Source: an uncultured Bacteroidales bacterium (lineage in GTDB: Bacteria; Bacteroidota; Bacteroidia; Bacteroidales; UBA932). Taken from it: a stretch of 52,961 bases of DNA. Positions 1 to 52,961 of this stretch are shown here, piece by piece. The stretch covers positions 1 through 52,961 of the forward strand of contig CALUTT010000001.1 of NCBI GenBank assembly GCA_944323775.1, given 5' to 3'. Made by a program: the position numbers and the translations under genes. Every line of letters starts with the position of its first letter. Position 1 is the stretch's first letter. The notes beneath the pieces were generated by a model that saw nothing but the letters and a program-made list of their open reading frames with translations, was not told the DNA's origin and searched no databases.

Positions 1-24
1 TTCAGACGTGTGCTCTTCCGATCT
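1..24 (+). other. Illumina adapter remnant at contig end
   Basis: The first 24 bases match the 3' end of the TruSeq read-2 adapter, ending in GCTCTTCCGATCT, and do not continue the reading frame of the rseP fragment in a meaningful way. They are library-construction sequence left on a contig end, not genome. Real sequence begins at about base 25. Confidence 0.97.
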
Positions 25-614
25 ACAGGATAATCGCCCTGAACGGCCAAGGAGTGGAATTCGTCCAGGATTCATGGAAAGTGCTTTCCGGAATGAAGGA
101 CAGCATCGTTACCGCTTCGGTAGTCAGAGGCGCCGATACGCTCGATATCCCCGTAAAGGTCGACACAAGCGGAAGGATCGGGGTCTTCACCAGTTCCCCG
201 GACGTCACCATACGGCACTACAACGCCGTCTCGGCTATTCCGGCCGGAGCGAGACTCGCCGGTGAGACCATTACCGGATACCTCAGAGACCTCAAGCTGC
301 TTGCCACGCCTTCGACCGGGGCATACAAGTCGGTCGGGAGCTTCATCGCCATCGGGCAGGTCTTCCCCTCGACCTGGGACTGGTACAGTTTCCTCAACAT
401 CATTGCCCTGTTGTCGGTAATGCTCGGAGTGATGAACCTGATTCCTATTCCCGGACTCGACGGAGGCCACATCCTTTTCGTACTGTATGAACTGGTGACC
501 GGCAGGAAGCCCAGCGACAGATTCCTCATGGCCGCGCAGATGGTCGGGATGGTAATCATCCTGGCACTCATGTTCCTTGCAGTGGGGAATGACATCGGAA
601 GAATAATATCATAA
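25..614 (+). CDS. rseP: RIP metalloprotease RseP (site-2 protease), 3' part
   Basis: This is the C-terminal part of an M50-family intramembrane zinc protease, which cleaves membrane-bound anti-sigma factors and similar substrates in the inner membrane. The frame is open from the adapter junction (reading from 27), and the first residues, RIIALNGQGV, are the end of a PDZ domain. A PDZ-like region follows, then the membrane segment with LIPIPGLDGGH, which carries the NxxPxPxLDGG signature and the aspartate that completes the zinc site. A last hydrophobic helix precedes the stop. The HExxH half of the active site lies upstream of the window. The gene is followed 11 bases later by the DUF4837 lipoprotein gene, so the two are probably cotranscribed. 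Confidence 0.93.
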
Positions 615-625
615 TTTGAATTCAT

Positions 626-1615
626 ATGAAAAAGCTGACAGCATTGTTTTTGACAATTCTTGCCCTTGCAGGCTGCAAGGGGACCGCAACTCTGCTGCCC
701 AACGTCAGCGGAAAGGCAGGAGAAGTCGTCGTAGTCATGGATCGGGAGAACTGGGAAGGTGAACTGGGCAACCAGACAAGGGAACTGCTCGCGGGTGACG
801 TCCCCTATTTCGTCATGCAGGAACAGCTGTTCTCTCTTGTAAACGTGTCTCCGACAGGATTTCCGGATCTGTTCAAAATCCACAGGAACATAGTCATGTT
901 CGACATAGACCCCCAACTCGACACCACAGGCATACTCTACCGCTACAACGTATGGGCCAAGCCCCAGATTGTCGCACAGGTATGCGCATACGATGCGGAA
1001 GGGGCAGCAGAACTGCTCAAGACACAGGGCAAGATCCTCGTCGAGGCTATAGAACAGGAAGAGCGCGACAGAATCATCGCCAATACGATGCTCTACGAAG
1101 AGAGCGACATCGCCGCAAAGATTTCGCAGATATTCCCCGGCACCCTGCACTTCCCTGTCGGATACAAGATCCGCAAGGCCACCGATAACTTCATATGGGT
1201 AGCCAACGACAAACAATACGTCTACCAGGATGTCTTCGTATACAGATACCCGGCAGAGCAGGACCACCCTTTCACCTCGGAGAACATCATAAGGCACCGC
1301 AACGAGATCCTCAAGGAGAACGTACCGGGAATGTTCGAGAACACGTATATGACGACCAGCGACTTCTTCGTCCCGCAAATCGAATACCTCCGCTACAGAG
1401 GGCGCGACATCGTTCAGACGCGCGGCATGTGGGAAGTCAAGAACGACTACATGGGCGGTCCGTTCGTGTCACACTCCTTCTACAGTCCCGACGGGAAGGA
1501 CATAATAGTTATCGAAGCCTTTGTCTATGCCCCGAGATACAACAAACGCCAGTATCTGCGGCAGGTCGAATCTCTGCTGTACTCATGGCAGTGGAACGAA
1601 AAGGCTGAGAAATAA
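626..1615 (+). CDS. DUF4837 family lipoprotein
   Basis: A 329-residue protein with a lipoprotein signal peptide (hydrophobic segment ending LALAGC, lipidated Cys at about residue 17), so it is expected on a periplasm-facing membrane. The body has the pattern of DUF4837, a Bacteroidota family of unknown function: GEVVVVMDRENWEG near the N-terminus, a central region that treats a protein or nucleic-acid-free beta structure, and repeated charged helices. It has no catalytic motif that I can recognise. It starts at an ATG 11 bases after the rseP stop, which suggests an operon and possibly an envelope-related role. The family assignment rests on remembered motif order and on the rseP context. Confidence 0.75.
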   Translation: MKKLTALFLTILALAGCKGTATLLPNVSGKAGEVVVVMDRENWEGELGNQTRELLAGDVPYFVMQEQLFSLVNVSPTGFPDLFKIHRNIVMFDIDPQLDTTGILYRYNVWAKPQIVAQVCAYDAEGAAELLKTQGKILVEAIEQEERDRIIANTMLYEESDIAAKISQIFPGTLHFPVGYKIRKATDNFIWVANDKQYVYQDVFVYRYPAEQDHPFTSENIIRHRNEILKENVPGMFENTYMTTSDFFVPQIEYLRYRGRDIVQTRGMWEVKNDYMGGPFVSHSFYSPDGKDIIVIEAFVYAPRYNKRQYLRQVESLLYSWQWNEKAEK

Positions 1616-1616
1616 A

Positions 1617-1647
1617 TTTGTCTTTTGGAAAATAATCTCTATATTTG
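1617..1647 (+). promoter_or_regulatory. Bacteroidota-type promoter for tRNA-Glu and rpsT
   Basis: A TTTG at 1617-1620 (-33 element) is followed after exactly 19 bases by TATATTTG at 1640-1647, a perfect match to the TAnnTTTG -7 element of the primary Bacteroidota sigma factor. Transcription should start near 1651, upstream of the tRNA-Glu at 1687, and can read on into rpsT. Confidence 0.75.
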
Positions 1648-1686
1648 CAATCCCAAATTGGGCATCTAGCCCTGCTTGGGTTGTGC

Positions 1687-1758
1687 GGTGGGTTCGTATA
1701 ACGGCTAGTACTCAAGATTTTCATTCTTGCAATAGGAGTTCGATTCTCCTACCCACTA
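1687..1758 (+). tRNA. tRNA-Glu (TTC)
   Basis: A full cloverleaf can be folded. The acceptor stem GGTGGGT pairs with ACCCACT (first pair is a G-U wobble), the D arm is GTAT...GTAC, the anticodon stem is CAAGA/TCTTG around the loop TTTTCAT with anticodon TTC, and the T stem is AGGAG/CTCCT around TTCGATT. The discriminator base is A. CCA is not encoded. It lies 21 bases upstream of rpsT and is probably cotranscribed with it. Confidence 0.95.
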
Positions 1759-1779
1759 CGAAATTTAAAAGTTAACATA

Positions 1780-2034
1780 ATGGCAAACACAGCTTCAGCA
1801 AAGAAGGCCGATCGCCAGAACGAACGGCACAGACTGCATAACAGGTATTATGCAAAGACCACGAGAAACGCAATACGCGACATACGCAACACGACCGACA
1901 AGGCAACTGCAGAGAAGAATGCACCCAAGGTATATGCTATGATCGACAAGCTCGCTAAAATTGGCCTTATACACAAGAACAAGGCATCCAATCTCAAGAG
2001 CGGCATTGCAGTTCATATTAATAAACTTGCATAG
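1780..2034 (+). CDS. rpsT: 30S ribosomal protein S20
   Basis: An 84-residue, strongly basic, helical protein that binds 16S rRNA in the small ribosomal subunit. The length is normal for the family, and the N-terminal MANTASAKKADRQNERHR and the C-terminal KASNLKSGIA segments are typical of S20. The ATG at 1780 is preceded by an A-rich leader with no Shine-Dalgarno site, as is normal in this phylum. The gene follows tRNA-Glu and its stop codon lies inside the loop of a strong intrinsic terminator. Confidence 0.97.
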   Translation: MANTASAKKADRQNERHRLHNRYYAKTTRNAIRDIRNTTDKATAEKNAPKVYAMIDKLAKIGLIHKNKASNLKSGIAVHINKLA

Positions 2035-2051
2035 GGCAAGTTTATTTTTTT
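2021..2051 (+). terminator. Intrinsic terminator overlapping the rpsT stop codon
   Basis: ATAAACTTGC (2021-2030) and GCAAGTTTAT (2036-2045) form a perfect 10-bp stem with a 5-base loop, followed by six T (2046-2051). The loop contains the rpsT stop codon TAG (2032-2034), so the left arm is coding sequence. This should end the tRNA-Glu/rpsT transcript just before tRNA-Pro. Confidence 0.85.
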
Positions 2052-2125
2052 CGGGATGTAGCGCAGTTGGCTAGCGCACCACGTTCGGGACGTGGGGGTC
2101 GTCCGTTCGAGTCGGATCATCCCGA
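2052..2125 (+). tRNA. tRNA-Pro (CGG)
   Basis: The acceptor stem CGGGATG pairs with CATCCCG. The D arm contains the GCGC...GCGC stem. The anticodon stem CCACG/CGTGG encloses TTCGGGA, giving anticodon CGG. The T stem GTCCG/CGGAT encloses TTCGAGT and closes with a G-U pair. The discriminator is A and CCA is not encoded. The gene begins directly after the T-run of the rpsT terminator; no separate promoter was recognised, so it may depend on read-through. Confidence 0.93.
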
Positions 2126-2140
2126 CAGCATTAAAAGAAA

Positions 2141-2176
2141 AAAGATGCGGCTGGAAAAGTTTCCAGCCGCATCTTT
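2141..2176 (-). terminator. Strong intrinsic terminator, mainly for the minus-strand porin
   Basis: AAAGATGCGGCTGGAAA (2141-2157) is perfectly complementary to 2160-2176. On the minus strand the hairpin follows the porin stop codon at 2196 and is followed by the T-rich run TTTTTTCTTTT. On the plus strand it is followed by only a few T, so it may also act weakly for the tRNA-Pro transcript. Confidence 0.85.
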
Positions 2177-2195
2177 CATGTTTCCGCCCACAGGG

Positions 2196-3467
2196 CTAGA
2201 AAGAGAATTTGGCGATGAGCTGCACCCTGTGGTTTGTCACCCAGTGAAGGTTCTGTGTGGCAAGGGCACGGCGGTCGTTTTCTCCCCATTCTCCATATTC
2301 GACTCCGGTAAGCTCATATTCGAGTCCTACGGAGAATTTGCCGAAGTTATACACCACGGTAGGCGTGATACGGTACATCTGATTCATGTTCGAGAAACTG
2401 TTCTTGCTGAAATACAGATGGTCGTTGTCGACGATATCCTTGGCCGTTCCGAAATTCTTGACGTATCCGGCAAAGAATATTCCCTGAAGCCTGTCGCCGT
2501 AGATGAGAGAAATCCACGAAGAACTGTTCCTGGTCGGCGTGTAGCTCCATGACCCGTCCTCGTTGAACGAAGTCACTGCATAACCGCCGTTCAGGTTCAC
2601 ATGCTCGCCGGCTTCGGCGAACACGGTCTTGGCCTTGACTGAGAACTTGCCTGAAGAATACTGGGCATAGACGAATGGAGACACGGTCGTTATCCTGTCT
2701 GAAACCTTCTTCGTAAGGTTTGTGTCATACCGTCTGGGCTTTATTGAGAGCAGGTCTGCACCTACGCGCACGAGGGCACCTTCCGCACTGTAGCTCAGGC
2801 CGAGGAAGAACTCCGGAGTGCATCCGTACTTAATGAAGTCGGCTGAATAACTTACTCCCCTGGCAGCGCCTTCCACAGGGCCGGCCGAGGTGTACTGCAT
2901 CTGCCAAATCGCATAGGCGCTCAGCGTCAATGCGTCACCGAGCCTGTAGTCCAGCTGGAGCAGAGGGGTGCGGGAGAAGGGATTGATAGGTGCGCCGGAA
3001 TTCAGGGAAAGCACGTCCGGAAGATCTGCGGCGAGCGGATGCCATGCCTGGCCGAACTTAAGCGAAAAATCGTCCTTGGCCAAAGTGAAGTATGCCTGAC
3101 GAAGCCTCAGGACGGCTGTTCCGGTGCTGCCTGAAAGACCGTTGTAGAAGTCCGTCTCGATCTTTGCTCCCATCTTCCATCCTTTGAACTCATACCCTGT
3201 GACATCGACACCGAGGCGTGAGGTAAGGGCGGCGAACCTGAAAGAATTGACCTCGTTGAGATCGACACCGTCAACGATGTCCCTGTCCTTCGGGAGATAG
3301 TAGAAGAGATCCTCGGTCCCGGCGACACTCTCGCGGGTGTCGAAAGACGCATAGTTGCGCACGAATCCGTAGACCTTGATCTTGGGAGTTGAAGATTCTT
3401 CTGCAGACGCTCCGGCCGTCATCAGTGACACCAGGGCGGCTGACAATATGATTCTCTTGATATTCAT
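2196..3467 (-). CDS. Outer-membrane porin-like beta-barrel protein
   Basis: A 423-residue protein starting at the ATG at 3467 (MNIKRI), with a signal peptide that ends near ASA at about residue 22. The mature part begins with a strand typical of porins (KIKVYGFVRNYASFDTR), has alternating aromatic/glycine strands throughout, and ends in phenylalanine (QLIAKFSF), the usual outer-membrane insertion signal. It resembles Bacteroidota porins annotated as DcaP-like or as generic gram-negative porins. It lies 37 bases downstream of the DASS transporter gene on the same strand, so it probably provides the outer-membrane entry for the same organic anion. The substrate is not evident from the sequence. 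Confidence 0.8.
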   Translation of the reverse strand: MNIKRIILSAALVSLMTAGASAEESSTPKIKVYGFVRNYASFDTRESVAGTEDLFYYLPKDRDIVDGVDLNEVNSFRFAALTSRLGVDVTGYEFKGWKMGAKIETDFYNGLSGSTGTAVLRLRQAYFTLAKDDFSLKFGQAWHPLAADLPDVLSLNSGAPINPFSRTPLLQLDYRLGDALTLSAYAIWQMQYTSAGPVEGAARGVSYSADFIKYGCTPEFFLGLSYSAEGALVRVGADLLSIKPRRYDTNLTKKVSDRITTVSPFVYAQYSSGKFSVKAKTVFAEAGEHVNLNGGYAVTSFNEDGSWSYTPTRNSSSWISLIYGDRLQGIFFAGYVKNFGTAKDIVDNDHLYFSKNSFSNMNQMYRITPTVVYNFGKFSVGLEYELTGVEYGEWGENDRRALATQNLHWVTNHRVQLIAKFSF

Positions 3468-3504
3468 TTGCAAGGTAATTATGAAATATTCACGACGCCT
3501 GCAT

Positions 3505-4962
3505 TCACGCAGCCTTGGGGAAAGGGAACAGATATGTAAGCATCAGGTATGAAAGGATCAGTCCTACGACACCGATGATAATGCCAAGCTTTGCCATCTG
3601 GTTCGTCTTTACGAGACCGGTTGATGCCGCAATGGCATTCGGAGGGGTCGAAATAGGGAACAGCATGGCGAGCGACGCACACATGGCCACATAAGGGATA
3701 AGGGCCTCCATTCCGCCTATGCTCTCGAACTGAGCGTGGTTCGCGGAAGCGGGATCGTCAAGGGCAAGACCCACAACTATCAGGATAGGGATAAGCAGCG
3801 CGGCAGTCGCGGAATTGCTTATGAAGTTCGACAGAGCGTAGCAGATGAGTCCGGCAACAAGCATAACGACGACCACATTCATCTGGCTGAAAGGTATCGC
3901 GTTGATCAAAGTGGCGGCCAGGCCGGTCTCGTTGAGTCCGGTACCGAGGGCGAAGCCTCCCGCAACAAGCCACAGGACACTCCAGTTGATTTCAGAAATG
4001 TATTCTTTCTTGAATATTCCGGTACATGTATATACCGCAAGAGGGATGAGGGCGACGATGTTGGAGTTGATTCCTGTAACGGCCTCGGTAGCCCAGAGAA
4101 TGATGGTCAGGAAGAAAGTAATCCATGCAACATAAGTTCTCCAGTCAGATTTCTTTGCCTGCGTCTCGATCTTGATTGTCACGGTCTTGCTCTTGAAAGG
4201 GAAGAAGACCAGCAGCAGGGCCCATGCGATGAGCATCATGACAAGCACGAAAGGAACCATGCGTGACATCCATACGGCAAAGTCAATCCTGTATCCTGCA
4301 TTCTCGAGAGCACCTATCGCAATGGCATTCGGAGGAGTTCCGATAGGAGTGCCTATACCTCCGAGATTCGCCGCAATCGGGATTGACAGGGCCAGACCCA
4401 CCTTTCCGGGTTCATCCTCGGGAAGGCTTTTGAGAACGGGGGCAAGGAACGCAAGCATCATCGCTGCCGTCGCCGTATTGCTCATGAACATCGAGAACAG
4501 GCTGATGACGATGAGGAAGCCCAGAAGGACGAACTTGGACTTGTTTCCGAAAAGTCCGAGAAGCAGCTTGGCTATTGCAGCATCCATTCCGTATTTGGAT
4601 GCAATGATCGCAAGCACGAAGCCTCCGAGGAAAAGCATTACGACAGGATCGGCGAATGAGGCCATAATGTCCTTGTAGCCGATCAGAGAGCCGTACTGCG
4701 GATCGCACAGCAACCTGATACCCTTGTCGGATACCGTCAGAAGCATTATGACAATGACAAGAAGAGATGTGGTCCAGTTGGGGATGACCTCGAAGATCCA
4801 CATGAGCGCGGCGAATATGAAAATTGCGATCATTCGCTGCTGGACAACGGTGAGGGCCTCAATTCCGAAGAATTCGACCGGAACCACCCATAGAAATACC
4901 GTTATGACCAGAGTCAAGGTCAGAAGAACGATATTCCTGACAGAGAAACTTTGTGTTGACAT
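3505..4962 (-). CDS. DASS (SLC13) family sodium-coupled anion symporter
   Basis: A 485-residue inner-membrane transporter with about 11 hydrophobic segments. It has the two inverted-repeat signatures of the divalent anion:sodium symporter family: SNTATA (161-166) with GTPPNAIA (208-215), and SNSATA (382-387) with STPPNAIA (438-445). In VcINDY-type proteins these SNT/TPP motifs bind the carboxylate substrate and sodium. Likely substrates are C4-dicarboxylates or citrate, but sulfate or phosphate cannot be excluded from sequence alone. The gene heads a two-gene operon with the porin downstream. Confidence 0.92.
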   Translation of the reverse strand: MSTQSFSVRNIVLLTLTLVITVFLWVVPVEFFGIEALTVVQQRMIAIFIFAALMWIFEVIPNWTTSLLVIVIMLLTVSDKGIRLLCDPQYGSLIGYKDIMASFADPVVMLFLGGFVLAIIASKYGMDAAIAKLLLGLFGNKSKFVLLGFLIVISLFSMFMSNTATAAMMLAFLAPVLKSLPEDEPGKVGLALSIPIAANLGGIGTPIGTPPNAIAIGALENAGYRIDFAVWMSRMVPFVLVMMLIAWALLLVFFPFKSKTVTIKIETQAKKSDWRTYVAWITFFLTIILWATEAVTGINSNIVALIPLAVYTCTGIFKKEYISEINWSVLWLVAGGFALGTGLNETGLAATLINAIPFSQMNVVVVMLVAGLICYALSNFISNSATAALLIPILIVVGLALDDPASANHAQFESIGGMEALIPYVAMCASLAMLFPISTPPNAIAASTGLVKTNQMAKLGIIIGVVGLILSYLMLTYLFPFPKAA

Positions 4963-5007
4963 TACTGATTAACTATGTGTTGAATGATTTTTCTCATTTC
5001 AGGGTGC

Positions 5008-5015
5008 CAAATTTA
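5008..5015 (-). promoter_or_regulatory. Candidate -7 element for the DASS/porin operon
   Basis: On the minus strand these bases read TAAATTTG, a full match to the TAnnTTTG element, about 46 bases upstream of the DASS start codon. A good TTTG at -33 is not present at the expected distance, so the promoter may be weak or activator-dependent. Confidence 0.45.
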
Positions 5016-5048
5016 GGTAATATTAATCGAAAAACCTCACTTTATCAC

Positions 5049-5076
5049 AAAAAAAGCCGGCCAACAGGTGGCCGGC
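5049..5076 (-). terminator. Intrinsic terminator of the TonB-receptor/FISUMP operon
   Basis: GCCGGCCA (5056-5063) and TGGCCGGC (5069-5076) form an 8-bp GC-rich stem with a 5-base loop. On the minus strand it lies just after the stop codon of the FISUMP gene (5099) and is followed by seven T. Confidence 0.85.
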
Positions 5077-5098
5077 AGAATAAATTCGAGAGTGCACG

Positions 5099-6157
5099 CT
5101 AGTCCTTGACGCAGCGTACTGACACTCCGTTCGTGATATTGCTGTATGCAAGGCTGAGCCTGCCGTCCTCGTAGGTCTTGGTGAATGAAGACATCAGCGC
5201 GAACATCTGCTGGCCGCCGTTGCTTGTAGTGTAGCCGGTAGAGGCAAGGATATAGTTCATCGCGTTACTCCCCCACCATTCCTCGACAGGAGAAGTTGCC
5301 TCCTTGATTGTGACGGTCTGGTACTTGCCGTTGAAGACACATCCGGCAAAGACGAAATTGAATCCTGCATCATTGGCCTTGACCACGGAAGCATAGTTCT
5401 TCTCGGCATCGAAGAAGACGGCGTCGGTCTTCTTGTCAGGAGCGGATTCCTCATCGTCACCCTTGTTGGAGTCGCCGCAGAGAGCGAACCACTCGGATCT
5501 GGTCGGTATGTGCCATCCTTCGGGGCAGATACCCTGTACACCCTCAAGATTCTTGTAGTTTTCCTCGGTTACCTCGACACCGAACGCTGTAGCGCATCCG
5601 TAAAGATACCCGTACTTTGCTACGGACTCGTCATCCGTGAGCGCAGTCGCCACGGTACCGTCGACAGAATATGGATACCACAGCCCGCTGCCGTCGGAAG
5701 GATCTGATGACACGGTCATTCCATCGGGAACATACCTCAGGTTGTCCACCATCCAGTATTTGCCGTCAGGCATGTAAACTACCCTGTAGTCCACACCGCC
5801 ATAGTTCAGAGACGGTGCAGGGACCACGATCTTCACCACTGACTCCGTGGAGATTCCGTCAGCATTCGTGAACTTGACGGTGAAGCTCTCCGTCTGCTCC
5901 GATGCCGTAGTGTTGCCTGGAACAGTCACCGTAAGCTCCGTAGTTCCGGCCGTACCTCTGATAGGAACGACGTCAACGGTAGTGGAAGTTATCTCCCAGT
6001 CGCAGTTGGACTCAAGCACATAGCTCAGTGCCCCGCCGTAAAACGGAACGTCAATCTGGTCCTTGACACTTACACTCCCCTCCGGGGCGGGCGTCTTCTG
6101 GCAGGCTCCCAATGCAAGGAGGGCAACCAGCGCCGCAAAAGACAAAACTTTTCTCAT
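5099..6157 (-). CDS. BACON/FISUMP domain lipoprotein
   Basis: A 352-residue lipoprotein (signal ending LALGAC, Cys at about residue 19). After a short linker comes an immunoglobulin-like segment with the BACON signature (ESNCDWEIT near residues 50-58). From about residue 118 on it has the features of the Fibrobacter succinogenes major domain (FISUMP): KYWMVDNLRYVP, YGYLYGCATA, GICPEGWHIPTRSEW, and a C-terminal NGVSVRCVKD. FISUMP proteins are surface lipoproteins of unknown role that are common in gut Bacteroidota. It is the last gene of the receptor operon, 12 bases after the DUF6850-like gene, and it precedes a strong terminator. A surface binding or display role with the receptor is an inference. 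Confidence 0.85.
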   Translation of the reverse strand: MRKVLSFAALVALLALGACQKTPAPEGSVSVKDQIDVPFYGGALSYVLESNCDWEITSTTVDVVPIRGTAGTTELTVTVPGNTTASEQTESFTVKFTNADGISTESVVKIVVPAPSLNYGGVDYRVVYMPDGKYWMVDNLRYVPDGMTVSSDPSDGSGLWYPYSVDGTVATALTDDESVAKYGYLYGCATAFGVEVTEENYKNLEGVQGICPEGWHIPTRSEWFALCGDSNKGDDEESAPDKKTDAVFFDAEKNYASVVKANDAGFNFVFAGCVFNGKYQTVTIKEATSPVEEWWGSNAMNYILASTGYTTSNGGQQMFALMSSFTKTYEDGRLSLAYSNITNGVSVRCVKD

Positions 6158-6169
6158 AACACTAGATAT

Positions 6170-7633
6170 TTAAAAATTATAGCCGAATTTCAATCCTGCG
6201 CTCCACCGCATGTTACCGGGGAGCAGATTCACCTTGAAAGCGCGCACGAGCCCCCCGTCGGCAGATATGAAACAGCCTCCAGGGAAATTGAACCTCAGTT
6301 CAGCCCCGGCCAGGACCCTCGGCGCGGTCTCGTACTCGCACGCGTAAGCATACAGATCATCCATTCTGCCTGAAGCCTTGGAGAATTCGACGGTCTCCCC
6401 TGCATACCATCCGAGACGCGGACTTATTTCAAACAGCCATGCGCGCAGCCTCGCCTCCACCCCGACAAGCACCGACCGCAACTCCTGGGAAGCAGTCTCC
6501 GGATACTTCGGCAGGACCAGACTCTGGCGGTCACTGAACTCGACCGACGGACGGATCTCAAAAGCCGGTGCGAGATACTCGTATTCAAGCGCGAGATTCA
6601 GACGGTTGCTCGAGAACAGGCGGTTGCTCGCATATTCCACCGTGTTGATTACTCCGCCCTCGGCAACCTTGTCAAGCACACTCTCTCTGTTATTGATGCG
6701 GGACCAGCCGAATCTGCTGCGCAGGGTATGCCTTCCTGCACGGAAGTCAAGCCTGGCCTCGGCGCCTGGACCTTCATACCTGTACCACACAGTCTGCTTT
6801 TCCCCCACTTTCCCCTTGAGATACGAAAAGCTCACGTCCGCATACAGACGGTTGCCGTATCCGGCCTGGAGGGCGACGCCAAGAGAATTCTGGGAGACAG
6901 GCAGGCCGATACCCGATTCGGAAAGCCTCGTACCGCTTCCGGTCCAGACCTGATAGTTGCCGTAGTACAGTCCCTCGTTGAAGAACGCGAAAGGAGCGGT
7001 CTGCGTGGAACCTATCTGCTCGGCGTCTATGCTCTCGGTATTCCTCACATACACCAGTGACAGTCCGGTGCTGAACTTGCCGGCCACATACAGGAGCGAC
7101 GGGGCGAATTCCAGATCGAGACAATATCCCGTGTACCTGAGATCCTTGCGTTTTGCAGCATTAGCGCTCAGGAAGTTCATGGATGCGCCGACCAGCCAGC
7201 GGTCCGAGAGAGGGACCGAGATTCCCCCGCCGAGGGAATATTTCTGGAACGACTTCCGTCCTGGAGTGAATTCCATGACATCCACGGGGAAAAAGCCGGG
7301 ACGCATGAACATCGAACCGCACATGTCGTAAGCCTCTACATCGCTGAATCCGAAACTGCCGCGGAGCGAGAATTTCTCAAGCTGGGTCACGGCACGCGCC
7401 AGCACGTCAGCGCCCCACTGAGACGATGACTGGTCATAACTGCGGAATGATCCCGTCTCATAGGAGGCCCCGATCGCAACATCTGCATAGCTGAGCGTAT
7501 CCAGGCGGATGGCGGCAACATTGGAGCCGTCATTCCAGAGATTGTTCCTCTCAAGACGTTCATAGCGCAGCGTCTGCGCCTGCGCTGCCGCGCACACGGA
7601 AAGGCATGCGACAACGGCAATATGCCTAATCAT
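6170..7633 (-). CDS. DUF6850-like outer-membrane beta-barrel protein
   Basis: A 487-residue protein starting at the ATG at 7633 (MIRHIAVVACL), which gives a compact signal peptide cleaved near AQA and an 8-base overlap with the preceding gene; an ATG at 7657 is an alternative. The mature part starts RYERLERNNLWNDGSN and consists of aromatic-rich amphipathic strands ending in KFGYNF, so it is an outer-membrane barrel. The sequence pattern and the position behind a DUF4876-like gene fit the Bacteroidota family DUF6850. Its role is unknown. Together with the receptor and the lipoprotein it forms an outer-membrane set. Confidence 0.7.
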   Translation of the reverse strand: MIRHIAVVACLSVCAAAQAQTLRYERLERNNLWNDGSNVAAIRLDTLSYADVAIGASYETGSFRSYDQSSSQWGADVLARAVTQLEKFSLRGSFGFSDVEAYDMCGSMFMRPGFFPVDVMEFTPGRKSFQKYSLGGGISVPLSDRWLVGASMNFLSANAAKRKDLRYTGYCLDLEFAPSLLYVAGKFSTGLSLVYVRNTESIDAEQIGSTQTAPFAFFNEGLYYGNYQVWTGSGTRLSESGIGLPVSQNSLGVALQAGYGNRLYADVSFSYLKGKVGEKQTVWYRYEGPGAEARLDFRAGRHTLRSRFGWSRINNRESVLDKVAEGGVINTVEYASNRLFSSNRLNLALEYEYLAPAFEIRPSVEFSDRQSLVLPKYPETASQELRSVLVGVEARLRAWLFEISPRLGWYAGETVEFSKASGRMDDLYAYACEYETAPRVLAGAELRFNFPGGCFISADGGLVRAFKVNLLPGNMRWSAGLKFGYNF

Positions 7634-8834
7634 GCAGTGACTGAGTATCCCTTTCATAAAAGTCCTCCAAACTGTCGTTAGTGTCCATCAGTACTTCATA
7701 TCCCGCCTCGAGGGATGCCTGTTCGTCCGTACGGCGCATAAGCGTATGCCCCTCGTATGTCTTCGAAAGCGTAACGTATGAGGCATCTATGGCTGAGTTC
7801 AGACGTTTCTTGTTTGAGGAGGACTCGCCGTTGAAGACCTCCACTCCGTCCATGACCCATTCCACCGGAAGCCGTACGACACGGTCTCTCGAGCTTCCCG
7901 GTTTCTGGATGACATTCTCGCTCCTGGACACGAACTCCTGTATAGTCTCGCCCTCAGCCTTGAAAATCACGAGCGCCGGCGAATTCAGTGAAAATGTGTA
8001 GGCATTGGACTGGCCGGTCTTTATCACGACCTGAAGATAGCGAGCCTTGTCGACGTTGTTTCCCGGAGCCGGATGGTACATCGTGTTCGGGAAGTATGTA
8101 GGGTTGTAGCAGACAAAGGCATCGGAACGGTTCAGGTTCACGGACATGGGATAGTATGCACTGTGGTCAATGGCACCGAAAACCACGACAAGCGCATCTT
8201 CGCCCGGTTCAAGAGGGAAGGTCTGCCCGTCTCCCGGGAACTGCCATACAGCCTGTATAATCGGCACGAAATCGGCATCCGCATCCCAAACCGAAGCTGA
8301 ATTGGAATTGTACGGATCAAGCGTGCCGAAGCAGAGACTGTCAAGGTACACCATATGCGAAGAGTTGTTGTGAAGCAGAAAATATGAGTCTGTCTGATAT
8401 GTACCCTCATGGGGCGTCTTCAGACATCCCCCGCAATACACCTCCTTGATCACTATGTCCGAGAGTCTGAGTTTCGACAGAGTGATACTGCAGTCAGTGT
8501 CGGATCCTCCGATAATTATGCTCCCGGTACTGCCGCCATAGCGGTACTCGCCTGCGGCGACACTCGCCGACGCCATGTACACTCCGTTCGGAAGCACCGC
8601 CGAAGCCTTGCCGGCTGCATCACAGGAAGCTGAATATTCTGCGTCGCTGTTGACTTCACGCAACCTTACCGTAACTCCGGTAAAATCAGGCACATCGTCT
8701 CCTTCGGGCACGAGCAGTTCGACTGTAAGCAGGTGGAGATCACCGGCGTACGGGTCGCCTCCGTTCATTTCGAGGCATGACTGGCACATGACAGCTGCCA
8801 GCAGCGGCATGCAATATGATATTATTCTTCTCAT
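7626..8834 (-). CDS. DUF4876-like lipoprotein
   Basis: A 402-residue lipoprotein (MRRIISY..., Cys of CQSC at about residues 18-21). It starts at the ATG at 8834, which overlaps the stop codon of the receptor gene as ATGA, so translation is coupled. Residues 30-120 look like a carboxypeptidase-regulatory or Ig-like domain (FTGVTVRLREVNSD). The rest contains IVIKEVYCGGC and an extended FLLHNNSSHMVYLDSLCFG region like a lamin-tail type beta-sandwich, as known for DUF4876. Cysteines and histidines (YCGGC, DHSAYY, MYHPAPG) could bind a metal, but this is speculation. The gene is the partner lipoprotein of the TonB-dependent receptor. Confidence 0.7.
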   Translation of the reverse strand: MRRIISYCMPLLAAVMCQSCLEMNGGDPYAGDLHLLTVELLVPEGDDVPDFTGVTVRLREVNSDAEYSASCDAAGKASAVLPNGVYMASASVAAGEYRYGGSTGSIIIGGSDTDCSITLSKLRLSDIVIKEVYCGGCLKTPHEGTYQTDSYFLLHNNSSHMVYLDSLCFGTLDPYNSNSASVWDADADFVPIIQAVWQFPGDGQTFPLEPGEDALVVVFGAIDHSAYYPMSVNLNRSDAFVCYNPTYFPNTMYHPAPGNNVDKARYLQVVIKTGQSNAYTFSLNSPALVIFKAEGETIQEFVSRSENVIQKPGSSRDRVVRLPVEWVMDGVEVFNGESSSNKKRLNSAIDASYVTLSKTYEGHTLMRRTDEQASLEAGYEVLMDTNDSLEDFYERDTQSLHD

Positions 8835-11479
8835 AGCTTTATCCTGCAAGTAAGTCCATAATAGAATGCGGGAGTGAATATGGCAGCCACGCCTGTCGCC
8901 ATCGAAACCACATAAGGCCGCGCATTCGTGAAGTTGTTGGCAAAGAACGACAGACTCACGGCATCACCTATCTCCTTCGTTACACTGAGATTGGCAGATG
9001 CATATGCACCGTATCCGTCCTGGTCGAACAGATAGTCGTTCGTAGGCCGGATGACAAGGTCCATGAATTCATCCTGATCCTTGTTGCGCTCCGTGAAAGG
9101 ATGCAGCACCGAGCCTCCGTCCTCGACGCTCAAGTAAGCGTCAGGATACATGACATCGGTAGCTCCGGCCGGAAGGTTGCGGGACCTTGTGAACAGGGAA
9201 GCCTCCAGACGCAGCGTTATAACGAGTCTGGCCTCCGGAATATGCGTTATGGACGTCAGGTTGGCGTTCAGGGACGAACTCACCTCCCCGCGTATCATCA
9301 GGTTGTTGTTTCCTCCGTTGGCATACACTCCGACATATGGATAAGAGCGCGAAGGAATCGAGGGATGCGACCACCCGATGTTGTAATAGTAATAGGGCGA
9401 GGAGTCGTCCGTCCTGCTCCAGCCATATGCCGCATCCAGACGGAATGAAGTCCTCAGAGGCCTTATCTGAGGGAAGTCCACCGTCAGCTCGGCACCTGCC
9501 CTGTAGACCGGAGCTCCGTTGTCCTGGCGGCTGACCGCAACGAATGTCTTGTCCGTCACGCCGTCCCGGTCCAGCTCGAGATAGGTGTAGCTGTTGGAGA
9601 ACTTGTATGGGTTGCGCGTAATGTTGCAGTAACCCACGAGCGACATGGACAGACCTGCGAAGGCCGCGTCAATGCCGACCTCGGCATTCTCGTTGCGCTG
9701 CCATTTCAGGTCCGGATTGTACTCAATAGGGCACGGCATGGTATAGTACCTGTAATAGAGCTGGTCATCCTCATATCCGCTGGAGACAAGAATGTCCCTG
9801 TACTGAGGCTTCGGATAGAGAATATAGAAGGAGGGCAGCTTCTCGGCGAGGCCCCATCCTGCCCTGAGCGAAAGATGCTCGGAAAAGTCATACCTGACGT
9901 TCAGGCGGGGAGAAAAAGAGCCCAGATTGGTGTAGCGCGTGCCTTTGACGAACACCCTGTCATATCTTATTCCAGCCGTAAACCTTAGACCGAACGGGAA
10001 TGTAAAATCTTCCTCGGCATAAGCCGACACGGTATGCATGAACGGATATTCCGAATAGTCTCTCGGGCGGAAGCCGTTCGCAGCAAGGTCAGGGTCAAGA
10101 TAGTACTCGCCCTTGCCTACGTTCCCGGAAGACTTCCACTGAAGTCCGGCCTTCAGCGCACTGCGCATGTCGTCCCACCTGTAGTTGAACGTATACTTGA
10201 GCGAACCTCCGAAATCAAGCTCCTTGGAATCGACCATCGCGTCCGAATAGTATTCACCCTCGGGGAGCAGCACTGCGATGCTGTATCCTTCGGACTCGTT
10301 ATGTACCGCAGGGAGCATCGATGCCGATGAATTGTACTTGTGGACATGCGAAAGATTGTCGGCGTAATTCACGTACGCGTCGGCGCTCAGGTTCGTTATC
10401 CAAGGCCTGTTCACGAGCCATGTCAGGGACGTGTTGGCCCTGAAAGCGTTGTCTCTGGTCTTGGAATACTCTCCCTTGAATGCATCCGGATCATCCTTGC
10501 TGTCCATTCCGCCTATGTTGCCGTTGACACCTAGCTCAAAACGGAGATTGCTCCCGAACGTGTTGGAAAGGACCGCGCCTATCCCGCGCCTGGTATATGA
10601 CTCATATGGAGACGTCAGGTTCTTGGTTGCATTGGCCCATTCGGCACTCAGGTTGAGAATCCCGGCCTTGGCCCCGAGGTCGATGCCCTTGGACAATGAA
10701 GTCTGCCAGGTCCTGGGATTGACGGCAAAGGTGACGCTCAGAGGGGAACGGCCTCTCTTGGTGCGGATCTTCACCATCCCGCTTCCCAGGTCGCCGTATT
10801 CGGCGGACGGTACACCGGAAATCACCTCGACTGACTCCACGTTGTCCACTGCTATGCTCCTCGTGTCCACTCCGGACATCTCGGCAAAGCCGGCATTGTT
10901 GCCGATACGGACTCCGTCGACCTCCACTGCCGTTGAAAAAGCGGCGTTTCCCGCTGAACTTCCACCGGAACGGACCGAAAAGCTCGATGCAGATGTCAGG
11001 TCCGGATTGGCAGTCTTTCCTCCGGGGAGCAATGCCGACATGTCGGTCATGTTGCTGAGCTGCAGATGGTCCAGCGCATTGCGGCCTATGTCGTGCGTGG
11101 TACCGATTCCGTCTTTCGGACGCTGTGCCGTCACGACCACCTCGGACAACGCAAGGCTGCTCTGCTTCATCCGGATCTCGATTCCCGAAACATCCGAAGT
11201 CACCTTGATATCCACAGAAGCGTCGACGTAACCCAGAAGAGATGATGCAAGAGTGTACTCTCCCGCCTGGATTCTGTCCAGTTCGAAACATCCGTCTTCG
11301 CCGGTTATCGCCCAGATTTCGTCAATATTGACCACGGCTCCCGGGAGAGGCTCGCCGGTAGCGGCGTCACAGACCTTGCCACTTACGCTGAAACTCTGCG
11401 TGGCGGCAGCACAATGCACTTCACCGGCTGCCATCGCTGCCATAAGCAGCACTGATAATACCAATTGGCCGCTATGCAT
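8831..11479 (-). CDS. TonB-dependent receptor with N-terminal carboxypeptidase-like domain
   Basis: An 882-residue outer-membrane active transporter. After the signal peptide (cleaved near CAAAT at about 26) comes a carboxypeptidase-regulatory-like domain (FSVSGKVCDAATGEPLPGAVV, about 30-110). The plug follows, with a TonB-box-like stretch (SEVVVTAQRP) and the strands SFSVRSGG and VESVEVISGVPSAEYGDLGSGMVKI. The beta-barrel runs from about residue 240 to the end. At 882 residues it is shorter than SusC proteins and is not paired with SusD, so a small ligand (metal complex, siderophore, cofactor or peptide) is more likely than a glycan. It is the first gene of a four-gene operon and has its own promoter. 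Confidence 0.92.
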   Translation of the reverse strand: MHSGQLVLSVLLMAAMAAGEVHCAAATQSFSVSGKVCDAATGEPLPGAVVNIDEIWAITGEDGCFELDRIQAGEYTLASSLLGYVDASVDIKVTSDVSGIEIRMKQSSLALSEVVVTAQRPKDGIGTTHDIGRNALDHLQLSNMTDMSALLPGGKTANPDLTSASSFSVRSGGSSAGNAAFSTAVEVDGVRIGNNAGFAEMSGVDTRSIAVDNVESVEVISGVPSAEYGDLGSGMVKIRTKRGRSPLSVTFAVNPRTWQTSLSKGIDLGAKAGILNLSAEWANATKNLTSPYESYTRRGIGAVLSNTFGSNLRFELGVNGNIGGMDSKDDPDAFKGEYSKTRDNAFRANTSLTWLVNRPWITNLSADAYVNYADNLSHVHKYNSSASMLPAVHNESEGYSIAVLLPEGEYYSDAMVDSKELDFGGSLKYTFNYRWDDMRSALKAGLQWKSSGNVGKGEYYLDPDLAANGFRPRDYSEYPFMHTVSAYAEEDFTFPFGLRFTAGIRYDRVFVKGTRYTNLGSFSPRLNVRYDFSEHLSLRAGWGLAEKLPSFYILYPKPQYRDILVSSGYEDDQLYYRYYTMPCPIEYNPDLKWQRNENAEVGIDAAFAGLSMSLVGYCNITRNPYKFSNSYTYLELDRDGVTDKTFVAVSRQDNGAPVYRAGAELTVDFPQIRPLRTSFRLDAAYGWSRTDDSSPYYYYNIGWSHPSIPSRSYPYVGVYANGGNNNLMIRGEVSSSLNANLTSITHIPEARLVITLRLEASLFTRSRNLPAGATDVMYPDAYLSVEDGGSVLHPFTERNKDQDEFMDLVIRPTNDYLFDQDGYGAYASANLSVTKEIGDAVSLSFFANNFTNARPYVVSMATGVAAIFTPAFYYGLTCRIKL

Positions 11480-11507
11480 ACACTCTAACTTGATTTGACT
11501 CTGTTCG

Positions 11508-11538
11508 CAAATTTAAAAAGTTTCACAAATAATCAAAA
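11508..11538 (-). promoter_or_regulatory. Promoter of the TonB-receptor operon
   Basis: On the minus strand TAAATTTG (11508-11515) matches the -7 consensus exactly. A TTTTG lies 18 bases upstream (11534-11538). Transcription should start about 25 bases before the receptor start codon. No iron-regulator-like palindrome was recognised here. Confidence 0.65.
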
Positions 11539-11585
11539 TGCACAACGGCAAAATTCATTATTTTTAGGTATTCTGCTAGCTTGTG

Positions 11586-11616
11586 TTGGTATTTAGTAAT
11601 ATTTTTCTGATATTTG
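11586..11616 (+). promoter_or_regulatory. Candidate promoter of the S46-M3 gene
   Basis: TTGG near 11586-11589 and GATATTTG at 11609-11616 (one mismatch from TAnnTTTG) are about 20 bases apart, and the start codon follows at 11643. The spacing is right, but the -7 element is imperfect. Confidence 0.4.
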
Positions 11617-11642
11617 AAAACTGTGTAAGAAGTAAGTGTATT

Positions 11643-14600
11643 ATGAAAAAGAAAATTCTCCCAATCCTGCTGTGTCTCTTGCCCGTCTGCGCATCCGCAG
11701 ACGAAGGTATGTGGATGGTCAATTCCATATCGGAAGCGCTGGTCAGGCAGATGCAGGCAGGCGGTCTGGAACTCGCACCCGACGAAATCTACAGCGAAGA
11801 CAAGGCATCGCTCAAGGACGCCATAGTGTCGCTTGACTTCGGCTGCACCGCCAGCATGGTGTCAGACATGGGACTTCTTATCACGAACCACCACTGCGCC
11901 TACTCCGACATACATTCAATAAGCACGGAACAGCACAACTACCTTGAAGACGGCTTCTTCGCCAGGTCAAGGAGCGAAGAGATATACATACCCGGCAAGA
12001 AGGCCTACTTCCTGAAGAAGGTGCTTGACGTCACCGATGAAGTGCAGAGCCTCACGCAGCAGGAGGCCAGTGCCGGAAGACCGCACGGCAGCAGGAAGAT
12101 AAGCAGCCTGATAGAGAAGAAGTATTCAGCCTCTACCGGCTATGAAGCCTCCCTGAGCAGCATGTGGGCCGGATCAAGGTACTACCTTGCACTGTATGAA
12201 GTCTACACTGACGTGAGGCTCGTGGCGGCCCCTCCTGTCAGCATCGCCGCCTTCGGAGGAGACATCGACAACTGGGAGTGGCCGCAGCACAAGTGCGACT
12301 TCGCCCTGTACCGGATCTATGCCGGAAGGGACGGGCGTCCTGCGCCGCACTCTGACGACAATCTGCCTCTCAGGCCAGAGAAGTATCTGCAGATCTGTAC
12401 GGAAGGGGTCCAGCCGGGAGACTTCACAATGATACTCGGCTACCCTGGAAGGACTGCAAGGTATTCTTCGTCAGCCAAGGTGAGGTTCAGGGAGCAGGTC
12501 GAGCTGCCAATAAGCAACAAGGTCCGCGCCGACCAGATGAAGATAATGAAGTCATGGATGGATGCAGATCCGCAGATAAGGCTGAAATATTCTGACAAGT
12601 ACTTTTCACTGAGCAACGTCCAGGAGAACGACGAAGGATTCGTCCAGTGCGTGGAACGTTTCAACGTGCCGTCACGCATCCGAAGTGAGGAGCGCGGGCT
12701 CAGGAGGCAGAACCGTGGACTCATGCGCAAACTCGACAAGGCATACTCCGCCGTCGAGGACATCGAACGGGACCGCATCTATTTCAGGGAGACCATTGTC
12801 CGCGGTTCGCAGCTGGGCATCATAGCCATGAGGCTCAGAAACGCGAGGATACCGGTCGACATGGAGAAACAGTACGCCGAGCTCGACATGCGCGTGGAGA
12901 AAGACCTGTTCAGATATTGTCTCCAGACTTATTTCGAAAACGTCGACAGACGTTTCTGGGGCCCGTTCCAGAAACAGACCTATGCTCTCTACGGCGATGA
13001 CTGGGACGCGATGTGCGACGCCCTCTGGACCGACTCCTACATGACTCGTAATGACGGAATCTACAAATTCTTCACGGATGTCCAGATACGCACTTTCAAC
13101 GATGCCATCGCAGAAGTCGAGAAAGACATGGACCGCACCGACCTTGACAGGGAATATACCAGAGAGAAATACAGGATGGGGCTCAAGTCAGGCATAGCCC
13201 AGTATCCTGACGCGAACTCCACCATGAGGCTCACATTCGGCAAGGTGGGCAGCTACATGCGTGATGGCAAGATGCTGCCCTGGGAGACCCGTGCATCCGG
13301 AATCCTCGAAAAGGAAGACAGTCTCTCATATGACTTCCACCTGCTGCCTGAATGGAAGGCGGAAATAAAGGAGAGCCTGGAGGCTGGGATCGATCCGGCG
13401 GTAGACTTCCTCACCGACAACGACATAACGGGAGGGAACTCCGGCAGTCCAGTCCTGAATGCCAGAGGGCAGATTGTGGGACTGGCGTTCGACGGGAACA
13501 AGGAATCCCTCGCCTCTGACGTATACTGGACTGAAGGATACAACAAATGCGTGAACGTGGACATACGCTTCGTGCTATGGACACTCCGCAACTACATGCA
13601 TGCCGACTATATTCTTGATGAGATGAACATAGACAAGAAAATGACTGAAAATCCGCTTCTTACGGAATCAGCTCTCCCGTACGGGGCCCCACAGTTCGAC
13701 AAAATCAGGACCGAGCACTACCTGCCCGCCTTTGAAGCCGGAATCGCAGAAGGCAAGGCCGAGGTCGATGCCATAGTGAACAACCCCGAACCTCCGACTT
13801 TCGAAAACACCATCGAGGCGCTGGAATTCTCCGGACAGACTCTCGACCATGTAAGCAGTATCTTCTACAATCTGCTTGAGGCCGACACTAATCCGCAGAT
13901 GCAGCAGATCGCCGAGCAGATCGCTCCCATGATGAATGAATACTCGATGTACATATCCCTCAACGACAGGCTTTTCCAAAGAATCCGCGCCGTATGGGAC
14001 ATGAGGGAATCTCTTGAGCTTGACGGTGACCAGGCAAAACTGCTTGAAGACACCTACCTTTCTTTCAGCAGGAACGGAGCCCTGCTGTCGGATGAAGACA
14101 AGAAGACACTCACGGGATACCGTGAAGAACTTTCCCTGCTCTCCCTCGAGTTTTCGAGGAACGTCCTTGCCGCTACCAATGCATGGACACTCAATATCAC
14201 TGACGAGGAGGACCTCGCAGGACTGCCCCAGTTCGTAAGGGACATGGGGGCATCTCTTGCTGAAGAGAAGGGAGTCTCAGGCTGGGTGTTCGACCTGTCG
14301 CAGCCGGTATATTCCGCGTTCATGAAGTATTCGGAACGGCCTGATCTGCGCAAGGAATACTACATCGCATATAATTCGAGAGCCTTCGGAGGACAGTTCG
14401 ACAACAGCGCAGTATGCCGCCGCATAGCGAACCTCAGGCTCCAGACCGCAAAGCTGCTCGGATACCAGAGCTACGACAGCTACGTGCTTGAGGACCGTAT
14501 GGCGAAGACCAGGGACAGGGTTGATTCGCTGATAATGACTCTTATGCGCCCCTCGCTTCCTGCCGCAAGGGATGAAGTCGCCGAGATCCTCTCCTACGCC

Positions 14601-15680
14601 AGGGCCAACGGCTATACGGAAGAAGTAATGCAGCCGTGGGATTTCTCGTTCTGGTCCGAGAAGTACCGCGAAAAGAACTACTCGCTTAGCGACGAGGTGC
14701 TCAAGCCCTACTTCCAGCTTGATGCCTGCATAGACGCAGTGTTCGGACTTGCCACAAAACTTTACGGCCTGCATTTCACGCCGCGCCCGGACATACCGGG
14801 ATACAACCCTGACGTCAGGGTATACGATGTCACGGATTCAGAAGGAAGGCATCTCGCCCTGTTCTACGCCGACTTCTTCCCCCGTGAAAGCAAGCGGGCA
14901 GGCGCGTGGATGACAAGCTTCAGATCCCAGAGCATCCGGGACGGCATCGAGACCCGCCCCATAGTAAGCATAGTGACGAATTTCAGCAAGCCTTCCGGTA
15001 ACGACCCCTCGCTTCTGACCCATTACGAGTTCACGACTCTGCTTCACGAATTCGGTCACTCCCTGCACGCAATCATGGCCAAGGGACGGTATCCGTCCCT
15101 GACCGGTACTAACGTGGCGTGGGACTTCGTCGAGCTGCCGTCACAGATAATGGAAAACTGGGCATACGAGCCGGAATACCTAAAGCCTTTTGCAAAGCAC
15201 TACGTGACCGGAGAGGAAATCCCCGACACCCTGGTGAACAGGCTCGTGGAGTCGCAGAACTACCTTGCGGCGTACTCACAGGTAAGGCAGCTGCACTTCG
15301 GCCTGATAGACCTTGCCTGGAACGCCACTCAGACCCCGATAGAAATCTCCGCCAAAGAACTTGAGACTGCCGCCACGGCTCCATACACGGTTCTTCCCGA
15401 TGTTGCGGAATGCTGCATGTCCACCAGTTTCTCACACATATTCTCAGGTGGATACGCTGCCGGATACTATTCCTACAAGTGGGCGGAAGTGCTGGCGGCA
15501 GACGCTTTCGAAGCATTCCGCGAAGAGGGCATATTCAGCCCAGAGGTCGCGAAGTCCTTCAGGACTAACATACTGGAGAAGGGAGGAAGCGAAGACGAGG
15601 CAGTGATGTACCGCAATTTCCGCGGACATGATCCCGACCCTGACGCATTGCTGGACAAACTTGGAATTAAACACAACTAA
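11643..15680 (+). CDS. Bifunctional S46 dipeptidyl-peptidase / M3 peptidyl-dipeptidase fusion
   Basis: A 1345-residue protein starting at the ATG at 11643 (MKKKILPILL, signal peptide cleaved near ASA). Residues 20 to about 665 form a complete S46 peptidase: TNHHC with the catalytic histidine at 83/84, the conserved GGDIDNWEWP (Asp207) and KCDF (Asp219) region, GGNSGSP with serine 600, and FDGN with Gly618, where DPP7-type enzymes have Gly and DPP11 has Arg. Met667 then begins a complete M3 family metallopeptidase (MTENPLLTESALPYGAPQFD) with HEFGH at 1135-1139. Each half has nearly the length of the free-standing enzyme. Together they would release dipeptides from both ends of peptides in the periplasm. 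Free M3 enzymes may be cytoplasmic, so the fusion changes location. Confidence 0.9.
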   Translation: MKKKILPILLCLLPVCASADEGMWMVNSISEALVRQMQAGGLELAPDEIYSEDKASLKDAIVSLDFGCTASMVSDMGLLITNHHCAYSDIHSISTEQHNYLEDGFFARSRSEEIYIPGKKAYFLKKVLDVTDEVQSLTQQEASAGRPHGSRKISSLIEKKYSASTGYEASLSSMWAGSRYYLALYEVYTDVRLVAAPPVSIAAFGGDIDNWEWPQHKCDFALYRIYAGRDGRPAPHSDDNLPLRPEKYLQICTEGVQPGDFTMILGYPGRTARYSSSAKVRFREQVELPISNKVRADQMKIMKSWMDADPQIRLKYSDKYFSLSNVQENDEGFVQCVERFNVPSRIRSEERGLRRQNRGLMRKLDKAYSAVEDIERDRIYFRETIVRGSQLGIIAMRLRNARIPVDMEKQYAELDMRVEKDLFRYCLQTYFENVDRRFWGPFQKQTYALYGDDWDAMCDALWTDSYMTRNDGIYKFFTDVQIRTFNDAIAEVEKDMDRTDLDREYTREKYRMGLKSGIAQYPDANSTMRLTFGKVGSYMRDGKMLPWETRASGILEKEDSLSYDFHLLPEWKAEIKESLEAGIDPAVDFLTDNDITGGNSGSPVLNARGQIVGLAFDGNKESLASDVYWTEGYNKCVNVDIRFVLWTLRNYMHADYILDEMNIDKKMTENPLLTESALPYGAPQFDKIRTEHYLPAFEAGIAEGKAEVDAIVNNPEPPTFENTIEALEFSGQTLDHVSSIFYNLLEADTNPQMQQIAEQIAPMMNEYSMYISLNDRLFQRIRAVWDMRESLELDGDQAKLLEDTYLSFSRNGALLSDEDKKTLTGYREELSLLSLEFSRNVLAATNAWTLNITDEEDLAGLPQFVRDMGASLAEEKGVSGWVFDLSQPVYSAFMKYSERPDLRKEYYIAYNSRAFGGQFDNSAVCRRIANLRLQTAKLLGYQSYDSYVLEDRMAKTRDRVDSLIMTLMRPSLPAARDEVAEILSYARANGYTEEVMQPWDFSFWSEKYREKNYSLSDEVLKPYFQLDACIDAVFGLATKLYGLHFTPRPDIPGYNPDVRVYDVTDSEGRHLALFYADFFPRESKRAGAWMTSFRSQSIRDGIETRPIVSIVTNFSKPSGNDPSLLTHYEFTTLLHEFGHSLHAIMAKGRYPSLTGTNVAWDFVELPSQIMENWAYEPEYLKPFAKHYVTGEEIPDTLVNRLVESQNYLAAYSQVRQLHFGLIDLAWNATQTPIEISAKELETAATAPYTVLPDVAECCMSTSFSHIFSGGYAAGYYSYKWAEVLAADAFEAFREEGIFSPEVAKSFRTNILEKGGSEDEAVMYRNFRGHDPDPDALLDKLGIKHN

Positions 15681-15693
15681 ACCCTAAGTACCC

Positions 15694-17745
15694 ATGGCCA
15701 AAAAATCAACCATCAAATCCAATTGGCCCAAATATCTCCTCCAGTGGGGAGTGCTGGCGCTGCTGCTGTTTTTCCTCAGCGGGCTCTACACGCTCATATT
15801 CCCTAAGGCAGAGCCTGCCGACCCAGAGAAATACTGTCCCTTCGGAGGTCTTGAGGCACTGGGGACATACCTCGCCAGCGACTCGCTGCCATGCTCGATG
15901 ACATCAGTACAGATTGTAATGGGAATCGTGCTCGCAGCCGCAGTCGTGTTGTTCGGGAAGCTCTTCTGCGCCTTCATATGCCCGATAGGCACTGTGGAAG
16001 ACCTGCTCAAGAAGCTGCGGACGGCTATGGGATTCTCAGGCATCACGATCAGAGAGACAAGCGTTGCCGACAAACTTCTGCGCGCAGTCAAGTACATTCT
16101 GCTTTTCATTGCCTTCAGGATAACGATGGAGACAAGCGAGCTCTTCTGCAAGAACTTCGATCCATACTATGCGACGGCCACAGGTTTCAAGGGCGAGATC
16201 ACGCTATGGATGGCAATAGTGACAGTCGCCGTCGTTGTCGTGCTTGGATTTGTGATAGACCGCTTCTGGTGCAAGTATGTCTGTCCTCTCGGAGCGATAT
16301 CCAATACGCTCAAGTTCTGGGGATGGATAATCCTTACTGTCGCCGTCTACTGGGCTTTGTCCCTGCTTGGCGTCAACCTTCCATGGATATGGCTGCTCGG
16401 AGCACTCTGCGTCGTAGGTTACCTGCTTGAGATTCTGAGCGGAAGACCGAAACTGCAGCTGCTCGGGGTCATTGTCAACGAGACCAGATGCACCCGTTCA
16501 TGCAGGTCATGCACCAAGAACTGCCCCTACGGCATCGATGTGCCCTCATTCAGAGGGAAAGTCAACTCTGTCGACTGCATGCTGTGCGGAGAATGCGTAG
16601 CCGCATGCCCCACAGGCGCGCTGAGCATAGACGTCAAGTCCGGAGGGGATTCAAAGACGACGAGGAAGATAACCAGATTCCTGCCTCCGGTACTCGCGGT
16701 GATACTCGTGGCGGTGGCATATGTGCTTGGCGGACACTTCGAGCTGCCTACGATTGATGTCAAATGGGGCATCACCGACGGCATGAAGATCGAGACTGTG
16801 ACCCTCACCGGCCTCAAATCAGTCAAATGCTACAGCAGCTCCATGGCATTCAAGGCAAAGATGGAGAACGTGGCTGGAGTTCATGGCGTAAAGACATACG
16901 TCGGCAGCCACAGGGTAGTCGTTTCGTTCGACCCGACCAAGACAACGGCAGAGAAGATCCAGGAGCAGGCCTTCGTGCCCTCCAAATTCAGGGTCAGCAG
17001 CCCCGATCCGGCACTTTACCCTGAAGTCAAGGTAATTACCATACGCACCGAGAAGATGTACGACAGGATGGACCTCAACTATCTCGGCATGCAGCTTAGG
17101 CAGACCGACAAGAAGATTTTCGGACTCGAATCGGTATATGACTGTCCTCTTGTTGTCCACATATACATGGCACCGGACGAAACACTGGACGAGGACTGGA
17201 TAAGGGAAATCGTCGAGAAGAAGACGCTCGAGATGCCTGTCAGCGGCGGCGGGGTCAGGGAGATACCTCTCGGCTTCGAGTTCGTGCGTCTCGAGGACGG
17301 AGCGCAGACAATGGCCATCGCAGACTACCTCAGGATGATGTTCGACTCTTTCAGCGCGGAATACAGCGGGAAATACGAGGAAAACGGCCAGACCGTGGTG
17401 CGCAAGCGCAGCGAGGTCTATGCCGGAAAGCCTCAGTGGATATACAGGATTTCGGACCAGAACTACGAGAAGCCGATCATCCTCAGGGGACTCCCCTATC
17501 TGAGCAACCATCTCTCCAAGGAAGAAGGAGTGATCGGCGTATATCTGACTCTGGACGACAATCTCGTGCCTTGCATTGAAGTCCGCTTCGCCGCTCCAAT
17601 GACGGAAGACAGACTCTGGGAACTCATGACTATGGATACCTGGACCATAACTTATTCCGAGGATGACGTGCGCGAGGAGAACGCCAGGATATCCTTCAGC
17701 AAGAAGGGTGTCTGCATCCCGTACGAGAACACGGCCGGCAAATAG
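15694..17745 (+). CDS. NapH/CcoG-like 4Fe-4S membrane protein with C-terminal HMA-like domains
   Basis: A 683-residue protein. The N-terminal half has about six membrane segments with cysteine motifs of the NapH-like polyferredoxins: YCPFGG (Cys48), CAFICPIG (Cys92, 96) and CKYVCPLG (Cys193, 197). Two classical 4Fe-4S clusters follow (Cys266/270/273/277P and Cys295/298/301/305P). After another membrane helix (about 330-346), residues 366-434 resemble a heavy-metal-associated domain in which the GMxCxxC motif has become GLKSVKC, leaving only Cys379. Residues 445-512 and 593-653 look like two further degenerate copies. This suggests membrane electron transfer coupled to a metal- or protein-binding module. 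The gene starts 13 bases after the peptidase gene. Confidence 0.82.
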   Translation: MAKKSTIKSNWPKYLLQWGVLALLLFFLSGLYTLIFPKAEPADPEKYCPFGGLEALGTYLASDSLPCSMTSVQIVMGIVLAAAVVLFGKLFCAFICPIGTVEDLLKKLRTAMGFSGITIRETSVADKLLRAVKYILLFIAFRITMETSELFCKNFDPYYATATGFKGEITLWMAIVTVAVVVVLGFVIDRFWCKYVCPLGAISNTLKFWGWIILTVAVYWALSLLGVNLPWIWLLGALCVVGYLLEILSGRPKLQLLGVIVNETRCTRSCRSCTKNCPYGIDVPSFRGKVNSVDCMLCGECVAACPTGALSIDVKSGGDSKTTRKITRFLPPVLAVILVAVAYVLGGHFELPTIDVKWGITDGMKIETVTLTGLKSVKCYSSSMAFKAKMENVAGVHGVKTYVGSHRVVVSFDPTKTTAEKIQEQAFVPSKFRVSSPDPALYPEVKVITIRTEKMYDRMDLNYLGMQLRQTDKKIFGLESVYDCPLVVHIYMAPDETLDEDWIREIVEKKTLEMPVSGGGVREIPLGFEFVRLEDGAQTMAIADYLRMMFDSFSAEYSGKYEENGQTVVRKRSEVYAGKPQWIYRISDQNYEKPIILRGLPYLSNHLSKEEGVIGVYLTLDDNLVPCIEVRFAAPMTEDRLWELMTMDTWTITYSEDDVREENARISFSKKGVCIPYENTAGK

Positions 17746-17754
17746 GACAACAGT

Positions 17755-18726
17755 ATGCTGATTCACATTCTACAGGCCTCTGCCCAGCAGGAAGAGGAGA
17801 TAATCACCAGCAAGGTCGATTCGGCCATGCTGAGCCTGCAGCATTTTGCCGAACAGATGTCGTCCAACCCCGCCGAGACTCTCCAGGGACTGCTACACCA
17901 GTTCATACAGTTCGGCATCAAGGTAGTCGTCGCAATACTGATATACATCGTCGGCGCATGGCTGATCAAGCGCATACGCAAGATGATAGTGACGGCTTTC
18001 GACCGCAAGAACGCGGACAAGACTCTCGTATCATTCGTCGCAAGCCTTGTGTCGATTACCCTGACGGCCCTGCTGATCATCATTACAATCAGCACGCTCG
18101 GCATCAACACCACTTCCATCGCGGCACTGCTTGCCGCCGGAGGCATGGCCATAGGCATGGCGCTGAGCGGAACCGTGCAGAACTTTGCAGGAGGCATGAT
18201 GATTCTGGCGTTCAAGCCATTCAAGGCCGGTGATTTCATCGAGGCCCAGGGCTACACCGGAACAGTCACCTCCGTGTCCATAGTCAGCACGAACCTCACG
18301 ACGACTGACAACCGCTGCATCATCATACCGAACGGCGCACTGTTCAACGGCAACATCGACAACTATTCCCGCAATCCGATACGCAGGGCAAGCTGGGACA
18401 TCGGTGTCGAATACGGGACAGATTCGGCGTTGTGCACAGGCACGCTGATGGAACTGCTGAAAACAGACCCGAGGGTCCTTTCCGCTTCGGCCACGCCCGG
18501 CGCGGAGGACCCCTCGGTGGTCATATCAAAACTTGGTGACAGCGCGGTTATCTTCACCGTGCGGGCATGGGTGAAGAGAGAAGACTACTGGGGGCTGCTG
18601 TATGACTACAACAGAAAAGTGTATGACCAGCTTCCAAAGGTCGGAATTCAGTTCCCGTTCCCTCAGATGGACGTACACCTTTATGACAACAGCGTCACGA
18701 CTCCGGATACTGCCAGGAAGGCATAG
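17755..18726 (+). CDS. MscS family mechanosensitive ion channel
   Basis: A 323-residue inner-membrane channel that opens under membrane tension to release solutes on osmotic downshock. After an amphipathic N-terminal region there are membrane segments around residues 50-75, 95-120 and the pore helix at about 120-150, with the Gly/Ala pattern LLAAGGMAIGMALSGTVQNFAGG of TM3. The MscS beta domain (FKAGDFIEAQGYTGTV, IIIPNGALFNGNIDNYS) and the C-terminal alpha/beta domain follow. The gene begins 9 bases after the polyferredoxin gene. Its 3' end overlaps the convergent TauE/SafE gene by 46 bases. Confidence 0.95.
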   Translation: MLIHILQASAQQEEEIITSKVDSAMLSLQHFAEQMSSNPAETLQGLLHQFIQFGIKVVVAILIYIVGAWLIKRIRKMIVTAFDRKNADKTLVSFVASLVSITLTALLIIITISTLGINTTSIAALLAAGGMAIGMALSGTVQNFAGGMMILAFKPFKAGDFIEAQGYTGTVTSVSIVSTNLTTTDNRCIIIPNGALFNGNIDNYSRNPIRRASWDIGVEYGTDSALCTGTLMELLKTDPRVLSASATPGAEDPSVVISKLGDSAVIFTVRAWVKREDYWGLLYDYNRKVYDQLPKVGIQFPFPQMDVHLYDNSVTTPDTARKA

Positions 18727-19415
18727 ACCACCTTGCGCAAGATGTCAATACGCATCTTGTCGTATATCCTGGACCCTATCCACGTACCGAGCATCACGGC
18801 AAGCGTAGCGAACCCGAAAGACTCCAGGACCACTGGCGTCACTATCCCCTCGGTGGCCCTGAAAACCGTCATCATCAGATTCCCGATGAAGAAATACCAT
18901 TGGGTCATGGCGATGTACGACTCCTTGTCTGAAGCGGAAGCCATGAAATAGATTACTGCGGGAGGGCCTTGCATGGCGAACAGGCCTCCCATCATTCCGC
19001 TCAGGGATCCCATACCGACCTGCAGAGGGATGGTCGGACGCACGTGGATACGCTCGCTGACAAAAAAGAAATACAGGCTCACGGCGATGAGTACTCCGCC
19101 GAGCATATGCTTGAGTTCCGAACCGCCAATGATGACCACGAGCCTGATGGCAATGAATGAGACCACCAGAAAGGTAATCATGATCGGCAGCAGTTTCTTC
19201 CATTCGACATGCCGGCGCATCACTATAGCCGGGACAATGGCATTAAGTCCGCCAAGCATCCCGGAAAGCGCGGTTGCCTCCGCATAGGAAGGCATGAGAT
19301 GAGGGAATACGGCCATAGCTATTATTCCGAAGCCGAAGCCGGAAACCCTCTGCACGCAGCTGGCCGCGACAGACACGGCAAGAATCAGAATCAAAGGGAC
19401 AATATCCATAATCAT
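18681..19415 (-). CDS. TauE/SafE family membrane permease
   Basis: A 244-residue protein with eight predicted membrane helices, typical of the TauE/SafE (DUF81) family that moves sulfite, sulfonates or other small organic anions. The repeat signatures are visible: VQRVSGFGFGIIAMAVFPHL near the N-terminus and MGSLSGMMGGLFAMQGPPAVIYF in the middle. I chose the ATG at 19415 (MIMDIVPLIL) because it begins 7 bases after the murU stop; a longer form from 19451 would overlap murU. It is third in an amgK-murU-tauE operon, which hints at transport linked to wall recycling, but nothing in the sequence defines the substrate. Confidence 0.88.
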   Translation of the reverse strand: MIMDIVPLILILAVSVAASCVQRVSGFGFGIIAMAVFPHLMPSYAEATALSGMLGGLNAIVPAIVMRRHVEWKKLLPIMITFLVVSFIAIRLVVIIGGSELKHMLGGVLIAVSLYFFFVSERIHVRPTIPLQVGMGSLSGMMGGLFAMQGPPAVIYFMASASDKESYIAMTQWYFFIGNLMMTVFRATEGIVTPVVLESFGFATLAVMLGTWIGSRIYDKMRIDILRKVVYAFLAVSGVVTLLS

Positions 19416-19422
19416 TACAAGT

Positions 19423-20145
19423 TTACAGGCCGCTCTCCTGTGCCGCGGCAAGAGACTCCGGAGTCCCTATGTCCAGAAGGCGCAGGCCTGGAGCCCTGAC
19501 CCCGGCAATGCGGCCGGAAACGGCGTTCGCAAGATAGAAATCGATAATCGAAAAGGTCGGAGGCCAGCCGTCCATCAGGTCAAGGACCTCGTCCGAAAGG
19601 ATGTGGATGCCGCAGAAAGAATATTTAAGGCAACTGTCGGGGTCCAGGTCGCGGAAAGGGCTCCTGACCTCTCCAGTACGGAGATTCATCCATCCGCGGA
19701 GTATCATATCGTCTCCGAACAGCAGGCGGCGCTCAGACTCGAAGTCCGAGACGAGCAGAGTCGCCATATTCCCAGGCCTGTCCTCTGAGACAAACCATCT
19801 CAAGTCGACATCGCTGAGGATATCCACGTTATGTACAAGAAAACGGTCACCTCTCAGGAGGTTGCCGGCATGCTTTATGCCGCCTCCGGTCTCATACGGG
19901 CCACCCGGCTCCTCGGAGATGTCGATCCTGACACCGAAGTTCCCTTTTGAAGCGAGGAAACCGGCTATCTTGTCGGCAAGATAACAGGTATTTACGACAA
20001 AATCCGTAAAGCCGGCCGCCTTCAGGCGCAATATCACCTTCTCGAGCATCGGGACGCCGCCGACCTCTACCAAGGCTTTCGGGACAGTGTCCGTGAGGGG
20101 CCGCAGCCTCGTGCCGAGACCGGCGGCAAACACCATCGCCCTCAT
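19423..20145 (-). CDS. murU: N-acetylmuramate alpha-1-phosphate uridylyltransferase MurU
   Basis: A 240-residue nucleotidyltransferase with the signature AAGLGTRLRPLTDTVPKALVEV at the N-terminus. The lysine and the GLGTR loop bind the nucleotide. NVDIL near residue 105 carries the metal-binding aspartate. The size matches MurU, which makes UDP-MurNAc from MurNAc-1-phosphate in the anabolic peptidoglycan recycling route described in Pseudomonas putida. Its ATG (20145-20143) overlaps the amgK stop codon as ATGA, so the two are translationally coupled, which supports the MurU assignment over other sugar nucleotidyltransferases. Confidence 0.87.
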   Translation of the reverse strand: MRAMVFAAGLGTRLRPLTDTVPKALVEVGGVPMLEKVILRLKAAGFTDFVVNTCYLADKIAGFLASKGNFGVRIDISEEPGGPYETGGGIKHAGNLLRGDRFLVHNVDILSDVDLRWFVSEDRPGNMATLLVSDFESERRLLFGDDMILRGWMNLRTGEVRSPFRDLDPDSCLKYSFCGIHILSDEVLDLMDGWPPTFSIIDFYLANAVSGRIAGVRAPGLRLLDIGTPESLAAAQESGL

Positions 20146-21170
20146 AGGCTGACCTTGAATCCGGGCATCAGTGTCGAGCCGTCCCACTCGCCCGCCAGTC
20201 TGGCAAGCAGATCGGTGAGATAAGGATACCGGGCGAAAGGAACCGACACAAGTTCACCCGCACACTTGAGCGCGGGACGTATGCAGTCAATGAAAAGCTG
20301 CTTTCTCTCGACGAGTCCCCTGTATCCGTAAGCACCGAGCTCCTGCAGCAGCCGCACAAGCGTTATCAGCCGGTATTTCTCCCGGAACGCAGCCTCGTCC
20401 ACATCGGTGAAGTTCGCCAGAGAGCGCAGGTAGCACTCCTCGAGTTCCGCCCGGAGCGGAGCGCTGAAATGAGTCCCCGCATTCCACAGGAAAGAAGCCA
20501 GGTCATACTGCAAAGGTCCCCTGCGTCCTCCCTGGAAGTCAATGAAACAGGGCTCGGAATCCTTTATCATTATGTTGCGCGCCTGAAAATCCCTGTACAT
20601 GAACGTCTCTCCGCTGAAATCGGTCGAGTCCGCCCGGAGTCTGTCGAAATCGTCCTGCAGACGGATCTCGTCAAACTGCAACGACGTCAGTTTCAGAAAG
20701 TCATACTTGAAATAGTTGAGGTCAAAGCTGACCATTCTGTCGTTGAACTCCCTGTCTGGAAAGCACACGCTCCAGTCCATGCCGTCCCCTACCTTGAACT
20801 GGACGGCAGGAAGCAGGCACATCGTGTCGCGAAGACGGTCAAGCTGGTCTTCCGAAAAATCTCCGGCCTCGATTCCCGGCCTGAGATACTCGAACAACTG
20901 CGTGTCGCCGAGATCTTCCTGCAGGTATGCCATGGAGTCGCCGCTCACCGAATATACCTCGGGAGCATGCAGGCCGTTCCGGCGGAACTGTGCGTCGATG
21001 GCGAGGAAAGCCCTGTTTTCGGCAAGGCTGGTACCTATGCATCCGATGAATGTTCCGCCTTCACCGCTAATCCTGTAATATTTTCTGGAACTGCCGGAAA
21101 GCGGCAGCCGCTCAGGCTCGCCGGCGCGGCAGCCGGTGAGCTCTTCATACATTTTCAACAATCTGTCCAT
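20142..21170 (-). CDS. amgK: N-acetylmuramate/N-acetylglucosamine kinase AmgK
   Basis: A 342-residue kinase of the aminoglycoside-phosphotransferase fold. It contains SGSSRKYYRI (about 25-34), the catalytic loop YRDFQARNIMI with Asp194 and Asn199, and FIDFQGGRRGPLQYD with metal-binding Asp211. The RDFQARN form, rather than HGD, is typical of AmgK. AmgK phosphorylates the anomeric position of free MurNAc (or GlcNAc), and MurU, encoded directly downstream, uses the product. The pair bypasses de novo UDP-MurNAc synthesis and in Pseudomonas gives intrinsic fosfomycin tolerance. Expression here is probably driven from the 21170-21262 divergent region, but no clear minus-strand promoter was found. 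Confidence 0.87.
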   Translation of the reverse strand: MDRLLKMYEELTGCRAGEPERLPLSGSSRKYYRISGEGGTFIGCIGTSLAENRAFLAIDAQFRRNGLHAPEVYSVSGDSMAYLQEDLGDTQLFEYLRPGIEAGDFSEDQLDRLRDTMCLLPAVQFKVGDGMDWSVCFPDREFNDRMVSFDLNYFKYDFLKLTSLQFDEIRLQDDFDRLRADSTDFSGETFMYRDFQARNIMIKDSEPCFIDFQGGRRGPLQYDLASFLWNAGTHFSAPLRAELEECYLRSLANFTDVDEAAFREKYRLITLVRLLQELGAYGYRGLVERKQLFIDCIRPALKCAGELVSVPFARYPYLTDLLARLAGEWDGSTLMPGFKVSL

Positions 21171-21192
21171 TGCGGGCCTAAATTTCGCACTT

Positions 21193-21224
21193 TTTGGGGT
21201 ATTATCAAAAAGTTTCTAACTTTG
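21193..21224 (+). promoter_or_regulatory. Promoter of the Porin_10/lytic transglycosylase operon
   Basis: TTTG (21193-21196) and TAACTTTG (21217-21224) are separated by 20 bases and match the Bacteroidota consensus fully. Transcription should start near 21228, about 34 bases before the start codon at 21262. Confidence 0.75.
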
Positions 21225-21261
21225 CCAGGTTCAAATAAAGGTTTATGCGCAGCACTGTAGC

Positions 21262-23721
21262 ATGAAACTCAAGCCAAGCATACTCTTTCCGGCAGCCGTC
21301 ACTGCATTCGCACTGGCCGGAAGTTTCGGACTGGGTGCCGCGATCGCCCCGTCACGCCCGGCGTTTTCACCTTCCGGGGCCAGAGACACAGTAATATATC
21401 CGGTCGCCGCATACAGGTATGCGCACTACGATGACAGTGCCATAGAGATCGACAGCCTCAACGTAGATGAAACAGCCGAGACTGCTGACACCGCGGTCCA
21501 GACAAAACTCAGTCCCAGGGATTCGCTGAAAGCATTGCTCGACTCCACCTTGTGGGACAAGGTCGACTCGATCTACATTGCAGACTCCACGGCAAAGGCA
21601 AAGGCCGCCTTCGAGGCATGGTACTCCTCCCTTTCCAGAAAAGAACGCAGGGAATACGATGCCGAACAGAGGATGAACCGCAAGATTGCACGCGCCGATT
21701 CCCTGCGCCTCGAAAAGGAAAAACGCCAGGAGACAAGGGACAGCATCATCGAGAACACCCCCAGGATACTCGAGACCTTCGCACTGCCCGACTCGTTGCA
21801 CTACAAGCGCATCGTGTCGTGGACAACGGACCAGGACTTCCACGACATCAGCGCATACATACCGGACACGACATTCAACTACCATTACTACGACTATCCG
21901 TTCCTGCGCAGGGACGTGAACGCAACATGGCTAGGTGTCGCCGGCTCACCACTGCAGTACTACAACTTCTTCGAACGTAAAAGCGACGAGGGAGTAGACT
22001 TCTACAATGCCCTGGAGCCCTGGAGCTTCTCGCCGCGCACGCTGCCGAACTACAACAGCAAGACTCCCTACACGGAACTTTCGTATTTCGGGACTCTCCT
22101 TTCTGACGATGCAAAGGAATCCGACAACCTGCACATACTCACGACTCAGAACATCACTCCCGAACTCAACTTCGGGATACTGTTCGACCGTTTCGGAGGC
22201 GGTGGAATGCTGGAGAACGAAGAGACGATAAACAAGACATTCGCCGTTAACACCAACTATCTCGGCAAGAAATACATGATGCATGCCGGATACATCTACA
22301 ACATGGTCTCGCGCGACGAAAACGGCGGAATGACTGACGACACATTCATCCGTGACACCTCCCTGGATGCAAGGGACATACGCGTCAACCTCACAAACGC
22401 ACACTCCAGGCTCAAAAAACACACGTTCTACCTTGAACAGCAGCTGCGAATACCCTTTACCTTCATAGAGAGGATGCGTGCCAGAAGGGACAGCACGTAC
22501 AACTTCAACGCCGACAGCCTCAACAGGGACATAACTACGGCCTACATCGGGCACAGCAGCGAGATATCGACCTATACCAGGACCTACACGGACGTAATAA
22601 ACGACGAGGCCGGGCAGGCGTTCTACAACAACATATTCTATTACAATCCGACGACCAGCGCTGATTCGATGCGCGTCCGCAAGATAGACAACAAGGTTTT
22701 CCTCAGGCTGCAGCCATGGGCCAGCGATGCCATAGTCTCGAAACTTGACATCGGCCTCGGAGACTATGTCAGGACTTACTTCGACAGTACGGCGACACGG
22801 CCGCTGAACCGTATAGAAAATTCCATATACGCTTACGCAGGAGCCAGGGGACAGTTCAGGAACAACTTCTACTGGGACGCGAAGGCGAAGTATGTCTTTG
22901 CCGGGAATGACGCCGGCGACTTCAACCTGGAAGGCGGCGGACGGCTGGCCCTTTACCCGTTCCGCAGGAACAGGCACAGCCCGGCCACGCTTGACGTCAG
23001 GATAGCGACAAGCCTGCAGGAGCCCACGTGGTACCAGAAGCACATGAGCTCCAACCACTTCAAGTGGGACAACGACTTCACCAAGATATCCACGACCACC
23101 CTTACAGGCAGCATCGGGATTCCAAACTGGAAGCTCGACGTGTCGGCCGGCTATGCACTGCTCTCAGGCAACCTCTACTATGATACGGCCGGCATAATCC
23201 GTCAGAACAGCGTTCCGATGAGCGTGCTCTCACTCTCGCTCGACAAGGAATTCGTGCTGGGACCCGTCCACCTTGACAACCGCATCCTGGTACAGCACTC
23301 GACTGACCAGCAGGTTCTGCCCCTCCCTTCAGTAGCCATGAACCTGAGGTACTATCTCCAGTTCGTCGCCCAGAAAAGCGAAGACGGCAGGGAGAATGTC
23401 CTGGTCATGCAGATAGGGGCGAATGCCTTCTGGAACACCTCATGGCACTCCCCCGCATGGAACCCCAATCTGGGAGTCTTCTACAACCAGGACCAGAGAC
23501 TCTACAACAATGGCCCGTTTTTTGACATATTCATCAACATGCAGTGGAAGCGCGCCTGCATCTTCATCAAGTATCAGAATGCAGGTCTGGGTTGGCCGAT
23601 GAGAAGGTCTGACTACTTCAGCGCAGACCGCTACATTGTCACCCAGAGCGGGATGGACGGCCTGAAGATCGGCATATGGTGGCCGTTCTACACCCAGCCC
23701 ACCGGGCGCCCCAGAAAATAA
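21262..23721 (+). CDS. Putative porin (Porin_10 family)
   Basis: An 819-residue exported protein. After the signal peptide there is a charged, partly coiled region (about residues 70-170, rich in Lys, Glu and Arg, including a long helix around SSLSRKERREYDAEQRMN). A long outer-membrane beta-barrel follows, with regular aromatic strands to the C-terminus. Segments such as YNFFERKSDEGVDFYNALEPW, PYTELSYFGT and the closing GIWWPFYTQPTGRPRK are typical of the Bacteroidota Porin_10 family. The role of this family is not established. The lytic transglycosylase gene starts 2 bases after its stop, so they form an operon, which suggests a link between the barrel and cell-wall remodelling. Confidence 0.85.
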   Translation: MKLKPSILFPAAVTAFALAGSFGLGAAIAPSRPAFSPSGARDTVIYPVAAYRYAHYDDSAIEIDSLNVDETAETADTAVQTKLSPRDSLKALLDSTLWDKVDSIYIADSTAKAKAAFEAWYSSLSRKERREYDAEQRMNRKIARADSLRLEKEKRQETRDSIIENTPRILETFALPDSLHYKRIVSWTTDQDFHDISAYIPDTTFNYHYYDYPFLRRDVNATWLGVAGSPLQYYNFFERKSDEGVDFYNALEPWSFSPRTLPNYNSKTPYTELSYFGTLLSDDAKESDNLHILTTQNITPELNFGILFDRFGGGGMLENEETINKTFAVNTNYLGKKYMMHAGYIYNMVSRDENGGMTDDTFIRDTSLDARDIRVNLTNAHSRLKKHTFYLEQQLRIPFTFIERMRARRDSTYNFNADSLNRDITTAYIGHSSEISTYTRTYTDVINDEAGQAFYNNIFYYNPTTSADSMRVRKIDNKVFLRLQPWASDAIVSKLDIGLGDYVRTYFDSTATRPLNRIENSIYAYAGARGQFRNNFYWDAKAKYVFAGNDAGDFNLEGGGRLALYPFRRNRHSPATLDVRIATSLQEPTWYQKHMSSNHFKWDNDFTKISTTTLTGSIGIPNWKLDVSAGYALLSGNLYYDTAGIIRQNSVPMSVLSLSLDKEFVLGPVHLDNRILVQHSTDQQVLPLPSVAMNLRYYLQFVAQKSEDGRENVLVMQIGANAFWNTSWHSPAWNPNLGVFYNQDQRLYNNGPFFDIFINMQWKRACIFIKYQNAGLGWPMRRSDYFSADRYIVTQSGMDGLKIGIWWPFYTQPTGRPRK

Positions 23722-23723
23722 AT

Positions 23724-24791
23724 ATGCAGAGGACAAAGGACAGACAGACAATAACGGCAGCATGCATCACGGCAATACTCTGTATAGCGGTCTTCATTGC
23801 ATCGCTATTCGGAACGAGGCATGACAGAGGAGAGGCCCCGAAACTCAAAAGCCACCTGGACTGCATTATCGATCTCGGAAGCCTTCCTGAAACAAAAAGA
23901 GCGCTGCTCGTCGGATACAACTATCTCTTTCTTGAAGAATACGCCTGCAGCAACAGTCAGAGCATTGATATCGGCATACGCAGGAGTCCGGACCAGAACT
24001 ACCTCGACTCGCTGAGAAACGGCTCCATCGACTTGCTCGTGCTGCCGCAGGACAGTTCCGAAACGGCGCCAGACAGCATCCTGGTTTCAAGGGCCCTTGA
24101 CAGTGTCAGCGTATTCCTGATGCGCTGCGATGCCGTGGCAGACATCGATTCTCTGAACAGTTTCATCGCATCGTGGCAGAAACGGGAGGACTATGAACAG
24201 GTCAGAGACAGCTACCTCAAGCGCTACAATGCGTTCAGAAGCCGCAAGAGAGAATCGATAAGCCCGTACGATGACATCATCAAGGAGCATGCGGACTCTC
24301 TGGGATGGGACTGGAGAGCGCTGGCCGCCATCATTTACCAGGAATCGCGGTTCCACATCGAGGCGCGCTCGCACCGTGGAGCCAGCGGACTCATGCAGAT
24401 GATGCCACGCACGGCATCGGCTTTCGGAGTGGATGACTCGCTCGATCCCGAGCAGAACATATGCGCCGGAGCCAGGCTCCTGGACTCGCTTCTTAAAAAA
24501 TATTCCGACATCGCGGCAAATCCCCAGGAACGTTTCAAGTTCGCCCTGGCGGCATACAACGCAGGGTCGTCCAGAGTGGATGACATGATAAGTCTCGCCA
24601 AATACAGAGGGGTCGATACCGGATACTGGGACAATGTCGCCGCCATAATTCCCCAGATGGCGGATGAATCGGTGCTTGACACGGGCGCGGTCTCACTCGG
24701 GACCTTCCATGGCAAAGAGACTGTAGCCTATGTCGACAGCGTGATTGCAGTGTATGAACGGTTCAAAATAATCTGCCCAGAGCAGGAGTAG
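23724..24791 (+). CDS. MltF-like lytic transglycosylase
   Basis: A 355-residue membrane-anchored protein with a single N-terminal hydrophobic helix (about 11-30). Residues 45-175 resemble a shortened periplasmic binding-type domain, as in MltF (LVGYNYLFLEEYA, SIDLLVLPQD). Residues 195-320 form the SLT domain: YQESRF with catalytic Glu207, GASGLMQMMP, and ALAAYNAGSSRV. It cleaves the MurNAc-GlcNAc bond of peptidoglycan to give 1,6-anhydro ends. The start is the ATG 2 bases after the porin stop. Its 3' end overlaps the convergent YitT-type gene by 29 bases. The binding domain is much shorter than in E. coli MltF. Confidence 0.88.
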   Translation: MQRTKDRQTITAACITAILCIAVFIASLFGTRHDRGEAPKLKSHLDCIIDLGSLPETKRALLVGYNYLFLEEYACSNSQSIDIGIRRSPDQNYLDSLRNGSIDLLVLPQDSSETAPDSILVSRALDSVSVFLMRCDAVADIDSLNSFIASWQKREDYEQVRDSYLKRYNAFRSRKRESISPYDDIIKEHADSLGWDWRALAAIIYQESRFHIEARSHRGASGLMQMMPRTASAFGVDDSLDPEQNICAGARLLDSLLKKYSDIAANPQERFKFALAAYNAGSSRVDDMISLAKYRGVDTGYWDNVAAIIPQMADESVLDTGAVSLGTFHGKETVAYVDSVIAVYERFKIICPEQE

Positions 24792-25461
24792 TGAAACGCA
24801 TCAGAAAGCCGGGCAGTACTGCCAGCACAAGCGTTCCCAGGCCGATGACAACTCCGGGGGTCCTGGCCAGCAGCATGTCTGACAGGGTCGTGAATTCCCC
24901 GCTTCCGAAGGGATTGCCGAAGAATGCCCATGACAGGGCCGCGGCAATTACAACCATCGAACTGTCCATAACGATCTTTACCCTGTCGAAGCGCTTCCCG
25001 AGCACAGAAGAGAAGGCGGCCACGGTCATCTCCGCTGACAGCATCCAGGCCTTGGAATGCACCTCGATGCTGACTCCTACCGCCGTAACGGCACCCGCCA
25101 CAAACAGCAGCACGAACCTCGCCGCGAGGGAGGGATCTTCCAGAACCGCCGACAGCATCCACAGCGAGGCATCCACCATATAGCCGAACAGCAGCGACGC
25201 CGCTATCTGCATCAGGCTGACCAGCTTGAAGTTGCGCCGCAGAAGCAGCACCTGGACAAGCATGTAGACCATGTTCACGATGAAAATGAACGCCCCTACA
25301 GATATGGAACTGAACTTGAGATTGAGGACATAAGCGGCACATGAGAGAGGTGCCGTACCAAGATTGCACACTATCGAAAGAGCTATTCCGGAAGCCACCA
25401 GGAACAGCCCCACGGTGGCGATCGCGTATCTCTTTATCGTATCAAAAGCCTTTGACTTCAT
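24763..25461 (-). CDS. DUF6198 (YczE/YyaS/YitT-like) membrane protein
   Basis: A 232-residue protein with five or more membrane helices. The first segment YAIATVGLFLVASGIALSIV followed by NLGTAPLS is the signature of the YczE/YyaS/YitT group. These proteins are of unknown function; YczE of Bacillus affects lipopeptide production. The gene is alone on the minus strand between two plus-strand operons and shares its 5' region with the M13 peptidase gene. Confidence 0.82.
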   Translation of the reverse strand: MKSKAFDTIKRYAIATVGLFLVASGIALSIVCNLGTAPLSCAAYVLNLKFSSISVGAFIFIVNMVYMLVQVLLLRRNFKLVSLMQIAASLLFGYMVDASLWMLSAVLEDPSLAARFVLLFVAGAVTAVGVSIEVHSKAWMLSAEMTVAAFSSVLGKRFDRVKIVMDSSMVVIAAALSWAFFGNPFGSGEFTTLSDMLLARTPGVVIGLGTLVLAVLPGFLMRFTTPALGRLF

Positions 25462-25481
25462 ATAGGATTCTTAAATCGAAT

Positions 25482-25513
25482 CAAATATCGTCTTTTTTCG
25501 TAACTTTGCAAAA
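25482..25513 (-). promoter_or_regulatory. Promoter of the YitT-type gene, overlapping the M13 promoter
   Basis: On the minus strand TTTTG (25509-25513) is 19 bases upstream of GATATTTG (25482-25489), one mismatch from the -7 consensus. The -33 part directly abuts the plus-strand TAACTTTG at 25501-25508, so the two promoters overlap. Confidence 0.5.
25501..25508 (+). promoter_or_regulatory. -7 element of the M13 peptidase promoter
   Basis: TAACTTTG is a full match to the -7 element and lies 31 bases upstream of the ATG at 25540. No good TTTG is found at the -33 position. Confidence 0.6.
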
Positions 25514-25539
25514 TACGGTTGTTATCAACGTGTTTTGAT

Positions 25540-27552
25540 ATGAAAAAGTTAGTGGTATTATTGCTTCCCCTCGTGATTCTGGCCGGATGCCAGGACAGGG
25601 GAAAGAAAGTCCCGGCCATCGACACCTCAGACATGGATCTCAGCGTGGCTCCGGGAGATGACTTCTACATGTATGCAAACGGCGGATGGATCAGTAAGAA
25701 CCCGCTGAAACCGGAATATGCCAGTTTCGGCTCGTTCGATGTCCTGCGCGAGAACAACGTGGCGAACCTGAATGATCTCTTCGCAGAAATGGCGAAGATG
25801 ACTCCCGAGCGCGGAACGGTCGAGCAGAAGATCGTCGACCTGTACAAGCAGGGCCTCGACTCAGTCAGGCTGAACGCAGAAGGTGGCGCTCCGCTGAAAA
25901 AATATCTTGACAGAATCTATGCCGTCTCCGACAGCAAGGGCCTTGCGGCCGAACTCGCCGACGAGAACAAGTACGGCGAAGGCGGCTTTTTCAGCATAGG
26001 TGTCCAGGCTGACCTGATGGACAGCCAGACGCAGATTCTGTACATGGCTCAGGGAGGACTCGGAATGGGTGACCGCGACTACTATGTCGATACCGCCAAT
26101 GCCGACCTCCACAAGGGATACGCCGACATGCTGGAAAAGCTTTTCACGCTGAGCGGATATGAGGATGCAAGGCAGAAGGCTGAAAATGCCGTAAAGGTGG
26201 AGGACATGCTTGCCGCCATCTCATGGACGAGCGTACAGAACAGGGACTACACCAAGCAGTACAATCCCATGAGCACAGAGGAGATCTGCAAGGAGTGGCC
26301 GAACTTCGACTATGCGGGATTCTTCAGCGTACTCGGAATACCCGAGCAGGACAAGATCATCGTTCAGCAGCCTTCATACTTCGACGGGCTGGACAAGATC
26401 TTCGCATCAGCATCTCTTGACGAACTTAAGGACTATATGGCTGCATGCCTGCTGAACAGCGCGGCCGGGAGTCTCTCAGACGAATACTACGACGCCTCCT
26501 TCAACTTCTTCAGCACCCAGATGAGCGGCGTCACCGAAAAGCAGCCGAGATGGAAGCGCGCCATGAGCGTGCCCAACAGCGTGCTCGGGGAGGCCGTCGG
26601 CCAGATGTACGTCAAGAAGTATTTCTCAGAGGAATCAAAGGCAAAGATGCTTGACCTGGTACACAATCTCCAGACATCCCTGCAGCAGCATATTGACTCG
26701 CTCGACTGGATGTCAGACGAGACCAAGGCATACGCCCGCGAGAAACTTGCCGCATTCAAGGTCAAGATAGGATATCCCGACAAGTGGAAAGACTACAGCA
26801 GCCTCGACGTCGACCCTTCTCTGAGCTACTTCGAGAATCTGCGCGCCGCCAGCGCATGGTATGTGGCTGACAACCTCGGCAGGCTCGGCAAACCGACCGA
26901 CACCGAGGAATGGGGAATGACTCCTCAGACCGTGAACGCATACTACAACCCGACGACCAACGAAATCTGCTTCCCTGCCGCAATCCTTCAGCCGCCGTTC
27001 TTCAACCCCGATGCCGACGATGCCGTCAACTATGGCGCGATCGGCGTCGTGATAGGACACGAGATGACTCACGGATTCGACGACCAGGGAAGGCTCTTCG
27101 ACAAGAACGGCAACATGACCAACTGGTGGACTGCAGATGACGAAGCCGCCTTCAAGAAGAAGACAGCCGTTCTCGAGCAGCAGTTCGACGAAGTTGAGAT
27201 TCTCCCCGGAGTATACGCTAACGGAGCCCTTACCCTGGGAGAGAACATCGCTGACCAGGGAGGCCTGAGCATCGCATGGACCGCTCTCCACAATGCCCTG
27301 AACGGGCAGGAGCCGGAGCCCATAGACGGACTCTCCGCCGCACAGCGTTTCTTCATAGGCTATGCCCACCTGTGGGCCGAGAACTCCACAGACGAGGACA
27401 AGGAACGCATGACAAAACTTGACGTACATTCTCTGCCCGAGAACAGAGTCAACGTTACGGTCAGGAACCTTCCGTTCTTTTTCGAGGCTTTCGGCATCGA
27501 GGAGGGAGACCCGATGTGGCGTCCCGCTGACGAAAGGGTAATCATCTGGTAA
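25540..27552 (+). CDS. M13 family zinc metallopeptidase (PepO/neprilysin-like lipoprotein)
   Basis: A 670-residue endopeptidase with a lipoprotein signal (MKKLVVLLLPLVILAGC), so it is anchored in a membrane facing the periplasm or cell surface. The N-terminal domain contains DDFYMYANGGWI, typical of PepO. The catalytic domain has GHEMTHGFDD (zinc ligands His507 and His511, catalytic Glu508) and ENIAD (third ligand Glu568, with Asp572 behind). The protein ends in VIIW, the usual tryptophan terminus. It cleaves short peptides on the N-terminal side of hydrophobic residues. The ATG at 25540 gives the correct signal peptide. Its stop overlaps the start of the permease gene (TAATG). Confidence 0.96.
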   Translation: MKKLVVLLLPLVILAGCQDRGKKVPAIDTSDMDLSVAPGDDFYMYANGGWISKNPLKPEYASFGSFDVLRENNVANLNDLFAEMAKMTPERGTVEQKIVDLYKQGLDSVRLNAEGGAPLKKYLDRIYAVSDSKGLAAELADENKYGEGGFFSIGVQADLMDSQTQILYMAQGGLGMGDRDYYVDTANADLHKGYADMLEKLFTLSGYEDARQKAENAVKVEDMLAAISWTSVQNRDYTKQYNPMSTEEICKEWPNFDYAGFFSVLGIPEQDKIIVQQPSYFDGLDKIFASASLDELKDYMAACLLNSAAGSLSDEYYDASFNFFSTQMSGVTEKQPRWKRAMSVPNSVLGEAVGQMYVKKYFSEESKAKMLDLVHNLQTSLQQHIDSLDWMSDETKAYAREKLAAFKVKIGYPDKWKDYSSLDVDPSLSYFENLRAASAWYVADNLGRLGKPTDTEEWGMTPQTVNAYYNPTTNEICFPAAILQPPFFNPDADDAVNYGAIGVVIGHEMTHGFDDQGRLFDKNGNMTNWWTADDEAAFKKKTAVLEQQFDEVEILPGVYANGALTLGENIADQGGLSIAWTALHNALNGQEPEPIDGLSAAQRFFIGYAHLWAENSTDEDKERMTKLDVHSLPENRVNVTVRNLPFFFEAFGIEEGDPMWRPADERVIIW

Positions 27553-28721
27553 TGAACGTCGAAGCATTCATTGCAAAACGTATCGGATTCAAGGGGAAGA
27601 TGGCTGTCCTTGCGATAGCCATCTCCTTCTTTGTTATTATAGTGGCCATGTGCATCTCGTCCGGATTCAGTTCCGGGATACGGGCCGGGATTGCAGCCCT
27701 TACGGGAGACGTCGTGCTGAAATCGTCATATTCCACATTATCGACTGATGCAGCCCCGATAAGCGGATCCCCTTCGTATCTTGACGACATCAAGTCGGTC
27801 AAGGGTGTGCAGTCGGTGGATCCCGTAATATATGACAGCGGCATTGTCAAGACGGGCGACGACATCACCGGAGTCGTTTTCAAGGGAACCGGCACTCAGG
27901 CCCTCGGAGAGCTCTGTACCTCGATTCCGTCAGATATGGCCCGTGAACTCGGACTGTCGTCCGGAGACAGCTATACAGCATATTTCGTGACTTCCGAAGG
28001 AAGGATGAAGATCAGGAAGTTCACTGTCGGGGACATATACGAAACCCCTGTAGCCACAGACATGGGCCACGTCGTCATGGCCAGGCTCCAGGACCTGCGC
28101 AGGCTCAACGGATGGGAAGAAGGCGAGGTGTCCGCACTTGAGGTGACGCTTGACGACTCATACCGCACTCAGGAAAGAATGAGGCAGAAAGCCATGGAAA
28201 TAGGCATGATTGCCGATGCCGGCGCCGAATCTGAGGACGAAATGGTAGCGTCCGTCGCCGCAGTGGACAGCTACGCGACGATTTTCGACTGGATAGGACT
28301 GATTGACGTCAATGTCTATGCGATACTCCTGCTGATGACTCTCGTGGCAGGATTCAACATGGTTTCCGGGCTGCTCATACTGCTCTTCCGAAACATTTCG
28401 ACCATAGGAATCCTCAAGTCGCTCGGAATGACCGACAGGGCAATCGCCTCCGTATTCCTCAGGGTCGGCTCAAGAATAGTCGCCATCGGCATGGCAGCCG
28501 GAAACATTCTCGCACTGCTGTTCTGCCTGGTTCAGGGCGTACTGAAGCCTCTCAGGCTCAATCCAGAGAACTACTACCTCTCCTATGTCCCGATACACGT
28601 GGACATCACCCGCATACTGGCTGCGGATGCGGCCTCTTTCATCGTGATCATGCTCCTGCTGCTGATTCCGTCGATGTTTATTTCGAGGATCGACCCTGCT
28701 TCGACCGTGAAGACTGAATAA
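27552..28721 (+). CDS. ABC transporter permease, FtsX/LolE type
   Basis: A 389-residue inner-membrane protein with one N-terminal membrane helix (about 17-38), a large periplasmic domain (about 40-250) and three C-terminal helices with the FtsX signature (MVSGLLILLFRNISTIGILKSLGMTDRAIASVFL). This is the layout of LolC/LolE and MacB-like permeases, which move lipoproteins or act as mechanotransmitters. No ATPase gene is adjacent, so the partner must be elsewhere. The start overlaps the M13 peptidase stop by one base (TAATG). The 3' end overlaps the convergent TPR gene by 44 bases. Confidence 0.88.
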   Translation: MNVEAFIAKRIGFKGKMAVLAIAISFFVIIVAMCISSGFSSGIRAGIAALTGDVVLKSSYSTLSTDAAPISGSPSYLDDIKSVKGVQSVDPVIYDSGIVKTGDDITGVVFKGTGTQALGELCTSIPSDMARELGLSSGDSYTAYFVTSEGRMKIRKFTVGDIYETPVATDMGHVVMARLQDLRRLNGWEEGEVSALEVTLDDSYRTQERMRQKAMEIGMIADAGAESEDEMVASVAAVDSYATIFDWIGLIDVNVYAILLLMTLVAGFNMVSGLLILLFRNISTIGILKSLGMTDRAIASVFLRVGSRIVAIGMAAGNILALLFCLVQGVLKPLRLNPENYYLSYVPIHVDITRILAADAASFIVIMLLLLIPSMFISRIDPASTVKTE

Positions 28722-29562
28722 TCTCCAGGTTCGTCTGTGCCGCATAGTCTTCAGGATCTATCTTGAGAGCCTTGCGGTAATACCTTGCCGCCTTCCTCTC
28801 GTTTTTCCTGACCACCAGCCAGTACGATCCGATGTTGTCCAGAAAGACAGGATTCCGCGGGTCAAGTCTGTTCATGACCTCCGATACAGCCAGAAAATAC
28901 CTGTACCCTTCATCGCTTCCGAGATGAAAGAACAGATAGCAGAACTCCCCCATCGCCTGGCTGAAGCGGTAGTCCGGAGCCTTCGGCGAAGACTCGAGAA
29001 GTTCCGAATCAAGGGTCCACTTCCGGGCAGGATCCGACTCAAAGTCTGAAATCAGGTCCAGTATCTCCACGGCTCCCATGTCCGGGCTGTCCTTCTCATA
29101 TGATATCAGAGCGCTGATCATGTCATAGCGGTAGCGCAGTTCGTCAGGGGCGAGCATCGCCGCTTTCCTGACAGAATTCAGGGCGTCGGCAAACAGGGAG
29201 TCATCATAGCTCACCTCCTCGAAATAGTTCACATTCCTGCCAAGAGAATCCTTCAGGGTCAGGACCGGATCCTGGCCGAGATAGCGTCTGCGTTCCTTGG
29301 GGACCAGTTCCGTCGTGCGGGACTTGGCAAGCAGGAAGTTGAATCTCGCCTCATATGCCTTGGGATCGTCCGGACACGCCGATATCCATTTGTTCACGAT
29401 AGTCTCGACCCCGACACCGTCCATTCCGACATTCCTGACCTGCCTTTCGAAATCTGAGAGGAACCCGGCACGGACGGAGCCGTCACCATCCTGCGCGAAA
29501 ACCGGCACAGCTGATACCGACACGATTCCAAGAATGCACAAAAGCCTGATAATAGCCTTCAT
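28678..29562 (-). CDS. Exported TPR-repeat protein
   Basis: A 294-residue protein with a clear signal peptide (cleaved near VFAQD). The sequence is helical. The last 60 residues contain a clear TPR unit (NPVFLDNIGSYWLVVRKNERKAARYYRKALKIDPEDYAAQTNLEII), and earlier segments (DALNSVRKAAMLAPDELRYRYD) fit further degenerate repeats. It probably acts as a periplasmic scaffold. It is the last gene of a START-RsmF-TPR operon, 6 bases after the methyltransferase stop. Confidence 0.8.
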   Translation of the reverse strand: MKAIIRLLCILGIVSVSAVPVFAQDGDGSVRAGFLSDFERQVRNVGMDGVGVETIVNKWISACPDDPKAYEARFNFLLAKSRTTELVPKERRRYLGQDPVLTLKDSLGRNVNYFEEVSYDDSLFADALNSVRKAAMLAPDELRYRYDMISALISYEKDSPDMGAVEILDLISDFESDPARKWTLDSELLESSPKAPDYRFSQAMGEFCYLFFHLGSDEGYRYFLAVSEVMNRLDPRNPVFLDNIGSYWLVVRKNERKAARYYRKALKIDPEDYAAQTNLEIIQSSRSKQGRSSK

Positions 29563-29568
29563 AATATG

Positions 29569-30720
29569 TCAAGCGTTATTAATGTCCATCAATATTCTCC
29601 TCGAGGCCGGGAGCATGTTGTTGCATCTCCTGCCCAGATTCTTCACAAAGCCCAGAGGCACGGAACGGTAAGTCACCAGAACATATCCTGACGGTGCGTC
29701 AGGAAGTACGATAGTATCTCTGTGAAGATACCGCAGAGCGGTCTGCTTGTCGACATCAGCCTCCGGATATGTGCCGCGCTCGTACTTGATGCTCAGCGCC
29801 CAGTCTGCATCCGGGACAAAATCATGGCCTTTCACAACACCTTTTACCAGTCCCGAGCGCAGAGGCTTCAGTCCGGACAGGTCAGAGCGCGCCGGCATCG
29901 AATCCCCCGCAGTCTTGACCAGAGCTCCGGCCCACTGTCCTTCGCCAGGAACGACCCCGGCCCTGAGCAGAGACCCGTGCCTCGTCAGTCGCACCCCGTA
30001 TTCCGGGAATTCGTCCTCGGCAGCCACGATACTCCCGCCGAGCGTTTCCGCAGCCCATTCCAGGTTATCGTCATTCTCGGCTTCTTCATAAGTACATGTG
30101 CTGTATACAAGCACTCCGCCCTCCCTGAGCGAAGGCCACACATCGGAAAGTATCCTTTTCTGCCTGGCTGCGCAAAGCCTTACCAGGTCTGGGCTCCACT
30201 GTTCGACAGCAACCGCATCCTTGCGGAACATTCCTTCTCCGCTGCATGGGACATCGGCAACTACAATATCGAAAAACGCCCCCAGAGAAGCGAATGCGGC
30301 CGGATCCACACTCGTCACGACCACATTGGGATCCCCCCACCTGGCGACGTTGTCATCCAGGACTCTGGCTCTCTCTCTGACAGGGTCGTTGGAGACCAGG
30401 AGGAAACTGTCGCCGAAGTGTTCGCGCAGCGACGCTGCAATGTCCGTGGTCTTTCCTCCCGGGGCAGCGCACAAGTCCAGAACCCGCACACCCGGCTCCA
30501 TGCGTTCCAGGAACTTCCTGAACACGTGACCCACAAACATCGCGGAACTGTCCTGCACGTAATAGCAGCCCGCATGGAAAAGCGGATGCAGAGTAAATAC
30601 AGGCCTCTCGGCCAGGATTCTCCCGAAACGCGACCATGGCACGGGACTCGAGCCTTCAAGTATCGGCAGCCTGACGCCCTCAGCCTTGAAGGGATTGAGC
30701 CTTATCGAGACAGGTATCAT
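29569..30720 (-). CDS. RsmF/NOP2-like rRNA (cytosine-C5) methyltransferase, short N-terminus
   Basis: A 383-residue SAM-dependent RNA m5C methyltransferase, related to RsmF, which modifies 16S rRNA. The core has LDLCAAPGGKT (82-91), VVADVPCSGEGMF (Cys159) and STCTYEE with the nucleophile Cys209. A C-terminal PUA-like region follows (about 290-383). Family members usually have about 60 further residues before the SIRLNP motif; here the protein starts only three residues before it. The start is firm, because its ATG overlaps the stop of the upstream gene as ATGA. So the N-terminal helical subdomain is absent, not missed. Confidence 0.88.
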   Translation of the reverse strand: MIPVSIRLNPFKAEGVRLPILEGSSPVPWSRFGRILAERPVFTLHPLFHAGCYYVQDSSAMFVGHVFRKFLERMEPGVRVLDLCAAPGGKTTDIAASLREHFGDSFLLVSNDPVRERARVLDDNVARWGDPNVVVTSVDPAAFASLGAFFDIVVADVPCSGEGMFRKDAVAVEQWSPDLVRLCAARQKRILSDVWPSLREGGVLVYSTCTYEEAENDDNLEWAAETLGGSIVAAEDEFPEYGVRLTRHGSLLRAGVVPGEGQWAGALVKTAGDSMPARSDLSGLKPLRSGLVKGVVKGHDFVPDADWALSIKYERGTYPEADVDKQTALRYLHRDTIVLPDAPSGYVLVTYRSVPLGFVKNLGRRCNNMLPASRRILMDINNA

Positions 30721-31157
30721 TTGCGCAGTCCTCCGGGGATGTCCGGCATTCTTCCCTCCGAAATATCAACGAGAGTGTCCACCGCCTTGTCGAGCGCCCC
30801 CTGGATCTTGCCCCCAAGCATCGACTTCATCATGAAATTCAGATTTGCGTCAAGGACGATGCTGAAATCAGTCTTGCCCGGCTCGACCGCAGAGTCAAAA
30901 TGAATGGCTCCTACAAATTCCACGGGAGATTCGGCACTGCTCATCCTTATGAGGCTGTATGGCCTGCGTTCGTCTATTCTGACCGTTATCTTGAAGCTTT
31001 GGACCACTATGGACAGAGAGTCATAGTCCGCAGTTATCTCTGCCTGCACCCCCTCGGGAGCCAGACGCGAAAAGTTGCGCATGTCGCAGAACAACATGTA
31101 CAATTCTTCTGGACGCCGGGAAACGAGTCCGTGTTTGCTGGCATAATGTGCTGTCAT
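30717..31157 (-). CDS. START/SRPBCC-like ligand-binding domain protein
   Basis: A 146-residue single-domain protein with the helix-grip pattern of the SRPBCC (START/Bet v1) superfamily: an N-terminal strand (YASKHGLVSRRPEELYMLFCDMRNF), central antiparallel strands and a long C-terminal helix (GKIQGALDKAVDTLVDI). The domain has a hydrophobic cavity for lipids or other small molecules; the ligand is unknown. It is the first gene of a minus-strand operon and has a promoter that overlaps the divergent NUDIX promoter. Confidence 0.8.
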   Translation of the reverse strand: MTAHYASKHGLVSRRPEELYMLFCDMRNFSRLAPEGVQAEITADYDSLSIVVQSFKITVRIDERRPYSLIRMSSAESPVEFVGAIHFDSAVEPGKTDFSIVLDANLNFMMKSMLGGKIQGALDKAVDTLVDISEGRMPDIPGGLRK

Positions 31158-31184
31158 TGGAATAGGATATTTTTCTTAACTTTG
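31157..31184 (+). promoter_or_regulatory. Promoter of the NUDIX gene
   Basis: TAACTTTG (31177-31184) is a perfect -7 element. TTGG (31157-31160) at a short spacing may serve as the -33 element. The NUDIX start codon is at 31204. Confidence 0.6.
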
Positions 31185-31211
31185 CAAAGATAACAATTTT
31201 CCGATGCACAA
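31185..31211 (-). promoter_or_regulatory. Promoter of the START-RsmF-TPR operon
   Basis: On the minus strand TATCTTTG (31185-31192) is a perfect -7 element that directly abuts the plus-strand -7 element. TTG at 31209-31211 is a possible -33. The start codon is at 31157. Confidence 0.55.
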
Positions 31212-31815
31212 GATATATTTCGAGAAACGCTGCATCATCATCTGCAGCGAGGATGACCAGGCGCTGTCCGATCCCAATTCGATAGAATTCCATATCGGAG
31301 AAAGAATCAGCATCCACACTCTGGTTGACATGTTCGAAGCATCCGAATCGCTGAGCAGAATATACATCCCCTGCAAGAACACCGAATGGACGTACAGAAG
31401 GGTCTGCGCGGAATTCAGGGAGGTCGATGCTGCCGGGGGGCTGGTCTCAAACAGACGCGGCGACTACCTGATGATTCGGCGCAACGGGCTGTGGGACCTT
31501 CCGAAAGGGCACAGGGAGGCCGGAGAGGACATACGTACGACAGCGATAAGGGAAGTCATGGAGGAGACAGGCGTCGACTCTCTCCAGCTCAGGGACCTGA
31601 TATGCGTGACGGACCACTGCTACCTGAGGGGAGGCATCTGGCATCTTAAGCATACATGGTGGTACGACATGCTCTATGACGCCCCGCTCGACCTGACACC
31701 GCAGCGGGACGAGGACATCTCCAAGGCCGCCTGGGTGGCGCGCTCAAGCCTGCCGCCGTTTCTCAAAAACACTTACCCTTCAATAGTCGAAGTTTTCCGC
31801 GAAGCCAAAGTATGA
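31204..31815 (+). CDS. NUDIX hydrolase
   Basis: A 203-residue cytoplasmic protein. Residues 1-70 form an N-terminal domain of unknown role. Residues 72-195 form the NUDIX fold with the motif GHREAGEDIRTTAIREVMEE (102-121) followed by TGV, matching Gx5Ex7REUxEExGU, where the glutamates bind the divalent metal. It hydrolyses a nucleoside diphosphate linked to another moiety; the substrate is not evident. Bacteroidota proteins of this size with such an N-terminal extension are common and uncharacterised. Confidence 0.93.
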   Translation: MHKIYFEKRCIIICSEDDQALSDPNSIEFHIGERISIHTLVDMFEASESLSRIYIPCKNTEWTYRRVCAEFREVDAAGGLVSNRRGDYLMIRRNGLWDLPKGHREAGEDIRTTAIREVMEETGVDSLQLRDLICVTDHCYLRGGIWHLKHTWWYDMLYDAPLDLTPQRDEDISKAAWVARSSLPPFLKNTYPSIVEVFREAKV

Positions 31816-31848
31816 AACTTTTTCGGAACCAGGGCCGTATAAGATAAG

Positions 31849-31856
31849 TATTTTTG
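31849..31856 (+). promoter_or_regulatory. Candidate -7 element directly before queA
   Basis: TATTTTTG matches TAnnTTTG and ends 10 bases before the queA ATG, which would give a leader of only about seven bases. The -33 element is not convincing. Confidence 0.4.
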
Positions 31857-31866
31857 ATTTATTTAC

Positions 31867-32937
31867 ATGAAACTCTCTCAATTCAACTTCGACCTACCGA
31901 AAGACAGGATAGCGAAGGAACTGATGCCTATAGTGAACGACAGAGTGCAGTGGAGGGACGAGTGCAAGCTCATGGTGCTCCACAAGGACAGCGGGGAAAT
32001 AGAACATCGGAAATTCAAGGATATCATCGACTATTTCTCCAAGGACGACAGGTTCGTGCTTAACGACACCAAGGTCTTCCCGGCCAAGCTGCTGGGCAAG
32101 AAAGAGAAGACCGGAGCCGACATCATGGTTTTTCTGCTCCGTGAACTCAACAGGGAGCAGCGTCTGTGGGACGTGATCGTCGACCCGGCAAGAAAGATCC
32201 GTATCGGGAACAAGCTCTACTTCGGAGATGACGACAGCATGGTGGCTGAAGTCATTGACAACACCACGTCCAGGGGAAGGACCCTGAGATTCCTGTACGA
32301 CGGACCGTACGATGAGTTCAAGCAGGCGCTCTTCGCACTTGGCAAGACTCCTGTGCCAGAGTGGGTGAAGGAGAATCCCGACGAGAAGGATGCAGAGGAG
32401 TTCCAGACCATCTTCGCAAAGAACGAGGGTGCCGTCGCGGTGCCCGCCGCAGGCCTCCACTTCAGCCGCGAGCTTTTCAACAGAATGATTCTCAAGGATA
32501 TAAGAAAATCGTTCATTACGGTTCACATGGGGATAGGTCACTTCCGTACAGTAGACGTCGAAGACCTGTCCAAGCACAAGATGGACGGTGAGAGAGTCAT
32601 CATCACGGAAGAAGAGGCCGAGAACATCAACGAGACAAAGCGTTCCGGACACAAGATATGCGCCATAGGCGTAACAGTCATCCGTGCCCTCGAAACCTAT
32701 GTCACGACAAACGGAGAGATCCGTCCTCTCGACACATGGACAAACAAATTCATCTTCCCCCCGTACGACTTCTCAGTCCCCGATGCAATAGTCTCCAACT
32801 TCCACCTTCCGCAGTCCACCATGCTGATGACAGTCGCGGCCTTCGGCGGATATGACAAGGTAATGGCGGCATACAAGAGCGCCCTCGAAAACGACTACCG
32901 CTTCGGTCCGTACGGAGACGCGATGCTGATAGTCTGA
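31867..32937 (+). CDS. queA: S-adenosylmethionine:tRNA ribosyltransferase-isomerase
   Basis: A 356-residue enzyme that transfers the ribosyl part of SAM to 7-aminomethyl-7-deazaguanine in tRNA, giving epoxyqueuosine. Family motifs are present: LNDTKVFPAKLLG (about 65-77), the AVPAAGLHFS segment (about 195-204), THMGIGHFR-like VHMGIGHFRTV, and NFHLPQSTMLM near the C-terminus. The length is normal. Other queuosine genes are not in the window. Confidence 0.97.
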   Translation: MKLSQFNFDLPKDRIAKELMPIVNDRVQWRDECKLMVLHKDSGEIEHRKFKDIIDYFSKDDRFVLNDTKVFPAKLLGKKEKTGADIMVFLLRELNREQRLWDVIVDPARKIRIGNKLYFGDDDSMVAEVIDNTTSRGRTLRFLYDGPYDEFKQALFALGKTPVPEWVKENPDEKDAEEFQTIFAKNEGAVAVPAAGLHFSRELFNRMILKDIRKSFITVHMGIGHFRTVDVEDLSKHKMDGERVIITEEEAENINETKRSGHKICAIGVTVIRALETYVTTNGEIRPLDTWTNKFIFPPYDFSVPDAIVSNFHLPQSTMLMTVAAFGGYDKVMAAYKSALENDYRFGPYGDAMLIV

Positions 32938-32947
32938 AATTATTGCT

Positions 32948-32955
32948 TAACTTTG
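32948..32955 (+). promoter_or_regulatory. -7 element before dprA
   Basis: TAACTTTG is a perfect -7 match 28 bases before the dprA start codon at 32984; there is no clear -33 element. Confidence 0.5.
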
Positions 32956-32983
32956 TCCATGAGACTTAACACTATGGAGACTT

Positions 32984-34138
32984 ATGGACAGAGAAAGACT
33001 TTCCACACTATGCGCCATTGCGCTGAACTCCCTTTTCGGGGACCGTCCCGGCGTATCCCGCGGCATCATGGAAATGCTGCGGTCCTGCGGGCATGAGTAT
33101 ATGAACGCAGACGAATCCGTCTGTACACTGCTCAAGGACAGGAAAATAATCACACCTGACGACATCGGACGTGCCGGGGAAGAATACGACCGGCTTTCCG
33201 CAGACGGGGTGAAGTTCGCCGGTATCTTCGACAAATGCTATCCCCCTCTTCTCAGAGAGTGCCCCGACGCGCCGTTTCTGCTATACGTGAAAGGCACATC
33301 CAGACTCGAGGACATTTTCCACGACGGAGTGTTCGTCTCCATAGTAGGGACAAGGGATCTGAGCGCCTACGGATACAGGTGGTGCCGGGAAACGGTCAGG
33401 GCACTGGCTGCCTCAGGTGCAAACCCTACCATCGTCAGCGGACTTGCTTTCGGCACGGACATCACCGCCCACAGGGCGGCCGCAGAATACGGAATACCGA
33501 CAATCGCAGTGCTCCCAACCGGCATCGACTCCGTCTATCCTAAAACGCATTCCGGGACGGCATCGAGGATTTCGTGCACAGACTCATGCGCGCTGGTGAC
33601 AGACTATCCCCCTGGCACAGCCCTCACAAAAGCGAATTTCCGCCGCAGGAACCGCATAATCGCAGGGCTGTCACGATGTACGGTCCTGATCGAGTCCCGG
33701 ACCAGAGGCGGAGGAATGATGACCGCACGCCTTGCCTCCGGATACGGCCGCGAAGTCTATGCTCTTCCAGGACGCATAGACGATGCCCGCTCATCAGGAT
33801 GCAACCAGCTTGTTGCGGACAAACTGGCTGAACCTCTTGTGAACATTCCGGCATTCTGCACAATGCTCGGACTGGCATGCCGGGACCGCCGGGGCAGGAC
33901 AGCAGCGCCAGACCCCGCCACAGCCGTGCCGGAAGGATACGCCCCGGAAGACAGAGCCCTCGCCACAAGGCTTGTCAGGCACATCAGTGAAAACCCCGGG
34001 TGCGATGCGGATTCGATCAGCCAGGCTCTGGGTCTGCAATACGGGACTGTCTCGGCAATGCTCGAAAGACTTGACGCCGACCGCATCATTTCGTCTGACC
34101 TGGCCGGACAGTGTGCGTTGAATGTCAAAATTGATTAA
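32984..34138 (+). CDS. dprA: DNA-processing protein DprA
   Basis: A 384-residue protein that protects incoming single-stranded DNA and loads RecA in natural transformation, and is widespread also in non-competent bacteria. Residues 1-75 are a helical N-terminal domain. The Rossmann-like core (about 80-290) contains VSIVGTRDLSAYGY, SGLAFGTDITAH, RRRNRIIAGLS and GGGMMTARLA followed by ALPGR. A C-terminal winged-helix DML1-type domain is visible at about 315-384 (ISQALGLQYGTVSAMLERL). Variants to note are GTD instead of GID and FRRRNRIIAG instead of FPxRNRIIAG. Confidence 0.95.
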   Translation: MDRERLSTLCAIALNSLFGDRPGVSRGIMEMLRSCGHEYMNADESVCTLLKDRKIITPDDIGRAGEEYDRLSADGVKFAGIFDKCYPPLLRECPDAPFLLYVKGTSRLEDIFHDGVFVSIVGTRDLSAYGYRWCRETVRALAASGANPTIVSGLAFGTDITAHRAAAEYGIPTIAVLPTGIDSVYPKTHSGTASRISCTDSCALVTDYPPGTALTKANFRRRNRIIAGLSRCTVLIESRTRGGGMMTARLASGYGREVYALPGRIDDARSSGCNQLVADKLAEPLVNIPAFCTMLGLACRDRRGRTAAPDPATAVPEGYAPEDRALATRLVRHISENPGCDADSISQALGLQYGTVSAMLERLDADRIISSDLAGQCALNVKID

Positions 34139-34143
34139 CTTTG
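34136..34143 (+). promoter_or_regulatory. -7 element of tatD, built on the dprA stop codon
   Basis: TAACTTTG begins with the TAA stop codon of dprA and ends 7 bases before the tatD ATG, so the transcript would have almost no leader. TTG at 34118-34120 is closer than usual for a -33 element. Confidence 0.5.
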
Positions 34144-34150
34144 TGTTCTG

Positions 34151-34921
34151 ATGGAATTCATCGACACACATACCCACAACTACGACCATGCCTTTGAGGG
34201 ATGCGAGCAGGAAATAATCCGCAAGGGTACCGATGCCGGCGTGTCTGTAATGATACAGGCCGACATCGACTCTCACGAACGGCCGTCCATGTTCGCGCTC
34301 GTCGACCGGAATCCCGGTGTACTCCGCCCGATGCTCGGGCTCTACCCCGGCTCTGTCACGGAAAACTGGAGAGACGAAATCGATGCGATGCTCCCCTATC
34401 GGGACCGCGGGATAGTCGCAGTAGGAGAGATAGGCCTGGACTACCACTCCGGAGACCACTACCGCAGGGAACAGATGGAAGCGTTCAGGGTCCAGCTGGA
34501 GCTGGCCTCGGAATGGGACCTTCCTGTCAATATCCATCTCAGGGACGCCACGGAGGACTTCTTCACCATTCTCAGAGACTGCCGTCAGCTGCACCTCAGG
34601 GGAAACCTCCATGCTTTCGGGGGCAGCATCGAGACCTATAACCGCCTGCGGTCATGCGGAGGCGACTGGTATGTCGGAATCGGAGGAGTGGTCACATTCA
34701 AGAACTCCTCTATCGGGAAACACATAGCGGAATTCCCTCTTGAGGCGATACTGCTTGAGACAGACGCCCCATACCTCGCACCCACCCCGCGCAGGGGAGA
34801 GCGCAACGACAGCTCCAACATCCCCGTCATCGCCGCGTTCATTGCCGAAAGGATGGGGACCGACCTTGAGAGCATAGCCAGAGCAACCACGCACAACGCC
34901 AGACAACTGTTTTCACTCTAA
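34151..34921 (+). CDS. TatD family metal-dependent hydrolase
   Basis: A 256-residue TIM-barrel hydrolase of the TatD family (3'-5' DNase activity is known for several members). Metal ligands are in place: DTHTH (His7, His9), GEIGLDYH (Glu93), NIHLRDA (His129), HAFGG (His154) and LETDAPYLAP (Asp205). The family motif GLHPE is changed to GLYPGS at about 64-69. The gene begins 12 bases after dprA and is followed by ansA, a frequent Bacteroidota order. Confidence 0.94.
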   Translation: MEFIDTHTHNYDHAFEGCEQEIIRKGTDAGVSVMIQADIDSHERPSMFALVDRNPGVLRPMLGLYPGSVTENWRDEIDAMLPYRDRGIVAVGEIGLDYHSGDHYRREQMEAFRVQLELASEWDLPVNIHLRDATEDFFTILRDCRQLHLRGNLHAFGGSIETYNRLRSCGGDWYVGIGGVVTFKNSSIGKHIAEFPLEAILLETDAPYLAPTPRRGERNDSSNIPVIAAFIAERMGTDLESIARATTHNARQLFSL

Positions 34922-34934
34922 GCCCGAAGCAACC

Positions 34935-35999
34935 ATGAAAATCAGCTTCTTCAAGGACATCATGCCGCAGAAATCCGCCGTCCTTCTTATCTACACCGGC
35001 GGGACAATCGGAATGAAGGAGGACCCGTCCGACGGGACCCTCAAGCCGTTCGACTTCAACAGCCTGCTTGACGAAGTCCCGGAACTCAGGAAGTTCTCGC
35101 TGCGCATAGACGCGTACACTTTCGCCCCCCTTATCGACTCGTCAGACGTCGAACCCTCGATGTGGCAGGCCCTCGCAAACATCATACAGGAAAAATATGA
35201 CGACTATGACGGATTCGTCATACTGCACGGGACAGACACGATGGCATACAGCGCCTCGGCAATGAGTTTCATGTTCGACCACCTCAACAAGCCCGTCATC
35301 TTCACGGGGAGCCAGCTTCCCGTAGGAAGGCCTCGCACGGACGGAAAGGAGAACCTGATTTCCGCAGTCGAAATCGCAGCCGCAAGGGACAGCAAGGGAG
35401 GAGCCATGGTCCCCGAAGTCTGCATCTGCTTCAACTCTCAGCTCTACAGGGGAAACAGGAGCACGAAGGTGAACGCCACCGACTTCGACGCATTCGCCTC
35501 GCCCAACTATCCTCCGCTTGCCAGCGCCGGAATCAGCATCAAATACAACAACGGCTTCATCCACTATCCGTCCGACAGGAGGAAGAAGCTAGAGATCAAC
35601 ACAATGCTGGACACCAGGGTGTCAATACTCAAGATACACCCGGGAATTACCGAACAGGTTGTAGGCGACATACTCCTCGGGTCAGGAAGCCGGGCCGTGA
35701 TACTCGAGACCTACGGGTCCGGGAACGCCATCTCGAAACCATGGTTCATCCGCACAGTCAGGGAAGCCGCCGACTCCGGGAAGATTCTGCTGAACGTCAC
35801 GCAATGTCTCAGCGGAGACGTGAACATGGACTTATACGCCACGGGGCGGAGCCTGAAGGATGCCGGGGTCGTTTCCGGACACGACATTACCACTGAAAGC
35901 GCACTCGGGAAACTCTTCTGTCTGATGGGCAACTACGACGACAACGAGGTCGTGAAAAGCTTTCTCGAAAAGAACCTCAAAGGAGAAATATCCAAATAA
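34935..35999 (+). CDS. ansA: Type I L-asparaginase
   Basis: A 354-residue cytoplasmic enzyme that hydrolyses L-asparagine to aspartate and ammonia. The two active-site threonine regions are present: IYTGGTIGM (Thr21/Thr24 region) and LHGTDTMAYSASA (about 98-110). The conserved FTGSQLPVGRPRTDG follows. The absence of a signal peptide and the sequence type point to the cytoplasmic AnsA group. It starts 13 bases after tatD. The downstream exbB gene has its own candidate promoter. Confidence 0.95.
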   Translation: MKISFFKDIMPQKSAVLLIYTGGTIGMKEDPSDGTLKPFDFNSLLDEVPELRKFSLRIDAYTFAPLIDSSDVEPSMWQALANIIQEKYDDYDGFVILHGTDTMAYSASAMSFMFDHLNKPVIFTGSQLPVGRPRTDGKENLISAVEIAAARDSKGGAMVPEVCICFNSQLYRGNRSTKVNATDFDAFASPNYPPLASAGISIKYNNGFIHYPSDRRKKLEINTMLDTRVSILKIHPGITEQVVGDILLGSGSRAVILETYGSGNAISKPWFIRTVREAADSGKILLNVTQCLSGDVNMDLYATGRSLKDAGVVSGHDITTESALGKLFCLMGNYDDNEVVKSFLEKNLKGEISK

Positions 36000-36002
36000 T
36001 TA

Positions 36003-36032
36003 TTGTCAAATGAAATATTTTTGCTAAATTGC
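36003..36032 (+). promoter_or_regulatory. Candidate promoter of the exbB-exbD operon
   Basis: TTG (36003-36005) is 19 bases upstream of TAAATTGC (36025-36032), which lacks one T of the TAnnTTTG element. The operon start codon is at 36086, leaving a leader of about 50 AT-rich bases. Confidence 0.45.
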
Positions 36033-36085
36033 ACCGATTTTAAACGCGAATAATATTACAAACTAATACATTATTAAAAATCATT

Positions 36086-36883
36086 ATGAAAAAGTTTTTC
36101 CTGTTATTGGCAGTTGCCGGCGTAATGGCTTTCACTGCCAACACCGTATCTGCTCAGGACGAGCAGGCCGCTCCCGCAGCTGAGGCTACAGAAGTAGAGG
36201 CTCCCGCAGCTACCGATCTGGCCGCCCTTACGGCAGCAGCACCTGAAGTTCCGCTTCACCAGGCTCTCAAGACCAAGTTCATAGAGGGTGGCCCGGGATT
36301 CATGTCCCTGATCATCATCTGCCTTATCATCGGTCTTGCTCTCGCCATCGAGCGTATCCTCTATCTCTCGTTCTCAGAGACCAACACCAAGAAGCTCGTC
36401 GCTCAGGTTGAGGCAGCTCTCAAGAACGGTGGCATCGAGGCTGCAAAGGACGTTTGCCGCAACACCCGCGGACCCGTTGCAAGCATCTTCTACCAGGGTC
36501 TCCTCCGCTATGACCAGGGTCTCGACGTTGTAGAGAAGACTGTCGTTTCATATGGTTCAGTTCAGGTCAGCGAGATGGAGAAGGGCCTTACTTGGATTGC
36601 CCTGTTCATCGCCATCGCACCTTCACTCGGATTCCTCGGAACGGTTGTCGGAATGATCCAGGCCTTCGACGCCATCCAGGCAGCTGGCGATATCTCTCCT
36701 AACGTTGTCGCCGGAGGTATGAAAATCGCCTTGATCACTACTGTAGGCGGTCTTATCGTTGCAATGATTCTTCAGGTATTCTACAACTACATCCTCGCCA
36801 AGATTGACTCTATCTCCATCGATATGGAAGACTCTTCAATCTCGCTTGTTGATGTACTTACGAAATACAACGGGAAGAAATAA
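36086..36883 (+). CDS. exbB: ExbB/TolQ/MotA-type proton channel with cleavable leader
   Basis: A 265-residue inner-membrane protein that forms the proton-conducting stator of the TonB system. It has a signal peptide (cleaved near VSAQD at about 23) and an Ala/Glu/Pro-rich periplasmic segment (25-60). The core follows: first helix about 73-92, cytoplasmic region with ExbB helices, and two helices with the signature SLGFLGTVVGMIQAFDAI and ALITTVGGLIVAMILQVFYNY. All four arginines use CGY codons and T-ending codons are frequent, unlike the AGG/AGA-rich neighbours, which suggests strong expression. It is followed by a small 4TM protein and two exbD genes. Confidence 0.94.
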   Translation: MKKFFLLLAVAGVMAFTANTVSAQDEQAAPAAEATEVEAPAATDLAALTAAAPEVPLHQALKTKFIEGGPGFMSLIIICLIIGLALAIERILYLSFSETNTKKLVAQVEAALKNGGIEAAKDVCRNTRGPVASIFYQGLLRYDQGLDVVEKTVVSYGSVQVSEMEKGLTWIALFIAIAPSLGFLGTVVGMIQAFDAIQAAGDISPNVVAGGMKIALITTVGGLIVAMILQVFYNYILAKIDSISIDMEDSSISLVDVLTKYNGKK

Positions 36884-36904
36884 TCATTATTGCAATCCAT
36901 TATC

Positions 36905-37348
36905 ATGAAACTCAACAAATTATTCAAAATATTCATGCTGGTGCTCATCGTCGTCAGCGTAGTGCTCTTGGTTTGGGGCTTCCTCGCAGGCTTCCTGACC
37001 AACGACGCTCAGCCGGTGGACGCACTGCTCTACTGGGCCTACGTGATGGTGGGACTGGCACTGGCAGGATGGGTTGTGGTAGGAGGAGCAATAGCTGTCA
37101 AGAACAATCCCAAGGTTCTTGTCAAGGCAGGAATCCTGCTCGTTGCCCTCGTAGTGGTATGCCTGATTGCATACCTGCTCGCACCCGGAACACCTGCAGT
37201 CGGCAGGGAGAACATCATACCCGCCGATTCTCCGTCAGTACTCAAGCTTACTGATACTATTCTCAATCTTACCTATATCGCCGGCATCGTTGCCATACTT
37301 TCAATCATTGTCGGTGAGATACGCGTATCAATTACTAACAGGAAATAA
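36905..37348 (+). CDS. Small four-helix membrane protein of the exb operon
   Basis: A 147-residue protein with four predicted membrane helices (about 7-31, 45-66, 73-94 and 120-140) and short loops. It starts at the ATG at 36905. It has no recognised domain. Its position between exbB and the first exbD is found in other Bacteroidota, so it is probably an accessory part of the ExbB/ExbD complex or of its assembly. This is an inference from position only. Confidence 0.75.
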   Translation: MKLNKLFKIFMLVLIVVSVVLLVWGFLAGFLTNDAQPVDALLYWAYVMVGLALAGWVVVGGAIAVKNNPKVLVKAGILLVALVVVCLIAYLLAPGTPAVGRENIIPADSPSVLKLTDTILNLTYIAGIVAILSIIVGEIRVSITNRK

Positions 37349-37350
37349 CT

Positions 37351-37929
37351 ATGGGCAAGAAAACACCGGCAATCAACTCCAGTTCGACGGCTGACATAGC
37401 GTTCCTCCTGTTGTGCTACTTCCTCATGACCACAACCATGGGCTCCAAGATGGGACTGTCACGCCGACTGCCTCCCATGCCGCAGGAAGGCCAGGAGCAG
37501 CAGAACCAGAGGGTGAACAGCCGAAACATCATCATCGTCAGGATCAACAGTCAGGACAGGCTTTTTGCGGGTGGCGAGCCCATTGATATCAGTCAGCTCA
37601 AGGACAAGATCAAGGAATTCCTTACCAACCCCAATGATGACCCTAACCTTCCTGTAAGGGAAATGAAGGAAATCGAGGGATTCGGTCAGTATCCGGTCTC
37701 ACAGGGTGTGATTTCCCTGCAGAACGACCGCAGTACCAGCTACAACAAGTATATAGAGGTACAGAACGTTCTCGCACAGGCAATCAACGAACTCCGTGAC
37801 GACTTCGCATTCAAGAACTACGGCAAGAAGTTTAGCGCACTCACATCGGAGCAGCAGGACATCGTCCAGGACGCAATTCCGCAGCTGATTTCCGAGGCTG
37901 AGCCGGTAGACATCACATCAAGAAGATAA
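37351..37929 (+). CDS. exbD: ExbD/TolR family protein (first copy)
   Basis: A 192-residue protein with a short cytoplasmic N-terminus, one membrane helix (about 14-30; STADIAFLLLCYFLMTT, with the proton-binding aspartate of the SxxDI motif) and a periplasmic domain. The periplasmic domain is larger than in E. coli ExbD and contains an inserted NDRSTSYNKYIEV region near the usual core. It works with ExbB to energise TonB. It starts 2 bases after the small membrane protein gene, and the second exbD copy follows. Confidence 0.93.
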   Translation: MGKKTPAINSSSTADIAFLLLCYFLMTTTMGSKMGLSRRLPPMPQEGQEQQNQRVNSRNIIIVRINSQDRLFAGGEPIDISQLKDKIKEFLTNPNDDPNLPVREMKEIEGFGQYPVSQGVISLQNDRSTSYNKYIEVQNVLAQAINELRDDFAFKNYGKKFSALTSEQQDIVQDAIPQLISEAEPVDITSRR

Positions 37930-37934
37930 GGAGG
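37928..37934 (+). promoter_or_regulatory. Strong Shine-Dalgarno site before the second exbD
   Basis: AAGGAGG lies 7 bases before the ATG at 37942 and overlaps the end of the first exbD. Such sites are uncommon in Bacteroidota and none of the neighbouring genes shows one as strong. Confidence 0.6.
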
Positions 37935-37941
37935 CACGACT

Positions 37942-38409
37942 ATGTCAAAATTCAAGGAAAACAACAACAGAGAGGTTCCGGGAATAACCTCGAGTTCATT
38001 GTCAGACATCGTGTTCATGCTTCTGTTCTTCTTCATGGTGACCACGCAGTTCCGTGACAGCGAGAATATGGTAAGCGTCAACATCCCTGAAGCTTCCGAG
38101 GTTGTAAAACTGGAAAGGAAGGATCTCAACTCATACATCAACATCGGTGTCCCCATCCCCGCATATCAGGGAAGGTATGGTACCGAGCCGCGTATCCAGC
38201 TGAACGATTCGTTCCAGACAACGGCCGACATCCGCAACTTCATCGCTGCGGAGCGTGAGTCAAAGAATGAGGCCGACCGCCAGTTCATGACAGTCAGCAT
38301 CAGGGCTGACCAGAATGTCAGAATGGGTATCGTCACAGATGTGAAGCAAGAGCTCAGGCGCTGCTCCGCACTGAAGATAATGTACTCTGCAAGAAAACCT
38401 GCGGAATAG
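37942..38409 (+). CDS. exbD: ExbD/TolR family protein (second copy)
   Basis: A 155-residue protein with one membrane helix (about 19-37; [17 protein letters not shown], again with the key aspartate) and a compact periplasmic domain ending in a typical [14 protein letters not shown] helix. It differs from the first copy in length and sequence, so the pair could form a heteromer as in other Bacteroidota TonB systems. It is the last gene of the operon and is followed by an intrinsic terminator. Confidence 0.94.
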
Positions 38410-38430
38410 TCTTTCGCAGAAACTCATACG

Positions 38431-38461
38431 AGCAGCCCCCTTTTCAGAGGGCTGCTTTTTA
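38431..38461 (+). terminator. Intrinsic terminator of the exb operon
   Basis: AGCAGCCC (38431-38438) pairs with GGGCTGCT (38449-38456) across a 10-base loop, and a T-run follows (38456-38460). It lies between exbD and asnS. Confidence 0.87.
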
Positions 38462-38476
38462 AAATCCAATAAGAAT

Positions 38477-39880
38477 ATGTCGGAAACAGTTAGGACAAAG
38501 GTAAAGGACCTGCTCAGCATGCAGGCAGGCAGAAAAGTTCTCGCAAAAGGATGGGTGAGGACAAAAAGGGGTAACAAGGAAATCGCGTTCATCGCACTCA
38601 ACGACGGCTCCACGATCAACAACATACAGATAGTTGTCGACAAGAATGCTGATACTGAAGGCGTACTTTCCAAAATAACCACCGGGGCCTGCATCGGAGT
38701 CAGCGGGGACCTCGTGGAATCGGTAGGAAGCGGGCAGGATGTCGAGATCAAGGCTGAAAAGATCGAGGTATACGGAACCTGCGACCCCATGAGATATCCG
38801 CTGCAGAAGAAGGACACATCATTCGAATACCTCAGGACAGTAGCCCACATGCGCCCGAGGACAAACACCTTCGGAGCAGTATTCCGCCTGCGCAGCCAGA
38901 TGGCCTACGCAATCCATGACTATTTCCACTCAAAGGGATTCGTCTACCTCAACACACCTCTGATTACGGCAGCAGATGCAGAGGGTGCCGGGCAGATGTT
39001 CCAGGTCACGACACTCGACCTGAACAACATACCGCGCAACAAGAAAGGAGAACCTGACTATACTAAGGATTTCTTCGGACGTCAGACAAGCCTGACTGTC
39101 AGCGGACAGCTTGAAGGTGAACTTGGTGCAACGGCACTCGGAGAGATCTACACCTTCGGTCCTACATTCAGGGCTGAAAATTCAAATACGCCGCGCCATC
39201 TTGCCGAATTCTGGATGATAGAGCCGGAAATGGCCTTCTATGACATTACGGACAACATGGACCTGGCCGAAGACTTTATAAAGCACCTTGTCAAGTACGC
39301 CCTGGACAACTGTTTCGACGACATCAAGTTCCTCAATGACCGTTACGACCCCGAACTCATTGACAGGCTGCGCGGAGTGATCGGAACAGATTTCGTGCGG
39401 CTCGAATATACGGAAGGTATCAAGATTCTCGAACAGGCCGTAAAGGACGGTGTCAAGTTCGAATACCCGGTATACTGGGGTGTCGACCTTCAAAGCGAGC
39501 ACGAGAGATTCCTCGTCGAGAAGCATTTCATGAAACCGGTGATCCTTACAGGATACCCCAAGGACATCAAGGCCTTCTACATGAAACAGAATGACGACGG
39601 AAAGACAGTCAGGGCAATGGATATCCTGTTCCCCAAGATAGGAGAGATAATCGGAGGTTCCGAAAGAGAGGCAGACCTCGACAAGCTCGAAAGGAGGATA
39701 GACGAGCTCAAGATGAGCCGCCGCACGCTGGAGTGGTACATCGACACCAGAAGGTTCGGAACATGCCCTCACAGCGGCTTCGGACTTGGTTTCGAAAGGC
39801 TCCTGCTCTTCATCACCGGAATGGCCAACATCCGTGACGTGATCCCGTTCCCCCGCACACCGAAGAACGCAGAATTCTGA
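38477..39880 (+). CDS. asnS: Asparaginyl-tRNA synthetase
   Basis: A 467-residue class IIb aminoacyl-tRNA synthetase that charges tRNA-Asn. The N-terminal OB-fold anticodon-binding domain (about 18-105; [19 protein letters not shown]) is followed by the catalytic core with motif 2 ([21 protein letters not shown]) and motif 3 ([12 protein letters not shown]) near the C-terminus. The length is normal. It starts 16 bases after the exb terminator; its promoter was not recognised. Udk and the tonB-like gene follow tightly. Confidence 0.97.
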
Positions 39881-39884
39881 GATT

Positions 39885-40514
39885 ATGCTTGTAATAGGAA
39901 TTGCAGGAGGGTCCGGATCCGGAAAGACAACCGTGGTAAGGGCGATTACGGAACGGCTCAAGGCCGAAAAAGTCGTCGTTATCCCGCAGGATTCATATTA
40001 TAAGGACTCGAGCGACCTCACAGACGAGGAGAAGAGAAACCATAACTTCGACCATCCGGATGCCATTGACTGGGAGTTGCTGTGCAGGCAGCTCGACGAA
40101 CTCAAACAGGGTAAAAGCGTGGAGCAGCCGGTCTATTCATACATCTCATGCAGCAGGTCCAAGACTGAAACGGTCAGAGTGGACCCTGCGGACGTGATTA
40201 TCATCGAAGGAATACTGATCTTCACGTGCAAGGAGCTGCGCGACCAGATGGATATCAAGATATTCGTCGACGCGGATGACGACGACCGCCTGATGAGAGT
40301 CATGCAGCGGGACATCTGCGAGCGTGGGAAAGACGTAAGATGGGTCATTGAGAGATACTCGAGGACTGTCAAGCCCATGTACCTGCAGTTCATCGAACCG
40401 AGCAAGCGCTATGCCGACATAGTGATACCTCAGGGAGGGCACAACAAAGTCGCGATAAGCATTATCACAAACACCATCGAGAAGTCACTGAAGAAACTCC
40501 AGACAGCCAAGTGA
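39885..40514 (+). CDS. udk: Uridine kinase
   Basis: A 209-residue enzyme that phosphorylates uridine and cytidine in pyrimidine salvage. It has the P-loop GGSGSGKT (8-15), the DSYYKD segment (about 37-42) and the NFDHPDAIDWELL motif (about 55-67) that binds the nucleoside, followed by the RDICERGKD lid region. The length is normal for the family. It starts 4 bases after asnS, and its TGA overlaps the GTG start of the next gene. Confidence 0.95.
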   Translation: MLVIGIAGGSGSGKTTVVRAITERLKAEKVVVIPQDSYYKDSSDLTDEEKRNHNFDHPDAIDWELLCRQLDELKQGKSVEQPVYSYISCSRSKTETVRVDPADVIIIEGILIFTCKELRDQMDIKIFVDADDDDRLMRVMQRDICERGKDVRWVIERYSRTVKPMYLQFIEPSKRYADIVIPQGGHNKVAISIITNTIEKSLKKLQTAK

Positions 40515-41251
40515 AAAGGCTAACTCCGGAAAAGCAGGCCGGCATATACCTGACGGTCATTGCCCACCTCGCAGCGCTGATCATTCTGCTCGCCACGGGC
40601 CTGGGGTCTGCAATACGGGGAGATGGGAGTTTCGTCGTTGACTTCACCGGAGCCGAACAGGCTGAGCAGGCCAGGGAAGAGACGGAGCAGCTCGCACGCC
40701 GGGAAGAACTGCTCCAGCGCATCAACGAACGGCTGGACGAACAGATCCAGTCCTCACAGACATCCGGCCCCAGGAACGTAGCCGTTGACCGGGCCGCATT
40801 GCAGGACGACAGAGGGACTGACGCCGAACAGCTCTACAGAGATGCAGCCAGACTCGACCAGGAGTTGAAAAACGGGTTCGAAATCCCGGAAGACAACGAT
40901 GATGACATCTCTGTTTCTTCCAGGGAATCCGCAGAGGAAATCAGGAAAGACACGCCGGAGTCAAAATATACCGGCCCGTCAGTGATATCATATGAACTGG
41001 AGGGCCGGAAAGCCAGTTCCTTGCCTATCCCGGCATACAGATGCATGGGAGGCGGGCAGGTGACGGTAAAGATTATCGTCAATCCCGCCGGCAAGGTCCT
41101 GGACGCAAAAGTGGACGACAAGGTATCGGCCGGGGACGAGTGCCTGCGCGCATATGCCGTGAGAGCAGCCAGGCTGTCGAGGTTCTCTGCGAGCACCGGG
41201 GCTCCGGCAAGGCAGGAAGGAACCATTGTCTATGAATTCATAGCACAATGA
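40511..41251 (+). CDS. TonB-like energy transducer with charged helical linker
   Basis: A 246-residue protein starting at a GTG that overlaps the udk stop (GTGA). It has one N-terminal membrane helix (about 10-32), a long charged segment (about 45-160, rich in Glu, Gln and Arg, partly coiled-coil) and a C-terminal TonB-like domain (about 175-246; GGGQVTVKIIVNPAGKVLDAKVD and GTIVYEFIAQ). The linker is not proline-rich as in classical TonB. It probably spans the periplasm and could pair with the ExbB/ExbD genes a few kilobases upstream. TolA-like or another envelope role is also possible. Confidence 0.78.
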   Translation: MKRLTPEKQAGIYLTVIAHLAALIILLATGLGSAIRGDGSFVVDFTGAEQAEQAREETEQLARREELLQRINERLDEQIQSSQTSGPRNVAVDRAALQDDRGTDAEQLYRDAARLDQELKNGFEIPEDNDDDISVSSRESAEEIRKDTPESKYTGPSVISYELEGRKASSLPIPAYRCMGGGQVTVKIIVNPAGKVLDAKVDDKVSAGDECLRAYAVRAARLSRFSASTGAPARQEGTIVYEFIAQ

Positions 41252-41306
41252 CGGAAAAATCCACCGCAATAGTCCACCCGTCTTCCCAAATCAGTCAGAA
41301 TGTCCA

Positions 41307-41337
41307 TTTGAAAGCAGGATCATTATATATAACTTTA
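41307..41337 (+). promoter_or_regulatory. Promoter of the GH3 gene
   Basis: TTTG (41307-41310) and TAACTTTA (41330-41337, one mismatch) are 19 bases apart. The GH3 start codon is at 41380. Confidence 0.6.
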
Positions 41338-41379
41338 CGGCTGAAGCATTGACAGAGAATAACCCATAGCCAATCGCAT

Positions 41380-43692
41380 ATGAAAAGATTTTTTGCCTAC
41401 ACAGCCGCAACACTGCTGATTTCCGCGCAGGGCGCGCTGTCAGCTCAGGAGTATCCATTCCAGAATCCGGAACTGCCTCGTGAAGACCGCATCGAGGATC
41501 TCCTCTCGAGGCTAACGGTCCAGGAGAAGATAGGCCTGATGATGAACGGATCCCAGGGAGTTGAACGTCTCGGGATACCGGAATACAACTGGTGGAACGA
41601 AGCGCTGCACGGAGTCGCCAGAGCGGGACTAGCCACCGTCTATCCACAGGCCATAGGAATGGCAGCCACATTTGACCCTCAGACCCATCTCCAGACATTC
41701 ACCTACATCTCGGACGAAGCCCGGGCAAAATATCATGACGCAGTCCGCAAAGGCATCAGAAGACAATACTTCGGACTTACGTTCTGGACACCCAACATCA
41801 ACATCTTCCGCGATCCGAGATGGGGCCGCGGACAGGAGACCTACGGAGAAGACCCGTTCCTGACATCAAGGATGGGAGTCGCCGCAGTCAAGGGGCTTCA
41901 GGGAGACGACGAGAACTACTACAAGACACACGCATGCGCAAAGCACTATGCAGTCCACAGCGGTCCCGAATGGAACAGGCACAGTTTTGACGTGACGGTA
42001 TCGGAAAGAGACCTGTGGGAAACATACCTTCCTGCATTCAAGGCTCTCGTGACGGAAGGTGACGTACGTGAAGTCATGGGAGCATACAACAGATATGCCG
42101 GTGACCCTTGCTGCGCAAGCAAGCTGCTTCTCGAGGAGATACTGAGAGGAAGGTGGGGATATGACGGTCTCGTCGTATCCGACTGCGGCGCCATCAATGA
42201 CTTTTATGTCAAGGGACACCACGAGACACATAAGGATGCGGCCTCCGCTTCCGCGGACGCCGTCAAGATAGGCACCGACATTGAGTGCGGAAGTTCTTAT
42301 GTGTCGCTGATATCTGCATATCAGGACGGTCTGATCACAGAGGAAGACATAGACGTGTCCATACGCAGGATACTCAGGGGACTGTTCGAAATCGGATTCT
42401 TCGATCCGGACAGCATGGTCCCGTGGGCAGGCATACCGTATTCAAACGTTGACTGCACGGAACACCGCGAACACGCCCGCAAGGTTGCTCAGGAATCAGT
42501 GGTATTGCTCAAGAATGAAGGCGGTCTGCTTCCGGTCCTTCCCTCTGAAGTGAAGAAGATCGCGGTCATAGGCCCCAATGCTGACGACGAGAAAATGATG
42601 CTCGGCAACTACAACGGCATCCCCTCATACACCAGCACTATACTTGACGGTATCAAGGCAGCATATCCGGACGCGGAGATAAGCTACGAGAGAGGCTGCG
42701 ACCTCGTTGAAGGCTTCGTGTTTGTCGATCCGCGTGCCCAGCGCGGCCTGAATGTCGAGGTATTCATGGGACTGACCGAGGAGGAACAGGCAGAACTGCG
42801 TCGCAAGCAGCAGGAAGAGATAGACTCGGCAGTGCCTATCCCGTCTGAGAACTACACGCCGGAAGCTCTTTCTGCACTCGCATCGAGGGCTGCGGAAGCA
42901 GATCTGATCATCTTTGTAGGAGGACTGTCTCCGTTTGTAGAAGGAGAAGAGATGAGGGTTGAAGTTGACGGATTCAAGGGTGGGGACCGCGAGAGAATCG
43001 AGCTTCCCGAAATCCAGGGCCGTGTCCTGAAAGCCCTCCACGCGACAGGCAAGCCGGTCGTGTTCGTATTGTGCTCTGGCAGCGCAATCGCCCTGGAGCA
43101 GAACGAGGCCGACTATGACGCACTTCTCTGTGCATGGTATGGAGGTCAGGAAGGCGGCAACGCCGTAGGAGACATCCTGAGCGGCAAGGTCTCCCCTTCC
43201 GGAAAGCTTCCCGTCACATTCTACAGGTCCACATCCCAGCTACCCGATTTCCTTGACTACGATATGGCAGGGCGCACTTACAGGTACTTTGAAGGATCTC
43301 CGCTCTATCCGTTCGGATACGGTCTCAGCTATGCAGACTTCCGCTACGGAAAGGCATCTCTTTCCAAGAACGTGATCAGCAAGGGAGAAGACGTTACTTT
43401 GGACGTAAAGCTCACCAACAAGGGCAGAATGCAGGCTGACGAGGTAGTGCAGGTATACGTCAGACGTCTGGATGACCCGGACGCTCCGCTGAAGTCCCTC
43501 AAGGGATTCAGGCGCGTCAGCCTCGCTCCAGGACAGACCGCGACGGTCAGCATCCAGCTGCCATCGACATCATTCTCATATTATGACGGCTCTGCCGACG
43601 ACCTTGTTCCAAAGGCCGGCAAATATGAAATCCTATACGGCAGCTCTTCGGACGACAAAGACCTCAAGTCTCTCAGGCTCACCGTAAAATAG
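41380..43692 (+). CDS. Glycoside hydrolase family 3 (beta-xylosidase/glucosidase type)
   Basis: A 770-residue exported enzyme (signal peptide cleaved near LSAQE) that removes beta-linked sugars from non-reducing ends. The first domain has YNWWNEALHGVAR (69-81), frequent in GH3 xylosidases, CAKHYAVH (186-193) and the nucleophile Asp268 in VVSDCGAI. The alpha/beta sandwich (about 390-640) has an unusual insertion around 455-500 (MGLTEEEQAELRRKQQEEID). A C-terminal fibronectin III-like domain (about 660-770) completes the usual GH3 layout. It is the first gene of a polysaccharide locus. Xylo- or arabino-oligosaccharides are likely substrates. Confidence 0.93.
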   Translation: MKRFFAYTAATLLISAQGALSAQEYPFQNPELPREDRIEDLLSRLTVQEKIGLMMNGSQGVERLGIPEYNWWNEALHGVARAGLATVYPQAIGMAATFDPQTHLQTFTYISDEARAKYHDAVRKGIRRQYFGLTFWTPNINIFRDPRWGRGQETYGEDPFLTSRMGVAAVKGLQGDDENYYKTHACAKHYAVHSGPEWNRHSFDVTVSERDLWETYLPAFKALVTEGDVREVMGAYNRYAGDPCCASKLLLEEILRGRWGYDGLVVSDCGAINDFYVKGHHETHKDAASASADAVKIGTDIECGSSYVSLISAYQDGLITEEDIDVSIRRILRGLFEIGFFDPDSMVPWAGIPYSNVDCTEHREHARKVAQESVVLLKNEGGLLPVLPSEVKKIAVIGPNADDEKMMLGNYNGIPSYTSTILDGIKAAYPDAEISYERGCDLVEGFVFVDPRAQRGLNVEVFMGLTEEEQAELRRKQQEEIDSAVPIPSENYTPEALSALASRAAEADLIIFVGGLSPFVEGEEMRVEVDGFKGGDRERIELPEIQGRVLKALHATGKPVVFVLCSGSAIALEQNEADYDALLCAWYGGQEGGNAVGDILSGKVSPSGKLPVTFYRSTSQLPDFLDYDMAGRTYRYFEGSPLYPFGYGLSYADFRYGKASLSKNVISKGEDVTLDVKLTNKGRMQADEVVQVYVRRLDDPDAPLKSLKGFRRVSLAPGQTATVSIQLPSTSFSYYDGSADDLVPKAGKYEILYGSSSDDKDLKSLRLTVK

Positions 43693-43711
43693 GGATTTAG
43701 CAACAGCTTTC

Positions 43712-46663
43712 TCAGGCCCCTTCACCTGCCGGTTTCAGCAGAGATGAAGGGGTCATGTTGAATTCTTTTGTAAAGCACCTGGTGAAGTACTTCGGATCGT
43801 TGAACCCGACATCATACGCTACCTCAGAGACGTTGATGTCCCCCGGTTTGCTGCTGCTGAGTATCTCTCTGGCGATGTTCAGCCTGTATGTGCGCAGAAA
43901 CTGGCCGATGGACATCCCGAAAGATTCCTGCATACGGCTGTTGAGCACACTGCGGCTCATCCCCATTGATCGGCATATCTGATCGACATCCAGTTCCGGA
44001 TCGCGGTACAGATCCTTCATCTTGTCCATAAGGGCCTCGACGAACTTCTCGTCCCTTGATGGATGTGCCATCACAGTACCCGAATTGAAGACCATCTTGT
44101 GGCTTGCCAGCTCCTCATTGAGTTTGAGCAGCAGCTTGTTCTGCTCGACAAGTTCACCTGCCTGCTTCTCAAGCCGGGAGTTATTCTCCGCAAGTTCACG
44201 GGTCTGTCTCTGGACTTCCATCCGCAGCTTCTCACGCTGCCGCTGGATCGACCTCGTCCTGATATTGATAATCAGGTACACGGCAACGCACGAAGCTGTC
44301 ACGAACAGTATCAGGAACCACCATGTCTTCCAGAAATACGGCGTGACGGTGACTGTTCGCTCATCCTCGGAGATGACGTTCCCGGCATGGTCGCACGAGC
44401 GCACCTGAAGTGTGTACTTGCCTCCCGGAGGATAGTCATATCTTATGAACTTGTTCTCGCTGAGGACCTTGCGCCACTCGTCATCCAGAGGGACGATTCT
44501 GTAGGAATATTCAAAGCCGGAAGAATTGTCAACAAAGGCGAAATCCGAGAACTCAAAAGAGAGAGCAAGATCCCCTTCGTAGAGGTGAATCGATTCTTCG
44601 TAAGCGAAATTCACTTCCCTGTCGCCTCCGATTCCTCTTACGAGCCTGACGTCGGACTCCACCGCACCTTTGGAATGCGGGGTGACGCTGTCAGACAGCA
44701 GTATCGCCAGTCCGTCCTTGTGGCCGAAATACTTGTATCCGGTCACGTCTGACTTGTGCACGGCCGAATTGCAGAAAATCATCGAAGCCAGGCCGTCTTT
44801 CAGACCGAAACTCTCTACCGCCCCGCCAGACAGGCTGATTCTCGAAAGCCCGTTCTCGGTCGTGACGTATACGTAATCCGAATCGGCAAGCAGCCCTCTG
44901 ACCCTGTTGTCCGCCAGGCCGCTCTCTATATTGTAAAGGATGGAGCTCGTCTTGTCAGGATTTCCGTCTTCCAGAGTAAGCCGGTACACTCCCGTCCCGA
45001 AACTCCCGATCCACACGTCTCCTCTCCCGTCCACATCCACGCTGAAGCATACGCCGAATCCGGGATACCGCCGGGAGTCGAGAGATTTCAGGTCAATCAT
45101 CATCAGTCCGGCCTGAGTACCGACCCACATCCTCTCGGACGAGTCGATTTTGGCTGACATGCAGGGTATGTAAACCTGCTTGAAGACATGAAGTTCTTCG
45201 GTCACGTAATCATAATAGTAAAGCCCGGACCTGGAACATATCCACATATATCTGTTGATCCCGTCATAGACCATGGAGTTGATATTGTCGAGACGGTCAT
45301 CCGAAGACACCGCCTCACGGAGTACACGGAAATGGTCGGGACTGTCAGGGTTCACAATGCTGATTCCGCCGGTCTTGGTGCCAACCCAGAGAAGATCGTT
45401 CTCACCGAATGCGAATGCCGTCACGGAATTGCTGACCAGCCCGGAATTCCTCGTATTGAAAGTCCTCGTCCTGTAGTCGTAACAGTCACCCTGGAGGCGG
45501 AAAACGCCATATTTCGGCGACCCTATCCATATGGAGCCGTCCCGGTCCGTCGTCACGGCGGAAACAGGTGTGTCAGGAATGGTGAAAAAGCTGTTCTCCC
45601 TGTGGTGGATGTCCGTCATGTGAAGGCGCTTCCTCGACATGATGGTAATTCCCTCGAGTTCGGTGCCTACCCACAGAGCGTCACCGACCACCAGAAGACT
45701 GCGGACGATGTCATCGGAGAGTATCCTGTCCCCATAACGGTTCACCTCCGCAGAGTATGTCTGGAACGTATCATTCATGGGATTGTAGACAGAAAGCCCG
45801 GACATCGTGCCAAGGACGACAAGGCCGCCGGGAGCCATGATCAGGCCCGTAATCTGATCATTGGGGATGCCTTCAAGGTCATTCGAGTCATGAGTGTAGT
45901 GCCTGACCTGCCGGGAAAGACGGTCAAAACGGAAAAGCCCCTCGTTTGTCGCAACCCAGAGCTCATGGTCCTTCGCCAGAAAATCCACTGCCTTGTTTCC
46001 GTCTCCTATGGGGAAGACCGGACGGACATCAAACCCGGCTCCGTCGACATACTGCACGCGGCACACCATGCCGTCCAGGGACGTCCATACCGATCCGTCG
46101 GAATCAATGTCCTTGAACTTGAGACGGGTATTCGAAGGATTCTGGGAGGCTACAAGAGAATCCAGCCGCGATACGTTTCCGGCTGAATCGAAAGCAACGC
46201 GATAAAGGACATTCAGGGTGTTGAACCACAGACACCCCGTGGAATCCGTAGCAACAAAATTACAGTACTTCCCCCTCGAGCCTTCGAGCAGGCCGCCCAT
46301 ATCCGAGCAAGTGGTCAGGGAACGCATGTCTATGACATCGAGACCGGATGTGGTCGCCACCCACATCCTGTCGAAGCCGTCTTCACATGTCTCTGTGACA
46401 TAGTTGCTTCTGATGGGATGCTCGGAAGAAGTCGAAAACTGCACATAGTCCGCACCGTCATAACGGGCCAGGCCTCCCCCGAAGAAACTGATCCAGACAA
46501 AACCTTTGCTGTCCTCATACAATCCGTCGACGTTGCTGTGCGGCAGCCCCTCCGATATCGTAAGGAAACGCGAGACATAACTGTCATCCGGCCTGTTCTG
46601 GCAAAATGCCGGATTCAATGATACTAATAATAGTGTAATAATTATGCGGTATTTTTCCACCAT
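43712..46663 (-). CDS. Transmembrane propeller/Y_Y_Y sensor fused to AraC DNA-binding domain (no kinase)
   Basis: A 983-residue regulator (ATG at 46663; a GTG at 46681 would add six residues). After a signal segment (to about residue 22) the periplasmic part has two beta-propellers of Reg_prop repeats (about 30-690, e.g. GLWVGT-like repeats) and a Y_Y_Y domain (about 705-775). A membrane helix (about 777-800) leads to a coiled coil (about 801-856) and an AraC-type helix-turn-helix domain (about 875-983; VSEVAYDVGFNDPKYFTRCF). Typical hybrid two-component regulators of this locus type have a histidine kinase and a receiver of about 400 residues between these parts; here they are absent. It probably activates the divergent susC locus on sensing an oligosaccharide. 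Confidence 0.9.
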   Translation of the reverse strand: MVEKYRIIITLLLVSLNPAFCQNRPDDSYVSRFLTISEGLPHSNVDGLYEDSKGFVWISFFGGGLARYDGADYVQFSTSSEHPIRSNYVTETCEDGFDRMWVATTSGLDVIDMRSLTTCSDMGGLLEGSRGKYCNFVATDSTGCLWFNTLNVLYRVAFDSAGNVSRLDSLVASQNPSNTRLKFKDIDSDGSVWTSLDGMVCRVQYVDGAGFDVRPVFPIGDGNKAVDFLAKDHELWVATNEGLFRFDRLSRQVRHYTHDSNDLEGIPNDQITGLIMAPGGLVVLGTMSGLSVYNPMNDTFQTYSAEVNRYGDRILSDDIVRSLLVVGDALWVGTELEGITIMSRKRLHMTDIHHRENSFFTIPDTPVSAVTTDRDGSIWIGSPKYGVFRLQGDCYDYRTRTFNTRNSGLVSNSVTAFAFGENDLLWVGTKTGGISIVNPDSPDHFRVLREAVSSDDRLDNINSMVYDGINRYMWICSRSGLYYYDYVTEELHVFKQVYIPCMSAKIDSSERMWVGTQAGLMMIDLKSLDSRRYPGFGVCFSVDVDGRGDVWIGSFGTGVYRLTLEDGNPDKTSSILYNIESGLADNRVRGLLADSDYVYVTTENGLSRISLSGGAVESFGLKDGLASMIFCNSAVHKSDVTGYKYFGHKDGLAILLSDSVTPHSKGAVESDVRLVRGIGGDREVNFAYEESIHLYEGDLALSFEFSDFAFVDNSSGFEYSYRIVPLDDEWRKVLSENKFIRYDYPPGGKYTLQVRSCDHAGNVISEDERTVTVTPYFWKTWWFLILFVTASCVAVYLIINIRTRSIQRQREKLRMEVQRQTRELAENNSRLEKQAGELVEQNKLLLKLNEELASHKMVFNSGTVMAHPSRDEKFVEALMDKMKDLYRDPELDVDQICRSMGMSRSVLNSRMQESFGMSIGQFLRTYRLNIAREILSSSKPGDINVSEVAYDVGFNDPKYFTRCFTKEFNMTPSSLLKPAGEGA

Positions 46664-46682
46664 AGGTATTAATTTTTCCACC
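46651..46682. repeat. Two 11-bp direct repeats, 21 bp apart, at the regulator start codon
   Basis: ATTTTTCCACC occurs at 46651-46661 and again at 46672-46682, with start-to-start spacing of 21 bp (two helical turns). A partial third copy, ATTTTTC, is at 46688. The arrangement is like the paired sites of AraC-family proteins and lies between the regulator coding region and the susC-regulator divergent region. Confidence 0.5.
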
Positions 46683-46735
46683 TTGCGATTTTTCGGAATC
46701 CACCCTTAATATCGGCAAGTCCACTTTCAGGTTCG

Positions 46736-46766
46736 CAAATATAACAAAATTTACATCACCGAAATA
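46736..46766 (-). promoter_or_regulatory. Promoter of the AraC-type regulator
   Basis: On the minus strand TATATTTG (46736-46743) is a perfect -7 element. A TTTC lies at the -33 position about 20 bases upstream. The transcript would cross the 21-bp-spaced repeats before the start codon at 46663. Confidence 0.55.
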
Positions 46767-46813
46767 ACCGCATAAGCACCAACCAACAACTAATAACAAC
46801 TAAAATTTCAGCA

Positions 46814-49800
46814 ATGAAAAAGTTACTCTATCTATTCTTATGCTTTTCCGCAATTTTCACATTGTCGGTACCGCAGTATGCTGCAGCACAGGCAAACGTG
46901 ACCGTAAGCGGAAAGGTTACTGACCAGAACGGTCTGCCGGTAATCGGGGCCGGAGTCGTGCTGAGCAGCGACAGCAGCGTGGGCACGACTACGGATCTTG
47001 ACGGAAACTATTCGATCTCCGTACCTGCGGGCGCAACATTGAATTTCTCCTGCATAGGCTACCGGGACGAAGCTGTCCAGGTCAACGGGCGTGCAAGAAT
47101 CGACGTTATTCTCACTGAAGACAACGAGTTCATCGAGGAGACCGTCGTGATCGGATACGGCGTCCAGAGAAAAAGCGACATCACCGGATCAGTCGCGTCC
47201 GTGAAGGCGACCGAACTGAGCAACCGCTCGACTTCCGATGCTGCCGCAGCCCTTCAGGGTAAGGCTGCCGGTGTACAGATCATCAACTCGTCCGGAGCTC
47301 CCGGAGAGGCCGCGAAGATCCGTGTCCGCGGATACTCTTCCAATTCCGGAAACATCGGACCGCTCCTGATAGTGGACGGATTGAAGGTGGACAATATTCA
47401 GTATCTTGATCCATCAATGATCCAGAACATAGAGATACTCAAGGACGCCGCATCAGCAGCTATCTATGGTGCAGAAGCAGGCAATGGCGTTGTCCTCATT
47501 ACGACCAAGAGCGGAGCTTCCGAGAACGGACGTTCAAGCATCACTTACAGTTTCAAGCTTACCCGCCAGGATCTTGGCAAGAAGGCCGAACTCTTCAATG
47601 CAGCCGACTGGATTGCATACAAGGAAGCGTCCGGATTTGACATGGAAGCGACTCTCAAGCAGAACGAGTATGACGGCACGGACACTGACTGGTTTGACGT
47701 AGTGTTCGGCCCCAGCTGGTCACAGCAGCATGGCGTGACTTTCCAGGGAGGCAACAACAAAGGGCACTTCTTCACATCAATCAACTACATTGACAACGAC
47801 GGTATCGTCCGCGGCGACAAGGACGTCTACAAGCGTCTGTCGGCTCAGATAAATGCGGACTACCAGCTTTATGACTGGATCAGCGTCGGCATCAACACCT
47901 CACTCGAGAGGTACACGACAAGGTCCGTCTCCCAGCAAGGCAGGTACGGGACACTGATGAACGCCGTGATGACACTCGACCCGCTGACTCCTGTCTACTA
48001 TTCCGACCCCAGCCAGTTCGCGACGAGCATGAAGGCCGCGTACGACGAGGGCAAGAACATCCTCAAGGACCCTACCAACGGTCTCTACTACGCGACATCC
48101 AAATATATTGACGATGACAACGGAAACCCCCTGCTCCAGAGGGACAAGACCGACTCTTCCCGCCAGGGCATCAATGTCCGCGGAACAATGTTCGCAAACC
48201 TCACCCCGTTCAAGGGATTCGTATTCACCTCCCGCTTCGGCTACAGGATCACACAGTCCAACTCTCACAGCTACAGTGTCCCTTACTATGCCAACAAGCA
48301 GACTTTCAGCGACAACTACAACATTTCCGCCAGCGCCAACAACGGGTACTATTATCAGTGGGAGAACTTCGCCAACTACAACCTCAACATCAAGAAGCAT
48401 GACATCACGCTGATGGCTGGTATGTCGTATATCGAGAGCTACTCTGACAATGTCAGCGCAAGCGCAAGCGGACCGGACATTCTCCTCGGATACGAGAAGA
48501 ACTTCCAGTATCTCAACTATGTCAACAGTCTCTCGACAACGACCAAGACTTTCTCCAATGCACCTTCACAGTCGGCCAGCATCGCATACTTCGGACGTCT
48601 TACATACAGTTACGACGACCGGTACAGCTTCCAGGCCAACTTCCGCGCAGACGCATTTGACTCTTCCAAGCTCTCTGTAGAAAGCCGCTGGGGTTACTTC
48701 CCTTCATTCTCTGCAGGATGGACCATCAGCAACGAGCGCTTCATCAAAGACAACGTCAGCCGCGACATCCTCTCGTTCCTCAAGCTTCGCGCTTCATGGG
48801 GACGCAACGGCAACATCAACGTCCTGAGCGGCTACCAGTATGCAGCGACAATCGGATACAACAGCAAGAAGTACCAGTACTCGGTCGACGAGCCTACCTT
48901 CACATACGGTTCCGCCCCTACCGGACTTGCCAACCCCAACCTCAAGTGGGAGACTTCCGACCAGGTCGACATAGGACTTGACGCCAGGTTCTTCGACAAC
49001 AGGCTTACACTTGGTTTCGACTACTACGACAAGATGACCAGAGACCTGCTCGTAAGCATAGCCCCCATACCTGAGATCGGCGTAAACTCAACCTATGTCA
49101 ATGCCGGTTCAGTAAGCAACAAGGGTGTGGAGCTTGAGCTCTCATGGAGAGATCAGATAGGAGACTTCGCGTACAGCATTTCCGGCAACACGTCTTACCT
49201 CAAGAACAAGGTGACCTATCTTGACCCCTCAATCTACAGACTCGAGAACTCACAGTACTCATACAACAACCGAATGAGAACCGCATTCGAGGTTGGTTAT
49301 CCGATATGGTACTTCCGCGGGTACAATTACCTCGGCGTCGACCCCGAGACCGGCGAGGCGATTTTCGAGGATGTCAACAATGACGGAATCATATCTGACG
49401 GCGACAGGACCTATGTCGGCAAGGGCATTCCCGACTGGACATACGGACTCACGATCAACCTCGAGTACAAGGGAATAGATTTCAGCCTCTACGGCACAGG
49501 CACCGCCGGGAACCAGATATTCAACCTCTACTACCAGGCAGACGGCCCGATGCGCAACTCTCTCCGCTACTACTATGACCATGCATGGACCCCCGAGAAC
49601 AAGGGAGCATCAATGCCGAGCGCAAAGGCGGTATGCAACGACTGGGTGTTCTGGAGTTCATCTGCAGCCGTATTCGACGGAGGATTCTTCAAGATCAAGC
49701 AGATCCAGCTCGGCTACACCTTCCCTGAGAAACTCACCAAGAAGATCATGATCAGCAACGCCAGAGTCTTCGTGTCACTGGATGACTACTTTACCTTCAC

Positions 49801-49924
49801 CAAGAACTATCCTGGAGCTGACCCCGAGACTGCCACGACCAGCTCGGCTTCGGGCATGGGACTCGACCTCGGCTCCTACCCTACCACAAAGAAGATTGTC
49901 TTCGGTGTCAACATCACGTTCTAA
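46814..49924 (+). CDS. susC: SusC/RagA family TonB-dependent glycan transporter
   Basis: A 1036-residue outer-membrane transporter. After the signal peptide (cleaved near AAAQA) comes a carboxypeptidase-like domain (about 30-105; VTVSGKVTDQNGLPVIGAGV), the TonB-box region (VVIGYGVQRKSDITGSVASV), the plug (IYGAEAGNGVVLITTKSG at about 218-235) and the barrel. Together with SusD it imports oligosaccharides using TonB energy. The start is the ATG at 46814, 150 bases from the regulator start. No good plus-strand promoter was seen, which fits activator dependence. Confidence 0.96.
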   Translation: MKKLLYLFLCFSAIFTLSVPQYAAAQANVTVSGKVTDQNGLPVIGAGVVLSSDSSVGTTTDLDGNYSISVPAGATLNFSCIGYRDEAVQVNGRARIDVILTEDNEFIEETVVIGYGVQRKSDITGSVASVKATELSNRSTSDAAAALQGKAAGVQIINSSGAPGEAAKIRVRGYSSNSGNIGPLLIVDGLKVDNIQYLDPSMIQNIEILKDAASAAIYGAEAGNGVVLITTKSGASENGRSSITYSFKLTRQDLGKKAELFNAADWIAYKEASGFDMEATLKQNEYDGTDTDWFDVVFGPSWSQQHGVTFQGGNNKGHFFTSINYIDNDGIVRGDKDVYKRLSAQINADYQLYDWISVGINTSLERYTTRSVSQQGRYGTLMNAVMTLDPLTPVYYSDPSQFATSMKAAYDEGKNILKDPTNGLYYATSKYIDDDNGNPLLQRDKTDSSRQGINVRGTMFANLTPFKGFVFTSRFGYRITQSNSHSYSVPYYANKQTFSDNYNISASANNGYYYQWENFANYNLNIKKHDITLMAGMSYIESYSDNVSASASGPDILLGYEKNFQYLNYVNSLSTTTKTFSNAPSQSASIAYFGRLTYSYDDRYSFQANFRADAFDSSKLSVESRWGYFPSFSAGWTISNERFIKDNVSRDILSFLKLRASWGRNGNINVLSGYQYAATIGYNSKKYQYSVDEPTFTYGSAPTGLANPNLKWETSDQVDIGLDARFFDNRLTLGFDYYDKMTRDLLVSIAPIPEIGVNSTYVNAGSVSNKGVELELSWRDQIGDFAYSISGNTSYLKNKVTYLDPSIYRLENSQYSYNNRMRTAFEVGYPIWYFRGYNYLGVDPETGEAIFEDVNNDGIISDGDRTYVGKGIPDWTYGLTINLEYKGIDFSLYGTGTAGNQIFNLYYQADGPMRNSLRYYYDHAWTPENKGASMPSAKAVCNDWVFWSSSAAVFDGGFFKIKQIQLGYTFPEKLTKKIMISNARVFVSLDDYFTFTKNYPGADPETATTSSASGMGLDLGSYPTTKKIVFGVNITF

Positions 49925-49942
49925 CACTAATCGAATTTCATA

Positions 49943-51667
49943 ATGAAAAGAATATTATTACCGGTACTTGCCTGCGCACTCGGCCTGATCAGCGCATCAT
50001 GCAGCCAGGACAGACTGAATATCCCCCAGAAAGGCGTCATACCGATGGAGTCCTTCTACAAGACTGACGAAGACGCCGTTTCGGCAATAACCTCAGTATA
50101 CCACGGGTTCGCCACCAATGTATCTTCATACAAGAAAGGCAACATATACAATTCATGGATATTCGCCTTCAACCTGCCGGGCGACGACATCTACGCCGCC
50201 TGCAAGGAGTACGGCAACAATGACTTCCAGGCCGAGGTAAACGAGTTCCGCTTCGACAGTTCCAACGAGATAATCTCGAACTGCTATGCCCTGCTCTACC
50301 TTGCCAACTACTACTGCAATCTCGTGACCGACAATTTCGGAGGAGAGAAGGCTGATACTCCTACAAAAAAGAGATGTGTGGCCGAGGCTCGCGTCATTCG
50401 CGCCTGGATACACATGACTCTCGCCATAGGCTGGGGCACACCTCCCCTCGTCGACCATGTCCTGCTCGGATCTGACAAGCCGAGCAATTATCCCGGCACG
50501 CAGGCTGATCTTCTCAGATGGTGCGCCAACGAATGTCTTGAGTCAGTACCCGATCTCGTCGAGAGGGAAAGCACAGCCGACAAGGACGCTACGATAATTG
50601 CGACAAAGGGACTCGCATGGACAGTGGCAGGCAAGTCTCTGCTGTTCGCAGGCGACTATGAGGGAGCTAAATCTGCCCTGCGCAAGGTCATCGACTCAAA
50701 GAAGTACGCACTTGTTCCGGGCGAGCGTTTCAGCGAGAACTTCCACATCGAGGGCGACGGCAATGAAGAGAAGATCTTCGAGACCAACCTTATTCGCAAC
50801 ACAAATACAAGTGAATGGGACCAGATGGCATACTCTACATGGCAGCACATCATGATGTGGTGCTGGAGGACCGACAGGCTGGCCAGCGTTCCGGGCGAAG
50901 TCGGAGTCGGCGCCAACGGATGGGGCGGACTCGGAGTTCGCGAGGATTTCGCGGAGGAATTCATCGAGAACGATGGAGACTCATACCGCAGGAAAGCGTC
51001 AATCATATCATATGACGAGTTCCTCTACGAGCTCAGCTACGCCTCTGACGTCGATGCGGGCGGAAATACTCTCACCCTCGAGCAGAAGCAGCGCGACCCC
51101 AACAGGGGAATCAAGGACATACGCGGACTGTACGGCAACGGATACTACCTTGCATACAAGAGAATCGCAAGCCCTGCCGACGTCGCCGGACACTCGACAT
51201 GGAGCGAAGCCAACTTCCCTATCTTCAGATACGCAGAGGTCCTGCTCATGTATGCCGAATGCTGTGCAATGACATCTGACGCAGACGGCATGGGGCTCAA
51301 GGTACTCAACGACATCCAGAGAAGAGCTGGAGCGAAGCACATCAGCACCGAACTCACACTCGATGAAGTGAAACGTGAAAAGAAGTTCGAGATGTGGACC
51401 GAGGGCTGCCGCTGGGCAGACTGCGTACGCTGGGGCGACATCGACGGAATGCTCACGGCAGGTGACAACATCCCTACCCTCTATGACCATTTCTTCGACG
51501 CAGAGAACCCTACCGAAGTTCACGAAGGCTATGTCAAGCACTACGACTACAACGCAGACAAGCCTCACGGGTTCATCAAGGGAAAACACGAACTGTTCCC
51601 CTTCCCCGACAATGTCACGTCAATCAATCCCAACATCGTCCAGAACCCTGGATGGAACGAGCAATAA
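49943..51667 (+). CDS. susD: SusD/RagB family surface glycan-binding lipoprotein
   Basis: A 574-residue lipoprotein (signal ending GLISASC, Cys at about 20) of the SusD family. The TPR-like helical core and the typical C-terminal segment RRAGAKHISTELTLDEVKREKKFEMWTEGCRWADCVRWGD are clear, as is the FPFPDNVTSINPNIVQNPGW ending. It binds oligosaccharides at the surface and forms the lid of the SusC barrel. It starts 18 bases after susC. An intercistronic hairpin follows. Confidence 0.95.
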   Translation: MKRILLPVLACALGLISASCSQDRLNIPQKGVIPMESFYKTDEDAVSAITSVYHGFATNVSSYKKGNIYNSWIFAFNLPGDDIYAACKEYGNNDFQAEVNEFRFDSSNEIISNCYALLYLANYYCNLVTDNFGGEKADTPTKKRCVAEARVIRAWIHMTLAIGWGTPPLVDHVLLGSDKPSNYPGTQADLLRWCANECLESVPDLVERESTADKDATIIATKGLAWTVAGKSLLFAGDYEGAKSALRKVIDSKKYALVPGERFSENFHIEGDGNEEKIFETNLIRNTNTSEWDQMAYSTWQHIMMWCWRTDRLASVPGEVGVGANGWGGLGVREDFAEEFIENDGDSYRRKASIISYDEFLYELSYASDVDAGGNTLTLEQKQRDPNRGIKDIRGLYGNGYYLAYKRIASPADVAGHSTWSEANFPIFRYAEVLLMYAECCAMTSDADGMGLKVLNDIQRRAGAKHISTELTLDEVKREKKFEMWTEGCRWADCVRWGDIDGMLTAGDNIPTLYDHFFDAENPTEVHEGYVKHYDYNADKPHGFIKGKHELFPFPDNVTSINPNIVQNPGWNEQ

Positions 51668-51676
51668 CCGCAAAAA

Positions 51677-51704
51677 TGGAGGGGCCCGTCTCCGGGTCCC
51701 TCCA
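51677..51704 (+). promoter_or_regulatory. Intercistronic stem-loop between susD and GH43 gene
   Basis: TGGAGGGGCCCG (51677-51688) pairs with CGGGTCCCTCCA (51693-51704) across TCTC: 12 pairs, one of them G-U. No T-run follows, so it is more likely an RNA-stabilising or processing element for the susCD part of the transcript than a full terminator. Confidence 0.65.
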
Positions 51705-51717
51705 AAACTAAATGAAT

Positions 51718-52961
51718 ATGAACAAAACCCTGATTGCAGCCTGCGCTCTCCTGGCAGGGACTGTCGTCTCGAACGCACAGACAGGAGATCCTTACATCCA
51801 TGATCCGTCGACGATAGTCGAGTGTGACGGGAAATACTACACCTTCGGCACAGGAGGAGGCGGGCTCGTCTCCGAAGACGGATGGAACTGGAAAGGCGGA
51901 GCCGTACGCCCCGGCGGCGGTGTCGCACCGGACGCCATGAAAATCGGCGACCGCTATCTTGTCGTGTATGCCGTAACAGAAAGAGGAGTCGGCAACGGAC
52001 ACAAGTCAAGGGTCTACATGATGTGGAACAAGACCCTGGACCCCAACTCCCCCGACTTCAAGTACACAGACCCGGTGGATATCGCCGGCTCCGACGGATT
52101 CGATGACTGTGACGGAATCGATCCCGGACTTTTCATGGGCCCGGACGGAAGACTCTGGCTGTGCTACGGCACCTACTTCGGATATATAAGGATTGAGGAA
52201 CTCGATCCAGCGACCGGGCTTCCCAAGGCTGGAAGCAAGCCTGTCGACGTCGCCCTTTCCTGCGAGGCGCCCGAGATGACCTACCGCGACGGGTGGTACT
52301 ACCTGCTCGCAACCCACGGCACCTGCTGCGACGGCGCCAACTCCACCTACAACATCATCGTTGGCAGGTCCAAGAACCCCACCGGCCCCTTCTTTGACAA
52401 TGTCGGCAGGGACATGGTCCACGGCGGCGGCAAACTCGTCCTCGCCTCTGAACCCAGACGCATCGGAGCCGGTCACTTCGGCAGGTTCATCGTTGAAGAC
52501 GGAGTGGAGAAAATGTCCTTCCATTTCGAGGCCGACCTCGACCTCAGCGGCAGAAGCACCCTCGCCATCAGGCCCATCGTCTGGATCGACGGATGGCCTG
52601 TCGCAGGGCAGATCCTCCAGGACGGCACCTACGGCATCGTCTCTCAGCGCAGAGGCTACGCCCTCGAACTCGCTGTCCCCTTCACCCGTATGGAAGGCTC
52701 CATGAGAGGCTTCTTCCGCCCCCAGGGCGAACAGGCTCCCGTTGTCAAGGTCGAATCCCAGAAACTCTCGGACGTCGAGCAGTCCTGGCCCCAGGGAACC
52801 ACCCCCGTCAAACTCGGTGCTGACATGTTCAGGCCCAACCAGAGCTGGGAAATAACCGCCGTCCCTGATGCCGGCGGATACCTCGGCGGACCATACTACA
52901 AAATCGCCATCGCCGGTACCGACAGGTTCCTCACCGCTACCGCAGACCGCGAAGTCGAGGC
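51718..52961 (+). CDS. GH43-like arabinanase/xylosidase, 3' truncated
   Basis: At least 414 residues are visible; the frame is open to the end of the window. An ATG at 51718 (or 51712, two codons earlier) begins a signal peptide (cleaved near SNAQT). The catalytic five-bladed propeller has HDPS (Asp29, base), GIDPGLF (Asp135) and SCEAPEM (Glu183, likely acid), the order expected for GH43. After about residue 300 a beta-rich C-terminal domain begins (AIAGTDRFLTATADRE) and is cut off. Endo-arabinanase activity is the best guess. It completes the SusCD locus with GH3. Confidence 0.85.
   Translation, partial: MNKTLIAACALLAGTVVSNAQTGDPYIHDPSTIVECDGKYYTFGTGGGGLVSEDGWNWKGGAVRPGGGVAPDAMKIGDRYLVVYAVTERGVGNGHKSRVYMMWNKTLDPNSPDFKYTDPVDIAGSDGFDDCDGIDPGLFMGPDGRLWLCYGTYFGYIRIEELDPATGLPKAGSKPVDVALSCEAPEMTYRDGWYYLLATHGTCCDGANSTYNIIVGRSKNPTGPFFDNVGRDMVHGGGKLVLASEPRRIGAGHFGRFIVEDGVEKMSFHFEADLDLSGRSTLAIRPIVWIDGWPVAGQILQDGTYGIVSQRRGYALELAVPFTRMEGSMRGFFRPQGEQAPVVKVESQKLSDVEQSWPQGTTPVKLGADMFRPNQSWEITAVPDAGGYLGGPYYKIAIAGTDRFLTATADREVE

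Follow-up and report, generated by a model that had tools for sequence, protein, structure and literature searches.

The window analysed here, a stretch of 52,961 nucleotides from an uncultured Bacteroidales bacterium, carries on its forward strand a single open reading frame of 1345 codons and a stop (11643–15680, +), and the ORF list confirmed the frame given in the preliminary description. We chose the in-frame ATG at 11643 as the start, the frame being open back to a GTG at 11583. A putative signal peptide (MKKKILPILLCLLPVCASA, 11643–11699, +) was recognised by eye ahead of DEGMW, and the matches to several solved S46 chains start at query residue 20 or 21. The frame encodes an S46 dipeptidyl-peptidase part of 666 residues (11643–13640, +) followed, with no linker, by an M3 peptidase part of 679 residues (13641–15680, +). 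In Pfam, the same protein matches PF10459 Peptidase_S46 (5.5e-167) and PF01432 Peptidase_M3 (2.7e-128), and in NCBIfam the S46 part covers positions 9–706 of the 708 in the Dpp7 profile and the M3 part positions 3–680 of the 681 in the Dcp profile. As nearly the whole of both profiles is covered, both parts are full length, which bears out the earlier account: a single chain holds both exopeptidases, each complete, and one putative S46 signal peptide precedes them. Both parts fall under the curated equivalog cut-offs (433.6 bits versus 1200 for Dpp7, and 555.6 bits versus 944 for Dcp), and we therefore limit the labels to an S46 enzyme of DPP7 type and an M3 enzyme of Dcp type.

The computed mass of the chain from residue 19 onward is 151.5 kDa. 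The two halves are alike in composition (GC 0.546 for S46 and 0.548 for M3, with a codon-use correlation of 0.82), and both this likeness and the presence of two complete families in a single frame favour a fusion. Structure prediction for residues 20–1219, from an alignment with only three S46 rows, gave a mean pLDDT of 58; with these rows the S46 half was mostly below 50, and the M3 half was mostly at 70–97 from just past the joint. The failure of the prediction to resolve the S46 half was counted against the fusion reading.

Active-site residues are intact in both parts. In two papers (PMC6753110, PMC8048996), the catalytic triad of PgDPP11 is given as His85-Asp227-Ser655, and the S1-site residue Arg673 of DPP11, a Gly in DPP7, as a mark of the subtype. 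The triad aligns to His84, Asp219 and Ser600 of the fusion, and the residues binding the peptide N-terminus align to Asn210, Trp211, Asn325 and Asp617 (hand count on the PgDPP11 alignment). Gly618 (LAFDGN) stands where DPP11 has Arg673 (LNFDRN), giving a DPP7-type S1 Gly; enzymes of the DPP7 subtype cleave after hydrophobic P1 residues. The full-length S46 domain, the triad, the N-terminus-binding residues and the DPP7-type Gly are all shared with bacterial DPP7/DPP11 (MEROPS S46), whereas the S46 relatives among the matches listed stand alone, in ORFs of about 600–1004 residues, and that of the window carries a C-terminal M3 enzyme. In the M3 part, the zinc motif HEXXH is intact (HEFGH, from protein residue 1135), a feature held in common, along with the full-length domain, with Dcp and oligopeptidase A (Pfam M3). 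The Dcp profile outscores the oligopeptidase A profile here, and among solved structures the best-matching chains belong to K-26 dipeptidyl carboxypeptidase (5l43) and Dcp (1y79).

The junction reads GAC AAG AAA ATG ACT (13632–13646, +). As originally described, the S46 part ends in ILDEMNIDKK and is followed immediately by the ATG at 13641, the preceding codon being AAA (13638–13640); among S46 orthologues, those whose tail is complete finish no more than about 4 residues from this point. A TGA in the +1 frame (13642–13644) overlaps the ATG, and a run of four A spans 13638–13641. The junction DNA (400 bases) has a single match in its own genome.

The N-termini of the M3 relatives were compared in a set of 106 distinct proteins, one being that of the window. 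A lipoprotein-type start, with a lipobox-like Cys shortly before M-x-NPLL, is present in 93 of the 105 relatives (by lipobox pattern, with four rows assigned by eye), and these begin about 20 codons upstream of the window's M3 Met. Only the other 12 are signal-less and start near the equivalent Met, so the M3 start is not, as had been proposed, in the general style of free-standing homologues. The lipoprotein trait of the lineage is missing from the window: the Cys codon is absent, the frame continues into S46, and the M3 N-terminus is tethered to that enzyme. The idea that the fusion newly exports the M3 enzyme also fails, since most relatives already have a lipoprotein signal; it would rather swap a lipid anchor for a tether to S46.

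The nearest M3 relative is 69–70% identical to the window's M3 part. In a quick tree, in which the window has a long branch, this part is sister to three lipoproteins (L086, L006 and L007; SH-aLRT 94), and three signal-less proteins (L102, L103 and L111; SH-aLRT 93) branch beside this clade. That the sister placement comes from such a tree was counted against the fusion reading. The signal-less state corresponds to three changes on the tree, the other two branches being L039/L042/L049/L051/L054/L056/L076 and L044/L047. At the joint, the sister M3 genes read Cys, AAA, ATG, GAA, AAT, CC and the window reads AAG, AAA, ATG, ACT, GAA, AAT, CC. The AAA ATG pair directly follows the Cys codon in all three sisters and also in L087; across the 93 lipoprotein relatives, Lys follows Cys in 29 and the exact AAA ATG is found in 23.

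The AAA before the ATG had been taken as a TAA stop codon changed at one base. It need not be a mutated stop, because the nearest M3 relatives read Cys-AAA-ATG at this place, and a stop-codon change is insufficient, because the M3 gene has also lost about 20 signal-peptide codons; we therefore rejected a point mutation as the sole cause. By the sister sequences, the junction AAA can be an old M3 codon, with the Cys being what was lost. The S46 orthologue L120 ends in RKK before its stop, and the junction KK may instead be the S46 tail. If AAA was shared by both genes here, it could, speculatively, have guided the joint as a short common stretch. We also scanned the window for remains of the lost M3 signal peptide and found nothing convincing; the top match, at 44% over 34 residues (E 2e-5), was to the junction itself and was taken as the NPLL part plus chance. 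By eye, one M3 locus (L124) has a promoter-like stretch, TATTTTTGC, directly ahead of its M3 start.

The preliminary description proposed searching for the same architecture and for adjacent separate genes. A 250-residue junction query found no second fusion among the matches listed in a genus sample of 400 genomes (0/399 others), where the own genome alone matched end to end. Overlapping samples from the family (398 genomes; 0/397 others) and order (393 genomes; 0/392 others) likewise held no second case. In the family sample, 13 genomes including the window's own passed E 1e-66, and only the window's own spanned the joint fully; in the order sample, 63 including the window's own passed 1e-125, and the others gave M3-side matches in ORFs of 681–790 residues, none reaching more than 25 residues ahead of the joint. 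These cut-offs would miss more divergent fusions. With the whole protein as query against 200 genus genomes (199 others), there was no second match to both parts among the matches listed. A collection of 84,980 species gave 210 matches, from which 80 loci were retained with flanks of at most 5 kb; none of these loci holds both S46 and M3 (77 have M3 and 3 have S46). M3 matches reach 28 residues before the joint, and up to 38 in G175. We considered whether such relatives are hidden fusions and rejected this, as in the loci that were fetched the extra residues come from the relative's own signal peptide and the codons before it. The largest other ORFs among the matches listed, 904 residues with the junction query and 1004 with the whole protein, are too short for both enzymes. 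A literature search by title and abstract start, with most subscription journals outside its scope, found no S46-M3 fusion. Two common enzymes, each known in itself, are here in a combination found once, and its restriction to one genome was counted against the fusion. At one locus (L115), S46 and M3 lie unfused within about 13 kb.

The window runs S20-like, porin-like, SLC13, Fib_succ-DUF6850-DUF4876-TonB (minus strand), S46-M3, NapH. The SLC13/CitMHS-type transporter gene (3505–4962, −) has counterparts that stand divergent beside M3 in the three sister genomes, whose loci were paired by contig (L006 with L142, L007 with L133, L086 with L122) and read porin-like, SLC13 (−), M3 (+); an S20-like gene, named by eye, lies past the porin-like gene in L122 and L142. 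The window keeps this order with an S46 block inserted, TonB/DUF4876/DUF6850/S46 standing between SLC13 and M3. The divergent SLC13/M3 pair recurs in L124, L125 and L126; in L123, SLC13 follows M3 on the same strand; and in nine other M3 regions (L129, L130 and L135–L141) none of the window's neighbour genes was found, M3 excepted. The DUF6850-DUF4876-TonB receptor genes (6170–11479, −) lie, in some other genomes, beside S46 or NapH-S46, adjoining the latter in L118, L119 and L120. The NapH-like 4Fe-4S membrane protein gene (15694–17745, +) lies downstream of M3 here and elsewhere runs straight into S46 (L116–L121, L127, L131, L132, L064, L069 and L071); L128 and L134 have NapH with no adjoining S46. 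At L115 (G194:C2:40000–56000), TonB, accompanied by DUF4876, is divergent from S46, then come FeoB-like and nicotinate phosphoribosyltransferase-like genes (by eye), and the M3 gene stands with NapH on the other strand. These recurring genes (TonB/DUF4876/DUF6850/NapH/S46) may form an island for the uptake of iron or peptides.

M3 adjoins S46/NapH genes on two separate parts of its tree, a hint that they may be functionally linked. The two sister genomes searched (G175 and G331) have no counterpart of the window's S46 or NapH, the best S46 being 37–38% identical and NapH reaching only E 2e-4 and 4e-7, respectively. The sisters favour the arrival of S46 beside M3. The lack of these genes in G175 and G331 was counted against the fusion reading, as was the finding that SLC13 is not exclusive to M3, being divergent from NapH-S46 in L116, L117 and L121. 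Because SLC13 adjoins either M3 or NapH-S46, gene order does not decide which set moved. Elsewhere in the window's own genome (G000 C9, C13 and C32) there are two S46 matches (39% and 37%) and one M3 gene (36–39%), and identities of only 36–39% in these other matches favour the fusion. That other M3 gene carries its own lipobox-like Cys. Elsewhere in the window, the longest ORFs at 218–1378 and 29722–31193 look unlike real proteins by eye, and these stretches, neither with an Rfam match at gathering score, may hold real genes in another frame or be non-coding.

The strongest competing explanation is that two separate genes overlap by ATGA, S46 ending at the TGA at 13642–13644 and a signal-less, cytosolic M3 enzyme starting at 13641, in which case the fused frame would stem from one base in the four-A run, either miscalled or differing between strains. 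The +1-frame TGA means that one base would indeed suffice to give two genes, which we counted against the fusion; however, an ATG followed by A always yields such a TGA, and the overlap is weak evidence. The 12 signal-less relatives, arising by three changes on the tree with one group adjoining the window's clade, fit this explanation, as do the RKK-stop end of L120 and the A-rich DNA preceding the ATG, but the three nearest sisters are lipoproteins. Moreover, the SLC13, DUF6850, DUF4876, TonB and NapH frames of the window are unbroken, so that indel errors do not look common, and on balance we consider two genes unlikely. The same A-rich stretch and the existence of free-standing signal-less M3 enzymes would also suit a frame that is fused as read and has an additional internal start at 13641, which would place a cytosolic M3 enzyme beside the exported fusion. 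Translation starts in Bacteroidota prefer A-rich upstream DNA; an internal start here is a conjecture that we rate as somewhat less probable again.

An assembly chimera of two loci would account for a fusion found once, in a draft assembly of 35 contigs. Set against this, the joint falls in frame at both natural protein boundaries, which makes a random join unlikely, and the junction sequence has just one match in the genome. A single false contig join is further disfavoured by the S46-linked genes on either side of M3, and with the neighbours of both genes interleaved more than one such join would be needed; we regard a chimera as very improbable. The joint sits where S46 naturally ends and mature M3 begins, just past the place of the Cys codon, and this position favours a true fusion by rearrangement, which we consider the likely explanation, present in at least one genome and giving one exported double exopeptidase chain of ~150 kDa.

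In such a fusion, a rearrangement would have placed S46, together with the TonB/DUF4876/DUF6850 genes, directly before M3, and the joint would have deleted, in frame, the stop codon of S46 and, from M3, the start codon, the signal peptide and the lipid-acceptor Cys. The S46 signal peptide would then export the whole ~150 kDa chain to the periplasm as a soluble product, in which the DPP7-type part could trim imported peptides from their N-termini by dipeptides and the M3 part from their C-termini. Fusion would keep the two enzymes equal in amount and close together, and free M3 from the membrane. The machine releasing dipeptides from both ends that the preliminary description envisaged is an inference: it is somewhat short of an even chance that the chain is a single periplasmic exopeptidase attacking the same peptide from both ends, with the lipid anchor of M3 traded for a covalent DPP7 tether and possible hand-over of peptides.

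Dipeptide release by periplasmic DPPs is also a feature of Porphyromonas gingivalis, for which one review (PMC8048996) describes DPPs that make dipeptides for uptake, with DPP7-type enzymes releasing N-terminal dipeptides in the periplasm and Dcp-type enzymes C-terminal ones. The same review regards both Dcp genes of P. gingivalis as lacking a signal and their products as perhaps cytosolic, and considers these enzymes improbable contributors to dipeptide production in the periplasm, whereas the M3 enzyme of the window is predicted to be periplasmic. If the fusion is real, it would join exopeptidases of opposite end preference in one naturally bifunctional protein, and would show that a lipoprotein enzyme can, through loss of its signal peptide, become one domain within a soluble enzyme of the periplasm. 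In contrast to the view of Dcp given for P. gingivalis in that review (PMC8048996), the Dcp-type enzymes of this lineage mostly have lipoprotein signals.
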